DNA of 64,000 nucleotides from Desulfallas thermosapovorans DSM 6562 (lineage in GTDB: Bacteria > Bacillota > Desulfotomaculia > Desulfotomaculales > Desulfallaceae): contig NZ_VNHM01000008.1 in NCBI RefSeq assembly GCF_008124625.1, forward strand, positions 62,001-126,000. Reading direction: 5' to 3'. The position numbers were made by a program, and so were the translations under genes. Below are positions 1 through 64,000 of the stretch, piece after piece; positions within the stretch are counted from its first letter, which is position 1; every line of letters starts with the position of its first letter. Below the pieces are notes generated by a model, which saw only the letters and a list, made by a program, of their open reading frames with translations, was not told the DNA's origin and ran no database searches.

Positions 1-138
1 AAAATGAAGATGACCATTAAACGGCTACTTAAAAAATACGGCTACCCACCGGATAAAACACCTCAAGCCGTGGATATCGTAATGGAGCAAACTAAATTAA
101 TGTGCCAGAATGAAATATGTAATAATGACATGTTGTAA
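1..138 (+). CDS. hsdR: Type I restriction enzyme R subunit, C-terminal fragment
   Basis: The window opens inside an ORF read in frame 1 that ends at TAA 136-138, leaving 45 residues. The segment with IKRLLKKYGYPPDK followed by an AVDIVMEQ helix resembles the extreme C-terminal helical tail of HsdR, the ATP-dependent translocase/nuclease subunit of type I restriction-modification systems. The gene continues upstream outside the window, so its integrity and its hsdM/hsdS partners cannot be judged. Assigned from a short tail only, but the motif is characteristic. Confidence 0.7.
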   Translation, partial: KMKMTIKRLLKKYGYPPDKTPQAVDIVMEQTKLMCQNEICNNDML

Positions 139-269
139 TAATCAATAATGAAGTTGAGCCAATTGCATAATTCCCAGCCCATGTATAACACGGGCTTAAG
201 AAGCCAGGAAAAACTGTTTACCCAAAACTAAAAATCGCAAATACCTCTTAAATGTTGCCAAAATGGAAA

Positions 270-338
270 GGTTTCACCTCATTGCTTGTGGAAATGTTCT
301 TTGTACCCCTACAAATAACATACAAGCGAGGTGAAACC
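270..338 (+). repeat. Inverted repeat masking a Shine-Dalgarno site
   Basis: GGTTTCACCTC at 270-280 and GAGGTGAAACC at 328-338 are perfect 11-bp inverted arms. With a three-base gap the pairing extends by GCTTGT/ACAAGC. The right arm contains the GAGGTGA that would be the ribosome-binding site of the small ORF starting at 344, so the hairpin could hide it. The rest of the 139-634 gap is AT-rich and shows no other recognisable element. Confidence 0.55.
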
Positions 339-343
339 CTATA

Positions 344-508
344 ATGTATATTCTTGAAGGAGTACTTTTTCCCTTTGAGGTTTTTGCAAAAAATTTTAAT
401 GAACAAACACTCCCGCGATTATTCGTTTTTTTATTTCGCTGCTCCTTTCAAATATTCATTCACTGGCTTATAGACGAATGTTTCAGGGGAGTTGTTCCTA
501 TGGTGTAA
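344..508 (+). CDS. Small hydrophobic ORF, function unknown (54 aa)
   Basis: ATG 344 to TAA 506-508 gives 54 residues. It is preceded by GAGGTGA at about nine bases spacing, which lies in the right arm of the inverted repeat 270-338. The middle (about residues 25-45) is rich in Phe, Leu, Ile and Trp and could be a membrane segment. I do not recognise the family. It could be a decayed piece of a mobile-element gene or a small membrane protein with a sequestered start. The good SD spacing is the main argument for translation; coding status is uncertain. Confidence 0.3.
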   Translation: MYILEGVLFPFEVFAKNFNEQTLPRLFVFLFRCSFQIFIHWLIDECFRGVVPMV

Positions 509-634
509 TGATTTTCACTGATCTGATAAAGACAATCTTATCTGCCGTGGCGAAAATAAATAAATGTCTGAAAAAAACCAGATTTTATAAAAGACATGTT
601 ATAATTATTCAAGCTCAAACAAAGGGGCGAGAAA

Positions 635-1240
635 ATGTCTGATAGCACCGGCCTTGAAATGGTAGAGGCATGGCGGTGGCGGAAATCAGGGGGGGCTAAA
701 ATGTATTACTGGACAACTTATCCTTCGCCTGTAGGTCTGCTTACGCTGGCAAGTGACGGTGACAATCTCGTTGGTTTATGGGTAGAGGGGCAGAAGTATC
801 ACGGCGCCGGCATACCCGAAGCAATGACGGAGAAGGACGATATGCCGGTTTTTAACGCTGTGAAAAAATGGTTGGACAGTTACTTTGCCGGTGAAAAGCC
901 TGACGTTTCCCAATTGCCGTTAGCTCCCATTGGCAGCGAGTTTCGTCAAGGAGTATGGAGCATTCTACGGGAAATCCCGTACGGCAAAGTTATTACTTAT
1001 GGCGACATTGCAAAAAAAATGGCCGTAAAAATGAACAAGGAAAGCATGTCCAGTCAAGCAGTGGGCGGGGCTGTCGGCCACAATCCCATTTCAATCATAA
1101 TTCCCTGCCACCGGGTTGTAGGTTCTAACGGCAGTTTGACGGGATATGCCGGGGGTGTTGGTATAAAGAAAAAACTGCTTGAATTGGAGGGTGTTGACAT
1201 GTCCAACTTGTTTTTGCCCCAAAAGGGCACCGCTCTCTAA
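635..1240 (+). CDS. ogt: Methylated-DNA--[protein]-cysteine S-methyltransferase
   Basis: This suicide DNA-repair enzyme transfers the methyl group from O6-methylguanine (or O4-methylthymine) to its own cysteine. The active-site motif IIPCHRVVG lies at residues 155-163 with Cys158, after the helix-turn-helix region containing FRQGVWSILREIPYGKVITYGDIA, as in Ogt/MGMT. The length from ATG 635 is 201 aa, with AAGGGGCGA upstream. An alternative ATG at 701 (residue 23), with a G-rich SD, would start directly at the family's usual N-terminus and give 179 aa. I kept the longer frame but regard 701 as equally plausible. It stands alone, followed by a terminator. Confidence 0.93.
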   Translation: MSDSTGLEMVEAWRWRKSGGAKMYYWTTYPSPVGLLTLASDGDNLVGLWVEGQKYHGAGIPEAMTEKDDMPVFNAVKKWLDSYFAGEKPDVSQLPLAPIGSEFRQGVWSILREIPYGKVITYGDIAKKMAVKMNKESMSSQAVGGAVGHNPISIIIPCHRVVGSNGSLTGYAGGVGIKKKLLELEGVDMSNLFLPQKGTAL

Positions 1241-1355
1241 AACATGCTGCCGGTGATAAAGCGTTTTGGGATGGTGCTGTTACCGACACGACCTTATATG
1301 AATATACTTGCGAGAATTCTCAGTTCAAATAATAAATTGATTATAAATTAAATTT

Positions 1356-1394
1356 AGGCCCTACTATTCTTTATGGAACAGTAGGGCTGTTTTG
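1356..1394. terminator. Hairpin terminator between convergent genes
   Basis: AGGCCCTACT...AGTAGGGCT followed by TTTTG forms a stem-loop after ogt. The minus-strand surface protein gene ends 34 bp to the right, so it can serve both convergent units. Confidence 0.65.
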
Positions 1395-1427
1395 ATAAAA
1401 ATGGCCGGATCAGGCATTACTAGGCAA

Positions 1428-3560
1428 TTACCTTGCCAGCCGTGGTGCTATCCTGACTGCCACACCGGCCAGTTCCCCCCAGGTAACCGGGTCTTGGGGT
1501 CTGAAATTGCCACCGGCGTCTGCGTCCATCAGGTTAAGTCCTGCGGCTATGGCTACATAATTTTTCTTGCCGCTGCCGATTTGCGCGGCGTCCTGGTAAT
1601 CAAGAACAATGTTTAAGTCCTGGGCCTCGGCGACCTCCCGGTGACCGAGCATGTTCACCAGCCAGACCGCCAGGTCTTCCCGGGTCAAAATTGCGCCGGG
1701 GCGGAGTTTTCCCCCTGCTTCAACTATGTTGTAGTGCACGGCTTTCAGAATAACCTCCAGGTCCCCGTCATTATCCGTGACGTCGGAAAAGGGGGAGACG
1801 GTGGCGGTACTGTTGTAGCGGTAATCGCTGGGTATGGCGACAAGTACCCGCAGCCCTTCGCGCCTGGTAACACTACCGTTGGGATCAAACACTTCCGGTT
1901 CCGGCAGCAGCCCGCTTCTGGCCAGTAGCGCCAGGGGCAGCCGGGCCTGGTGACCGGCAATAATTTTATCATAGGCAATTAAGTCGGGATTATCACCGTA
2001 TGTTCTGATTATTTCACCGGTCCGGGCATCAACGGCCAGGTTCTGTATATCGGCGTATACCAGCCTGACATTCCCGGTGTTCTCATTTGAATCGCTCTGG
2101 TAGCTGTTATATACCAGGGCAAATGGCTGGGCCTTCAAAAATGCTTGCAGTGCTTGATCCGGTGATATGATGTCCCTGGTGCCGGGGAAAGAACTTACAG
2201 CTCGTTGTGTCTTGTGGTATTCAGTTACTTCACCTGTATAACGGTCCACGATGATATGCACCATATCATCCATTAAAGGTACCCCGTTTACCAGCCTTAC
2301 CCAACTGAAACTATAAGCGGGTTCTTTTCCATGAAAAGCGGGGATATTTCTTAGTAACATGTTTTCGGTGTTTTCCGGGCTGGCCTTGGATAGGAATGCG
2401 GTCGCTGCGGCCAGGGCCTTATCCCGTGTTATACCTTCTCCGGTGGCACCACGGCTCTCGGCCTGGCGATTGCGATAATCAACCATATCACCGGTGCTGG
2501 TATCAATCCCGACACTAATTTCACCGGATATGCGTGAACTATTATTCTGTTCCACCGAATAGTACCAGTATTCCATACTGTAGCCCGGGCCGCTGCTGTG
2601 CCCGCTGCCGGAACGCCTGACCGCACCCTCAATGCCTAACTTTTTAAAAAAGGATTCCGCTATTTGCGGCAGTTTGTCCGGGGCAATGGTTCCCTGTTTC
2701 GGCTGCCGGTCCGGTTTAGTTTTGGAGGCGGGCACGGGGGTGAGTTGTTGGGTAAACAAGCGGGCTTCCTCGATTGAAATTTCCTTGCCCTCATAATCCA
2801 GCGGGTTGCCGCTGGCCGCATCAAAGGCGTTGTAAGCGCTGTTTAATCTGTATATCAATCTGGCGCCTGGGGTTGGAGAACCTGGGTTTATAATATAACA
2901 GGGGTATAACCCCAGTTTGTTCACTACCTGGCTGGTAAAAGTATCCCGGTCCATGACAGGGTGTTGCGGTATATCGACATTGTCCATCCACTGGCAATAA
3001 AAATGTACCACCTGTTCCGATATGGCGTTAACTCCAACACTTAATGTATTGGCGTCAAACTGTTTCCCGTCAACTAGCTGGTGCCAGCTGAAATAATAAA
3101 TCAGATTAATGCTGCCGTCATAATAAGCTGCCGGATCTATTTCCTGCTCTGCTATTTTACCGGTTTTATCAGGATGGTGTTTTTTGATAAAATCATCCGC
3201 GATTTTTTTAGCCTCGTCCCGGCTGAGCACCCGGGTATCGCCGGGGTACTTGTCGGGAATGTAGTGAAAATTAACCAGTTGTCCCGTTTCGGCGCTAAAA
3301 CTGATGGATAGCCTGTATGGTAACGGTTCGCTCCGGCTATAAGTAACTGTCCATGTGTGTCCGCCAAAGTGCTGGTCACTGCTGAAGTCTACATGCAGTA
3401 AATTTTCCTTGCCCCTGATTATTTCCGGGAACAATTGAACCGCATGGCTAATGGCCTCCTCCCGGGTACTGATTTTACGGTTTTCTTCCTGGGCCGGTGC
3501 TGTTGTGCTAAAACAAAGCAGTAGTATAAACGAAACGAAAAGAATTAGTGGCTTGCGCAA
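1428..3560 (-). CDS. Secreted YcdB/PepSY-like protein with S-layer homology domain
   Basis: 710 residues from a TTG start (AAGGAGG with seven-base spacing). An N-terminal signal peptide (MRKPLILFVSFILLLCFSTT, cleavage near APAQ) shows export. The body has repeated PepSY-like units with S-R-D-E-A / T-R-D-K-A-L-A openings near residues 30, 110, 375 and 465, each followed by W-x-V/Y strands. This resembles the YcdB/YcdC (DUF4901) architecture. About the last 150 residues (from about 555) carry S-layer homology repeats (VTRREGLRVLV, LTREDLAVWLV, VTWGELAGVAV), suggesting binding to secondary cell-wall polymers. The precise function is unknown; the PepSY parts may inhibit or chaperone a protease. 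Confidence 0.8.
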   Translation of the reverse strand: MRKPLILFVSFILLLCFSTTAPAQEENRKISTREEAISHAVQLFPEIIRGKENLLHVDFSSDQHFGGHTWTVTYSRSEPLPYRLSISFSAETGQLVNFHYIPDKYPGDTRVLSRDEAKKIADDFIKKHHPDKTGKIAEQEIDPAAYYDGSINLIYYFSWHQLVDGKQFDANTLSVGVNAISEQVVHFYCQWMDNVDIPQHPVMDRDTFTSQVVNKLGLYPCYIINPGSPTPGARLIYRLNSAYNAFDAASGNPLDYEGKEISIEEARLFTQQLTPVPASKTKPDRQPKQGTIAPDKLPQIAESFFKKLGIEGAVRRSGSGHSSGPGYSMEYWYYSVEQNNSSRISGEISVGIDTSTGDMVDYRNRQAESRGATGEGITRDKALAAATAFLSKASPENTENMLLRNIPAFHGKEPAYSFSWVRLVNGVPLMDDMVHIIVDRYTGEVTEYHKTQRAVSSFPGTRDIISPDQALQAFLKAQPFALVYNSYQSDSNENTGNVRLVYADIQNLAVDARTGEIIRTYGDNPDLIAYDKIIAGHQARLPLALLARSGLLPEPEVFDPNGSVTRREGLRVLVAIPSDYRYNSTATVSPFSDVTDNDGDLEVILKAVHYNIVEAGGKLRPGAILTREDLAVWLVNMLGHREVAEAQDLNIVLDYQDAAQIGSGKKNYVAIAAGLNLMDADAGGNFRPQDPVTWGELAGVAVRIAPRLAR

Positions 3561-3622
3561 GTTGAACCCTCCTTAGAAATAAATGCGGTATTGGTTAATA
3601 CTTTATGCAACACCCCCTGTAC

Positions 3623-3656
3623 AAAAAAAGTCACCCCGGTGCCTGGTGAGGTGACT
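3623..3656 (-). terminator. Intrinsic terminator of the YjqB-like gene
   Basis: On the minus strand, AGTCACC...GGTGACT is followed immediately by seven T residues. It lies directly downstream of the gene at 3663-4304. Confidence 0.85.
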
Positions 3657-3662
3657 GTGCTG

Positions 3663-4304
3663 TTATCTATCCGTATTGTTATTTTCTTCATATATTAACG
3701 TATCCCTGCCAAAGGATAAATTTTGTAAGCTATCCCATAAAAAAGAGCGCACGGTGCTAACAAAACGTTGTCTTAAGTGAACATCATCAAATAGCCGTTT
3801 TCTCAGGCCGAAGGTGATTTCCAACTGGATACCTTTACCCCTGCGACCGCGGTTGCAGATATTGGCTTGCCGCCGGCCCCTGTACTGGGCAGTGGTTTCT
3901 TTAATGGTGAAACCCGCCTCCCGAAGTGCTTTTTTTACCCCATTACCCAGTTCCTCATCGAGGCCGCCCACCATGATGAACTCCTCGGTACCATTGCGCA
4001 GTCCGTGCACGGTTAAAACTATCTCCGCCCGGGCTGCGGCCGCCAGAGCCCGGGGCTCGTCGAAGTTGTGGCTGGTGATATGTAGTTCCTTGCTGCTGGC
4101 GGCTTTAACACCTTCAAAAACGTAAAGGGCAAAATCATCCCCGGCAATCCACCCGGCAATGTCCGCGGTATAAGGTTCGATTATGCCACCGTGGGGTGCC
4201 ATAATCAGGACAGGGTACTTGCCGCTTCTTAACTTGATGCGATAGTCCACGTTTTCTTGTTTATCCGCCTGTAATTCTTGAAAACTTCCATAGCGATCCG
4301 GCAC
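3663..4304 (-). CDS. Poly-gamma-glutamate hydrolase / YjqB family zinc-dependent protein
   Basis: The sequence contains MAPHGGIIEPYT near residue 35 (zinc-ligand His plus Glu), THGLRNG-like LTVHGLRN near 100 and a terminal IQLEITFGLR segment. These are the signatures of the DUF867 / phage PghP-YjqB fold, related to carboxypeptidase A-type zinc hydrolases that cut gamma-polyglutamate. The best start is GTG 4304 (AAAGGGG, eight bases away). The upstream GTG at 4313 overlaps the SD. About 213 aa, the normal family size. No phage genes are adjacent, so this is a chromosomal member. The substrate is inferred from the family only. Confidence 0.8.
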   Translation of the reverse strand: MPDRYGSFQELQADKQENVDYRIKLRSGKYPVLIMAPHGGIIEPYTADIAGWIAGDDFALYVFEGVKAASSKELHITSHNFDEPRALAAAARAEIVLTVHGLRNGTEEFIMVGGLDEELGNGVKKALREAGFTIKETTAQYRGRRQANICNRGRRGKGIQLEITFGLRKRLFDDVHLRQRFVSTVRSFLWDSLQNLSFGRDTLIYEENNNTDR

Positions 4305-4454
4305 ATGAATCACCCCTTTTATTTCACTGCTGTAAGTGCAAGATTATATTAACCGGTACATTATACCATCTATATTTGATGCCGGAAAAAAATATTGCAA
4401 AATTGAAGGGATTTGGAACTTTAAGTTAAATAAATATAATAAAAGAATAATACT

Positions 4455-4704
4455 CAGGTTTTTGGGTGTCCCTTTTAAAGGGAAGAATAGGGAATTCAGG
4501 TGCAAGTCCTGAGCGGTCCCGCCACTGTAACCGGGGAAAACCTTGAATTAGACCACTCCTTTGTTAAAAGGGGGAAGGCTCAAGTAGTTTAATGATCCGG
4601 AAGCCAGGAGACCTGCCCATAAACTATAACACCTACCGCGTAAATACGGTAGCAAGAGATCGGATGATGGAAAAGTCCGGCCCATATGGGGCCGGGCTTT
4701 TTTA
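4455..4704 (+). promoter_or_regulatory. Cobalamin riboswitch with terminator expression platform
   Basis: The leader holds the conserved cobalamin-aptamer blocks in order: GGGAA, CAGGTGCAAGTCCTG (4497-4511), then GCGGTCCCGCCACTGTAA (4513-4530), and the B12 box AAGCCAGGAGACCTGCC at 4601-4617. An intrinsic terminator follows at 4671-4704, 46 bases before the first structural start. This is the layout of a transcriptional OFF switch: adenosyl- or other cobalamin binding should favour termination. It controls the ferredoxin-AOR-MoaD operon, which is not a standard cobalamin synthesis or transport target. Confidence 0.93.
4671..4704 (+). terminator. Riboswitch-controlled intrinsic terminator
   Basis: AAAAGTCCGGCCC, a five-base loop and GGGCCGGGCTTTTTT form a strong GC stem with a T tract. 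It sits after the B12 box and before the ferredoxin gene, so it is the likely expression platform. Confidence 0.88.
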
Positions 4705-4750
4705 AATATGTGCAACTAAAGAGTTAGAAAAAATAAGGGAGGTAGTGGCT

Positions 4751-5047
4751 GTGTTAAACGCATTGCAAAATCGCATAATCATCCATCCGGAAAATTGCCG
4801 GGGATGCAGGCGTTGTGAGATGGCCTGTGCTTGGACGGATCAGGGGCTTGTTAATCCACGCTTAGCCGGTATACGTATCTGGAAGCTGGAGGATGAAGGC
4901 AAGGATTACCCGGTGTTCAACCAGTTGTGCCTGGACAGCTTCTGCGGAAAGGAACTGCCGGAAGAAAGGGGTTCGGGCGTACCGGCGTGTGTAGGCAGCT
5001 GCTTATTTAACGCTTTGGAAATGGCGGGAGGGAATGGCAATGAGTAA
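4751..5047 (+). CDS. 4Fe-4S ferredoxin, AOR-associated electron-transfer subunit
   Basis: About 98 residues with an N-terminal CRGCRRCEMAC cluster motif (residues 18-28), a CLDSFC pair in the middle and a C-terminal CVGSC. This is a reduced two-cluster ferredoxin of the type encoded beside aldehyde:ferredoxin oxidoreductases. GTG 4751 is preferred because GGGAGGT lies seven bases upstream; the in-frame GTG at 4745 is too close to that SD. Its end overlaps the AOR start by eight bases, indicating translational coupling. The role inferred is accepting electrons from the AOR protein. It is the first gene downstream of the cobalamin riboswitch. Confidence 0.85.
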   Translation: MLNALQNRIIIHPENCRGCRRCEMACAWTDQGLVNPRLAGIRIWKLEDEGKDYPVFNQLCLDSFCGKELPEERGSGVPACVGSCLFNALEMAGGNGNE

Positions 5048-6929
5048 ACAGTGGCATGGCTGGGCAGGAAAGGTGTTATGGGTGGATCTGAGCTCGAAAT
5101 CCTACCAAACAACAGAACTACCGGCTGAGCTGGCGTATGGTTACCTGGGGCAATCCGGTGTTAACGCTCGGTTACTCTATGATCTGGCCCCGCAAGGGAT
5201 GGACCCCTTTGACCCGAAGGCACCCCTCATTTTCGGTGTGGGACCGCTGTCTGGCACGTTGGCTCCCTGCTCCGGTCGTTTTACAGTTACCGCCAAGTCA
5301 CCCCTTACCGGCATATTCGGGGATTCCAACTGCGGCGGTCACTGGGGTCCGGAACTAAAGCAAGCTGGTTATGACCATATTATTATTACAGGTCAAGCGG
5401 AGCACCCGGTGTATTTATGGCTGGACAATGACCGGGTAACCATTCGCGATGCCCGGCACCTCTGGGGCAAAGACACCTGGTCAACTGACGAGGCTATCAA
5501 AAAGGAGCTGGGTGATAACACTATACAAATAGCCTGTATTGGTCCGGCCGGGGAAAACCGGGTGCGTTTTGCCGCTATTATATGCAATCTGGCCCGGGCA
5601 GCAGCCCGCACCGGTCCCGGGGCGGTGATGGGCAGTAAAAATTTAAAGGCCATTGCTGTCAGGGGAAACATGGGCACTAGCGTGGCCAAACCGGCACAAT
5701 TTCGCGAGGCCGTCGCACGTGCGGTGGAAGCTATCCGAAACGATCCCCTGTATGAAGTGGCTTCAACATTCGGTACCACAGCTATCACCGGATTGGCCCA
5801 AATGCTGGGTTTTCTACCAACCCGGAATTTCCAGCAATCCACCTTTGAAGAAGGGGAAAACTTGCGGGGTGAGGTGCTGCTGGAAAACTATATAACCAAG
5901 CGTAAAGGATGCTTCAACTGCCCGGTGAGCTGCAGCAGGTTTTACAAGGTAAGTAGTGGAGATTATGCCGGTACTCTGGGTGAGGGACCGGAATATGAAA
6001 CCATATCGGCTTTTGGTTCCAAGTGCGGTAATGGTAATATGGAAAGCATATTATTTGCCAACACGCTGTGCAACAAACTGGGTCTGGACACCATATCCAC
6101 AGGAAACGCTGTGGCCTGGGCCATGGAGGGATACCAGCGAGGTATAATCAAGGACAGTGATACCGGCCTGAACCAACCCTTGCACTGGGGCAGCCATAAA
6201 CTGATTATAGAACTGATAAATAAGATAGCTCATCGCGAAGGTTTTGGCGGCTTGCTGGCAGAAGGGGCCTTGCGTGCCGCCAAAAAGATGGGTGGAGTGG
6301 AACTGGTGGTGCATAGCAAAGGTATGGATTACCCGGCGGTGGATGTGCGCGGCACCAAAGGTATGGCTTTATCTTTTGCGGTTTCGCCCCGGGGCGGTGA
6401 CCACCTTAAGGGTTTACCCATGTATGAAGTCGGTCCCGAAATATATGCTAAAGATATTAAGGAACTGCTGGGTATTAATGTTACCCCTAATTATTGGATG
6501 AAATATGAAACCAAACCGCAATTAATGTATTGGCATGAAAATTGGCACTGTGTAGTGGATTCCCTGGGCCTTTGCAAACTTGAAGGCATTGCTATGAAAC
6601 CGCTTCTGCCGGTGCATTTTCGGGATTTACTGGCCTTTGCCACCGGTTGGGATGTGGATGTCCTTGAACTGGAGTTGATTGGAGAACGAATATGGAATCT
6701 GGAGCGCTTGTTCAACATACGTGAGGGACTGCGCAGGCATGACGATATGCCGCCCGCTCGGATGTTTGAACCCATAGGAAGTGGACCCGCCGAAGGAGAG
6801 TCGCTGGACTTTGCTCGTTATAACCAAATGCTGGACGAATATTACTCTTTGCGTGGTTGGGATAAAGCAGGAGTCCCTACCGGTAAAAAGCTGCGGGAGC
6901 TGGGATTACATTATGAGGGTAAAAATTAG
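5040..6929 (+). CDS. aor: Tungsten-type aldehyde:ferredoxin oxidoreductase family protein
   Basis: About 629 residues, normal for AOR. The N-terminal half carries the pterin-binding signatures PLSGTLAPCSGRFTVTAKSP (71-90), GDSNCGGHWGPELK and RTGPGAVMGSKNLKAIAV (192-209). The [4Fe-4S] ligands are the CFNCPVSC motif (Cys293, 296, 300, counted from ATG 5034) plus a later Cys in SLGLCKLEG near residue 517. The family oxidises aldehydes, or reduces activated acids, with a bis-tungstopterin cofactor and ferredoxin. The exact substrate is not deducible. ATG 5040 has GGGAGG eight bases upstream; ATG 5034 has only two. It forms an operon with the ferredoxin before it and the MoaD-like gene after it, under the riboswitch. 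Confidence 0.93.
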   Translation: MSKQWHGWAGKVLWVDLSSKSYQTTELPAELAYGYLGQSGVNARLLYDLAPQGMDPFDPKAPLIFGVGPLSGTLAPCSGRFTVTAKSPLTGIFGDSNCGGHWGPELKQAGYDHIIITGQAEHPVYLWLDNDRVTIRDARHLWGKDTWSTDEAIKKELGDNTIQIACIGPAGENRVRFAAIICNLARAAARTGPGAVMGSKNLKAIAVRGNMGTSVAKPAQFREAVARAVEAIRNDPLYEVASTFGTTAITGLAQMLGFLPTRNFQQSTFEEGENLRGEVLLENYITKRKGCFNCPVSCSRFYKVSSGDYAGTLGEGPEYETISAFGSKCGNGNMESILFANTLCNKLGLDTISTGNAVAWAMEGYQRGIIKDSDTGLNQPLHWGSHKLIIELINKIAHREGFGGLLAEGALRAAKKMGGVELVVHSKGMDYPAVDVRGTKGMALSFAVSPRGGDHLKGLPMYEVGPEIYAKDIKELLGINVTPNYWMKYETKPQLMYWHENWHCVVDSLGLCKLEGIAMKPLLPVHFRDLLAFATGWDVDVLELELIGERIWNLERLFNIREGLRRHDDMPPARMFEPIGSGPAEGESLDFARYNQMLDEYYSLRGWDKAGVPTGKKLRELGLHYEGKN

Positions 6930-7200
6930 ATACTATACCGTTATTTGCGCAGCGGCCGGTTTCTGTAGGGAAGAACACATAAACCTAAATGAAAGCCTTG
7001 ACTTATACACTTTGCTGCAAATTATTTCTTCTAAGTATGGTGGCCAAATGGAGAAGGCAGTAGCTTCCTTATTAAATGGTGAAAACAAAATTCTTTGGAT
7101 ATTTGTTAATGGTTACAGGATAAAACCGGACCAATTTAACGTAATTTTGCAGGAAGGTGATGTGGTAGTGCTGACAACGCCGCTACTCGTGGGTGGCTAA
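6913..7200 (+). CDS. MoaD/ThiS-family sulfur carrier (tungstopterin synthesis)
   Basis: 95 residues ending in LLVGG. The terminal Gly-Gly is the hallmark that is adenylated and thiocarboxylated in MoaD/ThiS ubiquitin-like carriers. The start ATG 6913 lies inside the end of the AOR gene (17-base overlap), and the protein begins MRVKIRYYTV, a typical beta-grasp first strand. MoaD donates sulfur to the pterin dithiolene of molybdenum or tungsten cofactors. Such paralogues commonly sit next to AOR genes, presumably to supply cofactor for that enzyme. No terminator is evident after it. Confidence 0.85.
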   Translation: MRVKIRYYTVICAAAGFCREEHINLNESLDLYTLLQIISSKYGGQMEKAVASLLNGENKILWIFVNGYRIKPDQFNVILQEGDVVVLTTPLLVGG

Positions 7201-7247
7201 TCAGTTAAGGCCAAGGTGGCCATGTGTAAATTTAAGGAAGTTTCCAT
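7197..7247 (-). pseudogene. Start-codon relic of a second NatA-like ABC ATPase gene
   Basis: On the minus strand, GGAGATAA...AAATGGAAACT reproduces the SD and first codons (Met-Glu-Thr) of the ABC ATPase gene that starts at 12735. Reading continues for only 16 codons before TAG. The homology stops right after the third codon, so this is a truncated 5' end rather than a gene. It belongs to the longer repeat 7239-7355. Confidence 0.55.
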
Positions 7248-7355
7248 TTCCCTATTATCTCCTTCGTTTACCCAGTTTTACCGGGTAATAAAGGATACTA
7301 TAACTTGATGTCCTATGATATATAGACATTAATAAATTTTTTAAGGTTTCATCAT
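7239..7355 (-). repeat. Copy 1 of a 115-117 bp direct repeat (ABC promoter region)
   Basis: The segment from AGTTTCCAT (7239) to AAGGTTTCATCAT (ending 7355) aligns with 12727-12841. Shared blocks include TTATCTCCTT, CCGGGT-ATAAAGGATA-TATAACTTGATG, CCTAT-ATA-ATAGAC and AAGGTTTCATCAT. Both copies have the same orientation and together bracket the van genes and the ABC exporter. Confidence 0.75.
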
Positions 7356-7401
7356 TCGTATTAGCTATTGCCGAAATTAATACAGTATCGCAGTCTTCAG
7401 T

Positions 7402-7460
7402 AAATCTTAAGATTTCAATAAGTGAAAAGTTATAAAATGATTTTTGCTTCGCAGTATAAT
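7402..7460 (+). promoter_or_regulatory. Putative VanR operator and vanRS promoter
   Basis: AAATCTTAAGATTTCAATAAG continuing into TGAAA (7402-7427) contains two TAAG half-sites 11 bp apart, as expected for an OmpR-family dimer. A TATAAT -10 element follows at 7455-7460. A nearly identical operator lies before vanY at 9312-9338 with the same distance to its -10. Confidence 0.6.
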
Positions 7461-7499
7461 TATTATGGGGATATATACTAAAGAAAGGAGATGACGCTT

Positions 7500-8198
7500 T
7501 TGGCTGCAAATATTTTAATAGTTGATGATGAACAAGCTATTGCCGATTTGGTTGAAGTTTATCTGAAAAATGAGAACTATAATATCTTTAAGTTTTATAA
7601 CGGCAAGGATGCCCTTAACTGTATTGAAAATGAAAAACTAGACCTCGCCATTTTGGATGTCATGCTCCCCGATATAGACGGTTTTTCAATCTGTCAGCGA
7701 ATTCGGGATAAGCACAATTTTCCGGTTATCATGCTGACAGCCAAAGAAGAAGAAATCGATAAGATTACCGGGCTGACATTAGGTGCGGACGACTATGTTA
7801 CTAAACCATTTCGCCCTTTGGAACTTGTTGCCCGTGTAAAGGCACAGCTCCGGAGATTTACCAAATATAATTCTGCGGAGCCTAACCAGGAAGAAAACTT
7901 GATCGCCTTTTCCGGCCTGGTATTGAACATGGATACCCGTGAATGTACGCTGAATGAGAAAAAGCTGTCCCTCACTCCCACAGAGTTTTCCATTCTCTGG
8001 GTCCTTTGCTCCAATCGCGGGCGGGTGGTAAGTTCGGAAGAATTGTTCCAGAAGGTGTGGGGAGACAAGTATTTCACCAACAGCAATAATACGGTAATGG
8101 TTCATATCAGGCATTTAAGGGAAAAAATGCACGACAGCGCGGAGCATCCCAAATATATCAAAACGGTATGGGGGATTGGCTATAAAATTGAAAAGTAA
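7500..8198 (+). CDS. vanR: VanR-type response regulator
   Basis: OmpR/PhoB-family regulator of about 232 aa. The receiver domain has the acidic pair VDDE (8-11), the phospho-acceptor Asp53 in LAILDVMLPD and the KPFRPLEL lysine. A winged-helix DNA-binding domain follows, ending KTVWGIGYKIEK. Throughout, including NNTVMVHIRHLREKM, it closely resembles the VanR regulators of enterococcal glycopeptide-resistance clusters as I know them. TTG 7500 is chosen because AAAGGAG lies nine bases upstream (ATG 7491 abuts that SD), and it places Asp at position 53 as in VanR. It overlaps vanS by 23 bases. It probably autoactivates through the operator at 7402. Confidence 0.9.
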   Translation: MAANILIVDDEQAIADLVEVYLKNENYNIFKFYNGKDALNCIENEKLDLAILDVMLPDIDGFSICQRIRDKHNFPVIMLTAKEEEIDKITGLTLGADDYVTKPFRPLELVARVKAQLRRFTKYNSAEPNQEENLIAFSGLVLNMDTRECTLNEKKLSLTPTEFSILWVLCSNRGRVVSSEELFQKVWGDKYFTNSNNTVMVHIRHLREKMHDSAEHPKYIKTVWGIGYKIEK

Positions 8199-9309
8199 TA
8201 ACAGAAGGAATGATTATACAAAATTAAAAGGGAAAGTATTTTTTCAAATGCTTCTGATTACAGTTGCCACCGCTGTGACTGTTTATCTATTGCGCTATAT
8301 CCTGCGTGGCCAGATCGGAGATCGTACCGTTCTATTTTTAGTCAACGCTTTTCATTTTAATTATTCGGAAGCACTGACAATCTATCAGTTGGTGATTCGC
8401 AACAATATTGACATGATCATTTTCATTGTAATCCTAATATTTTTAGTTATCCTTTTTCGATTTTCAATTTCTTGGTTCACAAAATATTTTGATGAAGTAA
8501 GTAGCGGAATGGATAAACTTGTTGAGGATTCCGATAATGAAATTATATTATCACCGGAATTGGATTTTATGGAAAAAAAGCTTAATCAGATAAAAAACAA
8601 CCTGGAAAAACAAAAGAAAGCTGCACTTGATGCCGAACAGCGCAAAAATGATTTGGTAGTTTACCTGGCCCATGATATAAAGACACCTTTGACCTCTGTT
8701 ATTGGATACTTAAGTCTGCTGGACGAAGCGCCTGATATGCCTCCTGAACAGAAGGCAAAATATGTGGGTATTACCCTGGAAAAAGCTTATCGATTAGAGC
8801 AGCTTATCAATGAGTTTTTTGAAATCACTAGATTTAATCTTCAAACCATTGTTTTAAATAAAGAAAAAATCAATTTACTGTTCATGCTTCAGCAGATGGC
8901 AGATGAATTCTATCCAATGCTGGCTCCACAGAAAAAGCAGGTGTCCGTCAATGTGCCTGACGGCCTCACTCTGCGGGGAGATGCCGACAAACTGGCCCGG
9001 GTGTTCAATAACATTCTAAAAAATGCGCTTGCCTATAGCTATGAAAACAGCGTCATTGACATTTCTGCCACTCAGCAGGATAAAAATATTGTTATAACTT
9101 TTACTAATCAGGGAAACCCAATCCCGCAGACAAAGCTGGATACAATTTTTGAAAAATTTTACCGATTAGATTCTGCACGTTCTACAAACACCGGTGGAGC
9201 AGGGCTAGGTTTGGCAATCGCCCAAGAAATTGTCAAGGCTCACGACGGTACAATATCTGTGGAAAGCAATCCAGAGAATACTACATTTACAGTAAAGCTT
9301 CCGCTATAA
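8176..9309 (+). CDS. vanS: VanS-type membrane sensor histidine kinase
   Basis: 377 residues from TTG 8176. This start gives MAIKLK..RRNDYTKLKGK, which parallels the start of VanS(A). Two membrane helices (about 22-42 and 79-97) flank a short extracellular loop, as in VanA/VanB-type VanS with its small sensor. Then come a HAMP-like linker, the H-box YLAHDIKTPLTSVIGYLSLLDE with His166, an N-box FNNILKNAL and G-box GGAGLGLAIAQE. In known systems VanS senses glycopeptides or their effect and phosphorylates VanR. The inducing signal here is unknown. It shares an operon with vanR and ends two bases before the vanY operator. Confidence 0.9.
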   Translation: MAIKLKSNNRRNDYTKLKGKVFFQMLLITVATAVTVYLLRYILRGQIGDRTVLFLVNAFHFNYSEALTIYQLVIRNNIDMIIFIVILIFLVILFRFSISWFTKYFDEVSSGMDKLVEDSDNEIILSPELDFMEKKLNQIKNNLEKQKKAALDAEQRKNDLVVYLAHDIKTPLTSVIGYLSLLDEAPDMPPEQKAKYVGITLEKAYRLEQLINEFFEITRFNLQTIVLNKEKINLLFMLQQMADEFYPMLAPQKKQVSVNVPDGLTLRGDADKLARVFNNILKNALAYSYENSVIDISATQQDKNIVITFTNQGNPIPQTKLDTIFEKFYRLDSARSTNTGGAGLGLAIAQEIVKAHDGTISVESNPENTTFTVKLPL

Positions 9310-9311
9310 GA

Positions 9312-9370
9312 AAATCTTAAGATTTTCATAAGATGAAATTCCAACATAGCTCCTTGTTCTGTGGTTTAAT
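9312..9370 (+). promoter_or_regulatory. Putative VanR operator and vanY promoter
   Basis: AAATCTTAAGATTTTCATAAG running into ATGAAA (9312-9338) repeats the operator seen at 7402, with half-sites CTTAAGATTTT and CATAAGATGAA exactly 11 bp apart. A TTTAAT -10 element at 9365-9370 lies at nearly the same distance as in the vanR promoter. Confidence 0.6.
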
Positions 9371-9403
9371 AATGTCAGTACAGAATGAGGAGTTGTTTTA
9401 TTT

Positions 9404-10474
9404 ATGGTACGAAGGGTAAGAAAGAAAAAGACAGGCATACGCAGATTTGTAGCACTTCTTTTGATGTTTGGAATTGCCGCTTTTGTTTATAAATCCATCG
9501 TTATTCCAGGATACCAACATATATTTGAGAATGAATATGACAATAAAACCTCGTCATATTCTTCTTTAAAGATAACACCCGATTCTTTTGAAGATGGAAC
9601 AGCACCGGTTCCCCCGGGCGGCAGGCATCTGTTCAGCCTGAGCGCCATTGCCAAGCAAGGCCCAGGCCGGGAACTCGATCCTTACGTTTCCATATCTCCC
9701 GATAAGCTGAACAGTCCCAATGTGATTTTGGTCCGGTTAAAAGATCATGCCATCTTGATGCAAAAAAACAGCGAAGAAAAAATCTATCCTGCTTCTTTGA
9801 CCAAGATGATGACAGCCATTGTTGCGATAGAAAAATTACCTGATCTGAAGGAAGAAATCAAACTTACCAATGCTATGTTTCAGGGGCTGTACCAAGCAGA
9901 TGCATCAATGGCCGGTTTCCAGCCGGGTGAGCAGGTCAGGGCAATCGACCTGTTATACGGAGTAATGCTTCCAAGCGGCGCGGAGTGCTGTATTGCACTT
10001 GCTGACCGGATTGCGGGTTCAGAACAGAATTTTGTAAAAATAATGAATCAAAGGGCGGCGGATCTTGGTATGGACAATACCCATTTTGAAAATGCCACCG
10101 GGCTTCACAGTGACAACCACTATACAACAGTAAAAGATCTAGCTATTCTTCTAAGCTATGCTTTGCAAAATGATACTTTCAGGGAGATTTTTACCTCATC
10201 ACGCCATTCCACACCGCCAACGAATAATCATCCTGGCGGGATAACCTTTCACAGTACCATGTTTGAAGACCTCAACAAGCAAAACATTACCGGTGGGGAA
10301 ATCCTGGGAGGGAAAACTGGCTACACCAGTGAAGCGGGTCTATGTCTTGCGAGCCTCGCTCAAGTGGGTAAACAAGAATATATTCTGATTTCAGCCGGTG
10401 CCAAAGGAGATCCCCTTTCAGAACAGTATAATATTACTGATGCATTGGCTGTATACAACAGCTTAGGAAAATAA
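9404..10474 (+). CDS. vanY: D,D-carboxypeptidase of the penicillin-binding (VanY-D) type
   Basis: 356 residues. A single N-terminal membrane anchor (14-30) is followed by a peptidase S11 domain with catalytic S131-L-T-K134 in PASLTKMMTAIVAIE, an SGA motif at 191-193 in place of the usual SxN, and K304-T-G in GGKTGYTSEAG. These enzymes trim the terminal D-Ala from peptidoglycan pentapeptides outside the membrane. The sequence resembles the penicillin-sensitive VanY of vanD clusters rather than the zinc VanY of vanA. Its own VanR operator and the upstream vanRS support membership of a van regulon, but no vanH, ligase or vanX is present. Removing pentapeptide alone would give at most low-level glycopeptide tolerance. 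Confidence 0.85.
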   Translation: MVRRVRKKKTGIRRFVALLLMFGIAAFVYKSIVIPGYQHIFENEYDNKTSSYSSLKITPDSFEDGTAPVPPGGRHLFSLSAIAKQGPGRELDPYVSISPDKLNSPNVILVRLKDHAILMQKNSEEKIYPASLTKMMTAIVAIEKLPDLKEEIKLTNAMFQGLYQADASMAGFQPGEQVRAIDLLYGVMLPSGAECCIALADRIAGSEQNFVKIMNQRAADLGMDNTHFENATGLHSDNHYTTVKDLAILLSYALQNDTFREIFTSSRHSTPPTNNHPGGITFHSTMFEDLNKQNITGGEILGGKTGYTSEAGLCLASLAQVGKQEYILISAGAKGDPLSEQYNITDALAVYNSLGK

Positions 10475-10503
10475 TAAGGTCTTCATAAGAATTTATTAAT
10501 TTA

Positions 10504-10550
10504 TAAAAAATAAAAATTGCCTTATATGTGAGTGGCAACTTTTATTTTTT
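10504..10550. terminator. Bidirectional terminator after vanY
   Basis: AAAAAATAAAAATTGCC and GGCAACTTTTATTTTTT form a stem flanked by A- and T-runs. It can end both vanY and the convergent ABC operon. Confidence 0.75.
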
Positions 10551-10558
10551 GAAATAAT

Positions 10559-10586
10559 CTGGATGGGGTCGCAAGGCCCCGTCCAG
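10559..10586 (-). terminator. GC-rich hairpin after the ABC permease gene
   Basis: CTGGATGGGG and CCCCGTCCAG pair around an eight-base loop, eight bases beyond the stop codon of the minus-strand permease. There is no strong T tract directly behind it, so it may act as a 3' stabiliser together with the terminator at 10504. Confidence 0.5.
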
Positions 10587-10593
10587 CATGTAC

Positions 10594-11817
10594 CTATGCG
10601 CGGATCCATTTCCAGATTTCTTTAGGTGTCGCGTTTTTACCGTACATCAAGATGCCCGTTTTGAAAATCTTACCGGCCAGAATCATAAAGATCCAAATAC
10701 TTACCACTAGCACGGCAAGGGCGATGAAAATCTCGACCCACGGCCATTCTTCCAGTACCGACAAGCGTAATAGCAGTACACCCGGTGCCGTGAACGGAAT
10801 ATAGGTGGCAATTTGTGCGATCAGCCCGTTGGGGTTGCCAATTACCGGCCCGACCAAGACAAAGGGAAGGAATGGCAGCATTATAATCATGCCCTGGAAG
10901 TTGCTTGTTGATGTCATATCCGCCATTGTTGCACCGACCCCGACGAACATGGCTGAGTATAACAGGTAGCCCAGGATGGCGATGAAAACAAACAAAATAA
11001 TTTCGGGTACCAGTAAATACTCAATAACAGGGATATCCACTTTCCAGAGGGCTATAGCCAATGCAAAACCTAAAAAAACAACTGCCTGAATCATTCCCAG
11101 CATGAAGTAACCGATAATTTTCCCCTGCATCAATTCACCCGGCGTCAATGAAGACAGAATTATTTCGGCAACCTTGTCTTTCTTTTCCTGAGATGCACTT
11201 TGGAAAATATACATGCCTGAAATAATGATAGAAAGGAGTAGAATACCGGCAAATGCTCCCGGTACAATGCGATTTAGAGCCCCCGGGCCTGTTTTAGCAC
11301 CTGCGGCCAAATCTTTCGGTTTTGACTCTTTAAACTGGATCCCCCGGGAAATGGCGGCCAGTTCCTCATCAGAAAGGCCGATTTGTTTCATTTGCCAGGC
11401 TTTAATGGGAGTTTCCAGCACCTGAATCTGGTTCATAAAAGACCGGTCTATTTTATCACTGGTATAAACAGGTATTATGTGCTCATCGATTGCACGGTCA
11501 TCCAGAAAAATATAGGCGGTATTATCGCTGGATGCCAGTTCTTTCGATACTTCTTCTTCACTGATATCCGTTACATGCATTTCCCAGTTTAAATCATGGA
11601 TTTTAACAGTTTCTTGCAGAGTGTCAAATATGCCGATACTATCATGGACATAAACAATTGTCCTGTTGTCCTCTGTATTGCTGGAACCGCCCACAAAAGT
11701 GCCCAGCAGCATAAATAATAAAACAATGACGGGTGTTAGGAACATTCCGATGAGAAATGATTTATTTTTTATATTGCGTTTAAATTCCCATTTGGCGACT
11801 TTAAATGCATTGCGCAC
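10594..11817 (-). CDS. ABC-2 type exporter permease (NatB/YhaP-like)
   Basis: 407 residues. One N-terminal helix (about 22-42) is followed by a large extracytoplasmic domain (about 45-185), then five or six C-terminal helices from about residue 190, including GIFQSASQEKKDK-type cytoplasmic coupling. This is the ABC-2 permease layout of NatB and B. subtilis YhaP (similar length). The ATP-binding partner lies three bases upstream (11821-12735), so they are one operon. Substrates in this family include sodium, peptides and antibiotics; here it is unknown. Its location opposite the van genes suggests, but does not prove, an envelope-stress role. Confidence 0.85.
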   Translation of the reverse strand: MRNAFKVAKWEFKRNIKNKSFLIGMFLTPVIVLLFMLLGTFVGGSSNTEDNRTIVYVHDSIGIFDTLQETVKIHDLNWEMHVTDISEEEVSKELASSDNTAYIFLDDRAIDEHIIPVYTSDKIDRSFMNQIQVLETPIKAWQMKQIGLSDEELAAISRGIQFKESKPKDLAAGAKTGPGALNRIVPGAFAGILLLSIIISGMYIFQSASQEKKDKVAEIILSSLTPGELMQGKIIGYFMLGMIQAVVFLGFALAIALWKVDIPVIEYLLVPEIILFVFIAILGYLLYSAMFVGVGATMADMTSTSNFQGMIIMLPFLPFVLVGPVIGNPNGLIAQIATYIPFTAPGVLLLRLSVLEEWPWVEIFIALAVLVVSIWIFMILAGKIFKTGILMYGKNATPKEIWKWIRA

Positions 11818-11820
11818 CTG

Positions 11821-12735
11821 TCAGACCTTCTTTCTTTGAATGTTTTTATTGGTGGCGATATCGATGAAAATTTCATGCAGCGAAATGCGGTCAATGGACA
11901 ACTCGTTTATTTCCAGATGCTCCGGCAGGTGTTTTAACCAGTGGGCAACCTGAACATCCTTGGCAAGATACAGGATGGTGGTGCCTTCTTTTTGTTCCAC
12001 ACGCTGTACTTTTGGTAAGCCTTTTAGTTCTTGGTGATCATTATTACCGCGGATAGTGCATTTGAAATTTGCGTATTCCCGTTTTACATCTTCCATATTA
12101 CCGTAGATAACCTTTTGACCGTGGTGAATCAGGAACAGGCGGTCACATATCTCCTCCACCAGGTTCATCTGATGGGAAGATAATAAAATGGCGGTTCCGC
12201 CGGCCGCAAGGTTGCGTATTTCCTGTTTGAATAATTCCTGGGCCACAGGATCAAGCCCGGAAAAAGGTTCATCCAGTATCAATAGCTCCGGTTCGTGAAG
12301 AATCGAGGCAATAAACTGCACTTTTTGCCCCATACCCTTGGAAAGCACCTCAACCGTTGTATTTTCCTTTCCCTCCAGATCGAACTTTTTCAAATATGCA
12401 AGTACCCGGTCCTTTGCTTTGGGGAGCGGGTAATCCTTCAATTCCGCCAAATAAAGCAGGATATCCATGATTTTAACGTTTTTATATAGCCCGCGTTCCT
12501 CTGGAAGATAACCTATTTTATTGCGGGGGATATTCTTTCGGTTTATATATTTAACAGTACCGCAATCCGGGTACATAATGCCCATGATATTGCGGATGGT
12601 GGTCGATTTTCCTGCTCCGTTAGGGCCAAGTATGGCCATGATCTCGCCCTTTCTTACTTCAAAGGATATATCCTGGATTATGGGAATGTTTTTAAATGAT
12701 TTCCCCAGGTTTTCAACTTTAAGAATAGTTTCCAT
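11821..12735 (-). CDS. ABC exporter ATP-binding protein (NatA/YhaQ-like)
   Basis: 304 residues. Walker A GPNGAGKST (about 37-45), the signature region VEVLSKGMGQKVQFIAS (variant of LSGGQ, around 133), Walker B ELLILDEPFSGLDP (about 155) and the switch histidine in LLSSHQMN are all present. The C-terminal DUF4162-like extension (about 215-300) is typical of YhaQ/NatA exporters. ATG 12735 has AAGGAGATAAC eleven bases upstream. Its upstream region (12742-12841) has two TATAAT-like elements in this orientation and is duplicated near 7.2-7.36 kb. Confidence 0.92.
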   Translation of the reverse strand: METILKVENLGKSFKNIPIIQDISFEVRKGEIMAILGPNGAGKSTTIRNIMGIMYPDCGTVKYINRKNIPRNKIGYLPEERGLYKNVKIMDILLYLAELKDYPLPKAKDRVLAYLKKFDLEGKENTTVEVLSKGMGQKVQFIASILHEPELLILDEPFSGLDPVAQELFKQEIRNLAAGGTAILLSSHQMNLVEEICDRLFLIHHGQKVIYGNMEDVKREYANFKCTIRGNNDHQELKGLPKVQRVEQKEGTTILYLAKDVQVAHWLKHLPEHLEINELSIDRISLHEIFIDIATNKNIQRKKV

Positions 12736-12841
12736 TTTCTTGTTATCTCCTTATATGTCCAGTTTGCCGGGTGATAAAGGATATTATAACTTGATGGCCT
12801 ATTATACATAGACGAAAAAACAACATCTAAGGTTTCATCAT
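12727..12841 (-). repeat. Copy 2 of the 115-117 bp direct repeat (active ABC promoter)
   Basis: This copy carries the promoter, SD and first three codons of the ABC ATPase gene. It matches 7239-7355, about 5.4 kb to the left in the same orientation. Recombination between the copies would excise the vanRSY-ABC segment. Confidence 0.75.
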
Positions 12842-13004
12842 ACTAATGAATAGTTTCTGTTAACAATGGTATGAAAAGCTGTTCGCTGCTTCATATGAAC
12901 TCGTGAACTTGTTTTTTTAGTTTTCAGAGGATAGAATTGATTGTGGATTGGTAACCCGTTAATCAAGCTTATTTGAAATATAACGATAACAGTGGGGTGA
13001 CTAT

Positions 13005-13439
13005 ATGTCCAAAGAAATGGACTTTTACCAAAACTTGAGGGTTAAGATAAAGAAGTGGTTGGATAGTAAAAGCGGTGCCGATAACAAGTGGGCCGAGTAT
13101 ATCTTGCTGGCCCCCGATATTTTTCATTTGCTCTACAAATTAACCCTTGATAAGGATGTTTATGTGGCTGATAAGGCCAAACTTGCGGCGGCAATTGCCT
13201 ACTTTATCAGTCCGGTTGATTTAATTCCAGAGGCATTGTTAGGCCCCGCCGGGTACGTGGATGATTTGGCCCTGGCAGCCTACGTGTTAAATCGCATCAT
13301 AAACAATACAGATCCCGAGGTGGTAAGGCGAAACTGGGCCGGTGACGGGGACGTGCTGGAGGTTATTCAGTCCATTTTAAGGGTAGCCGATAAAATGGTG
13401 GGCAGCGGCCTGTGGAAGAAGCTCAAGGCCAGGATATAA
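13005..13439 (+). CDS. YkvA/DUF1232 family membrane-associated protein
   Basis: 144 residues with the DUF1232 core KLAAAIAYFISPVDLIPEALLGPAGYVDDLALAAYVLNRI (about residues 61-105). In this core the SPVDLIP motif sits at the start of a membrane-interacting helical hairpin. Function is unknown across the family. SD GTGGGGTGA precedes ATG 13005. Monocistronic: a terminator follows six bases after the stop. Confidence 0.85.
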   Translation: MSKEMDFYQNLRVKIKKWLDSKSGADNKWAEYILLAPDIFHLLYKLTLDKDVYVADKAKLAAAIAYFISPVDLIPEALLGPAGYVDDLALAAYVLNRIINNTDPEVVRRNWAGDGDVLEVIQSILRVADKMVGSGLWKKLKARI

Positions 13440-13445
13440 ACAATA

Positions 13446-13485
13446 AAGCCACAAGCATTGCGAGAGCAAGGCATTGTGGCTTTTG
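13446..13485. terminator. Bidirectional intrinsic terminator
   Basis: AAGCCACAA and TTGTGGCTTTT form the stem. It ends the YkvA-like gene on the plus strand and can end the small minus-strand gene at 13520-13609. Confidence 0.8.
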
Positions 13486-13519
13486 TCTTGAAAACCGGGT
13501 ATGGTCACCGGATGAATTG

Positions 13520-13609
13520 TCAATTATATTTCCAGGAGGTATTAATCTTTTTTAATAGCAACGGGACACCAAACGCACCCATTAGTACCATGACTACGGC
13601 AGTCAACAT
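13520..13609 (-). CDS. 29-residue hydrophobic membrane peptide
   Basis: On the minus strand ATG 13609 is preceded by AAAGGAG at a nine-base spacing and runs to TGA, giving 29 residues. An uninterrupted hydrophobic stretch (about 2-19, with VVMVLMGAFGVPLLL) is followed by Lys-Lys and a short polar tail, a one-helix membrane peptide with a positive-inside end. It is too short for ordinary gene calling. The SD quality and the terminator 34 bp downstream argue that it is expressed. Family not recognised. The rest of 13610-13818 shows nothing clear. Confidence 0.5.
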   Translation of the reverse strand: MLTAVVMVLMGAFGVPLLLKKINTSWKYN

Positions 13610-13818
13610 ATTACCAGCTCCTTTAGAATTTAAAACATGGCGGTTGCGCACGTTACTTTTTCGTTTGGTATCGAAATGTCATTGTTCATTTGGTTTAAAA
13701 ACATTGATTATTTTAGGAAATTTCCCTTTTGATTAATAAGACGGTTTTTTAGGGTGATAAGTTCCATACAATTTATTAAAAAATTACTAAAAAACTATGT
13801 AAAAGATCTGCTGTAATT

Positions 13819-13856
13819 AAAAACGGGAGACTGCCTTTTAACTGTCTCCCGTTTTC
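13819..13856. terminator. Intrinsic terminator of the stalk-domain protein gene
   Basis: AAAACGGGAGAC and GTCTCCCGTTTT pair perfectly around a 12-base loop, directly after the minus-strand gene 13862-14755. Confidence 0.85.
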
Positions 13857-13861
13857 AGCTG

Positions 13862-14755
13862 CTATTCAAAAACTCTAATACGTTCCGCCCCACCCTGCAC
13901 GGGGTAGATTGTTAACACAGGACCACCAAAGTATGCTTCCACGTAAATACCTTCTTTTAAGTGATCTAAGGTAAGAAGCTCATCAGTATCACCTTTATAA
14001 ATTTTAGTATTGCTTGTAATCATAACATTTGCTTTATCATAATGGGTTTCCGCCTTGGATTCGTTTTCCACAAATATGCCCGTTATTTCTTTATCATCGT
14101 TTACAATCAGTTTGGTGATTTTACCGGTGATATCAACCTTTTCCAGTGCAGATACATACCATTTGCCTTCTTGTTTTTTAACGGTAACATACTCTTCCAT
14201 TACATATTTCTTTTGGGTGGAATCGGTATAAGTGAAAGCCACTTTATACTTGATGGAATCGTTGTCAATCTTGCTTTTTTCCGTGATATCATATTTTTCC
14301 ACCCAGGGACTAGATGTGCCTGTGACCCAGTTGTTTTCCTCAAACTGCTGGTACCATTCCTTTTTCAGTTCCGGTGTCATAACTGCATACTGCAGCGCAC
14401 CGTTTCTTGTTTTAACCCCTTCGGCCCATGTCCGGGCAGCTGATACAGCTTCACTGGGCACCAGCGCACTCTCCAAGCCGTTCACACGCATGTCCGTTTT
14501 ATCTGGCTCTTGCGATTGGGTAGTGTTAATGTGAACGGTTTTGTTGCCGGCGTCCCAAATTACCTCTGCGCCGAACTTCTCTGCAATAACCCCGAGGGGA
14601 ACCATTACCCGCCCGTTTGCAATGGCCGGTGCCACGTCGGATTCCAATTCATTGCCGTTAAACACAATTTTAATTGGCGAAAGAGCATAGGCGGATGCCG
14701 CTAAAACCAGTGAAAGCACCAGTACGGTAGCAATGGTGAAAACTTTCTTTTTCAT
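13862..14755 (-). CDS. Secreted copper-amine-oxidase N-domain (stalk) protein
   Basis: 297 residues with a signal peptide (MKKKVFTIATVLVLSLVLAASAYA). Residues about 27-75 contain the PF07833 stalk domain signature (IVFNGNELESDVAPAIANGRVMVPLGVIAEKFGAEVIWDAGNKTVHI), common in extracellular proteins of Clostridia. The middle looks like an NTF2/SnoaL-like fold (about 100-215, DVITEKSKIDNDSIKYKVAFTYTD) and the C-terminus a short beta domain. Likely cell-surface; function unknown. SD AAGGGTGG precedes ATG 14755. Confidence 0.8.
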   Translation of the reverse strand: MKKKVFTIATVLVLSLVLAASAYALSPIKIVFNGNELESDVAPAIANGRVMVPLGVIAEKFGAEVIWDAGNKTVHINTTQSQEPDKTDMRVNGLESALVPSEAVSAARTWAEGVKTRNGALQYAVMTPELKKEWYQQFEENNWVTGTSSPWVEKYDITEKSKIDNDSIKYKVAFTYTDSTQKKYVMEEYVTVKKQEGKWYVSALEKVDITGKITKLIVNDDKEITGIFVENESKAETHYDKANVMITSNTKIYKGDTDELLTLDHLKEGIYVEAYFGGPVLTIYPVQGGAERIRVFE

Positions 14756-14939
14756 TTATACCACCCTTATACATGAAAATTGATACATGAAAATTGGCGC
14801 GCCTTTAATTCACATAGACGAATAATTTTATAAAATGTTCCACTCAAATCCAATTGGTACAGGTGCCCCATTTGAGAACATTAAAATCCGTTGCTATTTT
14901 AACAAGTATAATTATAGGTACAGGTTTGTTAACTTTTAC

Positions 14940-14968
14940 TTGACATGTGTAAAGTGATTGTTTATAAT
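14940..14968 (+). promoter_or_regulatory. Consensus sigma-A promoter of the XRE regulator
   Basis: TTGACA (14940-14945), exactly 17 bases, then TATAAT (14963-14968): a perfect housekeeping promoter 54 bases before the regulator start. It may also read into the hydrogenase genes that follow. Confidence 0.85.
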
Positions 14969-15021
14969 TTTCGTATAATAGAAATGTTGTAATTTTTGCT
15001 TAATTTTTAAGGGGGATTGGT

Positions 15022-15576
15022 ATGGCGACATTGGGAGAACGAATTAAGCAATTACGCCAAAACAAAAACCTTAGTGTAAGGCAGTTGGCCAAGGAGGTTG
15101 GGGTCACAGCCAGTTTTATTTACCAATTGGAACAAGATAAAGTTTCGCCATCCTTTTCGACCTTAAAAAGTATTGCCGGCGCATTAAACACCAATATGAG
15201 CTTGCTTATTGAGGAGGAATTGCCGGAAGAGTGGGTTATTATCAAAAAAGATAAACGCAGGAAAGTTAAGACTGAAAGCAGTTTAATGGTTCTGGAATTG
15301 TTTTCTTTTTTGGGCACCAGGAATAAAAAAATGCAGCCCCTGATGTTTACCCTGGAGCCCGGTGCTGTGGATGTAAAGGTTCCGTTGTTTTCAGGAGAGC
15401 ATGAGGATTTTATCTACTTAATGCAGGGCGAGGTGACCATAGCTACCACCAACGCCAAATACAGTTTAAAGGAGGGGGATGCAGCCTACATTATGTTTGA
15501 GGATCTGGTTGAGATAACCAATACCGGCCGGGAAAAGGCCAGCGGTTTGTGGGTTATCTGCCCCCCGGGAATTTAA
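15022..15576 (+). CDS. XRE-family regulator with C-terminal cupin domain
   Basis: 184 residues. The helix-turn-helix lies at about 6-60 (LGERIKQLRQNKNLSVRQLAKEVGVTASFIYQLEQDKVSPSFSTLKSIAGAL). The C-terminal cupin (about 105-180) has the G-E-H-E-D-F-I-Y and GDAAYIMFED strands that usually bind a small effector. Such PuuR/SinR-like proteins regulate local metabolic operons. It is 61 bp upstream of the hydrogenase operon with no terminator between, so co-transcription or control of hydABC is plausible but unproved. Confidence 0.88.
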   Translation: MATLGERIKQLRQNKNLSVRQLAKEVGVTASFIYQLEQDKVSPSFSTLKSIAGALNTNMSLLIEEELPEEWVIIKKDKRRKVKTESSLMVLELFSFLGTRNKKMQPLMFTLEPGAVDVKVPLFSGEHEDFIYLMQGEVTIATTNAKYSLKEGDAAYIMFEDLVEITNTGREKASGLWVICPPGI

Positions 15577-15637
15577 TTTTTTAGTGTTTCGGAAAGTTAA
15601 TTAATTCACAATTATCATTGGTTGGGGAGGTAAGATT

Positions 15638-16114
15638 ATGCAGCAAAGAAAGTTTCAAAGGTTGCAAAATATTATTGACAGTCACGAAGGAAAGGTTTCG
15701 CACCTTATTGCCATATTGCAGGAAGTTCAGGAAGAATACCGCTATTTGCCGGAAGAAGTGCTTACTTATATTGCCACCGCCATGGGGATACCGCCGGCGA
15801 CCGTTTATGGCGTAGCTACATTCTATGCTCAATTTTCCATGATACCCAAGGGCAAATATGTGATCAAAATTTGTGACGGTACAGCCTGTCATGTGCGGGG
15901 GGCGGAACCCATTAATTTTGCCTTGCGCAAGGAACTCAAGCTGACCGGTGATGAGCAAACAACCAAAGATTTACAGTTTACGGTTGAAACGGTATCCTGC
16001 CTGGGTGCCTGTGGTTTGGCACCGGTTGTTACCATTAATGAAAATGAGGTCCATGGCCAGATGACCCCCGAGGGAGTTTTGGAAGTTCTGAGAAAGTTCC
16101 AGAAAACGGAATGA
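15638..16114 (+). CDS. hydC: NuoE-like [2Fe-2S] subunit of NAD-linked [FeFe] hydrogenase
   Basis: 158 residues. After a helical bundle (LIAILQEVQEEYRYLPEEVLTYIATAMGIP), the thioredoxin-like [2Fe-2S] domain has ligands in CDGTACHVRGA and CLGACGLAP (about residues 86-135). This matches the HydC/HndA/NuoE subunit of trimeric hydrogenases that couple NADH and ferredoxin oxidation to H2 production. SD GGGGAGGT precedes ATG 15638. The operon continues with the NuoF-like and catalytic subunits. Confidence 0.93.
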   Translation: MQQRKFQRLQNIIDSHEGKVSHLIAILQEVQEEYRYLPEEVLTYIATAMGIPPATVYGVATFYAQFSMIPKGKYVIKICDGTACHVRGAEPINFALRKELKLTGDEQTTKDLQFTVETVSCLGACGLAPVVTINENEVHGQMTPEGVLEVLRKFQKTE

Positions 16115-16155
16115 AATTAAATAAAAACAGTTTGCAGTAAGGGAGTGGACCAAAA

Positions 16156-18036
16156 ATGCTTAAATCAAAGGATGATTTATTAAACCTGTATAAACAAACC
16201 CGAGAGGCTTTGGAACGGGAAAAAATGCGGATATTGATTTGTGCCGGTACAGGCTGCGTGGCCAACGGTTCCCTGGAAGTATATGAGGAATTACAAGATT
16301 TGGTAAAGAAGTATAATTTACCGGTAAAAATACACCTGGTGGAAGAGGTGGGCCATGAACCCTATGCTGTTAATATCAGCGGTTGTCATGGTTTTTGCCA
16401 GATGGGGCCGCTGGTTCGGGTTGAACCCGGTGGTGTTTTCTACCACCACGTGAAAAAAGATGATGTTCAAGAAATAGTTGAAAAACACATTTTAAACAAT
16501 CAACTGGTTGAAAGGTTGTTATACACACATCCCGTAACCGGCCAAACAGTGGCTACACAGGACGAAATACCCTTTTACCAGAAGCAAACCAGGGTAGCAT
16601 TGGAACATTGCGGGCGTATCAATCCCGATGATTTAAATGACTATATCGCCCATGGCGGTTACCAGGCCATTGCCAGGACACTTTTTAATATGACACCGGA
16701 AAAAGTTATAAAGGAAGTGCTGGAATCAGGCTTGAGGGGCCGGGGTGGCGGCGGTTTTCCCACCGGCAGAAAATGGCAGTTTGCTGCATCGGCCCAGGGG
16801 CCAAAAAAATATATCATCTGCAACGGTGACGAGGGGGACCCCGGCGCTTTCATGGATCGAAGCGTGATGGAAGGTGATCCCCACCGGGTTTTGGAAGGTA
16901 TGATGATAGCCGGTTTTGCCATTGGTGCCGATGAAGGTTATGTGTACGTGCGCGCCGAATACCCGCTGGCTGTAAAACGATTGAAGCGGGCAGTGGCGGA
17001 AGCTGAAAAAGCGGGCCTTTTAGGGGACAATATTCTAAACAGTGGTTTTTCATTTAAAGTCAATATCAAAGAGGGTGCCGGGGCGTTCGTTTGTGGTGAG
17101 GAAACCGCCCTGATTGCTTCTATAGAAGGGGAGCGGGGTATGCCCAGACCGCGCCCGCCTTTCCCGGCCAATAAAGGGTTATGGGGTTGTCCTACCATTA
17201 TAAATAACGTAGAGACGCTGGCCAATTTGCCGTCTATTATCCTTAAGGGTGGTAAATGGTTCAGGGGTTTTGGCACTGAATGCAGTCCCGGTACAAAGAC
17301 TTTTGCTTTAGCCGGTCAGGTGGCCCACACCGGTCTGGTGGAAATACCAATGGGTATGAGTTTGCGGGAAATAGTCTTTGAAATCGGCGGCGGGTTAAGG
17401 GAAAATAAAAAATTCAAAGCGGTGCAAATCGGAGGCCCGTCGGGGGGTTGTTTAACAAAGGACCACCTGGATTTATCCCTTGACTATGATGAACTGAGAA
17501 AAGCAGGGGCTATGATTGGTTCCGGTGGTTTGGTGGTCATGGGCGAGGATACCTGTATGGTGGAAGTGGCCAAGTTTTTCATGGGTTTCGTGCAAAACGA
17601 ATCCTGCGGCAAGTGTGTTCCCTGCCGCGAGGGCACTAAAAGGATGCTGGAAATACTAACTGCCATTACCGAGGGCAGGGCCGGCGAGGAAGATTTGCTG
17701 CTTTTGGAGGAATTGGCCCTGGCGGTTCAAGATGGTTCATTATGCGGGCTGGGCAAAACAGCCCCGAACCCGGTGCTGACCACCCTGAAATATTTTAGAG
17801 ACGAGTATATGGCCCATATCAGGGATAAAAAGTGCCCGGCCGGTGTTTGCAAAGCCCTGTTGGACTATCATATCGATCAGGACAAGTGCAAGGGGTGCGG
17901 GCTCTGTGCCAAGGTATGTCCGGCCGAAGCCATCACGGGAAATAAAAAAGAACCGCACGTCATTGAAGTGGAGAAATGTCTGAAATGCGGCACATGTATG
18001 GAGAAATGCAAATTTAATGCTATTTACACGGCTTGA
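16156..18036 (+). CDS. hydB: NuoF-like FMN/NADH-binding subunit of [FeFe] hydrogenase
   Basis: 626 residues, cytoplasmic. In order: an N-terminal thioredoxin-like [2Fe-2S] domain (CAGTGCVANGS, then CHGFCQMGPL); the NADH/FMN domain with GRGGGGFPTGRKW (about 196-208) and GDEGDPGAFMDRS; the SLBB domain; a [4Fe-4S] site ESCGKCVPCREGTKRM (about 480); and a C-terminal two-cluster ferredoxin with CKGCGLCAKVCP and CLKCGTCMEKC. This is the HydB/HndC architecture in bifurcating hydrogenases, including the extra C-terminal clusters. Between the NuoE-like and catalytic genes with short gaps. Confidence 0.95.
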   Translation: MLKSKDDLLNLYKQTREALEREKMRILICAGTGCVANGSLEVYEELQDLVKKYNLPVKIHLVEEVGHEPYAVNISGCHGFCQMGPLVRVEPGGVFYHHVKKDDVQEIVEKHILNNQLVERLLYTHPVTGQTVATQDEIPFYQKQTRVALEHCGRINPDDLNDYIAHGGYQAIARTLFNMTPEKVIKEVLESGLRGRGGGGFPTGRKWQFAASAQGPKKYIICNGDEGDPGAFMDRSVMEGDPHRVLEGMMIAGFAIGADEGYVYVRAEYPLAVKRLKRAVAEAEKAGLLGDNILNSGFSFKVNIKEGAGAFVCGEETALIASIEGERGMPRPRPPFPANKGLWGCPTIINNVETLANLPSIILKGGKWFRGFGTECSPGTKTFALAGQVAHTGLVEIPMGMSLREIVFEIGGGLRENKKFKAVQIGGPSGGCLTKDHLDLSLDYDELRKAGAMIGSGGLVVMGEDTCMVEVAKFFMGFVQNESCGKCVPCREGTKRMLEILTAITEGRAGEEDLLLLEELALAVQDGSLCGLGKTAPNPVLTTLKYFRDEYMAHIRDKKCPAGVCKALLDYHIDQDKCKGCGLCAKVCPAEAITGNKKEPHVIEVEKCLKCGTCMEKCKFNAIYTA

Positions 18037-18068
18037 GTAACTAAATACAAAAAAGGGAGTGTGTTGAA

Positions 18069-20084
18069 ATGCAAACTGGACAGGTAATAATAGACGGGCA
18101 GGCCGTGGAAATTGCGGGGGCAAAAAACCTGTTGGAATTGGTTCGGCGAATTGGCGTTGAGCTCCCCACCTTTTGCTACCATTCAGAATTAAGTGTATAC
18201 GGTGCCTGCCGCCTTTGCATGGTCGAGGTTGATAAGATGGGTCTGGTTGCCTCTTGCTCCACACCGCCATCCGACGGTATGGTGATTCATACCAACACTG
18301 CGCGTACCAGAAGACTGCGTAAAATGATTCTGGAACTGCTCTTGGCCAACCATGACCGGGAGTGCCCAACTTGTATAAAAAATACCAGCTGCAAACTGCA
18401 AAAACTTGCCAAACAGTACGGAGTAAATAAAATCCGCTTCGGCAGCCGGGATATCAAGCTGCCCATCGATGATTCCAGCTGCAGCATTGTCAAGGATCCC
18501 AATAAATGCATCCTCTGCGGTGATTGTGTGCGCATGTGTAAGGAAATTCAGGGCCTGGGAATTTGGGATTTTGCCTTCCGGGGCAGAAAAACGCAGGTCA
18601 CCACGGCCTTTGGCAAGGAACTGTCGGAGGTTTCCTGCATTAATTGTGGCCAGTGCATAACAGTTTGCCCCACCGGTGCACTGTCGGCCAAGTCGGAAGT
18701 GGAACAAGCCTGGAAAGCTATATTGGATCCGTCCAAGACTGTGGTATTTCAAATCGCCCCGGCAGTACGGGTAGCCCTGGGCGAAGAATTTGGACTACCC
18801 GCGGGTTCGGCAGTTACGGGTAAAGTGGTGGCCGCTTTGAAGAAAATAGGCGCTGACAGGGTTTTCGACACGTTACTGGCGGCGGACCTGACCACCATTG
18901 AAGAATCAATGGAGTTTATGGGCAGGATGAAAAAGGGAGAAAAACTGCCCCTGTTCACCTCTTGCTGTCCGGGTTGGGTGAAATATTGCGAACAGGCCCA
19001 TGCCGACCTTTTAGGCAACGTTTCCAGTTGCCGGTCGCCGCAGCAAATGTTCGGGTCACTGGTAAAGAACCATTATGCCCGAGTTATAGGTAAAGAGCCG
19101 GGAGAGGTGGTATGTATCTCGGTTATGCCCTGCACCGCTAAAAAATTCGAGGCCCAAAGGCCGGAATTTACCACCGCCGGTGTGCGCGATGTGGATATAG
19201 TGCTGACCACCGTTGAACTGGCCCAAATGTTCAAGGAGGCGGGTATTGTCTTTAATGAGCTGGAACCGGCGGGCTTTGACAATCCACTGGGTATGGGCTC
19301 GGGCAGTGCATTGATCTTCGGCGCCTCCGGGGGCGTTATGGAATCGGTGGTACGGTTTGTGTCGGGTTACACCAGTGGTAATGAAATAGGCAGAATTGAC
19401 TTTTATCCGGTACGGGGGATGCAGGGATTAAAAGAAGCCGAGGTTGAAGTTGACGGGCAAAGATTGAAATTAGCGGTGGTTAATGGCATTGCCAACGCCG
19501 AAAAGCTTATTCAGCGCATTAAAAACGGCGAAGCAGACTATCACGCCGTGGAAGTTATGGCCTGTCCCGGCGGGTGCATAGGAGGCGGCGGCCAGCCCGA
19601 GGTTAATGATACCGCCGCCAGGGTACAGCGTTTAAAAACCATCTATAACTTGGACACCATGGAGCAGGTGCATAAGGCACAGGATAATATCTATGTTAAC
19701 CATATTATTAACCAGTGGTTGGGAGGTACGGGCTCGACCACGGCGCACCACGAACTGCATACCCGTTACGTTCCCCGGAGAAGAATAACGGGCAGGCCCA
19801 TAGAATTAACCCAATTGTCGGAAGAGGTCCCGGTTAATGTTTCGGTCTGTGTCGGCACCGGTTGTTATTTGCGCGGCTCCTACGATATACTGAATATGTT
19901 TAAGGATATGATAAATAAATACGGCCTTGAAGGAAAAATCAAGCTAGACGGCACATTCTGCCTGGAAAAATGCGATCAGGGCGTTTCCGTCAGGGTGAAT
20001 GATGAATTAATAACCGGTGTTACCAGGGATAATGCCGAGCGATTATTCAGGACCAGGATAGCTATGCAGGTAGATAGCAAGTAA
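18069..20084 (+). CDS. hydA: [FeFe] hydrogenase catalytic subunit, NAD-linked type
   Basis: 671 residues. N-terminal plant-type [2Fe-2S] (CYHSELSVYGACRLC), His-Cys [4Fe-4S] motif (HDRECPTCIKNTSC), two [4Fe-4S] clusters (CILCGDCVRMC, CINCGQCITVC), then the H-cluster domain. All three signatures are intact: TSCCPGW (proton-relay and ligand Cys), MPCTAKKFEA and ACPGGCIGGGGQP. An extra C-terminal thioredoxin-like [2Fe-2S] domain (CVGTGCYLRGS...CLEKCDQGV, about 585-660) follows. With HydB and HydC it forms the soluble, probably electron-bifurcating hydrogenase. Maturases are encoded at 30.5-34.3 kb. Confidence 0.96.
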   Translation: MQTGQVIIDGQAVEIAGAKNLLELVRRIGVELPTFCYHSELSVYGACRLCMVEVDKMGLVASCSTPPSDGMVIHTNTARTRRLRKMILELLLANHDRECPTCIKNTSCKLQKLAKQYGVNKIRFGSRDIKLPIDDSSCSIVKDPNKCILCGDCVRMCKEIQGLGIWDFAFRGRKTQVTTAFGKELSEVSCINCGQCITVCPTGALSAKSEVEQAWKAILDPSKTVVFQIAPAVRVALGEEFGLPAGSAVTGKVVAALKKIGADRVFDTLLAADLTTIEESMEFMGRMKKGEKLPLFTSCCPGWVKYCEQAHADLLGNVSSCRSPQQMFGSLVKNHYARVIGKEPGEVVCISVMPCTAKKFEAQRPEFTTAGVRDVDIVLTTVELAQMFKEAGIVFNELEPAGFDNPLGMGSGSALIFGASGGVMESVVRFVSGYTSGNEIGRIDFYPVRGMQGLKEAEVEVDGQRLKLAVVNGIANAEKLIQRIKNGEADYHAVEVMACPGGCIGGGGQPEVNDTAARVQRLKTIYNLDTMEQVHKAQDNIYVNHIINQWLGGTGSTTAHHELHTRYVPRRRITGRPIELTQLSEEVPVNVSVCVGTGCYLRGSYDILNMFKDMINKYGLEGKIKLDGTFCLEKCDQGVSVRVNDELITGVTRDNAERLFRTRIAMQVDSK

Positions 20085-20213
20085 TCAAATAATTATCCGC
20101 AGAAAAAGGTTAATTCAAATGCGCCTCGAATATAAAATAATAATGCCGAATGATTGTGTGATAATGTGCAAAGATTTGGTATGTGAAAAATTAGCTGAAA
20201 GAGGTAAGTAGAA

Positions 20214-21935
20214 ATGATTGTGACCAATGAAGCCAGGTGCAGGGACTGTTATCGCTGTCTAAGGGGTTGTCCCGTAAAGGCGATTCGTATTAGTACCAGT
20301 GAGGAAACAGGTGCCCTTTATGCCCGGGTGATCGATGAGCTGTGTTTGAAGGATGCCCGGTGTGTGTTAACCTGTCCCCAGAAAGCCAAAAGAGTTACCT
20401 CCAGCCTGGCTGAGGTCCGTCATTCCATTAAAAACGGAGATTTTTTGGTGGCCAGCGTAGCGCCGTCCTTTGTGGTGGGTTTCCCTCTGGGTGATCCGGG
20501 ACAAATGCCTGCTTTACTACGCAGGCTGGGGTTTAAAAAAGTACAGGAAACCTCAGTGGGAGCCGCTCTGGTGGCCCGGCAGCACTGTCGTATGGGGTTT
20601 GAGCGGGCTTTTATTAGCAGTGCCTGCCCGGTGGTGGTTAATCTGGTTGAACGGCACTACCCGGAGGTGCTTCCTTACCTTGCTCCGGTGGTATCACCAA
20701 TGATAGCCCACGGGCGTTACTTGAAGGAATCTTACCCGGGTTGCCAAACTGTTTTTATAGGCCCTTGTGCGGCGAAAAAGGATGAGGCGCTAGTAAATGG
20801 TGTAGATGATGCCATCGACTATGTGCTTGGTTTTGACGAGCTCTGGGAATGGGTTCTGGAGGAAAATATAGACACTGTCGGCCTGGCAGCGGATGAATTT
20901 GACGGTCCGAGGCCGGGCCTGGCCAGACTGTTCCCCATTGACGGGGGTATGCTCAAGACGGTGGGTGTCCCGAAACAGGCCGATGAAAGATTTGTAACGT
21001 TATCCGGGCTGCAGAACTGTATAGATTTTATAAAACACTTGGCTTTGGGTGGTAATGTTTTACCGGGTTTGGTGGAATTACTGGCCTGTCCCGGCGGGTG
21101 CATCAACGGCCCACTGATGTTGGGCAGGGACGAGGGCCTGTTTAACAGGCGGCGCAAAGTTATCGAATATCAAAGATCCAGATGTTCATCCGAAGGTGAT
21201 GATACTGCCACCATTACCGATATTGATGTTAAACTTTTGCAAAGAAACTATGTAAACCGCAAAGTGGTGTTACCCGTACCCAGCGAAGCCGAAATTAAAG
21301 AAATACTGGAGCGCTCAGGTAAGTTTGAACCGGAGGATGAATTGAACTGCGGTGCCTGTGGTTTTGATACATGCCGCGACAAGGCCGTTGCCGTATACCA
21401 GGGGAACGCCCAGCCCGAAATGTGTATTCCATACATGCGTAAACGGGCGGAATCCATGTCAAACCGGGTGCTTGGTGTCATGCCCAACGCCGTTGTTATT
21501 TTGGACGATGAACTGATTATTCGGGAAACCAACCCGGCGGCCGGTAGTTTATTTAACCGGTCGATCCGTGAATTAGTGGGACAAAAATTGGATCAATTTT
21601 TAGATATAAGTAGTTTTAGGGAAGTTATCGAAACCGGAAAGATGATTAACCGGACCCGTAATTACGACCAGATAGGTAAAATCGTCAGAGAAATTATTTT
21701 CCCCATGGAAAAGGAAAAAAGCATAGTGGGAATTCTGGTTGACATAACGGCAGAAAAAAGGCGTCACGAGCAATACGAACTGGTAAAAGGGCAGACCATA
21801 TCACGGGCCCAGGAAGTTATTACCAAGCAAATGACTGTAGCCCAGGAGATTGCCGGGCTTTTGGGAGAAACAACAGCGGAAACCAAGGTTCTTTTAACTA
21901 AATTGATTGAATTGATGCAAGAGGATCCTTTTTAA
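20214..21935 (+). CDS. Sensory-type [FeFe] hydrogenase-like protein with Fe-S and PAS domains
   Basis: 573 residues. An N-terminal two-cluster ferredoxin (CRDCYRCLRGCP...CVLTCP) precedes an H-cluster-type domain whose three motifs read SSACPVVV, GPCAAKKDEA and ACPGGCINGP. The proton-relay Cys of the usual TSCCP is Ala, while the cluster-ligand Cys is kept. A Fes/4Fe-4S domain (LNCGACGFDTCRDKAVAVYQG, about 375-400) and a PAS domain (about 420-520, MPNAVVILDDELIIRETNPAAGSLF) complete it. This is the pattern of HydS-type (group C) putative H2 sensors, not turnover enzymes. It is 129 bp after hydA and followed by a PP2C phosphatase, suggesting signal output through dephosphorylation. Confidence 0.88.
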   Translation: MIVTNEARCRDCYRCLRGCPVKAIRISTSEETGALYARVIDELCLKDARCVLTCPQKAKRVTSSLAEVRHSIKNGDFLVASVAPSFVVGFPLGDPGQMPALLRRLGFKKVQETSVGAALVARQHCRMGFERAFISSACPVVVNLVERHYPEVLPYLAPVVSPMIAHGRYLKESYPGCQTVFIGPCAAKKDEALVNGVDDAIDYVLGFDELWEWVLEENIDTVGLAADEFDGPRPGLARLFPIDGGMLKTVGVPKQADERFVTLSGLQNCIDFIKHLALGGNVLPGLVELLACPGGCINGPLMLGRDEGLFNRRRKVIEYQRSRCSSEGDDTATITDIDVKLLQRNYVNRKVVLPVPSEAEIKEILERSGKFEPEDELNCGACGFDTCRDKAVAVYQGNAQPEMCIPYMRKRAESMSNRVLGVMPNAVVILDDELIIRETNPAAGSLFNRSIRELVGQKLDQFLDISSFREVIETGKMINRTRNYDQIGKIVREIIFPMEKEKSIVGILVDITAEKRRHEQYELVKGQTISRAQEVITKQMTVAQEIAGLLGETTAETKVLLTKLIELMQEDPF

Positions 21936-21959
21936 GACTGAAGGGAGAACCGCGGTTAA

Positions 21960-23108
21960 ATGGATATTTGTGTTGAAATCGGTACTGCTCAATTGAATAA
22001 AAAGGGTGAAGAACTCTGCGGTGACAGCATTGAAATTACCAGCAGCGGGGATGATCACATTGTTGTTGTGGCGGATGGTCTGGGAAGCGGAGTCAAAGCC
22101 AATATCCTTTCCAGGCTTACGGCCAAAACAGCCGGCACCATGCTGCAAATGGGCGGTTCTATAGATGATGTTATGGAAACCCTTGCTCACACCTTGCCGA
22201 TTTGTAAGGTGAGAAAGCTGGCCTACAGCACCTTCACTGTATTGCGAGTGGCAGGGGACGGTAACGCTCACTTGATTGAGTATGAAAACCCACCCTGTTT
22301 TTGCGGCCATGGTAACGGGCTGGTTAATTTAAAGAAAACCGAGAGAATTCTGGATGGCAAGGCTATCCGGGAATCAAATTTTGTACTGGGTGAGCATGAT
22401 TGGTTGGTAATGATCACCGATGGAGTACTGCACGCCGGGGTGGGTAAAGTTTGGAACCTGGGTTGGGGTTGGGACAGGGTTGGTCTATATCTGACCCAAA
22501 CTTATAACCCATCCCAAAAGGCGGCGGATTGGGCGGGGGAGATTGCTCGTTTATGCAATAACATTTACGGCGGACAGCCCGGTGACGATGCCAGTATAGC
22601 CGTTGTAAAAACGCGCAGGCCGAATAATGTTGTAGTGCTCATCGGTCCACCACGAAATAAAGACGATGATGACATGGTGGTGGACAAATTTATGCGTTCC
22701 GGAGGAATTAAGGTTGTCTGTGGTGGTACCACCGGTAATATAGTGGGAAGAGTATTGGGCCGGGAAGTACGGGTAGATCTTTCATCCCGCAGCCACCGGG
22801 TGCCGCCCATTGGTATAATTCCGGGCATAGATCTGGTTACCGAAGGTGCCGTTACACTGGTGGATGCCCTTGACAAGTTAAAAGGGAGTCCTGGTCCGAA
22901 TAGCTTTAAAGGTAAAGACGGGGCTAGCAGGTTAGCGTCCGTATTATATAACGCCGATAGTGTGCACTTTATGGTTGGAACCGCAACTAATCCAGGTCTA
23001 TACGGTGAGGGTGTGCCCAACATCTACGTATATAAGGAGTTTATCATACGGGATTTGATCAGGCTCTTGAGGGATACCGGCAAAAATGTGACCGAGGAAT
23101 ATTTTTAA
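21960..23108 (+). CDS. SpoIIE/RsbU-type PP2C protein phosphatase
   Basis: 382 residues. The N-terminal half (about 1-215) is a PP2C-like domain with metal-site motifs GDSIEI, VVVADGLGSGVKANILS, MITDGVLHAGVG and GQPGDDASIAVVK. The C-terminal half is a separate, unassigned alpha/beta region beginning VLIGPPRNKDDDDMVVDKFMRSGGIKVVCGG. Phosphatases of this layout commonly neighbour HydS-like proteins in Clostridia. The inferred role is to dephosphorylate a regulator in response to the sensor encoded upstream. Same operon as neighbours by close spacing. Confidence 0.88.
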   Translation: MDICVEIGTAQLNKKGEELCGDSIEITSSGDDHIVVVADGLGSGVKANILSRLTAKTAGTMLQMGGSIDDVMETLAHTLPICKVRKLAYSTFTVLRVAGDGNAHLIEYENPPCFCGHGNGLVNLKKTERILDGKAIRESNFVLGEHDWLVMITDGVLHAGVGKVWNLGWGWDRVGLYLTQTYNPSQKAADWAGEIARLCNNIYGGQPGDDASIAVVKTRRPNNVVVLIGPPRNKDDDDMVVDKFMRSGGIKVVCGGTTGNIVGRVLGREVRVDLSSRSHRVPPIGIIPGIDLVTEGAVTLVDALDKLKGSPGPNSFKGKDGASRLASVLYNADSVHFMVGTATNPGLYGEGVPNIYVYKEFIIRDLIRLLRDTGKNVTEEYF

Positions 23109-23145
23109 ATGGCTGGAATTAAGCGGGGAGGGGAACACATAAACA

Positions 23146-23646
23146 ATGCAGGAAAAGCATTTAAACTGCGGTAATAAGGCAAGGCTGACCGGCGACATTG
23201 AAGGTATGGTTGAAAAAATAATAAATAAACATCAAGACAAGCCGGACGGGCTTTACCTGGTGCTTCAGGACGTGCAGGATTTACTGGGCACGATATCCGA
23301 GGCGGTTTTACACCAAATTGCCGGTAGTTTTGGTTTGCAGCCCAAAGATGTGTCGGGGATGATTAATTACTTCCCTTTAATTAAGCCTGCCCCGCCTGCT
23401 AAATACAAAATTAGTGTTTGCCTGGGAACAAACTGTTATCTGCATGGTTCCGCCCGTTTATTGGAGCGTTTAAGCCAGGAGCTGGCTCTGGAACCGGGGG
23501 AAACTTCGCCGGACGGGAAGTTTTCACTGGAAGTTGTGCGCTGCCTGGGCTCTTGCGCTCTCAGCCCGGTTATAATGATCAATGATGTAATATACCCCCG
23601 GGTGGAATTGGACAAAATAGCAGAAATTTTAAATTCCTGCGAATAA
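23146..23646 (+). CDS. Second NuoE-like [2Fe-2S] protein
   Basis: 166 residues with the same order as HydC: helical N-terminus (YLVLQDVQDLLGTISEAVLHQIAGSFGLQP) then a thioredoxin-like [2Fe-2S] domain with CLGTNCYLHGS and CLGSCALSP. It has no NuoF partner of its own. It ends the hydABC-sensor-phosphatase cluster and may pass electrons to the sensory hydrogenase-like protein or exchange with HydC. SD GGGGAGGGG lies about 15 bases before ATG, rather far. Confidence 0.85.
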   Translation: MQEKHLNCGNKARLTGDIEGMVEKIINKHQDKPDGLYLVLQDVQDLLGTISEAVLHQIAGSFGLQPKDVSGMINYFPLIKPAPPAKYKISVCLGTNCYLHGSARLLERLSQELALEPGETSPDGKFSLEVVRCLGSCALSPVIMINDVIYPRVELDKIAEILNSCE

Positions 23647-24037
23647 TCCCGCCCTCCTGGCCGGTAGGTTTTGAGCTGAATAATTAAACCACCTGTTTAA
23701 TTTTTATATTAACAAGTGCAGCGATTGCTTTTATTATGTTCATCCAGTCTACCAAGGCTTGAACATATACTTTTGTGTTTTATTCTTCCTCAAATATATA
23801 TGGGGAGATTTTTTTGTGTCTTTTTTAAATTTGGTGCATTTTAACAGGACTTTCAACCCTTCAATACCTGGCACCACCGGGAAGTTAATTTTGCATACTT
23901 TTAGAACAGGCTCTGGAAGAACACACTTTAAGCCCGCCTGAGACATTGTGAATTTTAAGATCGGTCTACGGGAGGTTTTTCGCCTTTAAGCGACGAAATA
24001 ATGCGTGGAGACGTATGTATTGCGGGAGGACACTAAA
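23647..24037. other. Gene-free spacer before metNIQ
   Basis: 391 bases. I looked for the S-box (SAM-I) core and the T-box signature that often precede met transport genes and saw neither. A short hairpin TCGCCTTTAAGCGA lies near 23980. One 60-codon ORF (23759-23941) lacks an SD and looks spurious. No clear promoter was found. Confidence 0.5.
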
Positions 24038-25069
24038 TTGATCGAAATTAAAGGTTTAAGCAAAGTTTATGCAACCCCGAACCAGAGAGTTATCGCCCTG
24101 GATAAGGTAAACCTTTCCGTGGAAAAGGGCGAGATATTCGGTATTATCGGTTTAAGCGGGGCGGGTAAAAGTACACTGATCAGGTGTATTAACATGCTGG
24201 AAACCCCCACTGAAGGCTCCATTATAGTGGACGGTCAGGAAATTACCAGCCTGAACAAGCGTGAGCTGCGTATCGCCCGGCAAAAAATCGGTATGATTTT
24301 TCAGCATTTTAATTTACTGTCATCCAGAACGGTCTTTGATAATGTAATGTTTCCACTGGAAATAGCCAGGGTCCCCCGGCAGGAGGCAGCCAAGCGGACC
24401 CGGGAACTCCTGGAACTGGTGGGATTGGCGGATAGGGCAGACGCTTTTCCCAGCCAGCTAAGCGGGGGGCAGAAACAAAGGGTGGGTATTGCCCGGGCTT
24501 TGGCTAACGGTCCTAAATTGCTTTTATCCGATGAGGCCACCTCGGCCCTGGATCCCCAGACCACCAGATCTATCTTACAGCTTTTAAGGGATATTAATCG
24601 CCAGCTTAACCTGACTATTTTACTGATTACCCATGATATGAATGTCATCAAAGAGGTATGTGACCGGGTGGCGGTTATTGATAACTCCCAAATTGTTGAA
24701 GTGGGCGATGTCTTAAGTGTCTTTTCCAGTCCCGGTACACCCACCTCCCGTAGTTTTGTCAATACCGTTATAAGCAGGGAAGTGCCTGCCGAATTGCTGC
24801 ACCGTTCTTGGGCTCAAGGTGAACAGACACATTCCAAGTTTATTCGTATCTCTTTCATCGGTGCTTCGGCCGGGGAACCGGTAATATCATCGATGGTCCG
24901 CAAGTACGGTATTGAGGCCAACATCCTTTACGGTAATGTGGACAGGGTCAAAGACATACCCTTTGGCAACCTGGCCCTGGAATTGATTGGGCCGCCCGGA
25001 GTACTGCAGGAATCGTTGGATTACCTGCGTAGCCGGGGTCTGGAAATCGAGGTGTTAAATAATGCCTGA
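24038..25069 (+). CDS. metN: Methionine ABC transporter ATP-binding protein
   Basis: 343 residues from TTG 24038 (GGGAGG eight bases upstream), the usual MetN length. The longer GTG frame from 24005 has no SD. Walker [10 protein letters not shown], signature [15 protein letters not shown], Walker [14 protein letters not shown] and the H-loop ITHDMNV are followed by the C-terminal NIL/C2 regulatory domain (about 255-340, [35 protein letters not shown]), which binds methionine in MetN. It overlaps metI by eight bases. Imports D/L-methionine with MetI and MetQ. Confidence 0.94.
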
Positions 25070-25748
25070 AATGCTGGTGAACATGGGCATCAACGGCTGG
25101 CTGGCGGAAAAACTGGTTTTGGCCACCTGGGAAACTATCTACATGGTTTTAACATCCACCGTATTGAGTTATTTGTTCGGACTGCCCCTGGGAGTTATAC
25201 TGGTCATTACCGCCAAAGGCCATATCCTGGAAAGCAATGTAGTAAACCGGGTACTTGGATGGATCATCAATGCCACCAGGTCTATACCCTTTATTATTTT
25301 TTTGATCTTGCTTATTCCCGTTACTCGTTTGATTGTCGGCACATCCATCGGTACAGTGGCTTCCATAGTCCCCCTTACCCTGGCGGCCATTCCCTTTGTG
25401 GCCCGTTTGGTGGAGACTTCCCTGAAGGAGATTGAATGGGGATTGATCGAGGCGGCCCTTTCCATGGGGGCCAATACCTGGACAATAATCTCCAAGGTTT
25501 TATTGCCCGAGGCCAAGCCCTCGCTGTTTTTAGGGGTTGCCATAACAACCATTAACCTGGTCGGTTATTCTGCCATGGCAGGAATTGTAGGAGGAGGTGG
25601 TTTGGGTACACTGGCTTACTATTACGGTTACCAGCGTTATGATAACTCCATCATGTGGGCAACCGTGATAGTCCTGATCGTACTGGTTCAGGGTATTCAA
25701 ATGCTTGGTGATAATCTCGCCGCAAAAGTATCCAACAAAAGGAGGTAA
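25062..25748 (+). CDS. metI: Methionine ABC transporter permease
   Basis: 228 residues with about five membrane helices and the permease EAA-like loop [27 protein letters not shown] (about 125-150). ATG 25062 lies within the end of metN, with GAGGTG upstream. The sequence ([25 protein letters not shown]) is typical of MetI. Confidence 0.93.
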
Positions 25749-25752
25749 ATTG

Positions 25753-26580
25753 ATGAAGAGAATCGTGGCACTGCTGTGCTCCCTGGCGCTGGCCGTTGTT
25801 GTTTTGGCCGGGTGTGGAGGAAATAACGCCGGCGATACGGCCAATAACAATGACGCCGGTTCCAGCAAACTGGTGGTTGGGGCCACTGCCAAACCCCACG
25901 CTGAGATATTGGAAGTGGTCAAGCCCATGTTGCAAGAAAAGGGTGTGGACCTGGAGATTCAAGTATTCACTGATTATGTATTACTTAACCCGGCTTTGAA
26001 GGATAAACAAATCGACGCTAACTTCTTCCAGCACATACCTTACCTGGATGATTATAATGCTAACAATAACGCCGATCTGGTGTGGAGTGTCAAGGTACAC
26101 ACCGAACCCATGGGTGTATATTCCAATAAAATCGATAACCTGGACAACCTGGCCGACGGAGCCAAGATAGGCATACCCAACGACGCCACCAATGGCGGCC
26201 GGGCTTTAAATGTTCTTGAAGCGGCGGGTCTCTTGACGTTAAGGGAAGGTGCCGGTGTTACCGCTACCGATGCCGACATTGTGGAAAACCCGAAAAATTT
26301 GACCATACAGATGATGGACGCTGCCATGCTGCCCAGAGCTTTGGCGGACCTGGATGTATGCGTAATTAACAGCAACTACGCTTTGGAAGCCAATCTAAAT
26401 CCGGTGGAAGACGCTATTTTTATGGAGGCAAAGGATTCTCCCTTTGCTAATATAGTGGCGGTTCGGGCAGAAGACAAAGATAAGGAAGCTATTAAGAAAC
26501 TGGGTGAAGCATTACAATCACCGGAAGTGAAACAGTTTATCGAGGATAATTACAAGGGAAGCGTGATCCCAGCCTTTTAA
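25753..26580 (+). CDS. metQ: Methionine-binding lipoprotein (NlpA family)
   Basis: 275 residues from ATG 25753, four bases after metI, with GGAGGT upstream. A lipoprotein signal ends in VVLAGC, so the mature protein is lipid-anchored outside. The body shows MetQ/NlpA features: ATAKPHAEILE, DYVLLNPALKDKQIDANFFQHIPYL and IGIPNDATNGGRAL. It delivers methionine to MetNI. A terminator follows. Confidence 0.94.
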   Translation: MKRIVALLCSLALAVVVLAGCGGNNAGDTANNNDAGSSKLVVGATAKPHAEILEVVKPMLQEKGVDLEIQVFTDYVLLNPALKDKQIDANFFQHIPYLDDYNANNNADLVWSVKVHTEPMGVYSNKIDNLDNLADGAKIGIPNDATNGGRALNVLEAAGLLTLREGAGVTATDADIVENPKNLTIQMMDAAMLPRALADLDVCVINSNYALEANLNPVEDAIFMEAKDSPFANIVAVRAEDKDKEAIKKLGEALQSPEVKQFIEDNYKGSVIPAF

Positions 26581-26596
26581 ATTAAACGATACAATA

Positions 26597-26628
26597 AGAG
26601 CCGTGCTTTATAGAGCAGGCTCTTTTTG
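26597..26628 (+). terminator. Intrinsic terminator of metNIQ
   Basis: AGAGCC and GGCTCT separated by 15 bases, then TTTTT, 17 bases past the metQ stop. Confidence 0.8.
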
Positions 26629-26777
26629 TATTTGCTCAAGTATTAGTTTTTCATTTTGAAGGATAATAAGTTTGTTTGGCAAATTAAAGTATTTGGCGAT
26701 GTATTCAGTATTTTAATTGATGTTCGCTAGTTTATATTTTGTGAAAATAATGGACCTACAGTCGAGGGATGATTTTT

Positions 26778-27446
26778 ATGTGCGGGCGATTTACACTGTC
26801 GGTTGAACTATCAACTATTCTAAGGGTTTTTCAAGTCCAGTACAAAAAGGAAAGTTTTATTTACAGCAAGCGCTATAATATTGCCCCTGGCCAAAATGTT
26901 CCCGTTATTACCGGCCCGGTTGATCACAGGGTAATATCGTTGATGCGGTGGGGCTTAGTCCCCCACTGGGCGAAGGAGGTCTCAACCGGTAACAAATTAA
27001 TCAATGCCCGGGCGGAAACAATCGACCAAAAACCGGCCTTTAAATCTTCGTTTATTAAACGAAGATGCCTGGTCCCTGCTGATGGTTTTTACGAGTGGAA
27101 AAAGCAAGCTGGTGGGAAAACGCCTGTGCGAATTATTCTGCCGGACAAAGAAGTTTTTGCTTTCGCGGGGATCTGGGCGCAGTGGCAATCGCCTGAAGGT
27201 AATATCACCCGCTCTTGTGCCATTATTACCACCGGGCCAAATGACTTTATGCGCAGTATTCACAACCGGATGCCGGTTGTTTTGTCCGGGGAAAGTGCCT
27301 GCCAAATTTGGTTGGAATCAAATGATGTTGTTGAACTTAAAGAACTGCTGCAGCCATACGGTGGCTTGATGATGGCCTATCAAGTTTCAAGCATGGTGAA
27401 CTCACCTGAACATGACCACCCAAAACTGCTTGAAAAGTATTCTTGA
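26778..27446 (+). CDS. SRAP (YedK/HMCES) abasic-site protein
   Basis: 222 residues from ATG 26778. This start, nine bases after GAGGG, makes Cys2 (MCGRF) the second residue. The family needs this because Cys2 forms the thiazolidine crosslink with abasic sites in single-stranded DNA once Met is removed. The ATG at 26769 would bury it. Other conserved parts are RYNIAPGQ, LMRWGLVPHWAK, NARAETI, RCLVPADGFYEW and IHNRMPVVL. Single-gene unit. Confidence 0.93.
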   Translation: MCGRFTLSVELSTILRVFQVQYKKESFIYSKRYNIAPGQNVPVITGPVDHRVISLMRWGLVPHWAKEVSTGNKLINARAETIDQKPAFKSSFIKRRCLVPADGFYEWKKQAGGKTPVRIILPDKEVFAFAGIWAQWQSPEGNITRSCAIITTGPNDFMRSIHNRMPVVLSGESACQIWLESNDVVELKELLQPYGGLMMAYQVSSMVNSPEHDHPKLLEKYS

Positions 27447-27504
27447 TCTTTCGTATCAAATCTATTATTATAGATAAAGATTTCATGGAAGTGAGGTGTA
27501 AAAG

Positions 27505-27639
27505 ATGTTGGTCTTCGCCGGAATGAATAAGGCAAATATCCGTATGATTCCTGTGCTCGATTATGTCTACAGGGATAAGTGCGCCTGTTTTTACAAACTG
27601 AATTACAAAAATCCGGGGAAGGCACATCTTTATTACTAA
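27505..27639 (+). CDS. Small ORF before MFS exporter, possible leader (44 aa)
   Basis: ATG 27505 follows GAGGTG by six to seven bases and runs to TAA 27637-27639, giving 44 residues, basic and Tyr-rich with a CAC motif. Not recognised. It is followed 28 bases later by an intrinsic terminator that separates it from the MFS gene, an arrangement that fits a translated leader controlling attenuation as well as an independent small gene. Coding is not certain. Confidence 0.35.
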   Translation: MLVFAGMNKANIRMIPVLDYVYRDKCACFYKLNYKNPGKAHLYY

Positions 27640-27667
27640 ACCTTTTATAACAGGATTAGTATTAATG

Positions 27668-27697
27668 AAAGGCGATGGTGTTCTCCATCGCCTTTTT
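27668..27697 (+). terminator. Intrinsic terminator upstream of the MFS gene
   Basis: AAAGGCGATGG, a six-base loop, CCATCGCCTTTTT. It lies between the small ORF and the MFS start, so it may be a regulated attenuator. Confidence 0.85.
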
Positions 27698-27733
27698 GTG
27701 TCCTTCTTCCCGATAAACGGAAAGGACGATTTT

Positions 27734-28954
27734 ATGAATATAAACCAGGTGCAAGAAAATAACTCTACATGGAAGCATAAGATAGCTTTATTTATAATCA
27801 GCCAGAATCTATCCCTTTTCGGCTCCTCTGTTGTTAGTTTCGCAATAATATGGTATATCACTCTACAAACATCATCCGGTACATGGGTGATGCTCTTTAC
27901 CATCTTTTCATTGTTGCCCCAGGTGCTGATATCCCTTTGGGCCGGTGTTTGGGCGGATCGTTATAACCGCAAACACCTCATTATGCTGGCGGATGGTTTC
28001 ATTGCCCTGGCCACGCTGGGCCTGGTAATTGCATTCCTGGCCGGTTATCAAAGCATGGAACTGCTTTTGGTTATTTCGGCTGTTCGTTCTATCGGGGCCG
28101 GGATTCAAACCCCTGCCATTGTAGCCATGTACCCGCAAATTGTCCCGGTGGAGAAGTTGACCAGGGTGCAGGGTATCAACCAGACCCTGAACTCGGTATT
28201 AATGCTGCTATCTCCCGCAGTGGGCGGGATTGTGCTGGGCTCCTTGGGTATTACCTGGGCCTTTATGCTGGATGTGATTACTGCTTCACTGGCTATCATA
28301 GCCCTTGGTTTTATGCATGTCGAAAAGGTTGTCCGGTCTGAAGAAGTTACGGGTGTACTTACCGAGCTGCGCCAGGGAATAACCTATACACTTAATCACA
28401 AACTGTTGAAGCGGACCTTAATTATTTTCGGGGTGTCATTTGTGTTAATAACACCGGCGGCGGTATTAACACCGTTATTGGTGGAACGCAGCTTCGGCAG
28501 CGATGTTTGGCGACTGACCGCCAATGAAATAGTTTGGACGGTGGGCACTTTAATCGGTGGGGCCTTTGTTTCCCTGCGCGGTGAATTCAGGGATAAAATA
28601 TTCACCGTGGCAGTTTGTTTGGTGGCCTTCGGTATTACCTTCGCCCTGCTGGGTATTGCCAAGAATTTCACTATATATCTACTTATAATGGGTGCCGCCG
28701 GCTTTTTTATGCCCATTATCGCCACTGCCCAGACGGTATTAATTCAGGAAAACGTGGAAGCAGCCATGATGGGGCGGGTGTTCTCCCTGGTGCAAATCGT
28801 TACCGGTACTGCAATGCCCGTAGCCATATTATTTTTCGGCCCCCTTGCCGATATCATATCTATCGGCTTAATTTTGCTGGTCACCGGTATATTATTGGCA
28901 CTGACAGGTGTTCTGTATCAAATTACCAGTAAACGTGCCGGTATCAGCTACTAG
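27734..28954 (+). CDS. MFS efflux transporter (macrolide-efflux/MefA-like group)
   Basis: 406 residues from ATG 27734 (AAAGGA upstream; the ORF's earlier ATG at 27665 lies inside the terminator hairpin). About 12 membrane helices; the MFS loop motif is GVWADRYNRKHLIM after helix 2 (about residue 72). The N-terminal region (SLFGSSVVSFAIIWYI) and helix pattern resemble the DHA3 group that includes MefA-type macrolide exporters. The actual substrate is unknown. Membrane protein, stands alone. Confidence 0.85.
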   Translation: MNINQVQENNSTWKHKIALFIISQNLSLFGSSVVSFAIIWYITLQTSSGTWVMLFTIFSLLPQVLISLWAGVWADRYNRKHLIMLADGFIALATLGLVIAFLAGYQSMELLLVISAVRSIGAGIQTPAIVAMYPQIVPVEKLTRVQGINQTLNSVLMLLSPAVGGIVLGSLGITWAFMLDVITASLAIIALGFMHVEKVVRSEEVTGVLTELRQGITYTLNHKLLKRTLIIFGVSFVLITPAAVLTPLLVERSFGSDVWRLTANEIVWTVGTLIGGAFVSLRGEFRDKIFTVAVCLVAFGITFALLGIAKNFTIYLLIMGAAGFFMPIIATAQTVLIQENVEAAMMGRVFSLVQIVTGTAMPVAILFFGPLADIISIGLILLVTGILLALTGVLYQITSKRAGISY

Positions 28955-28971
28955 GGGCTATTTGCATAGTC

Positions 28972-29012
28972 CCCGCCAGGTCTGCTCATTATCTCTGTGC
29001 AGGCGGGCTTTT
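28972..29012 (+). terminator. Terminator of the MFS gene
   Basis: CCCGCC...GGCGGGCTTTT, 18 bases after the stop codon. Confidence 0.6.
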
Positions 29013-29026
29013 GAGGTGTTCAAGCA

Positions 29027-29086
29027 GGTGCCGGAGTCATAGGGCTAAAAAGGTGAAAATCTTTCAATCCTATGACTCCCGGCACC
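29027..29086. repeat. Long imperfect inverted repeat
   Basis: GGTGCCGGAGTCATAGG (29027-29043) pairs with CCTATGACT-C-CCGGCACC (29069-29086), 17 bp with a single bulged base around a 25-base loop. No T tract follows. The remaining bases up to 29266 are AT-rich with no other feature seen. It could be a small dispersed repeat or an RNA stem. Confidence 0.6.
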
Positions 29087-29266
29087 CAACTATGCTTTTT
29101 AAATATATTATTCTGAAAAATCAAATAAATTTGGCCCAGATAGGTTGTATTAAATGGAAAGACAGGTTAATATAAGTTAACAGGTTGGATAAAGTAGTGT
29201 TATTTTTTTTAAAACTTGAAACACTAATTGTAATCGGGCTAATAAAAGAGCAAAGGGGTGCAGGTA

Positions 29267-30460
29267 ATGATTGAAATAAGGGATAAAATATACTGGGTTG
29301 GGGTAAAAGATTGGGAGTTGAAAAAATTTCATGGCGAGGAATACTCCACCCATCGGGGTTCCACCTACAATTCTTATTTGATTAAAGATAAAAAGATCGC
29401 CCTGGTGGATACCGTTTGGACACCGTTTCATGAGGGTTTTGTCGAACAACTGGATAAAGAAGTGGGTTTGGCCAATATAGACTTGATAGTGGTCAACCAT
29501 ACCGAGCAGGATCATGCCGGCAGCCTGTTGTATTTGATGGAAAAAATCCCTGAAACTCCGATATATTGCACCAAAAACGGTGCTGCGATGATCAAGGGGC
29601 ATTTCCATAAGGATTGGAATTTTAATATTGTTAAAACGGGTGACAGTGTTGAGCTGGGGGATTATAAGCTTGTTTTCGTGGAAATGCCCATGCTGCACTG
29701 GCCCGATTCAATGGCCACCTACGTAGCCGGGGCCAGTGTATTGCTGTCCAACGACGCCTTTGGCCAGCATTACGCATCTCCGTATTTGTTTAACGATCTG
29801 GTGGATCAGGGTGAATTATTTCAGGAGGCGCTCAAGTATTATGCCAACATACTGACTCCTTTCAGTGACCTGGTAAAAAGGAAAATCAGTGAGATAAAAA
29901 GCCTCAATTTGCCCATTGACATGATTGCCCCCAGTCACGGGATTATATGGCGGGAAAATCCGCTGCAAATAGTGGAAAAATACGAGCTGTGGGCCAGCGG
30001 TTACCATGAGGGGACCGCACTGGTACTTTATGATACCATGTGGGGTGCTACTAAAAAAATGGCCCTATCCATAGCCAAGGGTTTGGAGAACAAAGGGGTC
30101 GGGTCCAAGGTCTTTAATCTGGCTAAAATTGATAAAAACGATGTTGTTACCGAGATTTTTAAAGCCAAGGGCGTTATAGTGGGTAGTTCCACCATAAATA
30201 AAGGTATACTGAGCGCCACTGCCGCCATCCTGGAAATTGTCAAAGGACTTAGATTTAAGGATAAGGTGGGGGGAGCATTCGGTTCCTATGGCTGGAGCGG
30301 CGAATCCCCCAAACTGGTGGAGGAGCATTTAAGGGATGCGGGATTTGAAATACTCCTTGACCCGGTAAAGATGAAATATGACCCGACACCTGAGGACTTG
30401 AAAGAATGTGAGGCATTTGGAGAACAATTTGCTGCGGCAATGAAGGAACAATTGCAATAA
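29267..30460 (+). CDS. fprA: A-type flavoprotein / flavodiiron protein
   Basis: 397 residues from ATG 29267 (AAAGGGG eight bases upstream; GTG 29258 overlaps the SD). The metallo-beta-lactamase domain (about 30-240) carries the diiron ligands NHTEQDHAG, then the MPMLHWPDSM and PSHG segments. The C-terminal flavodoxin domain (about 250-395, LVLYDTMWGATKKMA, VGSSTINKG) binds FMN. These proteins reduce O2 or NO to water or N2O, protecting oxygen-sensitive enzymes such as the hydrogenases nearby. Rubredoxin is the usual donor; none is encoded here. Confidence 0.94.
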   Translation: MIEIRDKIYWVGVKDWELKKFHGEEYSTHRGSTYNSYLIKDKKIALVDTVWTPFHEGFVEQLDKEVGLANIDLIVVNHTEQDHAGSLLYLMEKIPETPIYCTKNGAAMIKGHFHKDWNFNIVKTGDSVELGDYKLVFVEMPMLHWPDSMATYVAGASVLLSNDAFGQHYASPYLFNDLVDQGELFQEALKYYANILTPFSDLVKRKISEIKSLNLPIDMIAPSHGIIWRENPLQIVEKYELWASGYHEGTALVLYDTMWGATKKMALSIAKGLENKGVGSKVFNLAKIDKNDVVTEIFKAKGVIVGSSTINKGILSATAAILEIVKGLRFKDKVGGAFGSYGWSGESPKLVEEHLRDAGFEILLDPVKMKYDPTPEDLKECEAFGEQFAAAMKEQLQ

Positions 30461-30468
30461 ATTGACCG

Positions 30469-30501
30469 GGGCACCTGGTGGTGGATGTTTTCCAGGTGCC
30501 C
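30469..30501. repeat. 10-bp perfect hairpin after fprA
   Basis: GGGCACCTGG and CCAGGTGCCC around a 13-base loop. It lies between the fprA stop and the T-tailed terminator at 30521. Confidence 0.55.
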
Positions 30502-30520
30502 TGGTGCCATTACACTGGTA

Positions 30521-30559
30521 CCGCCTCCGCCTTTTATTACCGGCATGAGGCGGCTTTTT
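30521..30559 (+). terminator. Terminator between fprA and hydG
   Basis: CCGCCTC...GAGGCGGCTTTTT ends plus-strand transcription of fprA just before the convergent hydG stop. Confidence 0.7.
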
Positions 30560-30561
30560 AC

Positions 30562-31977
30562 TTAAAAGTAAAGGTCCCGCTGTCCCTGTTCAATCATTTT
30601 CAATCGTTCCTCGGTTAACTGCCTTATTCTAGGGCTTTTTATTTCATTTAAGTGGTCAGCGATGGTTTTGTCCCCTACTTCCCTGGTTTGGGGTAAAGCG
30701 TAATCCTCCAGGAATTCCTTGAAAGTCAGGATGGCGTTGGGCTGGCAAACGTTTTGGATTTCACCGCTCTTGGCCAGGGGCATAAACCGCTCACCGGTAC
30801 GGCCGCTGCGGTAACAGGCGGTACAAAAACTGGGGATGTAGCCTGATTGGCATACGCTGCGCAGTACCTCGTCAATGCTCCTGGTGTCCTCGATTTGAAA
30901 CTGCGGTGAATCATCGCTATGACAAGTACAGGTCTCTTTTCTGTTTTGTTCTTCCCTGTAGCCACCTACCCCGGTGCATGAACCGGCGCTGATTTGGGAT
31001 ATGCCCACGTTAATGAGCTCATCTCTAAAACCGGCCGATTCCCTGGTGGAAATAATCATTCCGGTGTAGGGAACCGCCAGCCGCAGCACGGCAATAATCT
31101 TTTTAAAGTCAGCATCCTTTACCAGGTGGGGAAAGGTGTCGTAGTTGACCCCCAGAGCCGGGCGCAACCTGGGCACGGAAATGGTGTGCGGGCCGACGCC
31201 GAATACTTCCTCCAGGTGCAGGGCGTGCATGAGCATGGCTAAAACTTCGAATTTATAATCGTACAGGCCGAAAAGCACTCCGATTCCTACATCATCGATG
31301 CCGCCCTGCATGGCCCGGTCCATGGCGGTGGTGTGGTAATCGTAATCGTGCTTGGGGCCCAAGGGGTGCATGGCCGCATAAGTTGAGCGGTGGTAGGTTT
31401 CCTGGAACAAAATATAGGTGCCTATGTTGGCTTCTTTCAGCCGGCTGTAATTTTCCACAGTGGTGGCGGCGATGTTTACATTAATCCTCCGGATACTGCC
31501 GTTTTCTTTCTTTATTTCATAAATGGTTTTGATGGCCTCGAGAACATACTCGATGGGGCAGTTTTGGGGATCTTCACCGGCTTCCAGGGCCAACCGTTTA
31601 TGTCCCATGGATTCCAGTACCATAACTTCTTCCCGCAGTTCCTCCATGGACAGCCGCCGCCTGGTGAAATTATTATCGCGCCGGTAGCCGCAGTAGACGC
31701 AATTATTTACACAGTAGTTGCTGATATAAAGCGGTGCGAACAGCACCAGCCTGCGGCCGTATATTTTTTCTTTGATCCGGTGCGCTGTCCGGTATATCTC
31801 CTCCAGCAATTCCTGATCCTCTATATGCAGCAGCACGGCGCATTCCGCGGGGGTAAGCCCCCCGGCCTTGCCCGCCTTTTCTATGATGTGCAGGGCGTCC
31901 TCTTTGGTGGCCTGCCGGGCTTCTTCCAGCCAGGTGTAAATTTGTTCCTCGTTTATGAAGTCTGCTTTCATGCTCAT
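30562..31977 (-). CDS. hydG: [FeFe] hydrogenase H-cluster maturase HydG
   Basis: 471 residues. Radical-SAM CVNNCVYCGYRRDN (about 92-105) plus the C-terminal auxiliary cluster motif SFCTACYRSGRTGERFM (about 390-410), which separates HydG from ThiH. HydG splits tyrosine to make the CO and CN ligands of the 2Fe subcluster. ATG 31977 overlaps the hydE stop in ATGA, with GGGAGGG upstream. It closes the TM1266-hydF-hydE-hydG operon. Confidence 0.96.
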   Translation of the reverse strand: MSMKADFINEEQIYTWLEEARQATKEDALHIIEKAGKAGGLTPAECAVLLHIEDQELLEEIYRTAHRIKEKIYGRRLVLFAPLYISNYCVNNCVYCGYRRDNNFTRRRLSMEELREEVMVLESMGHKRLALEAGEDPQNCPIEYVLEAIKTIYEIKKENGSIRRINVNIAATTVENYSRLKEANIGTYILFQETYHRSTYAAMHPLGPKHDYDYHTTAMDRAMQGGIDDVGIGVLFGLYDYKFEVLAMLMHALHLEEVFGVGPHTISVPRLRPALGVNYDTFPHLVKDADFKKIIAVLRLAVPYTGMIISTRESAGFRDELINVGISQISAGSCTGVGGYREEQNRKETCTCHSDDSPQFQIEDTRSIDEVLRSVCQSGYIPSFCTACYRSGRTGERFMPLAKSGEIQNVCQPNAILTFKEFLEDYALPQTREVGDKTIADHLNEIKSPRIRQLTEERLKMIEQGQRDLYF

Positions 31978-33032
31978 TGTTTCATCCCTCCCGTAAATTT
32001 GGGTGCGTGTCCGTGGCTCGTGGCCAGGGGCCTGGCCAGTCCGGCCAGTAACTTTTTGATACTGGTGAGCGTCTCCAGGGGTTTTTCCGTCATGTCTGAT
32101 TTTTGCGGGTAAATCTGGTATTGCCGCCGCACATCAAGCGGGGTTAAATTGGGCATAATCACGTTGGCACCTGCATTTAGCGCCAGCTTGCGCCCATCGG
32201 TGGCCAGGGTGCACAGGGCAGTGGTGGCGGGCAGGTGGGCCCCGGGCAGGCATAACCTGGTTACCGCCAGGGTCTTCAAGGTCAGTTCCGGGTCACCCGC
32301 CGCCGCATCTTTCAGGGGCGTGGCGTAATGGGGTAGAAAGGGTCCCACTCCGGCCATTTCCACGTCCAGGTCCCGAAGCAGCGCCACATCACGGGCCAGG
32401 GTATCCAGGTCCTGCCCCGGCAGTCCCACCATGTTGCCCGAACCGGTCTGGTAGTCCAGTTCCTTCAGCCAGTGAAGGCAGCGGAGGCGGGTCTCAAAGG
32501 TGGTGTCCGGCTTTAAAAACCTGAAAAGTTCCGGGTTTGCTGTTTCATGTTTCAGCAGGTAGCGGTCAGCACCGGCTTCACGCCATAACCGGTAATTCTC
32601 CCGCCGGTGTTCCCCCAGTGACAGGGTAATGGCAACGTCATGCTTGTTTTTTATGCTGTACACCAGCCGGGCAATATCCTCCGGGGTGTAATAAAGGTCT
32701 TCGCCGGATTGTAGCACCACCGTGCGAAAGCCCAGGGCGACTGCTTCGGTGGCGGTCGTCAAAATTTCATCCAGGGACAAGCGGTAGCGGGCTATGGACT
32801 TATTGTCCCGGCGCAGGCCGCAGTATAGACAGTTTTTGCGGCAGTAATTGGAAAATTCAATAATGGCGCGCAGGTGCACTTCATCCCCCACGCCGGTTTG
32901 CCGGGTACGGTCCGCAGCACTGTAAAGGGATTTGGTTTGTTCCGGGTTTGCCATCAGTAATGCCTTGATAGCTCCGGTTTCCAGCTTGCTACCGGAAACA
33001 GCGTCAGCCAGAGCCCGTGCAAAGTCATACAT
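31974..33032 (-). CDS. hydE: [FeFe] hydrogenase H-cluster radical SAM maturase HydE
   Basis: 352 residues with the radical-SAM motif CRKNCLYCGLRRDN (about 63-76) and a BATS-like C-terminal part. HydE acts on the HydG product to build the dithiolate-bridged diiron precursor. It lies 17 bp after hydF and overlaps hydG by four bases. SD CGGAG about 11 bases before ATG. Confidence 0.95.
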   Translation of the reverse strand: MYDFARALADAVSGSKLETGAIKALLMANPEQTKSLYSAADRTRQTGVGDEVHLRAIIEFSNYCRKNCLYCGLRRDNKSIARYRLSLDEILTTATEAVALGFRTVVLQSGEDLYYTPEDIARLVYSIKNKHDVAITLSLGEHRRENYRLWREAGADRYLLKHETANPELFRFLKPDTTFETRLRCLHWLKELDYQTGSGNMVGLPGQDLDTLARDVALLRDLDVEMAGVGPFLPHYATPLKDAAAGDPELTLKTLAVTRLCLPGAHLPATTALCTLATDGRKLALNAGANVIMPNLTPLDVRRQYQIYPQKSDMTEKPLETLTSIKKLLAGLARPLATSHGHAPKFTGGMKQ

Positions 33033-33048
33033 TATTTAATCAACTCCG

Positions 33049-34263
33049 TTATTCCTTAAGTACATCCAGCGCAGCGGGAAACGGTGTTAGCGCCCGGTGT
33101 AAAATGCCCAAAATGTAAGCAATTAATACCCCGTAATTCACTATGGGGACCCCGGCGTTACGGGCCTCCAGTATGCGGCTGAGCATTTCCCGCCGGTTGA
33201 TCATGCAGGCACCGCAGTGTACGATAAGCTTGAAACGCTCCAGGTCCGGGGGCAAGGCGATACCGCTGGACCATTCCAATTGTAAGTCGCCGCCCACCTT
33301 TTGACGCAGCCAGCGGGGTATTTTTACAGTTCCGATATCATCGGTCACCCGGTGGTGGGTGCAGGCTTCGGAAATCAAAACCCGGTCACCCGGTTGAAGT
33401 TTTTCCACCGCCAGGGCACCGGCCACCAGTGTGGCCAAATCGCCTTTATAACGGGCGAATAAAATGGAAAAGGAGGTTAACGGGATGTCCCGCGGCGTGT
33501 CGGCATCCACTTGGGAAAATACCTGGGAATCTGTGATTACCAGTGCAGGTGGCTTGGCCAACATTTGCAAAGCTCTTTTTAAATCATTTTCCTTAACTGC
33601 CATGGTCAGGCAGTCATGATCCAAAAGGTCGCGGATTGTTTGCACCTGGGGCAAAATCAGACGTCCTTTGGGGGCTGCTGCGTCAATGGGTGTCACCAGC
33701 AGCGCCAGTTCACCCGGGGGCACCAGGTCACCGGCGATGGTGGGGGCTGCCCAGTCCTTGGGGGCCACCTGTACCATCAGCTGTTTTAATTTATCTATAC
33801 CCTGCCCTGTTACCGTGCTGGTGGTGACCACCGGAATATCCGGCGGCAGGTTGGGGCGGGGCGGGATTTCAGTAAAGAGGTCGGTTTTATTAAGTACCGC
33901 GATCACAGGTAGTTGTTGCCGCTGTGCGGTTTCCACCAGTTTAAGCTCGGTGGCGCCGGTGCCTTGCCGGGGATCAATCACCAGCAGCACCAAATCCGCT
34001 TTGGCTAGTACCGCCATACTTTTGGCCACTCGTTTTTGACCCAGCTCTCCCTCGTCGTCCAGACCGGCGGTGTCGATTAACACCACGGGGCCGATGGGCA
34101 GTATTTCCATGGATTTATAAACCGGGTCGGTGGTGGTACCCGCCACGGGTGATACGATGGCCAGGTCCTGATTGGTGAGGGCGTTAATCAGGCTGGACTT
34201 GCCGGCGTTGCGCCGGCCGAACAGGGCTATATGCATCCTGCTGCCCCGTGGTGTTTCGTTCAT
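33049..34263 (-). CDS. hydF: [FeFe] hydrogenase maturation GTPase HydF
   Basis: 404 residues from ATG 34263 (GGGAG nine bases upstream; the ATG at 34272 abuts it). The GTPase domain has GRRNAGKSSLINAL, the T-T-T-D switch region, DTAGLDD and NKTD. The C-terminal cluster domain has ACTHHRV and HCGACMINRREM, the CxH...HCxxC ligands for the [4Fe-4S] that holds the diiron precursor before transfer to apo-hydrogenase. Confidence 0.95.
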   Translation of the reverse strand: MNETPRGSRMHIALFGRRNAGKSSLINALTNQDLAIVSPVAGTTTDPVYKSMEILPIGPVVLIDTAGLDDEGELGQKRVAKSMAVLAKADLVLLVIDPRQGTGATELKLVETAQRQQLPVIAVLNKTDLFTEIPPRPNLPPDIPVVTTSTVTGQGIDKLKQLMVQVAPKDWAAPTIAGDLVPPGELALLVTPIDAAAPKGRLILPQVQTIRDLLDHDCLTMAVKENDLKRALQMLAKPPALVITDSQVFSQVDADTPRDIPLTSFSILFARYKGDLATLVAGALAVEKLQPGDRVLISEACTHHRVTDDIGTVKIPRWLRQKVGGDLQLEWSSGIALPPDLERFKLIVHCGACMINRREMLSRILEARNAGVPIVNYGVLIAYILGILHRALTPFPAALDVLKE

Positions 34264-34306
34264 AATAATCATCTCCCAATCAAAATTTTATGTAGCGGCT
34301 GACCGG

Positions 34307-34558
34307 TCAGCGTGTAACCAGGGCACTTTTTACGCTCACCCGGTCTATGTTTCCCAGTTTGCCGGTGAGGGCTCCTATGGTGTCGGTATCGCCGTCTACG
34401 ATTAGAGAGATTACCGAAAGATCCTTTTCCCGGTAAGGAATGCCCATGCGACCAACAATGACATGACCGTAGGCGCTTAAAATATCGTTGACGCGCGGGG
34501 CTTGTTCCCGGTCTTCAATGACAATGCCGATTACACCGATACGCTGTTTTTTTACCAA
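34307..34558 (-). CDS. TM1266-type iron-only hydrogenase system regulator
   Basis: 83 residues, an ACT/NikR-C-like ferredoxin fold: strand RIGVIGIVIED, then DILSAYGHVIVGRMGIPYREKDLSVISLIVDGDTDTIGALTGKLGNI. This small family is encoded almost always with hydEFG. A TTG start at 34558 has GGAGGTG with seven-base spacing. It is proposed to be regulatory or ligand-sensing; its mechanism is not known. First gene of the maturation operon, preceded by a structured leader. Confidence 0.9.
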   Translation of the reverse strand: MVKKQRIGVIGIVIEDREQAPRVNDILSAYGHVIVGRMGIPYREKDLSVISLIVDGDTDTIGALTGKLGNIDRVSVKSALVTR

Positions 34559-34582
34559 TTAATATCACCTCCGCAAAATATA

Positions 34583-34780
34583 ACAGCCTGTTTTCCCGGG
34601 GAAAACAGGCTGTGCAGGGCAAGGGTAATATCATACATCATTTACGCCTGTGCCCCTTGACCGCAGTACCTTAAGTACCTGTTTGCCGCAGGGTTTGGTA
34701 ACAAATAGCCCTTTCCCCGGGAAATATAATAATCCCCCGGGGAGCAGGCATAATAATTTTAGGCCATAATAGTTTAAATT
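34583..34780 (-). promoter_or_regulatory. Structured leader of the hydrogenase maturation operon
   Basis: Minus-strand leader of roughly 200 bases after a TATAAT-like element near 34780. It has three strong stems: CCCCGGG/CCCGGGG near 34717-34743, a CCCUG..AAGGGG stem enclosing CAG-UAC/GUACUG near 34655-34695, and a perfect 15-bp inverted repeat ACAGCCTGTTTTCCC/GGGAAAACAGGCTGT at 34583-34613 just before the TM1266 SD. I could not match it to a known riboswitch class. The final hairpin could act as an attenuator. Confidence 0.4.
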
Positions 34781-34794
34781 ATATACTGATTATA

Positions 34795-36135
34795 TCATTG
34801 TTTATTTTGGTTGTCTTTAAGAGTTTCCCGCCCCATGGCCGGTGGCTTCATTTGGGACAAAACCACCATTTCCCGGGCCAGAATCTGCAATTTCTCCTTA
34901 AGTTTAAAAACGCAATAAGATGATTCCCCGTAACCACGCACTATGTCCTCTGCAAGAGCGCGGCAACTGGGTGAACCGCAGGAGCCGCAATCAAGACCGG
35001 GCAAATCGGCGGTAATTTTCTCCACCTGTTCCAACATTTTAATGGCTTCATTTATATCTTCACTGAGCATAAGGGTGGGGCGGGGTTTAATGGGTCCCGG
35101 CAGTTTGCAGGAATCATAATCCACCTTGATGGGCGGAAGTTGTTCCTGCTCAGCGTGTAATATTTTAACCAGGTTTTCCATGCGCACCCGGGACACAAAG
35201 AGATTCTGGGGGACAAGGGGGCCGCCGATGCACCCTCCGGTGCAGGCCTGGGCTTCCACATAATCAATATCTGAAAGGCCGCCCCGCTCAATTTCCTCCA
35301 GTAAATTAATAACACTGTGAATTCCATCCACCGCCAGTAATGACCAGTGTTCGGAAATGGCGTGATTTTCACCGCCTGCTTTGCCCCAACCTACCCCCGC
35401 AGCCGGGGAACGGTTTTCCCGTATTATAGTCGATGGGGATTGCAGTGCGTTTTTAATATCACTGTAAATAATGGACATGGAGATGGCTCCGTCAACATAT
35501 GACCGGTTGCCGAAGGGTTGTTTGACAGCGGTTACCTTGGCGGGGCAGGGAGTGATAAAGAAAACCCCTATTTCCTCATCTTTCAAGCCCAGCTTCTGCA
35601 TGGCTTTCTCCCTGGCCAGGCGAGCTGCAATCTCCATGGGTGTGTCCAGTAAAACAATGTGTTCCAAAAGGCCCGGGAAACGAACCTGCATTAGCCTGAC
35701 CACCGCCGGGCAGGCCGATGAAATCAGGGGTCTGGGTAAATCACTATCGCGCAGGTATTTAGCTAGGCATGCTGAAATAATTTCGGCTCCCACCGCAACC
35801 TCAAAATAATCATCAAAGCCAATATCCAAAAGCGCACCCAGAATATCCCCCGGTTTTACCCGGGGGCCGAACTGAGCATAAAGGGAAGGGGCCGGCAGGG
35901 CGATGGTATGCTTGTACTCCGCCAGCCTCTCCAGGGGATCGGTAACGGCTAGTTTGGCCCGGTTGGGACAAATACGGATACATTCACCGCAATCAATACA
36001 GCGCTCTTCAATTATTTGGGCCCTCCCCTCGCGCACCCGGATGGCCTCGGTGGGACAGTATTTGATACAGTTGGTGCAACCCTTGCATTTTTCAGTATCG
36101 AGCATTACAGAATGAAAGTATTTTTGCATAATCAT
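34795..36135 (-). CDS. Second sensory-type [FeFe] hydrogenase-like protein
   Basis: 446 residues. N-terminal two-cluster ferredoxin (CKGCTNCIKYCP, CIDCGECIRICP), then an H-cluster-like domain with motifs SSACPAVV, TPCPAKVTA and ACTGGCIGGP, and a C-terminal Fes 4Fe-4S domain (LDCGSCGSPSCRALAEDIVRG). As in the 20214 protein, the proton-relay Cys is Ala, and the second motif also lacks the usual Glu, so turnover is unlikely. No PAS domain is present. It overlaps the ATPase gene at 36132 (ATGA) and follows the DRTGG gene, pointing to a signalling rather than metabolic role. Confidence 0.87.
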   Translation of the reverse strand: MIMQKYFHSVMLDTEKCKGCTNCIKYCPTEAIRVREGRAQIIEERCIDCGECIRICPNRAKLAVTDPLERLAEYKHTIALPAPSLYAQFGPRVKPGDILGALLDIGFDDYFEVAVGAEIISACLAKYLRDSDLPRPLISSACPAVVRLMQVRFPGLLEHIVLLDTPMEIAARLAREKAMQKLGLKDEEIGVFFITPCPAKVTAVKQPFGNRSYVDGAISMSIIYSDIKNALQSPSTIIRENRSPAAGVGWGKAGGENHAISEHWSLLAVDGIHSVINLLEEIERGGLSDIDYVEAQACTGGCIGGPLVPQNLFVSRVRMENLVKILHAEQEQLPPIKVDYDSCKLPGPIKPRPTLMLSEDINEAIKMLEQVEKITADLPGLDCGSCGSPSCRALAEDIVRGYGESSYCVFKLKEKLQILAREMVVLSQMKPPAMGRETLKDNQNKQ

Positions 36136-36557
36136 TCACCACCCGGTCGATTTATAATAACCGCGGTGACTGTGGTGCCGTAACCCGGCCTGGATTCAAT
36201 ATCCAGTTTGTCGGAACAGCGCTGAATATTGGGTAAGCCCATGCCAGCTCCGAATCCCATTTCCCTGACATGGGGGGGGGCCGTGGAGTACCCTTCCTGC
36301 AGGGCCAGGGAAACATCAGCAATGCCGGGGCCTTCGTCCGCGGCTGTGATTTGCACCCGGTCCGGTAATAAAACAGCAGACAGGATACCTTTATGGGCGT
36401 GGATAACAATGTTTAGCTCGGCCTCATAGGCAACAATTACTGTTTTCCTGATGGTTTCTATTTTCATGCCCACCATTTGCAGGGCCTTTTTAATTTGAGC
36501 CGCAGCCTCGCCGGCACGATTAAAATCCATGCCCCGGACCTCAAATTCCATTTTCAT
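36132..36557 (-). CDS. Anti-sigma-factor-type ATP-binding protein (SpoIIAB/RsbW-like)
   Basis: 141 residues from ATG 36557 (TTGGAGAG seven bases upstream; the longer TTG frame starts inside that SD). A GHKL ATPase fold: N-box AYEAELNIVIHAH, G1 box ADEGPGIADVSLALQEG and G2 GFGAGMGLPNIQRCSD. Relatives phosphorylate anti-sigma antagonists in partner-switching pathways. Directly coupled to the hydrogenase-like sensor gene downstream, and 22 bp after the DRTGG gene. Confidence 0.88.
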   Translation of the reverse strand: MKMEFEVRGMDFNRAGEAAAQIKKALQMVGMKIETIRKTVIVAYEAELNIVIHAHKGILSAVLLPDRVQITAADEGPGIADVSLALQEGYSTAPPHVREMGFGAGMGLPNIQRCSDKLDIESRPGYGTTVTAVIINRPGGE

Positions 36558-36578
36558 GGGGTCACTCTCCAAGGGAAA

Positions 36579-36935
36579 TCAGGAACTGCGCAAGCCGTGC
36601 TGGTAAAGCAAACCGCAGCTTTCAAAAAGAAACCGGTTGGTTACCAGCAGGGGAAGTTTCTTTTCGTTTGCTAAACGAATGATCTCCTGTCCGGGCCTTT
36701 TACCCCGCACAAATAAAATAGCCTTGGCTTCAATCATATCAGCCACCCGTATGATCTGGATGTTGGTTAAACCGGTGATAAGCAGGCATTCCGGCCTGGA
36801 AAAACAAAGGGAATCGCTCATTAAATCACACCCGAATCCCGAGTTGATTTCAATATCAAGTAATTCCCCACCTGTGATAACATCAGCGTCCAGTATTTGT
36901 TTAATGGTTGATAGTTTGATAGGCCTCACCGCCAT
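36579..36935 (-). CDS. DRTGG-domain protein
   Basis: 118 residues. One DRTGG domain spans almost the whole chain (DADVITGGELLDIEINSGFGCDLMSDSLCF...LLITGLTNIQIIRVADMIEAKAILFVRGKRP). In other proteins this domain accompanies CBS or phosphotransacetylase domains and may bind a ligand. Stand-alone versions are typical of Clostridial hydrogenase loci beside HATPase and hydrogenase-like genes. No good SD before ATG 36935. First gene of the three-gene sensor operon. Confidence 0.85.
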   Translation of the reverse strand: MAVRPIKLSTIKQILDADVITGGELLDIEINSGFGCDLMSDSLCFSRPECLLITGLTNIQIIRVADMIEAKAILFVRGKRPGQEIIRLANEKKLPLLVTNRFLFESCGLLYQHGLRSS

Positions 36936-37112
36936 AAAAAAAACTTATTTAAAAAAAGCCATAATAATAAGCGTTGTTAATTATGAATTATAAACTGTTG
37001 TTATAGCTTAATAGTAATAGTAATAAATAAATTAAAAAAAAGCAATCATTTTTTACAATTTATAAAAGTGTGGTATTGCTTCATTAAATATTTTAGTTTA
37101 CAATAAATAAGT

Positions 37113-37129
37113 ATTCTTACCGTTAGAAT
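37113..37129. promoter_or_regulatory. Candidate MarR operator
   Basis: ATTCTTACCGTTAGAAT is palindromic at 14 of 17 positions and lies 59 bases upstream of the MarR start, in a very AT-rich divergent spacer. Confidence 0.4.
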
Positions 37130-37187
37130 TCTAATAATTAAATCACTAAATGATTTTATAAGAATAATGATATGCCTGTGGAGGTGA

Positions 37188-37649
37188 TTGAAAATTAATT
37201 TTGACACAGCAAAACAAATCCACAACCTGTTATTCACTTTCATGGGGCTATTCCACGAGAAATTCCTTTTACGCTTTCGACAAGAGTTTCACGAGTACAG
37301 CCGGGTGCCATGCTTGAAAAAAAACCATATGAAGATATTAAATGTGTTGTACCAAAGAGACCGCATAACTTTGACTGAAATTAGTAAAATGCTTGATATT
37401 GAAAAGGGTAGCCTTACTACGCTGGTTGACTTGCTGGAAAAGGAGGACTTCGTAATCCGTACCAGTGACCCCATGGATCGCAGGAAAACTCTAATCCGTC
37501 TGAGTTCCCGCGGGAGGGAAGAGATGGATCGCGTGATGGATTTTTGTGCCCAAAAAATGAACGAAATATTACATGATGTTGACTCTGTTGAAATACAGCA
37601 ATTCGTCACCAGTTTGCAGTCCGCGGTTAAGTTTATGAGAAAAATTTAA
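37188..37649 (+). CDS. MarR-family transcriptional regulator
   Basis: 153 residues. Winged helix-turn-helix at about 45-110: KKNHMKILNVLYQRDRITLTEISKMLDIEKGSLTTLVDLLEKEDFVIRTSDPMDRRKTLIRLSSRG, with the conserved D-R-R wing. TTG 37188 has GGAGG only three bases away. It precedes the MATE pump by 31 bp and probably represses that operon in response to a small molecule. Confidence 0.9.
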   Translation: MKINFDTAKQIHNLLFTFMGLFHEKFLLRFRQEFHEYSRVPCLKKNHMKILNVLYQRDRITLTEISKMLDIEKGSLTTLVDLLEKEDFVIRTSDPMDRRKTLIRLSSRGREEMDRVMDFCAQKMNEILHDVDSVEIQQFVTSLQSAVKFMRKI

Positions 37650-37680
37650 AATAATGTGTATAGAGAAAGGTTAGTGTCTT

Positions 37681-39048
37681 ATGGCAAACAATTTAGACCT
37701 CGGGAATGGAAATACCGGCAAACTGCTGTGGGAATTCTCCATACCCGCCATTATCGGCATGTCAGTGAATGCCTTTTACAATGTTATATCGCGAATATTT
37801 GTGGGGCAAGGTGTTAATTACCTTGCTATCGCTGCCGTTACGGTAGCTATGCCGGTTATGATTCTTTTATTTGCTGTTGCCATGTTAATCGGTATTGGTG
37901 CCACAGCATTGATTTCAATACGGCTCGGGGAGCAAAAAAAAGAAGAAGCGGATAAAATTGCGGGTAACGCCACACTACTCTTAATATTACTTCCCTTATT
38001 ATTTTCAATAGCATATTTTCTCTTTTCCGAACCGGTGTTGAGGTTGTTTGGCGCCACCAGTCCCGATGTTTTACCTTACGCCCGGGATTATATGCATATT
38101 ATTATGATTGGTGCCGTGCCGGGATCCATTGCCTTTGGCTTGAACAACTTTATCCGGGCCGAAGGAAATCCCCGGTTCGCCATGTTTACTCAAGTCATCG
38201 GTGGTGTCATAAACATTATTTTACATTATGTGTTTATCTTTATATTGGGGTGGGGTGTCAAAGGAGCCGCCCTGGCAGTTATTGTGGGCCAAACAGTTTC
38301 GGCGGTTTGGGTGATCAGTTATTTCCTCCGGGGAACGAGCATGATTAAAATTAAACTTAAAAATATGAAGCTCCAGATTCCCATTGCTATAAAAATAATG
38401 GCCATTGGCTTTGCGCCCTTTGCCATGCAAATAGCCAATAGCGTTCAGCAAACCATTTTAAACAAAATCATCATGTTCTATGGCGGAGATTTAGCTCTCT
38501 CAGCAGTGGGTATTGTCATGAGTGTAGGTATGATTTTGATTATGCCCATTGTGGGTATTAGTCAGGGGGCACAGCCCATCATCGGTTATAATTATGGTGC
38601 ACAGCGTTTCGATAGGGTAAAAGAAACACTAAAAAAAGGAATTTTGGCCAGTACGGTACTGGCTATAATTGGTTTTGCCGGTACTCGCTTTTTTGCCATC
38701 CCGGTGGTGGCACTTTTCAGCAAAGGTGATGCAGCTCTGACCCAATTGGCAGCACACGCCCTGGTTACGTTTTTTGCCTGTCTACCCATTGTGGGCTTTC
38801 ATATTTTGGGCGCAAATTACTTCCAGGCTGTGGGCAAACCAATACAATCCACTATCCTCAGCTTATCCAGGCAGGTGCTCATATTTATCCCGCTGCTACT
38901 GATTTTGCCCAATTTCTGGGGAATTGAGGGGGTTTGGAGAACGGCACCAATTGCCGATATCCTGGCTGTACTTTTGACGGCTATAGTGTTATTTTATGAA
39001 ATGAAAAATATAAATCCAAAACCGACCCTGGCCATGGAGTCAAACTAA
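37681..39048 (+). CDS. MATE-family efflux transporter
   Basis: 455 residues with 12 predicted membrane helices and internal duplication. MATE signatures are IPAIIGMSVNAFYNVISRIFVG near the N-terminus and GISQGAQPIIGYNYGAQRFDRVKETL near residue 300 (MepA-like group). It exports cationic compounds by Na+ or H+ antiport; substrates are not known here. Cotranscribed with the MarR regulator, like mepRA. Confidence 0.93.
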   Translation: MANNLDLGNGNTGKLLWEFSIPAIIGMSVNAFYNVISRIFVGQGVNYLAIAAVTVAMPVMILLFAVAMLIGIGATALISIRLGEQKKEEADKIAGNATLLLILLPLLFSIAYFLFSEPVLRLFGATSPDVLPYARDYMHIIMIGAVPGSIAFGLNNFIRAEGNPRFAMFTQVIGGVINIILHYVFIFILGWGVKGAALAVIVGQTVSAVWVISYFLRGTSMIKIKLKNMKLQIPIAIKIMAIGFAPFAMQIANSVQQTILNKIIMFYGGDLALSAVGIVMSVGMILIMPIVGISQGAQPIIGYNYGAQRFDRVKETLKKGILASTVLAIIGFAGTRFFAIPVVALFSKGDAALTQLAAHALVTFFACLPIVGFHILGANYFQAVGKPIQSTILSLSRQVLIFIPLLLILPNFWGIEGVWRTAPIADILAVLLTAIVLFYEMKNINPKPTLAMESN

Positions 39049-39097
39049 AAAGATAACTGTATAATCGCCGCCGGTGATGGTGGTTTTTATTAAAGGT

Positions 39098-39128
39098 CTG
39101 GATGTTAGAATCCAGCTTTTTTTTATTT
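39098..39128 (+). terminator. Intrinsic terminator of the MATE gene
   Basis: CTGGAT, a six-base loop, ATCCAGCTTTTTTTT. Confidence 0.85.
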
Positions 39129-39306
39129 TTTTGTATAATGTTGAAATTTTGTCATTGATTTTTTGGGACAAAGGAACTATTATAATAAGTAAATTAAATG
39201 AATATCAATAAGTATTGATTATGAAGATTTTTGTTTTTGATTAAAAAAACTTATGAGCAAGAATTGGTTTCTGTTATGAATATATCAAAGAAAGGGGGAT
39301 TTAAGA

Positions 39307-39552
39307 ATGTTTAACGGACTTTTCCAGCCTACACATCTTATCCTCATTCTGGTGGTGGTGCTCATTATCTTTGGGCCGGGCAAGCTGCCTGATGCAGCCA
39401 AGGCTATGGGTAACGCGCTGCGGGAAATGAGGAATTCCTTTGCTTCAAATGAGGATGAGGCCGGGAAAAAGGAAAAAATGGAAGGCGTAGCTGCCGCTAC
39501 TGCTACCACTTCTTCCACTCCCAAAGTATCAACAACCAAAGCGACCGATTAA
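39307..39552 (+). CDS. tatA: Twin-arginine translocase subunit TatA
   Basis: 81 residues: an N-terminal membrane helix (LILILVVVLIIFGPGKLP, with the FGPGKLP hinge), then an amphipathic helix (DAAKAMGNALREMRNSF) and a charged, Thr-rich tail. TatA forms the translocation pore for folded proteins. SD AAAGGGGG before ATG. With tatC it precedes the Tat-exported hydrogenase, its likely main cargo. Confidence 0.94.
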   Translation: MFNGLFQPTHLILILVVVLIIFGPGKLPDAAKAMGNALREMRNSFASNEDEAGKKEKMEGVAAATATTSSTPKVSTTKATD

Positions 39553-39645
39553 TCAACTGCTGTTTTATTACCTGCGGTAGCGAAAAGCGCCTGTTATTTA
39601 TAAGGAACATAAAAATCTTAAATGTATAAAAAGGTGGTGGGGTAA

Positions 39646-40452
39646 ATGGCAAACCAGAAAGAAATGACCGTGGTACAGCACCTGGAAGAACTTCGGAAAG
39701 TATTGATTATATCGATTATTTCCACAGTTGTTGCAGCTGCGGTGTGCTGGTTTTTCAGCGAGAGATTCCTGGCCATACTGCTGCAACCGGTAACAGGGGC
39801 GGGACACGAAATAATTTACATCGGTGTCACCGAAGCGGTGATGACCAAGATTAAGCTTGCTTTTTTCCTGGGATTTCTGGCTGCTTTACCCATCACACTC
39901 TGGCAGTTCTGGGGGTTTGTGATTCCGGCGCTGCGTAAAATAGAAAGGGTTTACTTTACCCTGTTTATTTTGATTTCTTTCCTTTTGTTTGTGGGGGGCG
40001 TTGCCTTTGGTTTTCTGGTGGTCTTCAAATTGTGTGTTTCCTTTTTGTTGAGTTACGGCGGCCCCCAGCTGGTTCCTATGCTCACCATTGGTAAGTATGT
40101 TTCCTTTACGTTGAACTTTTTATTGCCCTTTGGCCTTATTTTTGAAATGCCACTGGCCAGCTTCTTCCTGGCCAGGCTTGGAATTATCAATTATCGTTCC
40201 ATGGTGAAGGGACGCAAGATTGCTATACTGGTTTCCGTGGTCATTGCGTCAGCGGTGGTATCAAGCCCCGAAATTTTCACCGTGCTCCTATTTGCGGCGC
40301 CAATGTACTTATTGTACGAAATAAGCGCCAGCATTGTTAAAGTTGTGGAATGGAGCATGAATTTGAAAAAGTCGGGCCAAAAGTTTAGTATTCTGGCGCC
40401 TGTCAAAAGATTAATTGCCAGGGCCAGAGGAATCAGGATCTTTGCCAAGTAG
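39646..40452 (+). CDS. tatC: Twin-arginine translocase subunit TatC
   Basis: 268 residues with six membrane helices and TatC motifs: HLEELRKVLIISI at the N-terminus, the PITLWQFWGFVIPAL segment and FGLIFEMPL. TatC binds twin-arginine signal peptides. SD AAAGGTGG. It ends 38 bp before the Tat hydrogenase start. The C-terminal tail is longer than usual and basic. Confidence 0.94.
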   Translation: MANQKEMTVVQHLEELRKVLIISIISTVVAAAVCWFFSERFLAILLQPVTGAGHEIIYIGVTEAVMTKIKLAFFLGFLAALPITLWQFWGFVIPALRKIERVYFTLFILISFLLFVGGVAFGFLVVFKLCVSFLLSYGGPQLVPMLTIGKYVSFTLNFLLPFGLIFEMPLASFFLARLGIINYRSMVKGRKIAILVSVVIASAVVSSPEIFTVLLFAAPMYLLYEISASIVKVVEWSMNLKKSGQKFSILAPVKRLIARARGIRIFAK

Positions 40453-40490
40453 AAATTGCACGGAACTTGAGGAGGAGGTTTAAGCACTTC

Positions 40491-40982
40491 ATGGATGACC
40501 GGGTGCAACAGGACAAAAAAATGACCAGGAGGTCTTTCCTGAGGATAATGGGGGGGTTGGGACTGGCAGGTATCACCGCTAGCCTGGCCGGGTGTGGTAC
40601 CGTTTCTTCCGTGGCTGGCCAGACAGGCGGCGAGGGCTGGTTGCCGCAGCAGTACCAAATACCCGGTTCCTGGCCTGTCCAGGTACGGGGACGGGTGCCC
40701 ATTGAGCCTGACAACCCTTCTATTACCAGAGATGACCAAAAGTGCGTTTTATGCGGGCAATGTTTAGAAGTTTGTCAAAAAACCCAGACCGTGTTCGGGT
40801 ATTATGATTTCCCGCTGGTTGACGAAATCGTATGTATTAACTGCGGTCAGTGTGCCCTCTGGTGTCCTACGGCCGCTATTACGGAACGGGACGACACAGA
40901 AATTGTGTGGCAGGCGATTAACGACCCCGATAAACATGTGGTTGTACAAACCGCACCGGCTACCCGGGTGGGCTCTGGGTGA
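40491..40982 (+). CDS. Tat-exported lipoprotein [FeFe] hydrogenase, N-terminal part (frameshifted)
   Basis: ATG 40491 (GGAGGAGGT upstream) opens a chain with a twin-arginine motif TRRSFLR, a hydrophobic stretch and a lipobox SLAGC. It therefore looks like a Tat-secreted, lipid-anchored protein. Two [4Fe-4S] motifs (CVLCGQCLEVC, CINCGQCALWC) follow, and the H-domain begins with VVVQTAPATRV. The frame then breaks at 40970-40972 (one extra G relative to VALGEEFG in homologues) and stops at TGA 40980-40982. With one base removed, the gene 40491-42075 would encode 527 aa. See the C-terminal part. Confidence 0.85.
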   Translation: MDDRVQQDKKMTRRSFLRIMGGLGLAGITASLAGCGTVSSVAGQTGGEGWLPQQYQIPGSWPVQVRGRVPIEPDNPSITRDDQKCVLCGQCLEVCQKTQTVFGYYDFPLVDEIVCINCGQCALWCPTAAITERDDTEIVWQAINDPDKHVVVQTAPATRVGSG

Positions 40983-42075
40983 GGAATTCGGCCTGGAGCC
41001 GGGTACATGGGTGGCGGGACAGCAGGTGGCCGCATTGAAGCGCCTTGGATTTGACGCGGTATTCGACACCAACTTTACCGCGGATTTGACCATTATGGAG
41101 GAAGCAACGGAACTGATCAAACGAATTAAAGGGGATATTAAAAAGCCGCTGCCGCAGTTCACATCCTGCAGCCCCGGTTGGGTTAAGTTTTGCGAATATT
41201 TTTACCCCGACCTGCTGCCCCATATGAGTACTTGCAAGTCACCCCAGCAAATGCTGGGTGCGCTGATTAAAACGTATTATGCCAAAACCAAAAATATTGA
41301 TCCGGAAAAGATTTTTTCCGTTTCCATTATGCCCTGCACAGCCAAGAAGTTTGAAGCGGCCAGGCCGGAGATGAGTGATAGCGGTCATTACTGGCATAAA
41401 CAGAATATGCAGGATGTGGATGCGGTACTCACCACCAGGGAACTAGCCCGGATGCTTAAAAAAGAAAACATTGATCTGACCAAGCTGCCCGAGCAAAATT
41501 ACGACCCGCTTTTGGGTAAAAGTACCGGTGGGGCAATTATTTTCGGGGCCACCGGTGGAGTGATGGAGGCTGCGGTGCGTACCGCCTACTATTTCATTAC
41601 CGAAAAGGAACCTCCCGCTGGTTTGTTGAATTTGACGCCGGTTCGTGGTCTTGAGGGTGTTAAAGAAGCGGCGGTGGAAGTACCCGGAGTGGGCACGGTA
41701 AAGGTGGCGGTTTGCCATGGTATGAAGAACGGCCGTCAGGTCCTTGAAGCAGTGCGCAAAGGTAATTCCCCCTGGCATTTTGTGGAGTTCATGTCCTGCC
41801 CGGGCGGGTGTGTCAGCGGCGGGGGACAGCCCAGGTCGGCGGTACCGCCTTCAGACGAAGTGCGTATGAAGAGAATCGAGAGTTTATATAAGGCCGATAG
41901 CAGCATGGTCTGGCGGGAAAGTCATGAAAATTCGGAAGTACTGACGCTGTACCAGAATTTTTTACAGCATCCCATGAGCGAATTGGCTGAAGAGTTGTTG
42001 CACACCGGCTATGAGGACCGGAGTATCAGCTTCAAGCAACCGAAGGCTGCCGCTGGATCGGCGGGCATTATTTAA
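40970..42075 (+). CDS. Tat-exported [FeFe] hydrogenase, C-terminal H-cluster part (frameshifted)
   Basis: Continuation of the hydrogenase in the +1 frame, from GEEFGLEPG (40978 on) to TAA 42075. It carries the H-cluster domain with TSCSPGW (41161-41181), MPCTAKKFEA and SCPGGCVSGGGQP. In the first motif, Ser replaces the Cys that normally ligates the [4Fe-4S] part of the H-cluster. The proton-relay Cys is kept. No SD or good start exists for separate translation; the out-of-frame ATG 40804 lies inside the upstream half. The neighbours (ferredoxin subunit, NrfD) indicate an extracytoplasmic, quinone-linked hydrogenase. Confidence 0.8.
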
Positions 42076-42091
42076 GGGGAGGTGAGCAAAA

Positions 42092-42886
42092 ATGTCCAAG
42101 GGTGTACTGGTTGATATAACACGTTGTGTAGGCTGCGGAAGCTGTGCGGTGGCCTGTAAAATGTGGAACTCTCTGCAGTATAACAACGGTGTTGATACTG
42201 TGGGTGAAAACGCTGAACTGGCGGCTGAAGAATGGACCGTGGTTAAAAAAGCGGTGGTTAAAAAGGAGCAAAAAACAGCCTGGCGCTTTGTAAAACAACA
42301 GTGCCTGCATTGCCTGGAACCGGCCTGCGCTTCGGCCTGCTTTTCCAGGGCCATTCAAAAAACCAAGGAAGGCCCGGTGGTTTATGTCGAAGAACTCTGC
42401 GTTGGTTGCCGGTATTGCATGCTGGCCTGTCCCTACAACATACCCAAATACGAGTGGGACAAAACTTTCCCCAGGGTAAGGAAATGCCAGATGTGCGCCA
42501 GCCGCGTAAGCAATGGAGAAGCACCTGCCTGTGTCGGGGTATGCCCGTCCGGTGCTCTGACCTTTGGTGATCGTGCGGAGTTGTTACAGCTGGCCAGGGA
42601 GAGAATCAGCAGCGGTGGCTACATAAACCATATCTACGGCGAAGATGAAGCCGGGGGAACAAACTGGCTGTATATTGCGGACGTTCCCTTTGAAGAACTG
42701 GGCTTCCGCACCGGAATTACCACTAAACCTCTACCGGAGTATTCCGAGAGTATTCTGCGCTTGACCCCTGCCGTGGGGCTGGGTTGGGGCGCTGTGCTCA
42801 CCGGCCTTTACGTCTATAACAGGCGTAGAAACGAAGTCGCCCGGGAAGAAAAAATAAGCAGTGTAAAAAAAGGTAAGAAAAAATAA
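42092..42886 (+). CDS. Four-cluster ferredoxin subunit (HybA/HmcB-like) with C-terminal anchor
   Basis: 264 residues with Cys groups CVGCGSCAVACKMW, CLHCLEPACASAC, CVGCRYCMLACP and CQMCASR...CVGVCPSGAL, the [4Fe-4S] relay subunit pattern of HybA, HmcB and DsrO. One membrane helix near the C-terminus (LTPAVGLGWGAVLTGLYVYN, about 225-245) is followed by a basic tail. It starts MSKGVLVD with no signal peptide. If it faces outward it must be carried across with the Tat-signal hydrogenase subunit. SD GGGGAGGTGA. It links the hydrogenase to the NrfD subunit. Confidence 0.9.
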   Translation: MSKGVLVDITRCVGCGSCAVACKMWNSLQYNNGVDTVGENAELAAEEWTVVKKAVVKKEQKTAWRFVKQQCLHCLEPACASACFSRAIQKTKEGPVVYVEELCVGCRYCMLACPYNIPKYEWDKTFPRVRKCQMCASRVSNGEAPACVGVCPSGALTFGDRAELLQLARERISSGGYINHIYGEDEAGGTNWLYIADVPFEELGFRTGITTKPLPEYSESILRLTPAVGLGWGAVLTGLYVYNRRRNEVAREEKISSVKKGKKK

Positions 42887-42921
42887 ATACCGTTTATTCA
42901 ATGACGGGGAGGTAATGATTT

Positions 42922-44115
42922 ATGGCAGCTACCAACAGCGATGCGGGTAGGTGGAGATTCCCAATGACCTCCACCAGATACGTGCTGTTATTTTTAGCAA
43001 TAGTGGGGGCACTGCTGATGGTGTACAGGTTGGTGGTCGGCCTGGGTAGCACTACCAACCTTAATGACCAATGGCCCTGGGGCTTGTGGATAGGTTTCGA
43101 CGTTCTTGTCGGTGTGGCCCTGGCCGGCGGCGGTTACAGTACCTGCCTGCTGGTGCATGTGTTAAGAATTAAAAAGTTTAATGCCATTGCCAGAGCAGCC
43201 ATGCTTACTTCGTTAATAGGTTATCTACTGGTGATGGCCGGGCTTTTTATGGATATCGGCCGCTGGTTTAATTTCTGGCGCCCCTTTGTTTCCTGGGGCT
43301 ACCACAGCGTCCTTTTCGAAGTATTTTGGTGTGTGTCCCTGTATACTATGATCCAGTTGCTGGAGTTCGGGGAAGTTGCTACGGAAAGAGTTCAACAGGG
43401 ATGGCATAAGTATATCAAAAAGATTCTACCGGTGCTGTTTATAATCGGAATCGTGCTGCCTACCTTACACCAGTCATCCCTGGGTTCCCTTTACGTAATT
43501 GAGGTGGGTAAATTGTACCCGCTGTGGTGGTCCATGCTGCTGCCGGTATTTTTCCTGATGTCGTCCTTTTTTGTGGGACCGGCCATGGTGACACTGGAGT
43601 CATTTTTAGGTGCCAGGGCGCACGGGCATAAACCCGAAACCGGTGTGTTGTCGTCGCTGGTTAAAATCTCAGGTTACCTGCTGGTTGTTTACCTGGTGTT
43701 AAAGATTGTGGACCTGTTTTACCGGGGTGCGGCGGGTCTGGTCTTTGCAGGCAATCTGGAGGGCAACATGTTTCTCCTGGAAATGATTGCCGGGGTAATT
43801 ATTCCCATTATTATTTGCTTTAACTCCAAACTGCGTAATAGTAACGCCGGTTTGATTGGCTTCAGCGTACTGGTGGCAGGCGGTGTTATTCTTAACCGGA
43901 TGAACGTGGTTTTCACCGGTATGGCCGGTTTTATGGGCGGGTTTTATTTCCCATCACCAATTGAATGGGGCGTAAGCATTGGTCTCATTGCCACCGGTGT
44001 ACTGGTTTACCTGTTCGTGGTGGAAAATTTCAAAATTTTACCTGGCGAGGGCAAAGGTACAGGAACGATGCCGCTGGTATCGAAGGACAGAACTTCACAG
44101 AAGCTTTCAGCTTGA
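42922..44115 (+). CDS. NrfD/PsrC/HybB-type quinone-reactive membrane subunit
   Basis: 397 residues, about ten membrane helices. Early NQWPWGLWIGFDVLVGVALAGGGY and later RWFNFWRPFVSWGYHSVLFEVFWCV are NrfD/HybB-type features. In this family the subunit reacts with menaquinone and may conserve energy without heme. With the exported hydrogenase and the ferredoxin subunit it should feed H2 electrons into the quinone pool. Last gene of the module. Confidence 0.92.
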   Translation: MAATNSDAGRWRFPMTSTRYVLLFLAIVGALLMVYRLVVGLGSTTNLNDQWPWGLWIGFDVLVGVALAGGGYSTCLLVHVLRIKKFNAIARAAMLTSLIGYLLVMAGLFMDIGRWFNFWRPFVSWGYHSVLFEVFWCVSLYTMIQLLEFGEVATERVQQGWHKYIKKILPVLFIIGIVLPTLHQSSLGSLYVIEVGKLYPLWWSMLLPVFFLMSSFFVGPAMVTLESFLGARAHGHKPETGVLSSLVKISGYLLVVYLVLKIVDLFYRGAAGLVFAGNLEGNMFLLEMIAGVIIPIIICFNSKLRNSNAGLIGFSVLVAGGVILNRMNVVFTGMAGFMGGFYFPSPIEWGVSIGLIATGVLVYLFVVENFKILPGEGKGTGTMPLVSKDRTSQKLSA

Positions 44116-44116
44116 T

Positions 44117-44146
44117 AAAAAACATGTGCTCCAGCATGTTTTTTAA
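44117..44146 (+). terminator. Intrinsic terminator of the exported-hydrogenase operon
   Basis: AAAAAACATG...CATGTTTTTT directly after the NrfD-type gene. Confidence 0.8.
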
Positions 44147-44199
44147 AAAATTTACCTTGGTTTTACTTTAACCCCCTATGATTGTAAATCCCATGATTT

Positions 44200-44245
44200 G
44201 CCGCCACCGGTACCAAAAAACCGGTGGCGGAACCAACTTTTTTGC
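44200..44245 (+). terminator. Second GC-rich hairpin with T tract
   Basis: CCGCCACCGGT and ACCGGTGGCGG pair perfectly (11 bp); TTTTTT follows ten bases later. A backup terminator, or a palindromic protein-binding site. Confidence 0.6.
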
Positions 44246-44375
44246 TCTTATTGTTTGAAAGGATTTTTAGTCACTGTATAGAAAACCCTATAATAATGAT
44301 ATTTCAATACAAATGTGATCCAAAAAAACACCGGGAAGGATAACTTCAATCATCCGGTATAAACGGTGATAAATT

Positions 44376-45290
44376 TTGAATATAAAACAATTGGAAGCTT
44401 TTTTGCATATTGCTCAACTAAAGAATTTTACCAGGGCGGCTGCCCAGATGAATATCAGCCAACCTGCTATTAGCCTGCAGATAAAGGCGTTGGAGGAAGA
44501 GTTAAATATAACCCTCTTTGAACGCAACGATAAGAAGGTTGTACTTTCTGAAGCCGGCCGGCTGTTATTTCCCATCGCCATGCAAATGATCCGGCAGTAC
44601 AACAAAATCAAAGCCGGTATTGACGATCTGCGGGAGGTCAAGGCCGGGCATCTTATGTTGGGTGCCGTTCCGGTGGCCGGGGAATGTTTAATGCCCGCCC
44701 TTATCGGCGGTTTCCGAGAGCAGTACCCTGCCATTACGGTTTCCCTGCAAATCGGGGGCAGTGTTCAAGTATCCAGGTGGATCAAAGAGCGGGACGTGGA
44801 AAGCGTAATCGTGGGCTATCCCGTTAAGGCCGACGGGATAGAGTGCCGGCCCTGGCTTACTGACCAGATGACGGTGATAACACCGCCCTGGCATCCCCTT
44901 AGAGGTGAGGAAGTACCCCTGGCGGCATTGACCAACGAATCCATTGTGGTGCGGGAAGTGGGTTCAGGCGGCAGGCAGGTTTTGGAGCAGCAACTGCTGA
45001 AACATAATATTACCCTGGATCAGTTTACCAGTGTATTGGAATTGGGTAGTGCCCAGGCTGTTATCAACGCGGTCAGGTTGGGACTGGGTATCGGTGTGGT
45101 TTCCCGCTGGGCAGCAGGTGAACTGATTGAAAAGGGCGTTTTGGGGGAGATAACGGTGCAGGGTCTGAACTTTAGTTACGAGTTTTACTTGGCCTGGAAC
45201 CAGAACAAGGAGAGTATCGCCGCCAAAGCATTTCGCACCTTTATTACCGACGAAGAAATGATCCGCCGTTTGTTAAGGACCAAAAATTAA
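44376..45290 (+). CDS. LysR-family transcriptional regulator
   Basis: 304 residues, TTG start with a weak SD. N-terminal helix-turn-helix MNIKQLEAFLHIAQLKNFTRAAAQMNISQPAISLQIKALEEELNITLFERNDKKVVLSEAG, then a periplasmic-binding-like effector domain (about 90-295). It resembles the CysL/YeiE group in general layout, but the effector is not deducible. Monocistronic; possible target is the adjacent hydrogenase operon. Confidence 0.92.
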   Translation: MNIKQLEAFLHIAQLKNFTRAAAQMNISQPAISLQIKALEEELNITLFERNDKKVVLSEAGRLLFPIAMQMIRQYNKIKAGIDDLREVKAGHLMLGAVPVAGECLMPALIGGFREQYPAITVSLQIGGSVQVSRWIKERDVESVIVGYPVKADGIECRPWLTDQMTVITPPWHPLRGEEVPLAALTNESIVVREVGSGGRQVLEQQLLKHNITLDQFTSVLELGSAQAVINAVRLGLGIGVVSRWAAGELIEKGVLGEITVQGLNFSYEFYLAWNQNKESIAAKAFRTFITDEEMIRRLLRTKN

Positions 45291-45385
45291 TAGACGGTGT
45301 TTTATGGTGTTTTATTTTTATGATATTTTATTTAAGGAAGACAAACGTTACCGAATAGCAATAACTTCATGATTTGATAAGATAA

Positions 45386-45422
45386 GATCCGGACGCTTCT
45401 TTTGCTAACCGGGTCTTTTTTA
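45386..45422 (+). terminator. Terminator after the LysR gene
   Basis: GATCCGG and CCGGGTC with a 16-base loop and TTTTTTT. It overlaps the earliest in-frame TTG of the next ORF, arguing for a later start there. Confidence 0.7.
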
Positions 45423-45434
45423 CTAAGGAAGCTA

Positions 45435-46163
45435 TTGGAAAATTTTGTACTCCCCACATCCACTCCGCCGCCGACCTGGATAGGAAAACGGGAATATCAA
45501 TTTCGCAAGCACAGTATGCTTTCCTTTGGACCGGATATTACTGTCTTAAACAAAATTGATGCACCTACCCAGGAGTGCGCAAACATATGTTTTAACAGGG
45601 ATTTTTTTGAGGACATCGCCCGTGAGGCAACTGGGAAAAGGAACATCATCAAAGGTTTGGAGTATGCCCCCAGTTCCCAATTGATGCAAACTATTTTGCT
45701 TTTTGAGCACGAAGTGGGGAACTATGGTAATGGGTGTCCGCTGATGATTCAGAGTATTTGCGTACAGTTGGCTATACAGGTGCTACGCTGCATGAATATT
45801 AACGGCGTTGGTGGCAGGAAATACAGTCGGGAGAACAATTACGTAAATAAGGCAAAAGATTATATGCATGCTTATTGTAATGCGGGAATTAGTATAAATG
45901 ATATTTGCAAGGAGATTAATTTAAGCCCCTTCCATTTTATCCGTCTTTTTAAGGCCCAGACGGGAAAAACTCCCTATCAATATCTGTTGGAAGTAAGGAT
46001 GCAGCAGGCGGAAACCCTATTAAAGGGTGGATGTTCGGTGGAGGAGGCGGCCCGTTTATGCGGTTTTGTTAATCCGGGGCACTTTTCCTCTCTTTTTAGG
46101 CGCATTGTAGGCATAACACCGTCATCATATAGGAAAAAATATTTTATAAATTTTAAAGAATAG
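45435..46163 (+). CDS. AraC-family transcriptional regulator
   Basis: About 242 residues from TTG 45435 (AAGGAAG close upstream; the TTG at 45402 lies in the preceding terminator). The N-terminal half (about 1-130) is a degenerate cupin-type effector domain. The C-terminal 100 residues hold the double helix-turn-helix: AGISINDICKEINLSPFHFIRLFKAQTGKTPYQYLLEVRMQQAETLL and SVEEAARLCGFVNPGHFSSLFRRIVGITPSSYRK. Target unknown. Convergent with the chelatase genes, with which it overlaps by 11 bases at the 3' ends. Confidence 0.88.
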   Translation: MENFVLPTSTPPPTWIGKREYQFRKHSMLSFGPDITVLNKIDAPTQECANICFNRDFFEDIAREATGKRNIIKGLEYAPSSQLMQTILLFEHEVGNYGNGCPLMIQSICVQLAIQVLRCMNINGVGGRKYSRENNYVNKAKDYMHAYCNAGISINDICKEINLSPFHFIRLFKAQTGKTPYQYLLEVRMQQAETLLKGGCSVEEAARLCGFVNPGHFSSLFRRIVGITPSSYRKKYFINFKE

Positions 46164-47193
46164 GGACTTGATTCATGATTTTTCCCAGTTTTTCCCGGTC
46201 AATCACCATGTCCTGGAAGGGCTTGCGGCGGGTACGGTGCAGCAGCGCCAGGTTTACCGACTGCCGCACATCTTCTTCGAGTACCTCGGTTCGGCCATGC
46301 ATGGCGGCCACAGTTTTAGCTGCTTTCATCATTACCAGGTCGGCCCGGTGCCCGTCAACTCCCATCTCCAGGGCGATTTTTGCTATCAGGAATAGCATGG
46401 TATCGGAAATGGTGACCCCCGGTAACATTGCTTTGGCGGCTTTTATTTGCCCCCGCATTTTTTCTTCCTCAACTTGCCATGTTTGGCCGAATAGCTCCGG
46501 GTTTTCTTCGAAAGCAGCCCGGCGTTTAATTAGTTCCACCCGCAGCGCCGGGTCGGTAATGCCGGTTACATTTACACACAAACCGAAGCGATCCAGCAAC
46601 TGCGGTCTCAGCTCACCTTCCTCGGGATTCATGGTACCTACTAAAATGAATTCAGCCGGGTGGACAAAGGAAACCCCTTCCCGCTCCACGGTATTTACCC
46701 CCATGGCGGCCGAGTCCAGAAGAATGTCCACTATGTGATCATCCAGCAAATTTACTTCGTCTACATACAGTATCCCCCGGTTGGCCCGGGCCAGCACGCC
46801 GGGCTCAAAATGCTTTTCCCCCTTTTTAATGGCCTGTTCGATATCCAAAGTACCCACCACCCGGTCTTCAGTGGCAGCCACAGGCAAATCAACCACCCGC
46901 ATTTTCCGGCTAATCCGGGGCAGAACCTCACCGGATGCCAGCCGCTGCCGGCAACTTTCGCACATGGTGGTTTCATCAATGGGGTTGCAGCTAAAGGGAC
47001 AGCCGGCTACCACATCAATTTCCGGCAGCAGTGCCGCCAACGCCCGGACAGCGGTGGATTTAGCCGTACCCTTTTCGCCACGGATTAAAATACCGTTTAA
47101 CCGGGGGTTAATTACGCTCAGTAAAAGCCCCATTTTCATTTCTTCCTGACCGACAATGGCGCTAAAGGGGTAAATCTCGTTGTTTTTAATCAA
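46153..47193 (-). CDS. Magnesium/cobalt-chelatase-type AAA ATPase (ChlI/BchI-like)
   Basis: 346 residues from TTG 47193 (AAGGAAGG nine bases upstream). AAA+ core: Walker A RGEKGTAKSTAVRAL (about 38-52), Walker B GILYVDEVNLLDDHIVDILLDSAAMG, sensor GTMNPEEGELRPQLLDRFGL. A Cys-rich insert after Walker A (CPFSCNPIDETTMCESC) is typical of the versions in anaerobes and may bind zinc. ChlI works with a D subunit (next gene) and a large H/CobN subunit to insert Mg or Co into tetrapyrroles. No large subunit is encoded in this window. Confidence 0.88.
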   Translation of the reverse strand: MIKNNEIYPFSAIVGQEEMKMGLLLSVINPRLNGILIRGEKGTAKSTAVRALAALLPEIDVVAGCPFSCNPIDETTMCESCRQRLASGEVLPRISRKMRVVDLPVAATEDRVVGTLDIEQAIKKGEKHFEPGVLARANRGILYVDEVNLLDDHIVDILLDSAAMGVNTVEREGVSFVHPAEFILVGTMNPEEGELRPQLLDRFGLCVNVTGITDPALRVELIKRRAAFEENPELFGQTWQVEEEKMRGQIKAAKAMLPGVTISDTMLFLIAKIALEMGVDGHRADLVMMKAAKTVAAMHGRTEVLEEDVRQSVNLALLHRTRRKPFQDMVIDREKLGKIMNQVPIL

Positions 47194-47242
47194 GACTTAT
47201 CGCCTTCCTTTTTAAATGGCCTAAAGCCCAACAGCTGTTCTA

Positions 47243-49333
47243 TTAATTAGCCCGCCTCACCGCGTCCACCAGGGTTTTTGCCTTTAATTCCTCCAGTCGA
47301 TAGAAATCAGCGCCCATAACCCAGGCCAGCTCTCGGGTTACACCGAAGGTTACCCGGGTATTTTTTTCCACATCCACCACCAGGGATTTGATTCTCTTGT
47401 CAACGCTTATTATTTCTCCGGCCTGTAGCGCTTCCAGCAGTGGCTTGGCGCCGCCCAGGCTGACGTTGCTTTTGCCGTCTGTAATGATAACCAGCAGCGG
47501 CGCTACCTCCGGGTGTTTGCGAAGGTGTATGGACGCCAGTTCATATGATTTTAGGAGCCCTGCTGCCAGTGGTGTTTTCCCGCCCACCGGCAAATCTTTC
47601 AGCAGTCTTTGTCCCATATCTACACTGTTGGTCGGTGGCAGTAGAATTTCCGCGGTTTTGTCCCGAAAGGTTACCAGACCGATTTTATCCCGTTTTTGAT
47701 AGGCGTCCACCAGCAGAGAAAGGATGGCCCCCTTGGTCTCTGACATTCGCTGCCGGGCGCCCATGGAACCACTGGCGTCCACCACAAACAATATCAACTG
47801 CCCGGTGTGTTTTTCCCGTACCTTTTCCCGGATATCAGATTTCTCAATAATTACGGCCACATCAACGTCCTTTTGCCGCCGGCACTGGTACGGGGCGGCC
47901 GCCCGCAACGTGGCATCAAAGGCCAGATCATTCTTGCCCGGCTGCATGGTGCTGCGTACGTAGCGACCGGAACGCAGTGTAGTTTTAGTCCAAAAGCGCC
48001 TCCCGCTGTCCCTGCGTGCCAACCGGTCATGGCCGGCGGATAAATGTTTAACCAGGAAAGGTTCGATGATATTAAATACCATTTGATGTAGCAGTGGGGA
48101 GGACCCGTTTTGGAAATTCCCCCGTGCTTTGCCGGTTCCATTGCATGCCGGCGCATTATTCAAAGAATTATTGGCCGTGGGCACCGGCCGGTTTGCCCGG
48201 CTGCAATTGCTGTGGTCCACATGGTCCGGGTTAGCCGGTTCACCTGGCTGCTGGTTATTATCACCGGGATTGGCTTTTTCACCTGGCTGCTGCTCTCCCA
48301 TTTCCCTTTGTCCGGTTGTTTCATGGTTATCCATACCTTCCATATGGGACTGCTGTCTGGACTGCCGGGCACGGTGCAGTAGCACCAGCTCGGCGGCTGC
48401 CAAAACATCCTGTTCCTGTACTTCATCCCGCCCGTGCCAGGCCGCTACGGTGCGGGCGGTGGCAGCCAGGGTGATATCGGCCCGGTGTCCCGGTGTCCCC
48501 CGGGCAAGGCACAAACCGGACACCAAATTTAACAGCTTACCGGTTATCTTTACCCGGGGCAATAATTTTTTGGCGGCGGTAATTCGCTCCCGCAGCTCTT
48601 GCTCCCGGGCTGCCCAGCGGGTGTAAAATTCCCGGGGATCGGCTTCAAATTGCTCCCGGCGCCTGATTATCTTTACCCTCTGCCCGGGGTCCAATTCCCC
48701 CTCCACCTGCACACAAAGCCCGAAACGGTCTTTAAACTGTGGCCGCAAATCTCCCTCTTCGGGGTTCATGGTGCCGATCAGTATAAATTGTGCGTCATGG
48801 GTATAGGAGATCCCTTCCCGTTCCACCACGTTTACCCCCATGGCAGCTGCATCCAGTAATATGTCAACAATATGGTGATCCAGTAGATTTACTTCATCTA
48901 TGTAAATAATACCACGGTGTGCCCGGGCAAGCAGCCCCGGCTCAAATGTAGGAACTCCTTTCTTGATGGTTTGCCCGAAGTCAAGCCCACCCAGCACCCG
49001 GTCTTCGGTGGATGACACGGGTAATTCGATCACCTGTACCTGCCGCCGGGTTTGCGCCAGTATTTCCCCATTTGCCAGCCGTTTGCGGCAATGGGCGCAT
49101 AGTCGCTCGGCTTTTTGCGGGTGGCAATTAAAGGGACAGCCTTTAACCACCGCCACTTCGGGCAGCAGCGCCGCCAGAGCACGCACCGCAGTGGACTTGG
49201 CGGTTCCCTTGGCGCCGCGAATTAAGATACCTCCTAAATGCTCATTTATAGCGCATAATATCAAGCCCAACTTTAGTTTTTCTTGACCGACAATAGCAGA
49301 AAAAGGGTAAACCATTCGGTGATACGCACACAT
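47243..49333 (-). CDS. Chelatase I-D fusion protein with VWA domain (ChlD/BchD-like)
   Basis: About 696 residues from ATG 49333 (AAAGGAG eight bases upstream). The N-terminal half is an active AAA+ module paralogous to the neighbouring ChlI-like protein (Walker A RGAKGTAKST, Cys insert CPFNCHPQKAERLCAHC). A low-complexity linker rich in Gln, Asn, Gly and Pro (about 335-420) follows. The C-terminal VWA domain has MIDAS VVDASGSMGARQRM (about 520) and GGKTPLAAGL. It is the metal-chelatase D partner. Pairing of I and D genes with no H/CobN gene nearby means the metal and substrate are unresolved. Confidence 0.88.
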   Translation of the reverse strand: MCAYHRMVYPFSAIVGQEKLKLGLILCAINEHLGGILIRGAKGTAKSTAVRALAALLPEVAVVKGCPFNCHPQKAERLCAHCRKRLANGEILAQTRRQVQVIELPVSSTEDRVLGGLDFGQTIKKGVPTFEPGLLARAHRGIIYIDEVNLLDHHIVDILLDAAAMGVNVVEREGISYTHDAQFILIGTMNPEEGDLRPQFKDRFGLCVQVEGELDPGQRVKIIRRREQFEADPREFYTRWAAREQELRERITAAKKLLPRVKITGKLLNLVSGLCLARGTPGHRADITLAATARTVAAWHGRDEVQEQDVLAAAELVLLHRARQSRQQSHMEGMDNHETTGQREMGEQQPGEKANPGDNNQQPGEPANPDHVDHSNCSRANRPVPTANNSLNNAPACNGTGKARGNFQNGSSPLLHQMVFNIIEPFLVKHLSAGHDRLARRDSGRRFWTKTTLRSGRYVRSTMQPGKNDLAFDATLRAAAPYQCRRQKDVDVAVIIEKSDIREKVREKHTGQLILFVVDASGSMGARQRMSETKGAILSLLVDAYQKRDKIGLVTFRDKTAEILLPPTNSVDMGQRLLKDLPVGGKTPLAAGLLKSYELASIHLRKHPEVAPLLVIITDGKSNVSLGGAKPLLEALQAGEIISVDKRIKSLVVDVEKNTRVTFGVTRELAWVMGADFYRLEELKAKTLVDAVRRAN

Positions 49334-49472
49334 TGGCGGCTCCTTTCCTAACCAGGACAACCAAATACAGTTAAGGCCTACTTGTAGTTTAATTATAACA
49401 TATGTTCATAACCAGGTGGGCAACTATTAATTAATAAAAATTTTTTTGTATTTACCAGAAGCTATATAATAT

Positions 49473-49514
49473 AAAAAAGGAAGGAGCACGTTGATTATTG
49501 TTTCAACGTGCTCC
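49473..49514 (-). terminator. Intrinsic terminator of the NMT1-type ABC operon
   Basis: On the minus strand GGAGCACGTTG...CAACGTGCTCC is followed by TTCCTTTTTT, 22 bases past the substrate-binding-protein stop. Confidence 0.8.
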
Positions 49515-49535
49515 AAAGGCCTTGGAGGATTTTGA

Positions 49536-50498
49536 TTAATATAAACCTTCCTGAACTACACCTTCATAATTAATGTCATTTTGCAGTAAATCTTTATCCC
49601 TTAACCAGGCGATAACATTGTTGACGTCCTTTTCAACCGGAAGTTGTGGCTGTGGGTAGCTCTGGACTTGATAACTGTCTACAATTTGTTCCGGGATATT
49701 AATGTTTGCCACCATGAGACCTTTATATTTATCGGGTTCACTGTTTATATCCTGCACCGCTCTGGCATAAGCCTTGTAAAAGCGGGAAACCGCCTCGGCT
49801 TTTTGATCCAATACCTCTTGCTTCATAATTACTACGGACTGGGAAAGGTTTTCTCCCGTTGTATCATCAGCCACTACCCTGGCTCCCTTGGATACAGCGT
49901 AGGATATGTTGGGGTCCGGGACCGTGATGGCATCAATTTGGTTGTTTAATAGCATTTCCACCCTCACCGGTATCTTAGCCACCGTCGTTTTTTGCACATC
50001 CGAGGGGTTCATGCCTGCCTGGCGTAAAATGCCGTCCGTTACATATTCGATAATGGAGTTGTTGGAAATGCCGATGCTTTTACCTTTCAAATCCTGCACC
50101 GTTTCAATGTCACTGCCGGGGGAGGCCACAATGGCAAAGCGTCCCTCGGGCGGGGTTGCCCCCAGGGCTATGGAGGTTATGCGCAAATCCTCCCCGGAGC
50201 TTTTCAGTAAGAGGGCGATCATCATATCTGTAACCATGCCGTCCAACTCACCGGATTGAAAAGCACTCTGGCTTTCCACGGGGCTTTGAAAGGGCACAAA
50301 TTCCACCTGTACGTTCTCAGCGTCAAAATAACCGTTTTCTTGAGCCACCAGAATAGGCAAATTTTCTTCGATGGTCAGGGAGCCGATTTTTAATTTATTA
50401 TCCGCTGTGTTCTCCCGCCCGTTTTGGGTGCAGCCGGTGGCCGCTGCCATTAATAAAATCATTGCCAGCAGGGTAGTTACTAAAAACTTGAAACGCAT
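49536..50498 (-). CDS. NMT1/SsuA-type ABC substrate-binding lipoprotein
   Basis: 320 residues with a lipoprotein signal (MAAATGC near residue 23). The NMT1/TauA-SsuA fold is visible: LKIGSLTIEENLPILVAQENGYFDAENVQVEFVPFQSPVESQSAFQSGELDGMVTDM and KGKSIGISNNSIIEYVTDGIL. Relatives bind sulfonates, nitrate, thiamine precursors or similar small molecules. GGGAGG lies eight bases before ATG 50498. Last gene of the tetR-ATPase-permease-SBP operon. Confidence 0.88.
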   Translation of the reverse strand: MRFKFLVTTLLAMILLMAAATGCTQNGRENTADNKLKIGSLTIEENLPILVAQENGYFDAENVQVEFVPFQSPVESQSAFQSGELDGMVTDMMIALLLKSSGEDLRITSIALGATPPEGRFAIVASPGSDIETVQDLKGKSIGISNNSIIEYVTDGILRQAGMNPSDVQKTTVAKIPVRVEMLLNNQIDAITVPDPNISYAVSKGARVVADDTTGENLSQSVVIMKQEVLDQKAEAVSRFYKAYARAVQDINSEPDKYKGLMVANINIPEQIVDSYQVQSYPQPQLPVEKDVNNVIAWLRDKDLLQNDINYEGVVQEGLY

Positions 50499-50539
50499 TG
50501 ACTTACCTCCCGGTATTTAAATTTTTCTTGCGGCCGCTT

Positions 50540-51295
50540 TTATAAATGAACCCAGGAACACAGCACCCTTTCGCAGGCGTCCAACAGTAAATAAAGCAGA
50601 AAACCCATCAGACCCATGGCTATGATCCCGGCGAACATTTGATCATAAGCTAAACTGCTCCAGGAACTCATAATAAAGTAACCGATCCCTTCCTGGGTGG
50701 CGTAGGTTTCCACCAGGAAAAGCACGGACATGGCAATGCCCAGTCCCAGCCTTAAGGAAGTTAAAATGGCGGGAAGACAGGCCGGAAAATATACGTGCCG
50801 GTACAATTCCCATTCGTTTGCCCGCAGGGATTTAACTGATTGCACGTATTCCCTTTGCAGGTTTCTGGCGGCGTCCCGGGTGGTGACCAGGATTAAATAA
50901 AATATGGTTAAAGTGATCAATACAATCTTGGAAAGGTTACCAATCCCCAGCAAAATTAGAAAAACCGGCAGAAATACTACTTTGGGTATGGGGTAAGTAA
51001 GATATATCAGGGGCGCGGAAAACTCATCGGCCCTGCTGTTTTTCCCCAAGTACAACCCCAAAGGGACACCCAAAAGAGTGGAAATGACCAGACTAACCCC
51101 CACCCGGTAAAAACTAATCTTGATGTGGGGGAGTAAATCACCGGTAATAAGTTGAAAAAAACTTTTGAATGCCTCCAAAGGAGGTGCCAGAGCAGGGGTG
51201 TTTAATACTACAGATAGTAAATGCCAACACGCAATCAAAAATAAAATGGATATTAAAACGTTCAAGGGTTTCTGAACAATGTCTTTTTGTTGCAT
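50540..51295 (-). CDS. ABC transporter permease (SsuC/TauC-like)
   Basis: About 251 residues from ATG 51295 (AAGGGGTG upstream; the longer GTG frame lacks an SD). Six membrane helices and the permease loop QSVKSLRANEWELYRHVYFPACLPAILTSLRLGLGIA near residue 150. It forms the channel for the importer with the ATPase just upstream and the lipoprotein downstream. Confidence 0.9.
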   Translation of the reverse strand: MQQKDIVQKPLNVLISILFLIACWHLLSVVLNTPALAPPLEAFKSFFQLITGDLLPHIKISFYRVGVSLVISTLLGVPLGLYLGKNSRADEFSAPLIYLTYPIPKVVFLPVFLILLGIGNLSKIVLITLTIFYLILVTTRDAARNLQREYVQSVKSLRANEWELYRHVYFPACLPAILTSLRLGLGIAMSVLFLVETYATQEGIGYFIMSSWSSLAYDQMFAGIIAMGLMGFLLYLLLDACERVLCSWVHL

Positions 51296-51297
51296 AA

Positions 51298-52047
51298 TTA
51301 TTTGACACCCCTTAAACACGAGCGCAAAGAGCCGGACATTTCCAGAAATTCCACTTTACCGCGGGCGGTGTATTCACCGGCCAGCGGGTTGGGAAGTTCT
51401 TGAATAATAGTACCCGGGCATGCTGACATGATAAAAATTTTTTGTCCCAGGAAAACTGCTTCTTCTATGTTGTGCGTAATGATGAGAATTGTTAGTTTTG
51501 TTTCCTGCCAGAGCTCAATAAGAAAATCCTGCATTTCCTCCCGGGTAAGGGCATCCAGGGAAGAGAAGGGCTCGTCCATGAGTAGAAGTTCCGGTTCCAG
51601 AACCAGCGACCTGGCAATAGCCACCCTTTGCCGCTGGCCTCCGCTCAGTTGGGCCGGATACCGTTTTCTTAAATGTAGTAGCCCCAACCGGTGGAATATT
51701 TTTTCGGTTTTTAAATCGATTTCTGGTTTGGAAAATCCTTTAATTTTCAGGCCCAGTCTAACGTTATCCCATACGGTCTTCCAGGGTAATAAACCATAAT
51801 CTTGCAAGATTAAAGCTGTTCTATCGCTGTCCCTGGGCGGTTTACCATTTATTAATACCGTTCCTTGGTAGCTTTGATTTAAACCGGCCAGAACGTTTAA
51901 CAGTGTACTTTTGCCACATCCCGACGGTCCGATAATTACGCCTGTACACCCGAAAGGAAGGGATAGACATACATCTTTCAGGGCGGGGGTTATTTGTTTA
52001 TTATGAACATATTCCACGTATAAAGATTTAATTGATAAATAATCCAT
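51298..52047 (-). CDS. ABC transporter ATP-binding protein (SsuB/TauB-like)
   Basis: 249 residues. Walker A GPSGCGKST (about 40-48), Q-loop LILQDYGLLPWKT, signature LSGGQRQRVAIARSL, Walker B LLLMDEPFSSLDA, H-loop ITHNIEEA. The Q-loop Y/GLLPW pattern fits the nitrate/sulfonate/taurine importer group. It begins three bases after the tetR stop codon and is followed at once by the permease. Confidence 0.92.
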   Translation of the reverse strand: MDYLSIKSLYVEYVHNKQITPALKDVCLSLPFGCTGVIIGPSGCGKSTLLNVLAGLNQSYQGTVLINGKPPRDSDRTALILQDYGLLPWKTVWDNVRLGLKIKGFSKPEIDLKTEKIFHRLGLLHLRKRYPAQLSGGQRQRVAIARSLVLEPELLLMDEPFSSLDALTREEMQDFLIELWQETKLTILIITHNIEEAVFLGQKIFIMSACPGTIIQELPNPLAGEYTARGKVEFLEMSGSLRSCLRGVK

Positions 52048-52050
52048 CTT

Positions 52051-52659
52051 TTAATTCTTCCCCAGCCCTCTCATGTTGAAATTGATTAATGTTTTACATG
52101 CCATATCCATATCCGCCGGTTCATCGCCGTTGATCCATGATAAAATAACCTCACGGAAGGCGCCCACAAAGGCGGTAGCGCTAACCCGGGTATCCTGAAT
52201 TGGTATCAACCGCTGTTCCATTAGTTCATCCAGATCGATTTTGGTGAGCCTGATCAAGTCGTTTTCTATATCCGTAAATTTGGTGTTAACAACCGCACTA
52301 CTTTGGGGGGAAAGGTCTAAAAGGATTTTGGCCAGGTGTTTTTTTTTCATAAATGTTCTAATACAAGCTTCCATGGAAGCGGCCAGCTTGTCAAAACCGT
52401 TGGTATACTGGGTTCTTTCCTTTTTAATAATTTCAAGGAGCTCATCGTAAAACTCTTTGATGATGGTGTCGATTAAAGCTTCTTTATCCTTAAAGTACAA
52501 ATAGAATGTACCCGTGGCGATTCCGGCCTTTTTGGCGATGGTCTTGATGGAAATGCTGCCCGTTTCTTCCTTAGCCAGGATTTCCCTGGCCACGGTTAGT
52601 ATTTTCCTTTTACGTGCCTGTTGTTTTTCAATTACTTTCTTGGTCTTGTTGTATACCAT
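52051..52659 (-). CDS. TetR/AcrR-family transcriptional regulator
   Basis: 202 residues. N-terminal helix-turn-helix KRKILTVAREILAKEETGSISIKTIAKKAGIATGTFYLYFKDKEALIDTIIKEFYDEL (about 17-73), then a helical ligand-binding domain. It is the first gene of the ABC importer operon and should repress it through the 37-bp palindrome upstream. SD GGGAG six bases before ATG 52659. Confidence 0.9.
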   Translation of the reverse strand: MVYNKTKKVIEKQQARKRKILTVAREILAKEETGSISIKTIAKKAGIATGTFYLYFKDKEALIDTIIKEFYDELLEIIKKERTQYTNGFDKLAASMEACIRTFMKKKHLAKILLDLSPQSSAVVNTKFTDIENDLIRLTKIDLDELMEQRLIPIQDTRVSATAFVGAFREVILSWINGDEPADMDMACKTLINFNMRGLGKN

Positions 52660-52692
52660 TGCAGACTCCCGTAGATCTATGCCAGGTTATGT

Positions 52693-52729
52693 AAATGCAT
52701 GAAATGAACTTGGTTCAGTTTATGCATTT
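52693..52729. promoter_or_regulatory. 37-bp palindrome, putative TetR operator
   Basis: AAATGCATGAAATGAAC, TTG, GTTCAGTTTATGCATTT: the two 17-base arms match at 15 positions. It lies 34 bases upstream of the tetR start codon, where a TetR dimer pair would block transcription of the ABC operon. Confidence 0.6.
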
Positions 52730-52826
52730 GATTTTATCCTGTATATTTTGCAATGTCAAGTATCAAGTAACCATAAAAGGGCAGGTGGTTGTGCATAATA
52801 ACAAAAACTAAAATATAGGTGATATT

Positions 52827-53006
52827 ATGGATAATAGTAATAATGAAAGAAAAAAGCATGTCCTGGCTATGATAGACCGCAAAAAACCGTCAGTGGCAGC
52901 CGGGGACGATAAATTTCTCAAGAAAGAGGCCGGTGGAAAGGACAAAGCCAGGGGTGACTACACACGTGTCACAACCTTTTCCTATGATGAAGTAGACCCG
53001 AGCTGA
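52827..53006 (+). CDS. Small charged protein, function unknown (59 aa)
   Basis: ATG 52827, preceded by TAGGTGATATT, to TGA 53004-53006. 59 residues, strongly charged (Lys, Asp, Arg) with no hydrophobic segment and ending TFSYDEVDPS. Not recognised. Amino-acid composition and codon use resemble real genes of the window. It lies 27 bp before yjbQ in the same direction. Confidence 0.5.
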   Translation: MDNSNNERKKHVLAMIDRKKPSVAAGDDKFLKKEAGGKDKARGDYTRVTTFSYDEVDPS

Positions 53007-53033
53007 CTTGGGTATAATAAGGGGGCTTTTAGG

Positions 53034-53450
53034 TTGAAAAGTTATAGAAAAGAACTGTGGTTTGAAGTTTCCAAGAGGCGGGAATTGATTAATATTACCC
53101 CGCTTGTGGACGAGTGTTTAACGGAAAGCGGTATCAAAGAAGGACTGCTCCTTTGCAACGCCATGCACATAACGGCCAGTGTATTCATTAACGACGATGA
53201 AGCCGGGCTTCACCGCGATTTCGAAAACTGGCTGGAAGAACTGGCACCCGAAAAGCCATATTCGCGTTATCACCATAATGGTTTTGAAGACAACGCAGAT
53301 GCCCATTTAAAGCGTACTATCATGGGAAGGGAGGTCGTAGTTGCCGTCACTGACGGCAAACTGGACCTCGGCCCCTGGGAACAAATTTTCTACGGAGAAT
53401 TTGACGGCAAAAGACGAAAAAGAGTATTAGTTAAAATTATTGGTGATTAA
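53034..53450 (+). CDS. YjbQ family (secondary thiamine-phosphate synthase) enzyme
   Basis: 138 residues from TTG 53034 (AAGGGGG eight bases upstream). UPF0047/YjbQ features: [85 protein letters not shown] and the C-terminal [10 protein letters not shown]. Members show weak thiamine-phosphate synthase activity in vitro; the physiological role is unclear. Confidence 0.92.
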
Positions 53451-53529
53451 CTTAATGATAGGCAATGCCTTTGGGGTAACAACCTTATTATTTATTTTTA
53501 TCCTCTCGCTGCTCTGCCCCGGGTTTGCC

Positions 53530-53562
53530 CGGGAAGCGACCCGCCGGGCGGGTCGCTTCCCG
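53530..53562. repeat. Perfect 33-base palindromic hairpin
   Basis: CGGGAAGCGACCCGCC, one central G, GGCGGGTCGCTTCCCG: 16 paired bases with a single-base centre, very GC-rich. It sits between yjbQ and the next gene without a T tract. The 53451-53736 spacer has no other recognised element. Confidence 0.75.
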
Positions 53563-53736
53563 CAGCAAAAATTCGATGTGGGCGTTGACACTGCGCAGCA
53601 TGATATCAAATGGGGGTTTATGTAAAATGCAAGTATTGGGGGTGGTTGCCTTATTACATATTGCCTTAAAATGGAGGATTATGCACATTTTAAATTATTT
53701 GATATATTATGATAATAAAATGAAAGGAGTGTCAAC

Positions 53737-54069
53737 ATGTCTGACGACGCAAAAACCCAGGGCTATATGCCGCCCCCGTATTGCCCGCCGCACGCCACTG
53801 AACCCCTTGATGCCATGTATCCCGACATTTATTACCAGGTTTATCCCACTGTTAAACGTTACTGCGAAATGTATGATAACCCGAATACCCCTGGTTGTCA
53901 CCCTTACCCCAGTAGAACTTATGTGGAGCAAATGGCTGACCAGATTTACCAGCAGGTTGCCGTTTCAACCGGCTACCCCCTGGAGAGACAGGGCGGTAGA
54001 GGATTGCTCAGATCGCTGGTATTAATACTACTCATAAGGGAGTTGTTGAGAAGAAGGGGATCATATTAA
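53737..54069 (+). CDS. Small Pro/Tyr-rich protein, possibly spore-coat-like
   Basis: 110 residues, GAAAGGAG before ATG 53737. The N-terminal half is rich in Pro, Tyr and Cys (MPPPYCPPHATEPLDAMYPDIYYQVYPTVKRYCEM), then HPYPSRTYVEQMADQIYQQV and a hydrophobic/basic end RSLVLILLIRELLRRRG. No certain family. The composition recalls small coat-associated proteins of Clostridia, which is only a guess. A long terminator hairpin follows. Confidence 0.65.
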   Translation: MSDDAKTQGYMPPPYCPPHATEPLDAMYPDIYYQVYPTVKRYCEMYDNPNTPGCHPYPSRTYVEQMADQIYQQVAVSTGYPLERQGGRGLLRSLVLILLIRELLRRRGSY

Positions 54070-54145
54070 AAATTCGGCACCAAAAATTCAAAAATATAAG
54101 TCCTGCAGGGCTATAATAAAATGGTAAAGCTTGACCGCGCGTGAG

Positions 54146-54196
54146 GTATAAATAGAATAAACCGCACACTGAAGGTGCGGCTTATTCTATTTATAC
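54146..54196. terminator. Long bidirectional terminator hairpin
   Basis: GTATAAATAGAATAAACCGCAC and GTGCGGCTTATTCTATTTATAC pair over 22 bases with one mismatch around a seven-base loop. It separates the convergent 53737 and Feo transcription units. Confidence 0.85.
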
Positions 54197-54203
54197 GCAA
54201 ATG

Positions 54204-54425
54204 TCAATTTTTCTTTTTATCCACGTAATGTAAATAGAGCATTCTTATTGCATCCAACCAAACCAGCGGGTCCAGCCTGTCAATTTCCCTATACTTTTCC
54301 TCACCCAGGTTTTCAATCAATAACTTTTTAAAACCTGCGTCATCTTTGCTGAACGCGACAACATCCTTAAGCGGCCGGTTTTTAAATATGTTAATCAGTA
54401 AATTGCCCAGTTCTTCGGGTTTCAA
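54204..54425 (-). CDS. Small Feo-operon protein of unknown function (73 aa)
   Basis: TTG 54425 follows AAAGGGGGTGG at a short spacing and gives 73 residues (MKPEELGNLLINIFKNRP...LDPLVWLDAIRMLYLHYVDKKKN), mainly helical and charged. It lies 62 bp after feoB on the same strand and before the operon terminator. It is not a recognisable FeoC (no winged-helix Cys motif). The upstream extension of this reading frame overlaps feoB and is not coding. Confidence 0.6.
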   Translation of the reverse strand: MKPEELGNLLINIFKNRPLKDVVAFSKDDAGFKKLLIENLGEEKYREIDRLDPLVWLDAIRMLYLHYVDKKKN

Positions 54426-54487
54426 GCAACCACCCCCTTTATTTAATTCGGTGTCGTGGTTGCAATTTCCTGTAATTACGCCAATTA

Positions 54488-55882
54488 TTAAATTAAAACC
54501 GCCGCCCGTACCAGATTGTTTATCAAAATGCAGACCAGTACGCCCACGGTGGTGGGTATCAAAGCGGCCAGTAACGTCCAGCGCCAGCTGCGTTGTTCCC
54601 TGTTGATGGTGAACAGTGTAGTGCCGCAAGGCCAGTGGCAAAGAGAGAAAACCATAGTACACAGGGCCGTCAGCCAGGTCCACCCGTGCTGATCCACCAG
54701 CAGGTGGCGCAGACCGGCCAGGCTGTCCAGTTCCATCATGGCACCGCCGCTAACGTAGCTCATAATCAGGATGGGTAAAACAATTTCATTGGCCGGCAGG
54801 CCCAGTATAAAGGCCAGCAGTATAAAACCATCCAGCCCCATAAACCGGGCCAGGGGGTCCAGCCACCCGGCGATAATATTTAATAGGCTGGCACTGCCAA
54901 CGGTGCTGTTGGCCAGTAGCCAGATTAGACCTCCGGCGGGAGCAGCGATTAACACGGCGCGGCCAAGTACAAACAAAGTGCGGTCCAGCACCGAGCGCAC
55001 CAGCACCTGGCCCACCAGAGGCTTTCTATAGGGTGGCAGTTCCAGGGTAAAGGATGACGGCTCACCCCGCAGTAGAGTTTTGGATAGCAGCCAGGAAATC
55101 GAAAGCGTAACGGCAACGCCAAAGACCACCAGCCCGGCTACGGCGAGGGTGGCCACCGCACTGCTCAGTGAAAGGGAAACCGACCCGGCTATGAAAATGC
55201 TTACCAGGGCAATTAGTGTGGGAAACCTGCCATTGCAGGGCACAAAATTATTGGTTAACGTGGCAATCAGCCGCTCCCGGGGCGACTCGATGATACGGCA
55301 GGCGATGATGCCCGCGGCGTTGCAACCGAAGCCCATACTCATGGTCAGGGCCTGCTTGCCGTGGGCGCCGGCCTTTTTAAAAAAGCGGTCCAGGTTAAAG
55401 GCCACCCGGGGCAAGTAGCCCAGGTCTTCCAACAGAGTGAACAGCGGAAAGAAAATGGCCATTGGCGGTAGCATCACTGCCACAACCCACGCCAGGCTGC
55501 GGTAGACGCCCAATACTAAAAATCCGTGCAGCCAATCGGGGGCGTCAAGGAGCATAAATAAATCCGTCAGCCGGGCCTCTATCCAAAAGAGTCCCGTTGC
55601 CAGCAGGCTTGAAGGTATATTGGCGCCGGCAATGGTTACCCAGAATACCACCGCCAGTATACCAAACATGATGGGGAATCCCCATAAGGGTGATGTTAGT
55701 ATGTTATCAATTTGACGGTCCAGGTCTTTTCGCCCGTTGGAAGTATAGCTGACCACTTCACCGGCTATCTGTTCGGCGGTGCGGTAGATGCCGGTAACAA
55801 TACTGTCCCTGACTTGACCCTGGCGCGGGCCGGTGATTGTTCGGGCCTCTTCCAATAATGGTGTTAAGGATTTTGGTGGCAT
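54488..55882 (-). CDS. feoB: FeoB membrane (permease) half of a split ferrous iron transporter
   Basis: 464 residues from ATG 55882, which overlaps the stop of the GTPase half by one base (TGATG). It starts in the FeoB linker region (LLEEARTITGPRQGQVRDSIVTGIYRTAEQIAGEVV...LDRQIDNILTSPLWGFPIM), then has the Gate domains with LPPMAIFFPLFTLLEDLGYLPRVAF, GFGCNAAGIIACR and the second Gate LGLPANEIVLPILIM. Fe(II) permease. Together the two halves equal a normal FeoB of about 720 aa. Confidence 0.9.
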   Translation of the reverse strand: MPPKSLTPLLEEARTITGPRQGQVRDSIVTGIYRTAEQIAGEVVSYTSNGRKDLDRQIDNILTSPLWGFPIMFGILAVVFWVTIAGANIPSSLLATGLFWIEARLTDLFMLLDAPDWLHGFLVLGVYRSLAWVVAVMLPPMAIFFPLFTLLEDLGYLPRVAFNLDRFFKKAGAHGKQALTMSMGFGCNAAGIIACRIIESPRERLIATLTNNFVPCNGRFPTLIALVSIFIAGSVSLSLSSAVATLAVAGLVVFGVAVTLSISWLLSKTLLRGEPSSFTLELPPYRKPLVGQVLVRSVLDRTLFVLGRAVLIAAPAGGLIWLLANSTVGSASLLNIIAGWLDPLARFMGLDGFILLAFILGLPANEIVLPILIMSYVSGGAMMELDSLAGLRHLLVDQHGWTWLTALCTMVFSLCHWPCGTTLFTINREQRSWRWTLLAALIPTTVGVLVCILINNLVRAAVLI

Positions 55883-56670
55883 CAGGCCCACCCCTCCCGG
55901 GCCACCGGTATTACCGTTACTGCTTCCCTGTCGTTTAGATATTTTTCCATTGCCTTTACCAGGTTGATATCGCCGTCCAGCAAGCGCAGAGCCAGCCAGC
56001 GGGCATTTATATCCTCGCCCACCGCGTCCCGCACCCGGGGTTCCAGCCAGGCAACGGCTTCTTCCACCATTTGACCGTAGCGCACCAGCTTTGGCTTGGG
56101 CAGGATACATCCTCCGGCCACATCTTCAATCGCCTCTAGCAGCCGGGGCAGGCCTTCACCGCTTCTGGCGGCGGTGGCGACTACGGGTACCCCCATCCGG
56201 TTACTTAGTTTATTAATATCTATCCGGATTTTTTTGCGCCTGGCCTCGTCAATCAGGTTTACACAAACCACCACCTTACTGGTTATTTCCATCACCTGCA
56301 GCGCCAGGTTGAGGTTGCGCTCCAGGCAGGTGGCGTCCACCACCACAATGGTAGCGTCAGGCCTGGCAAAACAAATAAAATCCCGGGCAACTTCTTCATC
56401 GGCTGAGTTGGCCAGCAGTGAATAGGTGCCGGGCAGATCAATTATTTTGTATTGGCGTGAATTGTGTTGAAAAGTACCTTCGGCCCGTTGCACCGTTTTG
56501 CCCGGCCAGTTGCCGGTATGCTGCCGTAAACCGGTTAAAGCGTTAAATAAAGTGCTTTTACCCGTGTTGGGATTTCCCGCCAGGGCGATAACATAGTCAT
56601 ATGTTGCTGATTTTGTGTGCAGTGTTACCCTGGAGGTTAATTTTCCCGTTGATTGATAGGTAAGCCCCAT
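55882..56670 (-). CDS. feoB: FeoB GTPase half of a split ferrous iron transporter
   Basis: 262 residues. G1 ALAGNPNTGKSTLFNALTG (about 29-47), the Thr-containing switch I HTGNWPGKTV, G3 DLPGTYSL, G4 NLIDEA and G5-like region, then the helical GDI domain to about residue 260. This is the cytoplasmic GTP-binding part of FeoB, here ending in REGWA and a stop. The permease half starts on the last base of the stop, so the two are translationally coupled. SD GAGAGGGACGGG before ATG 56670. Confidence 0.92.
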   Translation of the reverse strand: MGLTYQSTGKLTSRVTLHTKSATYDYVIALAGNPNTGKSTLFNALTGLRQHTGNWPGKTVQRAEGTFQHNSRQYKIIDLPGTYSLLANSADEEVARDFICFARPDATIVVVDATCLERNLNLALQVMEITSKVVVCVNLIDEARRKKIRIDINKLSNRMGVPVVATAARSGEGLPRLLEAIEDVAGGCILPKPKLVRYGQMVEEAVAWLEPRVRDAVGEDINARWLALRLLDGDINLVKAMEKYLNDREAVTVIPVAREGWA

Positions 56671-56780
56671 TTTCCCGTCCCTCTCGTTTAATATTATGGT
56701 TTGACCGGGTTAAGTTTTAACGAGTAAATATATGATTAACCCGAAAAACGTAGCAAGTCCCTGTAGTTTTCGGTGTAAAG

Positions 56781-57020
56781 TTAATTCCAGGGAGTTACCA
56801 GTACTTGCCCGGCTACTTCCCTGCGCAGTGCTATTACCGCGCCTCTGATATTAAAAGCAATGGGATCGCCCACCGGGCTGCGCCGGATAACCTCCACTTT
56901 AGTGCCCGGAACCAGGCCAAGATCCAGCAGCCTGCGCCGGGTTAAACCCTCGGCCGTAATACCCGTAACCAGTGCGAAAGAACCGTTGCTCATGCGATTC
57001 AAAGTGGTAATACTACTCAT
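56781..57020 (-). CDS. feoA: Ferrous iron transport protein A
   Basis: 79 residues, SH3-like FeoA: LVTGITAEGLTRRRLLDLGLVPGTKVEVIRRSPVGDPIAFNIRGAVIALRREVAGQVLV. It supports FeoB activity. GGGGGGAAG lies before ATG 57020. It heads the feoA-feoB(N)-feoB(C)-73 aa unit and is preceded by a palindromic operator. Confidence 0.93.
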   Translation of the reverse strand: MSSITTLNRMSNGSFALVTGITAEGLTRRRLLDLGLVPGTKVEVIRRSPVGDPIAFNIRGAVIALRREVAGQVLVTPWN

Positions 57021-57053
57021 GCGCTTCCCCCCATTGAACTTTATGGTGTTTTA

Positions 57054-57077
57054 GTTTGTTAAATGTATCTAACAAAC
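57054..57077. promoter_or_regulatory. Putative iron-repressor operator of feoA
   Basis: GTTTGTTA and TAACAAAC are perfect 8-bp inverted arms around AATGTATC, 34 bases upstream of feoA. The DtxR-type repressor gene is next door, so this is its likely site. Confidence 0.55.
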
Positions 57078-57151
57078 CTATACAATAATATGTGATTTAT
57101 TGAAAAGGTGTTACTATTCCGGCATGCCAAAAAGCGGTAGGGGGAATAAAA

Positions 57152-57177
57152 TGAAAAAACCGGCTTCGAGGCCGGTT
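57152..57177 (-). terminator. Terminator of the DtxR-type gene
   Basis: On the minus strand AACCGGC...GCCGGTT is followed by TTTT, beyond the stop of the 57244 gene. Confidence 0.75.
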
Positions 57178-57243
57178 GGGCTCCTGGATATGCTGGCATT
57201 TGCAAAAGCAGCTCACTCAAAACTTGAAAGATTGCAGCGCTGG

Positions 57244-57693
57244 TCAATCCCGGTAGCCATCCACTACACCCAGTCCTTGTTCCTTTCTTTTCTGATAGTG
57301 TTGCAAATATCTCTGGGCACATTCGCCGTTGTGCTCAAAAAAGTCGACCAGGCTTTCAATGGCCCAGAGGGTGGGCATGGATAAATAGTGTTCCATGGCC
57401 TCGGCCTCGGCTTTAATATCGCAACCGGAATTGATTACGCGCAAAAACTTTTGTAATATACTGTTTCTTTCTACAAGAAACCGGCCCAGTTTGCGTCCTT
57501 TATCCGTTAAAACCAGTTCCCGGTATTTTTTATAGATCAGATAATTTTCACTGCTTAATTTTCTGGTGGCGTTATTTACAGAGGGCAGGGTTACATCCAG
57601 GCAGGCGGCTATGTCGCTGACCCGTACCACGTCGTTTTTCAAGGAAAACCGGTATATTTCCTCCAGGTAATCTTCCAGGCTTGGTGACAACAA
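57244..57693 (-). CDS. DtxR/MntR-family metal-dependent repressor
   Basis: 149 residues, TTG start with AAAGGGGG upstream. N-terminal winged helix (MLSPSLEDYLEEIYRFSLKNDVVRVSDIAACLDVTLPSVNNATRKLSSENYLIYKKYRELVLTDKG), then the metal-binding dimerisation domain (EAEAMEHYLSMPTLWAIESLVDFFEHNGECAQRY). No SH3 domain, as in MntR. Given the feo operon beside it, it probably responds to Fe(II), although Mn(II) cannot be excluded. Confidence 0.9.
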   Translation of the reverse strand: MLSPSLEDYLEEIYRFSLKNDVVRVSDIAACLDVTLPSVNNATRKLSSENYLIYKKYRELVLTDKGRKLGRFLVERNSILQKFLRVINSGCDIKAEAEAMEHYLSMPTLWAIESLVDFFEHNGECAQRYLQHYQKRKEQGLGVVDGYRD

Positions 57694-57924
57694 GTTTTTT
57701 TACCCCCTTTAATTTGCCCTTGGTGGTTTATTATTATAAAACTTATATTAGACTAAGTCCCTGGTAGATTCTATTAACTTGATGCTGAAAAAATGTCTGG
57801 TCAGTTGTGATTTCTCGCCACTAGGATTCAACAATGTGTTAATAACGCAAAAATATTGTATGATAAGCAAAAGCCGGGATATATCCGGTGGCTTACACTT
57901 TTTTATTTGCAGGGGAGATGCTGC

Positions 57925-58725
57925 GTGGCCAAAATACTATTAGTGGATGATGAGCAGTTGCTGGTTAAGGGACTGAAGCGCAGTCTGGAAAACGAGGGGT
58001 ATGAGGTGCAGGCGGCTTATAATGGAACCGAGGCTCTGTCCCTGGTGCGCTCCGAGCCCGTGGATTTGGTGGTGCTGGATATCATGCTGCCCGAGATGGA
58101 CGGGCTGGAAGTATGCCGGCGTATTCGGCAGTTTAGTAATTTACCCATCATTATGTTAACCGCCCGGGGGGATGCAGTGGATAAAATTGTGGGATTGGAA
58201 TTAGGTGCGGACGATTATCTGGCCAAGCCCTTCAACACCCGGGAATTGATTGCCCGTATCAGAGCCATACTCCGCCGGGTACCCCCGGAGCGACCCGGGA
58301 CTTGCGGTGACCGGTTTTCAAATGAGTCAGGTAGGTCCGGTCAGGCGTATAAAGATATCTCTTGCGGGGAGCAAGTGACTGGTGGTGCACGAACCCGGGG
58401 GAATTGCTGCGCTCCGGGGGAGGTGATCAAAGCGAGCGGTTTGGAGATAGATGTACCGCGGCAGCGTGTACGCCGGGAAGGCCGGGCGGTTGAACTCACC
58501 TCCCGGGAATTTGATCTGCTGCTCACTCTGGCCCGGCAGCCGGGTCGTATTTTTACCCGGGAGGTGCTGCTGGATCAGGTTTGGGGAACGCGGTATTTCG
58601 GTGAGCCCCGGGTGGTGGATGTATATATTCGCCGGCTGCGGCAAAAAATTGAGCCGGATACCGCTAATCCCCGCTGGATCATGACCCGCTGGGGTGCCGG
58701 ATATTATTTTGCAGGAGCCGATTGA
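57925..58725 (+). CDS. OmpR/PhoB-family response regulator with long linker
   Basis: 266 residues from GTG 57925 (GGGGAG upstream). Receiver domain AKILLVDDEQ, phospho-Asp in LVVLDIMLPEMDG, KPFNTRELIAR. A winged helix follows (ELTSREFDLLLTLARQPGRIFTREVLLDQVWG...IMTRWGAGYYFAGAD). Between them lies an unusually long, Gly/Arg/Cys-containing linker of about 55 residues (about 118-172), whereas typical PhoB-like proteins have under 20. Overlaps its kinase gene in TGATG. Confidence 0.92.
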   Translation: MAKILLVDDEQLLVKGLKRSLENEGYEVQAAYNGTEALSLVRSEPVDLVVLDIMLPEMDGLEVCRRIRQFSNLPIIMLTARGDAVDKIVGLELGADDYLAKPFNTRELIARIRAILRRVPPERPGTCGDRFSNESGRSGQAYKDISCGEQVTGGARTRGNCCAPGEVIKASGLEIDVPRQRVRREGRAVELTSREFDLLLTLARQPGRIFTREVLLDQVWGTRYFGEPRVVDVYIRRLRQKIEPDTANPRWIMTRWGAGYYFAGAD

Positions 58726-60152
58726 TGAAAATACCATCTAAAACGTCGATCCGCTGGAAAATGGCGGGTACTTATTTTGTGCTCATTGTCTTAATATTAG
58801 GGATTGCCAACCTTTTTTTGCTTCAGATGCTGGAGCGGAATTACCTTGGGGAAAGGGCGGCCACTTCCCTGGCCAATGCTAATATAATCGCCACCACCGG
58901 CCAGGATACACTGCTGCGTTCAGACCGCAATGCTTATTATTTAGCCCGGGATTTTGGCACTAGAATGGGGGTTCGGGTGCTGGTACTGGATCGACGGGGC
59001 AATATAATGGTGGATTCCTACGATGAAGAATGGCTGCTGGGCCGCTCTTTGCGCCACCAGGAAGTTAAGACCGCGCTGACCGGTACCGGCCAAACAGGCG
59101 TGCACCGGTTAAATAGTGGAGAAATGGTGTTATATGCGGCTGTGCCGGTGCTTCGGGATAAATCCACCGCCGGTGTGGTGATGCTGGTGGAAGGATTGGA
59201 TGACCTGTATGCAGCGCTGGATGATATACGCCGTCAAATGCTTTTAGTTTCCCTGGTCAGCGGCTTACTGGCCGCACTTCTAAGTCTGGGGCTGGCCGGG
59301 CTGTTAACTAAACCAGTAAAGGAACTGACCGAAGCTGTGCGGCAAGTTTCCGCCGGTCACCTGGAGCAGCATATCCCGGCCCGTAGCAGTGATGAACTGG
59401 GGCAATTGGCCGCTGCTTTTAATGAAATGAGTGGCCGGTTGGCCGAGGCTGACCTTTTGCGGCGCAGGTTCTTAGCCGATGCTTCCCACGAGTTGAAATC
59501 GCCCCTGAGCTCGGTAAAAGCGCTGGCCCAGTCTCTGTTGGAAACCAACGAGCAGGACATTGGCGTGTACCGGGAATATTTGGCGGATATCAACAGTGAA
59601 ATGAACCGCCTGGCCAGGATTGTTGATCACATGCTGCAACTGACTAGGCTAGAGGAGGAGGGGCCTCTGGTTAAAGAGAATACTGCAGTGGCCGGTTTGG
59701 TTGAACATGTGCTGCTGTTGCTGCGACCCAGGGCTTGCGAGGGGGGCGTTGCTTTGCAAACGGACATAGACCCGGCATTATCCTGGCCGGTGCACCCCGA
59801 TTTGTTCACTGGTATTTTATTTAATCTTGTAGATAATGCCATCAGGCATACCCCCGGGGGCACAGTAACAGTGGAGGCGCAGGTGAAAAAGAAGGATTTA
59901 ATCGTGCAGGTGGCGGACACCGGTGAAGGCATTCCAGCCGAAGACCTGCCCCATGTATTTGATCGTTTTTACCGGGTGGACAAGGCCCGCTCCCGGGTTA
60001 CCGGAGGTACCGGGCTGGGCCTGGCCGTTGTTCGCCAGGCTGTACACCGGCACGGGGGAAGCATAAAGGTGACCAGCCGGCCTGGTGAGGGGACGGTCTT
60101 TACACTGGTGTTGCCCGGTATGGATTATGTGCACACGGTTTCATGTATATAA
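58725..60152 (+). CDS. Membrane sensor histidine kinase (PhoR/VicK-like)
   Basis: 475 residues. Two membrane helices (about 13-35 and 166-190) flank an extracellular PAS/Cache-like domain (NANIIATTGQDTLLRSDRNAYYLARDF...). Next come HAMP (LTKPVKELTEAVRQVSAGHLEQHIPARSSDELGQLAAAFNEM), H-box FLADASHELKSPLSSVKALAQSL, N-box ILFNLVDNAIRHT and G-box GGTGLGLAVVRQAVHRHGG. It phosphorylates the regulator encoded just upstream. Signal unknown. Confidence 0.93.
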   Translation: MKIPSKTSIRWKMAGTYFVLIVLILGIANLFLLQMLERNYLGERAATSLANANIIATTGQDTLLRSDRNAYYLARDFGTRMGVRVLVLDRRGNIMVDSYDEEWLLGRSLRHQEVKTALTGTGQTGVHRLNSGEMVLYAAVPVLRDKSTAGVVMLVEGLDDLYAALDDIRRQMLLVSLVSGLLAALLSLGLAGLLTKPVKELTEAVRQVSAGHLEQHIPARSSDELGQLAAAFNEMSGRLAEADLLRRRFLADASHELKSPLSSVKALAQSLLETNEQDIGVYREYLADINSEMNRLARIVDHMLQLTRLEEEGPLVKENTAVAGLVEHVLLLLRPRACEGGVALQTDIDPALSWPVHPDLFTGILFNLVDNAIRHTPGGTVTVEAQVKKKDLIVQVADTGEGIPAEDLPHVFDRFYRVDKARSRVTGGTGLGLAVVRQAVHRHGGSIKVTSRPGEGTVFTLVLPGMDYVHTVSCI

Positions 60153-60323
60153 TAAAGCAGGACCAAAATATGCTGCCGGTTTCGCCCTATTTTTTCGCGG
60201 TACGGTATGGCTAAAACCGGTCCGGAGCGGTTAAAATGCAGCTAAGTTGGTAAACATTGGTCTTATTTCAATGAGAAATTGCTTTTACCGGTAATGGTTG
60301 GGTTACAAAGGTGGTATGTTAAA

Positions 60324-60827
60324 ATGCTGGGTACAAAGAAAATTAAAGAATTAATGATTCCTTTATCTGAATACCCGAAAGTATACGATGACGATAGTTT
60401 AAGGGACGCCATTAGTAGCTTGAAGGCATTCAGAGCCGGTGATAATAGACATCGCTCGGTTTTGGTGTTCAGCAGAACAAAAAAGATTAATAATGAAGAG
60501 AAGCTGGTGGGCATATTAACGGTCAGAGATATATTAAATCATATAAAAGGTAAAACCTTAAGTTATAACGGTGCGGAACTATTTGCCGTATCCTGGTCCA
60601 GATTCTATCATAAAGAGCCGTTAAAGAAGTCGGTGGTAACTAAAGTTGGAGATGTAATAAGCCCCCTGGTACAGGCATTTGTTCAGTCAGAACAGAGTGT
60701 AACCGATGCTATACGTTTGATGATGACAAAAAACGTCAACATTCTGCCTGTGTTCGAGGGCCAAAAGGCAGTTGGGGTTATCCGGGGGATTGACTTGCTG
60801 GATTACATTTGGGATATGTGTGAGTAA
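60324..60827 (+). CDS. CBS-domain pair protein
   Basis: 167 residues from ATG 60324 (AAAGGTGG nine bases upstream). Two CBS motifs: KIKELMIPLSEYPKVYDDDSLRDAISSLKAF...LVGILTVRDILNHI and VGDVISPLVQAFVQSEQSVTDAIRLMMTKNVNILPVFEGQKAVGVIRGIDLLDYI. Such pairs bind adenine nucleotides and often act as energy sensors. No partner domain is fused; single gene. Confidence 0.87.
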   Translation: MLGTKKIKELMIPLSEYPKVYDDDSLRDAISSLKAFRAGDNRHRSVLVFSRTKKINNEEKLVGILTVRDILNHIKGKTLSYNGAELFAVSWSRFYHKEPLKKSVVTKVGDVISPLVQAFVQSEQSVTDAIRLMMTKNVNILPVFEGQKAVGVIRGIDLLDYIWDMCE

Positions 60828-60995
60828 GGACCGTTTACTGCTGTATAAAAGGCCGGTAGGCGGTTTTTTTCTGTAACAGTTTTGTAATAAATATTTAACT
60901 CCTTTTTACATCAGTGAAACATTTCAAATTTATACTAAACCCAAGCGGCAAAGTGTAAGACTATTATTCTATATCCAAGGAGGGAATTATTTATA

Positions 60996-61625
60996 ATGAA
61001 TAATAAGAAAGGCATCAGGTTGGAGGGAATGGTGACCCTGGTGGCGGTGCTGGCATTGTTAACCCTTGCCCTGGTGGCCTGCGCTCCCAATAATAATGCC
61101 GCCTCCCAGGGGGGTAACCAAAACCCGGGCGTTACCCGGGGGGGTAGCCCTGCGGGTGGCGGTGCGCCCGGTCCCAATGACGACATCAGTGCCAAACCGG
61201 CCAAAACCCGTCAAAAGGTCACCCTTTATTTCAGTGACGACCAGGCTATGTACCTGGTGCCGGAGGAAAGAACAGTGACCAAAGGGGATGAATTGCTGGA
61301 AGCCGTGATTATCAGGGAATTAATCAGCGGTCCCCAAAAGGATAACCTGGAGCGGACCATACCTGAGGGAACCAAGCTGCTTTCAGTATCCGTGGTAAAC
61401 GGTGTGGCCTATGTTAACTTCTCCAAAGAATTTCAAACCAAACACTGGGGCGGATCGGCAGGCGAGATCATGACCCTGTACTCGGTGGTAAATTCTCTGG
61501 CCAGGCTACCGGGTATTGAAAAGGTCCAGTTCCTGCTGGAAAGCGATAAAAAAGAAAGTATTTTAAACGGCAATATGGACACCACCGTGCCCCTGGAACC
61601 GGATTACAGTTTGGTGGCCAAGTAA
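60996..61625 (+). CDS. GerMN-domain lipoprotein
   Basis: 209 residues. Signal with lipobox LALVAC (Cys about 29), a Gly/Asn/Pro-rich linker (about 30-70), then a GerMN domain (about 75-205: KVTLYFSDDQAMYLVPEERTV...LLEAVIIRELISGPQKDNLERTIPEGTKLLSVSVVNGVAYVNFSKEFQTKHWGGSAGEIMTLYSVVNSLARLPGIEKVQFLLES). The domain occurs in GerM and related envelope or sporulation proteins. AAGGAGGG before ATG 60996. Confidence 0.92.
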   Translation: MNNKKGIRLEGMVTLVAVLALLTLALVACAPNNNAASQGGNQNPGVTRGGSPAGGGAPGPNDDISAKPAKTRQKVTLYFSDDQAMYLVPEERTVTKGDELLEAVIIRELISGPQKDNLERTIPEGTKLLSVSVVNGVAYVNFSKEFQTKHWGGSAGEIMTLYSVVNSLARLPGIEKVQFLLESDKKESILNGNMDTTVPLEPDYSLVAK

Positions 61626-61759
61626 AGTTTCAATTTTTACCGGTTCATGCATTTTTATATATGCCGGCAGTTTTATTAAAATAAATAAATTACGCAAAAA
61701 AATGATAATTATCTTGTTTTTGTGGCGTGCTCAGTTTAAAATCTGGGCATTTTTTTATA

Positions 61760-61788
61760 GCATAAAAATGATTTTAAAAGGAATACTA
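61760..61788 (+). promoter_or_regulatory. Candidate sigma-G promoter of the SASP gene
   Basis: GCATA (61760-61764) fits the forespore sigma-G -35 (GHATR), and AATACTA (61782-61788) fits the -10 (CATNHTA) at six of seven positions with 17-base spacing. Sigma-G drives SASP genes in known spore formers. Confidence 0.5.
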
Positions 61789-61855
61789 GAAACACTTATT
61801 GGGTATGATAGCTTGTTAAAATTTTTCTAATAAATTTTACGTGGAGGTGACGGTT

Positions 61856-62194
61856 TTGGCAGCAGATTCAACAAACAGCTTAATGACATTGGAGCATGTA
61901 CTACCGGATTTAATGAGCAAAACAGCCGCCACCGGTTTGGTGCCGCGGGAATTGCAAGCTTATGTGGCCCCGGCGCTGGAGGAATTTAGAAATGAAATGG
62001 CCTCGGAATTGGGTATGGACGACTATGCCCATATAGATAAAGGAGAACTGCCCAGCCGCCTTAACGGTAAAGTGGGTGGTGGAATGACCAAAAAAATGGT
62101 TTCATTTGCTGAAGCGGTGCTGGCATGGAACTATAAAAACCGCACGCTGCTAAATGAAGCGGGGGATAAGCAGCCCGAAATGATAACTGAATAA
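61856..62194 (+). CDS. Divergent alpha/beta-type small acid-soluble spore protein
   Basis: 112 residues from TTG 61856 (GGAGGTGA five bases upstream; the GTG at 61841 lies ahead of that SD). The C-terminal half contains EFRNEMASELGM, then KGELPSRLNGKVGGGMTKKMVSFAEAVL, matching the two conserved SASP helices (EFANEMG and NGSVGGEITKRLV in Bacillus). It is longer than a normal SASP (60-90 aa), with an extra N-terminal 35 residues and an insertion D-Y-A-H-I-D-K-G. Such proteins coat DNA in the spore. A candidate sigma-G promoter lies upstream. Confidence 0.8.
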   Translation: MAADSTNSLMTLEHVLPDLMSKTAATGLVPRELQAYVAPALEEFRNEMASELGMDDYAHIDKGELPSRLNGKVGGGMTKKMVSFAEAVLAWNYKNRTLLNEAGDKQPEMITE

Positions 62195-62201
62195 AACGCT
62201 C

Positions 62202-62235
62202 AGGCACGGTAAAAATGCCGTGTCTTTTATTTTTG
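62202..62235 (+). terminator. Terminator of the SASP gene
   Basis: GGCACGG, eight bases, CCGTGTC then TTTTATTTTT, shortly after the SASP stop. Confidence 0.8.
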
Positions 62236-62489
62236 TTTAACCAAAGCATATTCTTTAAACAAACCCTTTTAGAAATTTTGTTCATTATAATTCCAATTAA
62301 TCAGTTAATATGATATAATTTACAAAACTGTTGTCACTACATATTGTAATTAAAGTGCAAAGTAATTCTATATTGCAGGAAGCAGGGGTGATAGTTTTTA
62401 AATTTTCAAAATATACTAAATGTAAAGAAAAATAATTATGTTCATAATTAACGGTAATTATAACTCGTATTTGTTAAGGAGGTGTTTTT

Positions 62490-64000
62490 TTGACTCAACA
62501 GAAGATTGGCGCGGTGCTGGTGGTCGGCGGCGGTGTGACCGGTATTCAAGCTGCGCTGGATCTGGCGGAATCGGGTTATTATGTTTACCTGGTGGAAAAC
62601 TCCCCGGCCATCGGGGGAGTGATGGCGCAGCTGGATAAAACCTTTCCCACCAATGATTGCTCCATGTGTATTCTTTCGCCCAAACTGGTGGAAAGCGGGC
62701 GGCACGGAAATATAGAGTTAATTACCAACGCTTGGGTGGACAGTGTGCAGGGAGAGACCGGCAATTTTACAGTTAGCCTGCGGGTTAAACCCCGTTATGT
62801 AGACGTGGATAAATGCGTGAGCTGCGGTGTGTGCGCTGAAAAGTGTCCCGTGAAAGTGCCCGACCGGTTTAATGCGGGGTTAAGTGGGCGCAAGGCTATT
62901 TATACCAAGTATGCCCAGGCCGTGCCCTCGGCCTATGTTATTGACAGTGAACACTGTCTGTATCTTACCAGGGGACGGGAAAAGGGTAAGGATATCTGCA
63001 AACTGTGTGTCAAACATTGTAAAAGCAATGCCATCGATTTTAGCCAGGTGGAGCAAATTAAGGCCCTGCAGGTGGGGGCAATTATACTAAGCTCGGGGTT
63101 TGAGCCCTTCAATCCCAGGGATTTTCGCAATTATGGCTACGGTACATATCCCAATGTGCTGACCAGTATTGAATTTGAGCGGATATTAAGCGCCTCGGGT
63201 CCTACGGCCGGGCACCTGGTAAGGCCCTCGGACGGCCGGACGCCCCGCCGGATAGCCTGGATTCAGTGCGTGGGATCCCGGGATGTGGCTAAAAGCGGCA
63301 ATGCTTATTGTTCTTCCGTATGCTGTACCTATGCCCTGAAGGAGGCTATTGTGGCCCTGGAGCACGCCCACGGTGAGCTGGACACCACTATTTTCTATAT
63401 GGATATGCGGACCTTTGGTAAAGACTTTGAGCGTTACCTGGAACGGGCCAAATATGAATTCGGCGTGCGCCTGGTCCGTTCCCGTATATTCGCGCTTGAA
63501 CAAGGGGAAGACCAGAGCCTGGCCATCAGGTATGCTTTGCCCGACGGCCGGGTACAGACCGGTGTATTTGATTTGGTGGTACTATCCGTGGGATTGGAGC
63601 CCGCCAAATATAATATTGAACTGTCCGGTAAACTGGGTGTTCGCCTGAACAAATACGGATTTTGCCAGTATCCCAACTTTAACCCGGTGAGCACATCCCA
63701 GCAGGGTATATTTGCCTGTGGTGCTTTTCAGGGGCCCATGAGCATACCCCGGGCTGTGGTGCAGGCCAGCGCCGCCGCCGGAAATGCCGCGGCCCTGCTA
63801 ACCGAAGTTAGAAATACGCTGGTGCGCAAACAATCCGTGACGCCTGAACGGGATGTCTCGGGTCAAGAGCCCCGGGTGGGTGTATTTGTCTGCCGCTGCG
63901 GGATTAACATCGGCGCGGTGGTGGATGTGCCGGAGGTGGTCGAGTTTGCCCGGGGCTTGCCCGGGGTGGTGCATGCCGAGGAGTGTTTGTTTGCCTGCTC
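62490..64000 (+). CDS. HdrA/QmoA-type FAD iron-sulfur oxidoreductase (partial)
   Basis: TTG 62490 (AAGGAGGTG upstream) opens a frame that runs off the window after 503 codons. FAD-binding VVGGGVTGIQAALDLAESGYYVYLVE (about 9-35); MAQLDKTFPTNDCSMCILSPKLVE, the HdrA cluster region; two ferredoxin-like Cys groups (CVSCGVCAEKCP, CKLCVKHCKSNAI); GSRDVAKSGNAYCSSVCCTYALKEA; and a late VGVFVCRCGINIGAVV with ECLFAC at the edge. HdrA-like subunits take part in flavin-based electron bifurcation or quinone-linked APS reduction (QmoA). Partner genes lie outside the window, so the complex type is open. Confidence 0.92.
   Translation, partial: MTQQKIGAVLVVGGGVTGIQAALDLAESGYYVYLVENSPAIGGVMAQLDKTFPTNDCSMCILSPKLVESGRHGNIELITNAWVDSVQGETGNFTVSLRVKPRYVDVDKCVSCGVCAEKCPVKVPDRFNAGLSGRKAIYTKYAQAVPSAYVIDSEHCLYLTRGREKGKDICKLCVKHCKSNAIDFSQVEQIKALQVGAIILSSGFEPFNPRDFRNYGYGTYPNVLTSIEFERILSASGPTAGHLVRPSDGRTPRRIAWIQCVGSRDVAKSGNAYCSSVCCTYALKEAIVALEHAHGELDTTIFYMDMRTFGKDFERYLERAKYEFGVRLVRSRIFALEQGEDQSLAIRYALPDGRVQTGVFDLVVLSVGLEPAKYNIELSGKLGVRLNKYGFCQYPNFNPVSTSQQGIFACGAFQGPMSIPRAVVQASAAAGNAAALLTEVRNTLVRKQSVTPERDVSGQEPRVGVFVCRCGINIGAVVDVPEVVEFARGLPGVVHAEECLFAC

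Follow-up and report, generated by a model that had tools for sequence, protein, structure and literature searches.

What is a cobalamin riboswitch doing in front of an operon for an aldehyde:ferredoxin oxidoreductase (AOR)? The question is raised by a locus of Desulfallas thermosapovorans, which was analyzed within a stretch of 64,000 nucleotides (the window).

The leader and its expression platform

The initial annotation had read a complete cobalamin aptamer and an intrinsic terminator in the leader and had suggested a covariance search with Rfam RF00174. Run with cmscan over the 64-kb window, the search returned a strong match to 189 of 189 model positions (125.7 bits compared to a gathering score of 31.5, E 3.6e-31), the sole Rfam match in the window above its gathering score. 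As a full-length match over that score, positions 4447-4634 belong to the RF00174 class. The leader contains the following features:

4413..4440, + strand: sigma-70-like promoter-like site TTGGAA-16-TATAAT (consensus match only, 10 of 12 matches)
4447..4634, + strand: cobalamin riboswitch aptamer, RF00174 model positions 1-189 (covariance match)
4633..4652, + strand: hairpin CUACCG/CGGUAG right after the aptamer (sequence, RNA fold)
4660..4680, + strand: antiterminator hairpin UCGGAU/GUCCGG with loop GAUGGAAAA (covariation; it excludes the terminator, and vice versa)
4668..4704, + strand: intrinsic terminator UGGAAAAGUCCGGCCC-AUAUG-GGGCCGGGCUUUUUUA (16 pairs, 5-nt loop)

The promoter scan found 6 sites in the window for 5.1 expected, and the site at 4413-4440 is therefore not significant by itself. 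The hairpin at 4633-4652, which we take to occupy the P13 position, is a candidate partner for kissing with L5. Folding of the RNA from 4630 to 4745 gave -35.3 kcal/mol (z -3.47), and none of 200 shuffles was equally stable. The consensus terminator scanner called the stem at 4668-4704 only for the - strand; it counted 2 terminators in the window, fewer than the 3.6 expected by chance. In the leaders of 12 AOR loci, the terminator was found by script in 10, the other two (L056 and L066) having an interrupted stem that was read by eye. Covariation in the antiterminator reached 0.602 compared to 0.265 upon shuffling, a value matched by none of 500 shuffles, with 18 double-change cells compared to 6.4 in shuffled data. 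An expression platform, consisting of a terminator and a covarying antiterminator, lies ahead of the first gene. Both elements named by the initial annotation were thus recovered, the aptamer by the full-length match and the terminator by its fold and its conservation in the 12 leaders.

Because the covarying antiterminator overlaps the terminator, the leader is a transcription attenuator, most likely OFF with ligand, the terminator being what points to this direction. The leader is predicted to bind a cobamide, probably in the adenosyl form. Transcription would start just before 4447; upon binding of the cobamide to the aptamer, the terminator at 4668-4704 would form and the operon would be silent. 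Under cobamide shortage, the antiterminator at 4660-4680 would capture the 5' arm of the terminator and allow readthrough into the genes for ferredoxin, AOR and MoaD-like protein. As a cobalamin riboswitch lies ahead of its operon, production of AOR is probably confined to times of B12 scarcity. We hold this regulatory half of the explanation with high confidence. It is very improbable that the switch is of the ON type, or that the leader forms a short transcript of its own, with AOR not repressed by cobamide. Sequence alone does not fix the direction; in another AOR genome (G206), a cobalamin riboswitch precedes a CdhD/AcsC-like gene, whose product is of a B12-dependent type, and the window's genome has one apparently orphan cobalamin riboswitch. 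However, the terminator and overlapping antiterminator precede the first gene in all 12 leaders, and the promoter scan of the window reported no further promoter-like site on the + strand between the terminator and the start of the ferredoxin gene.

The operon and its conservation

Three genes follow the terminator:

4751..5047, + strand: small ferredoxin-like protein of 98 aa with 8 Cys (22.8 bits to PF12797, under its cut-off of 24.5)
5040..6929, + strand: aldehyde:ferredoxin oxidoreductase (AOR), 629 aa (PF02730, PF01314)
6913..7200, + strand: MoaD/ThiS-like protein, 95 aa, GG C-terminus (TIGR01687, E 8.5e-08, 32.6 bits, below the cut-off of 49.5)

The ferredoxin gene has a GTG start 7 nt downstream of AAGGGAGG, and the ends of neighbouring genes overlap (ferredoxin with AOR, AOR with MoaD-like). 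The 8 Cys give room for two [4Fe-4S] clusters, and the ferredoxin-like genes before AOR encode at least 8 Cys at 12 of 12 loci. The AOR carries AFOR_N and AFOR_C domains (E 2.9e-82 and 6e-132), and the best structure match of a profile made from the window protein and four orthologues was 1aor (E 1.8e-167). The cluster Cys C291, C294, C298 and C512 together with E320 and H455 align with 1aor (presumably C288, C291, C295 and C494 of its [4Fe-4S] cluster and its catalytic pair E313 and H448), and all six are invariant in the five aligned sequences. Homology points to tungsten as the metal, and the 8-Cys ferredoxin is the predicted electron partner; AOR would be a catalytically intact tungstopterin enzyme whose electrons leave via this small protein.

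The 12 genomes in which this AOR subfamily was found belong to two phyla, and their proteins are 62-83% identical to that of the window; all 12 carry the aptamer, a terminator and an 8-Cys ferredoxin gene. The aptamer was found at none of 60 other AOR loci examined. The 12 AORs form a single clade (support 100/100), and the label changes once on a tree of 55 rows, which omits L015-L017 and L020 (copies of L050, L051, L053 and L059) as well as L071, L072, L078-L082 and L084-L092. The subfamily is rare, being present in 5 of 200 genomes, the window's own included. A phylum-wide search around G207 (E 1e-220) gave at least 1 of 395 genomes, G207 itself; among the matches shown, scoring covered at most three candidates per genome, so that members may be missed. 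In viral contigs, 43 pattern matches included no relative of the subfamily. The initial annotation had placed the aptamer and terminator directly ahead of a ferredoxin-AOR-MoaD operon and had proposed a survey of relatives for the same leader; the gene order was confirmed, and control of the operon by the riboswitch is supported by the covariance match, the conserved terminator and antiterminator, and the linkage in 12 of 12 orthologues but 0 of 60 others. The aptamer, platform, gene order, conservation and aligned catalytic residues are directly established. They describe a defined family of 12 genomes with a testable switch, in which several anaerobic lineages link a putative tungsten enzyme to the status of a cobalt cofactor.

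The role of the oxidoreductase

We favour a role of AOR in cobamide acquisition. As part of that regulon, AOR would convert an aldehyde or acid connected with the acquisition or assembly of cobamides, perhaps in the supply of a lower ligand; in some lineages, the ECF transporter encoded in its operon would import this substrate, which might be a lower-ligand precursor. To our knowledge, none of the cobamide steps employs an AOR. The explanation as a whole, an attenuator controlling an intact tungsten AOR with a role in cobamide acquisition, is tentative, and we place it somewhat below an even chance.

In the AOR genomes, 32 of 44 other riboswitch units serve cobamide synthesis or the uptake of cobalt or corrinoids (assigned mostly by eye, L157 being counted outside the uptake class). 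These units comprise 47 of 67 non-AOR riboswitches, the window's genome included; the remaining 20, outside the count, are all in G202, G203 and G205. The other gene-bearing units of the window's genome precede cobT, cbiJ-cbiMNQO and cobU-cbiP-cbiB-cbiA-cobS-cobD (names by eye). The initial annotation had suggested that AOR may replace or bypass a B12-dependent step. In such a B12-independent bypass, a corrinoid route would stall for lack of cobamide, and AOR with an alcohol dehydrogenase or ferredoxin-linked partner would take over its substrate or electrons. The model is provided by NrdDG and MetE, which replace B12-dependent isozymes. Cobalamin regulons of this isozyme-replacing kind are well established (PMC3766115 and PMC545781, available parts), and genes for NrdD and for a glycine/sarcosine/betaine-type (GrdB-type) reductase follow cobalamin riboswitches in the AOR genomes G196 and G203. 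In G203, another riboswitch, located 6.6 kb upstream of that of the AOR operon, precedes a zinc alcohol dehydrogenase gene, and Desulfofundulus kuznetsovii oxidizes methanol via a cobalt-independent ADH/AOR route (PMC5770442, available part). Nevertheless, we consider a bypass rather unlikely: MtaB occurs in just 3 of 12 AOR genomes and is absent from the window's, the operon has no ADH gene, most other riboswitch units serve cobamide supply as counted above, and the ECF, UbiD/CapAB and bza links described below are left unexplained. A methanol or alcohol bypass of MtaB by analogy with D. kuznetsovii was judged unlikely, as it fits 3 of 12 genomes and not that of the window. A bypass, if true, would point to a B12-dependent step so far unrecognised in these anaerobes.

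An ECF S component is encoded between the riboswitch and the ferredoxin gene at 3 of 12 AOR loci (L052, L053 and L055), with EcfAA-EcfT, and hence a full transporter, in the L052 and L055 operons; no ECF gene was present in the flanks read of the other 9. Relatives of this S component lie behind RF00174 riboswitches in four UbiD/CapA operons (L097, L099, L105 and L107) and at L106, where a second riboswitch and an anaerobic benzimidazole (bza) operon follow, with BzaB and BzaD above the curated cut-off. A relative at L098 had no riboswitch in the DNA examined. Searches of Pfam, NCBIfam and PDB gave the S component no significant family (a sub-threshold MatE match and PDB matches at E 0.2), and its identity with a known vitamin transporter was rejected on these grounds; an AlphaFold model (three sequences) had a pLDDT of 49, too poor for a fold search. 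A place of AOR within the bza pathway was also rejected, since only three of the 12 AOR genomes (G196, G202 and G205) have ThiC-like (bzaAB-type) pairs. Four single ThiC-like copies were viewed by eye (L109, L110, L112 and L113): three adjoin apparent thiamin genes, and no thiamin-like neighbour was seen for L113, the single copy of the window's genome. Counting against a cobamide role are the few AOR loci with ECF genes, the scarcity of bzaAB-type pairs and the B12-independent enzymes in the regulons. A more specific proposal, which we regard as improbable, is a cobamide-repressed module in which an unassigned ECF transporter, paired with either the ferredoxin-linked tungsten AOR or UbiD/CapAB, would take up an environmental compound from which a building block of cobamides is then made, for instance a lower ligand of unusual type. 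If true, this module would hold the first tungsten enzyme in cobamide metabolism and would be a ligand route besides bza, BluB and simple salvage.

AOR, induced together with B12 synthesis, might also oxidize the acetaldehyde freed by CbiG of the anaerobic pathway. CbiG releases C20 in this form (PMC7242693, available part), CbiG and CbiD were found in 11 of 12 AOR genomes, and the regulatory logic fits exactly. However, a single acetaldehyde for each cobamide amounts to a tiny flux, and B12 makers are common whereas the AOR subfamily is rare (5 of 200 and at least 1 of 395 genomes). The twelfth genome (G208) has AOR and no CbiG or CbiD match, a weak absence because the genome is a draft. The ECF links would again be unexplained, and such scavenging is in our judgement quite improbable. 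Should the favoured role, in cobamide assembly, be true, an unexpected enzyme class would join one of the best-studied cofactor pathways.

Comparison with known systems

The window AOR shares with the structure 1aor (also 9mqx and 9g7j) both AFOR domains, the cluster Cys and the Glu/His pair. It differs in forming its own subfamily (at least 62% identity) with small insertions after GGDHLKG, an upstream 8-Cys ferredoxin gene (12 of 12) and cobalamin control. CbrT and CblT are cobalamin-regulated ECF transporters for B12 or its precursors. The common trait is an ECF module with an S component behind a cobalamin riboswitch; the S component here, in contrast, has no significant family match and is accompanied by genes for AOR or UbiD/CapAB or by bza genes.

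Literature searches joining cobalamin riboswitches to UbiD, or CbrT, ECF transporter, cobalamin and riboswitch to each other, found nothing; none was found for aldehyde ferredoxin oxidoreductase either, where a 2003 survey may contain an earlier mention, and the parts available of the literature on cobalamin riboswitches and tungsten held no AOR link. That survey (Rodionov, JBC) reportedly names the gene pair ardX-frdX among B12-element-regulated genes. In the available part of PMC545781, frdX is placed next to an hcp gene and outside the section on cobalamin.

The D. kuznetsovii methanol pathway (PMC5770442 and PMC10907483, available parts) resembles the present case in being a cobalt-independent AOR system of a sulfate reducer, and its AOR is abundant on methanol whether or not B12 is present (PMC5770442). 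In contrast, that AOR adjoins an ADH, which the window operon lacks, and 9 of the 12 genomes of the window AOR family have no MtaB. With the RF00174 riboswitches described in PMC3766115, the window leader shares the full-length aptamer, the B12 box and the terminator platform. The available part of that source lists regulons for biosynthesis, transport of B12 or precursors, cobalt transport and isozymes, with no aldehyde enzyme among the targets; the target in the window is an AOR, unlike the target classes known there.

Leader and operon in the window

A complete cobalamin aptamer had been claimed in the initial annotation, together with a terminator lying directly upstream of a ferredoxin-AOR-MoaD operon. 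The former was confirmed by a covariance search, in which RF00174, the sole Rfam match above gathering score in the window, was recovered over the whole model with 125.7 bits; a 16-pair stem and the gene order bore out the latter.

Features of the leader and operon (window coordinates)
3' end at 4440, + strand: TATAAT-type promoter (consensus match)
4447-4634, + strand: cobalamin aptamer (RF00174 covariance match)
4633-4652, + strand: hairpin 3' of the aptamer (folding)
4660-4680, + strand: antiterminator, pairing with the 5' arm of the terminator
4668-4704, + strand: terminator of 16 pairs (stem search and folding)
GTG start at 4751, + strand: ferredoxin gene, preceded by AAGGGAGG (read from the sequence)
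Start at 5040, + strand: AOR gene (read from the sequence)
Start at 6913, + strand: MoaD-like gene (read from the sequence)

The neighbouring ends of the three genes overlap. PF02730 and PF01314 match the AOR well above cut-off, and its cluster cysteines and Glu/His pair line up with those of the AOR structure 1aor. Three AFOR proteins are encoded in the window genome; in the midpoint-rooted tree, the other two (L012 and L013) lie outside the group formed by all 53 other rows.

Conservation of the unit and of its expression platform

A search of 200 genomes, including its own, returned the window AOR and four orthologues at 67-83%, the next best match being at 48%, and a scan of genome contigs returned ten members at 62-83% and no further match above 47%; L050, L051 and L053 are common to both searches. 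The ten contig-scan members, the window genome and G196 make up 12 genomes from the Bacillota and Thermodesulfobacteriota, the window genome and G196 being placed in the phylum of the Bacillota members. The survey of relatives for the same leader, which the initial annotation had called for, found RF00174 upstream of the AOR gene and on its strand in all 12 (94.0 to 137.5 bits). No RF00174 match was found in the 60 other AOR loci compared (L020 and L059 being one place), of which 27 with flanks of about 1.5 kb, and L079, L082 and L088 with less than 300 bases 5' of the match, are little informative. The 12 AORs form a single clade (support 100/100), and one label change was needed on the tree compared to 11.0 in shuffles. 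A ferredoxin gene with at least 8 cysteines precedes the AOR gene in all 12. A MoaD-like gene follows it in the window, L050-L053 and G196 and was not found by motif search in L054, L056-L058 and L066; the L055 sequence stops within the AOR gene. The riboswitch-AOR unit is thus real, conserved and rare, and its control by the riboswitch is very probable. The parts consulted of PMC3766115, PMC545781, PMC5770442, PMC10907483, PMC12093947, PMC7689651, PMC9600662, PMC7242693, PMC12934955, PMC13119186 and PMC5651825, a set outside which the 2003 JBC and RNA surveys fall, contain no link between a cobalamin riboswitch and AOR.

A script detected the terminator in 10 of the 12 leaders; those of L056 and L066, with interrupted stems, were identified by eye. 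The antiterminator hairpin, with the loop GA(T/A)GGNAAA, pairs with the 5' arm of the terminator; in G196 the script chose a different hairpin, and the alignment register places the same helix there with fewer pairs. Over 8 pairs and 12 sequences, 88.6% of antiterminator pairings are standard, compared to 57% and 43% when the pairing is shifted by one column. Changes on both sides (18 cells versus 6.4 in shuffles) and covariation (0.602 versus 0.265) were each matched in none of 500 shuffles; two weaker statistics, the pairs with a double change (6) and the further pair types (13), were equalled in 35 and 142 of 500, respectively. Combined, the terminator and the covarying antiterminator show that the leader is an attenuator. 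In the cobalamin riboswitch class, a cobamide favouring the terminator is the rule.

A shared importer and the role of the AOR

At L052 and L055 the riboswitch is followed by fused ECF ATPases, EcfT, an S component, ferredoxin and AOR, and at L053 (L046) by the S component, ferredoxin and AOR. A search of 200 genomes located the S component in 4, and profile searches located it in 4 of 43 and in 1 of 4 members of the class; these sets overlap, and with L052 and L055 added they come to nine genomes. RF00174 precedes the S-component gene run in eight of the nine, L098 being the sole locus with no match there. Riboswitch operons at L097, L099, L105 and L107 combine the S component or ECF transporter with a UbiD-family decarboxylase and CapA (caprolactamase/acetophenone-carboxylase-like, scoring below equivalog cut-offs). 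CapB is present in three of these four, the L107 sequence stopping within CapA; UbiX is in line at L099 and on the opposite strand at L097. L106 (6212-18787) carries two cobalamin riboswitches, with ECF genes followed directly by the second riboswitch and an operon of the bza type for anaerobic benzimidazole formation. Its genes were read as bzaA-bzaB-cobS-cobT-bzaC-bzaD-bzaE, of which BzaB and BzaD score above NCBIfam cut-offs and the rest were named by eye. The same importer occurring with differing enzymes under cobamide control suggests that the AOR, UbiD/CapA or bza enzymes act on a compound brought in by it.

Two other roles are not established. Handling of acetaldehyde from CbiG would fit the presence of CbiG and CbiD in 11 of the 12 AOR genomes, but the draft genome G208 has the AOR and gave no hit to either protein. 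A methanol bypass is weakened by the finding of MtaB in only 3 of the 12.

Genes 3' of other cobalamin riboswitches

In the window genome, three of the four other riboswitches precede cobT, cbiJ-cbiMNQO and a cobU-cbiP-cbiB-cbiA-cobS-cobD run (names by eye). The fourth (L007, contig C24, 772-953, - strand, 114.8 bits) has a terminator-like hairpin; no gene was seen 3' of it, the next feature being the beginning of a 16S rRNA some 600 bases further along, where the contig ends.

In the other AOR genomes, 40 regions 3' of other riboswitches were compared, with genes named by eye and 20 proteins checked against Pfam. At L142 (G206, 1-1571) the riboswitch lies about 50 bases 5' of a gene for a CdhD/AcsC-like corrinoid protein, a B12-dependent kind, and is possibly an ON switch. 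The L172 riboswitch (G203) is followed by a gene resembling those of sodium symporters and by genes for a GrdB-type glycine/sarcosine/betaine reductase, which may provide a betaine route independent of B12. A further riboswitch of this Thermincola genome, at L173 (also L046 1775), lies 6.6 kb 5' of the AOR riboswitch, and the genes following it encode a zinc alcohol dehydrogenase and a TrpD-like protein (Glycos_transf_3). The L140 unit (G204) resembles a system for lower-ligand import: the riboswitch is followed by genes for a permease of the cytosine/purine type and, as named by eye, by cobT and a gene for a BzaC-like methyltransferase. Large surface-type DUF4430 proteins, possibly for corrinoid capture, follow riboswitches at L134 (G200), L147 (G208) and L156 (G201), tandem at L134 and L156. 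In G196, the L162 riboswitch lies 5' of a gene for the small subunit of acetolactate synthase, and that of L164 is followed by genes for an EamA-like transporter and a protein of the NifH family.

By class, three regions had no functional assignment and six were other (CdhD/AcsC-like; radical SAM; acetolactate-synthase small subunit; EamA/NifH-like; ABC permeases; alcohol dehydrogenase with Glycos_transf_3 protein). Two held B12-independent alternatives (NrdD in G196, the GrdB-type reductase in G203) and 29 concerned cobamide synthesis (16), cobalt transport (8) or corrinoid uptake (5), the last comprising TonB receptors and the DUF4430 proteins, which we take to serve uptake. Precedents therefore exist for both acquisition and bypass, acquisition being far commoner.
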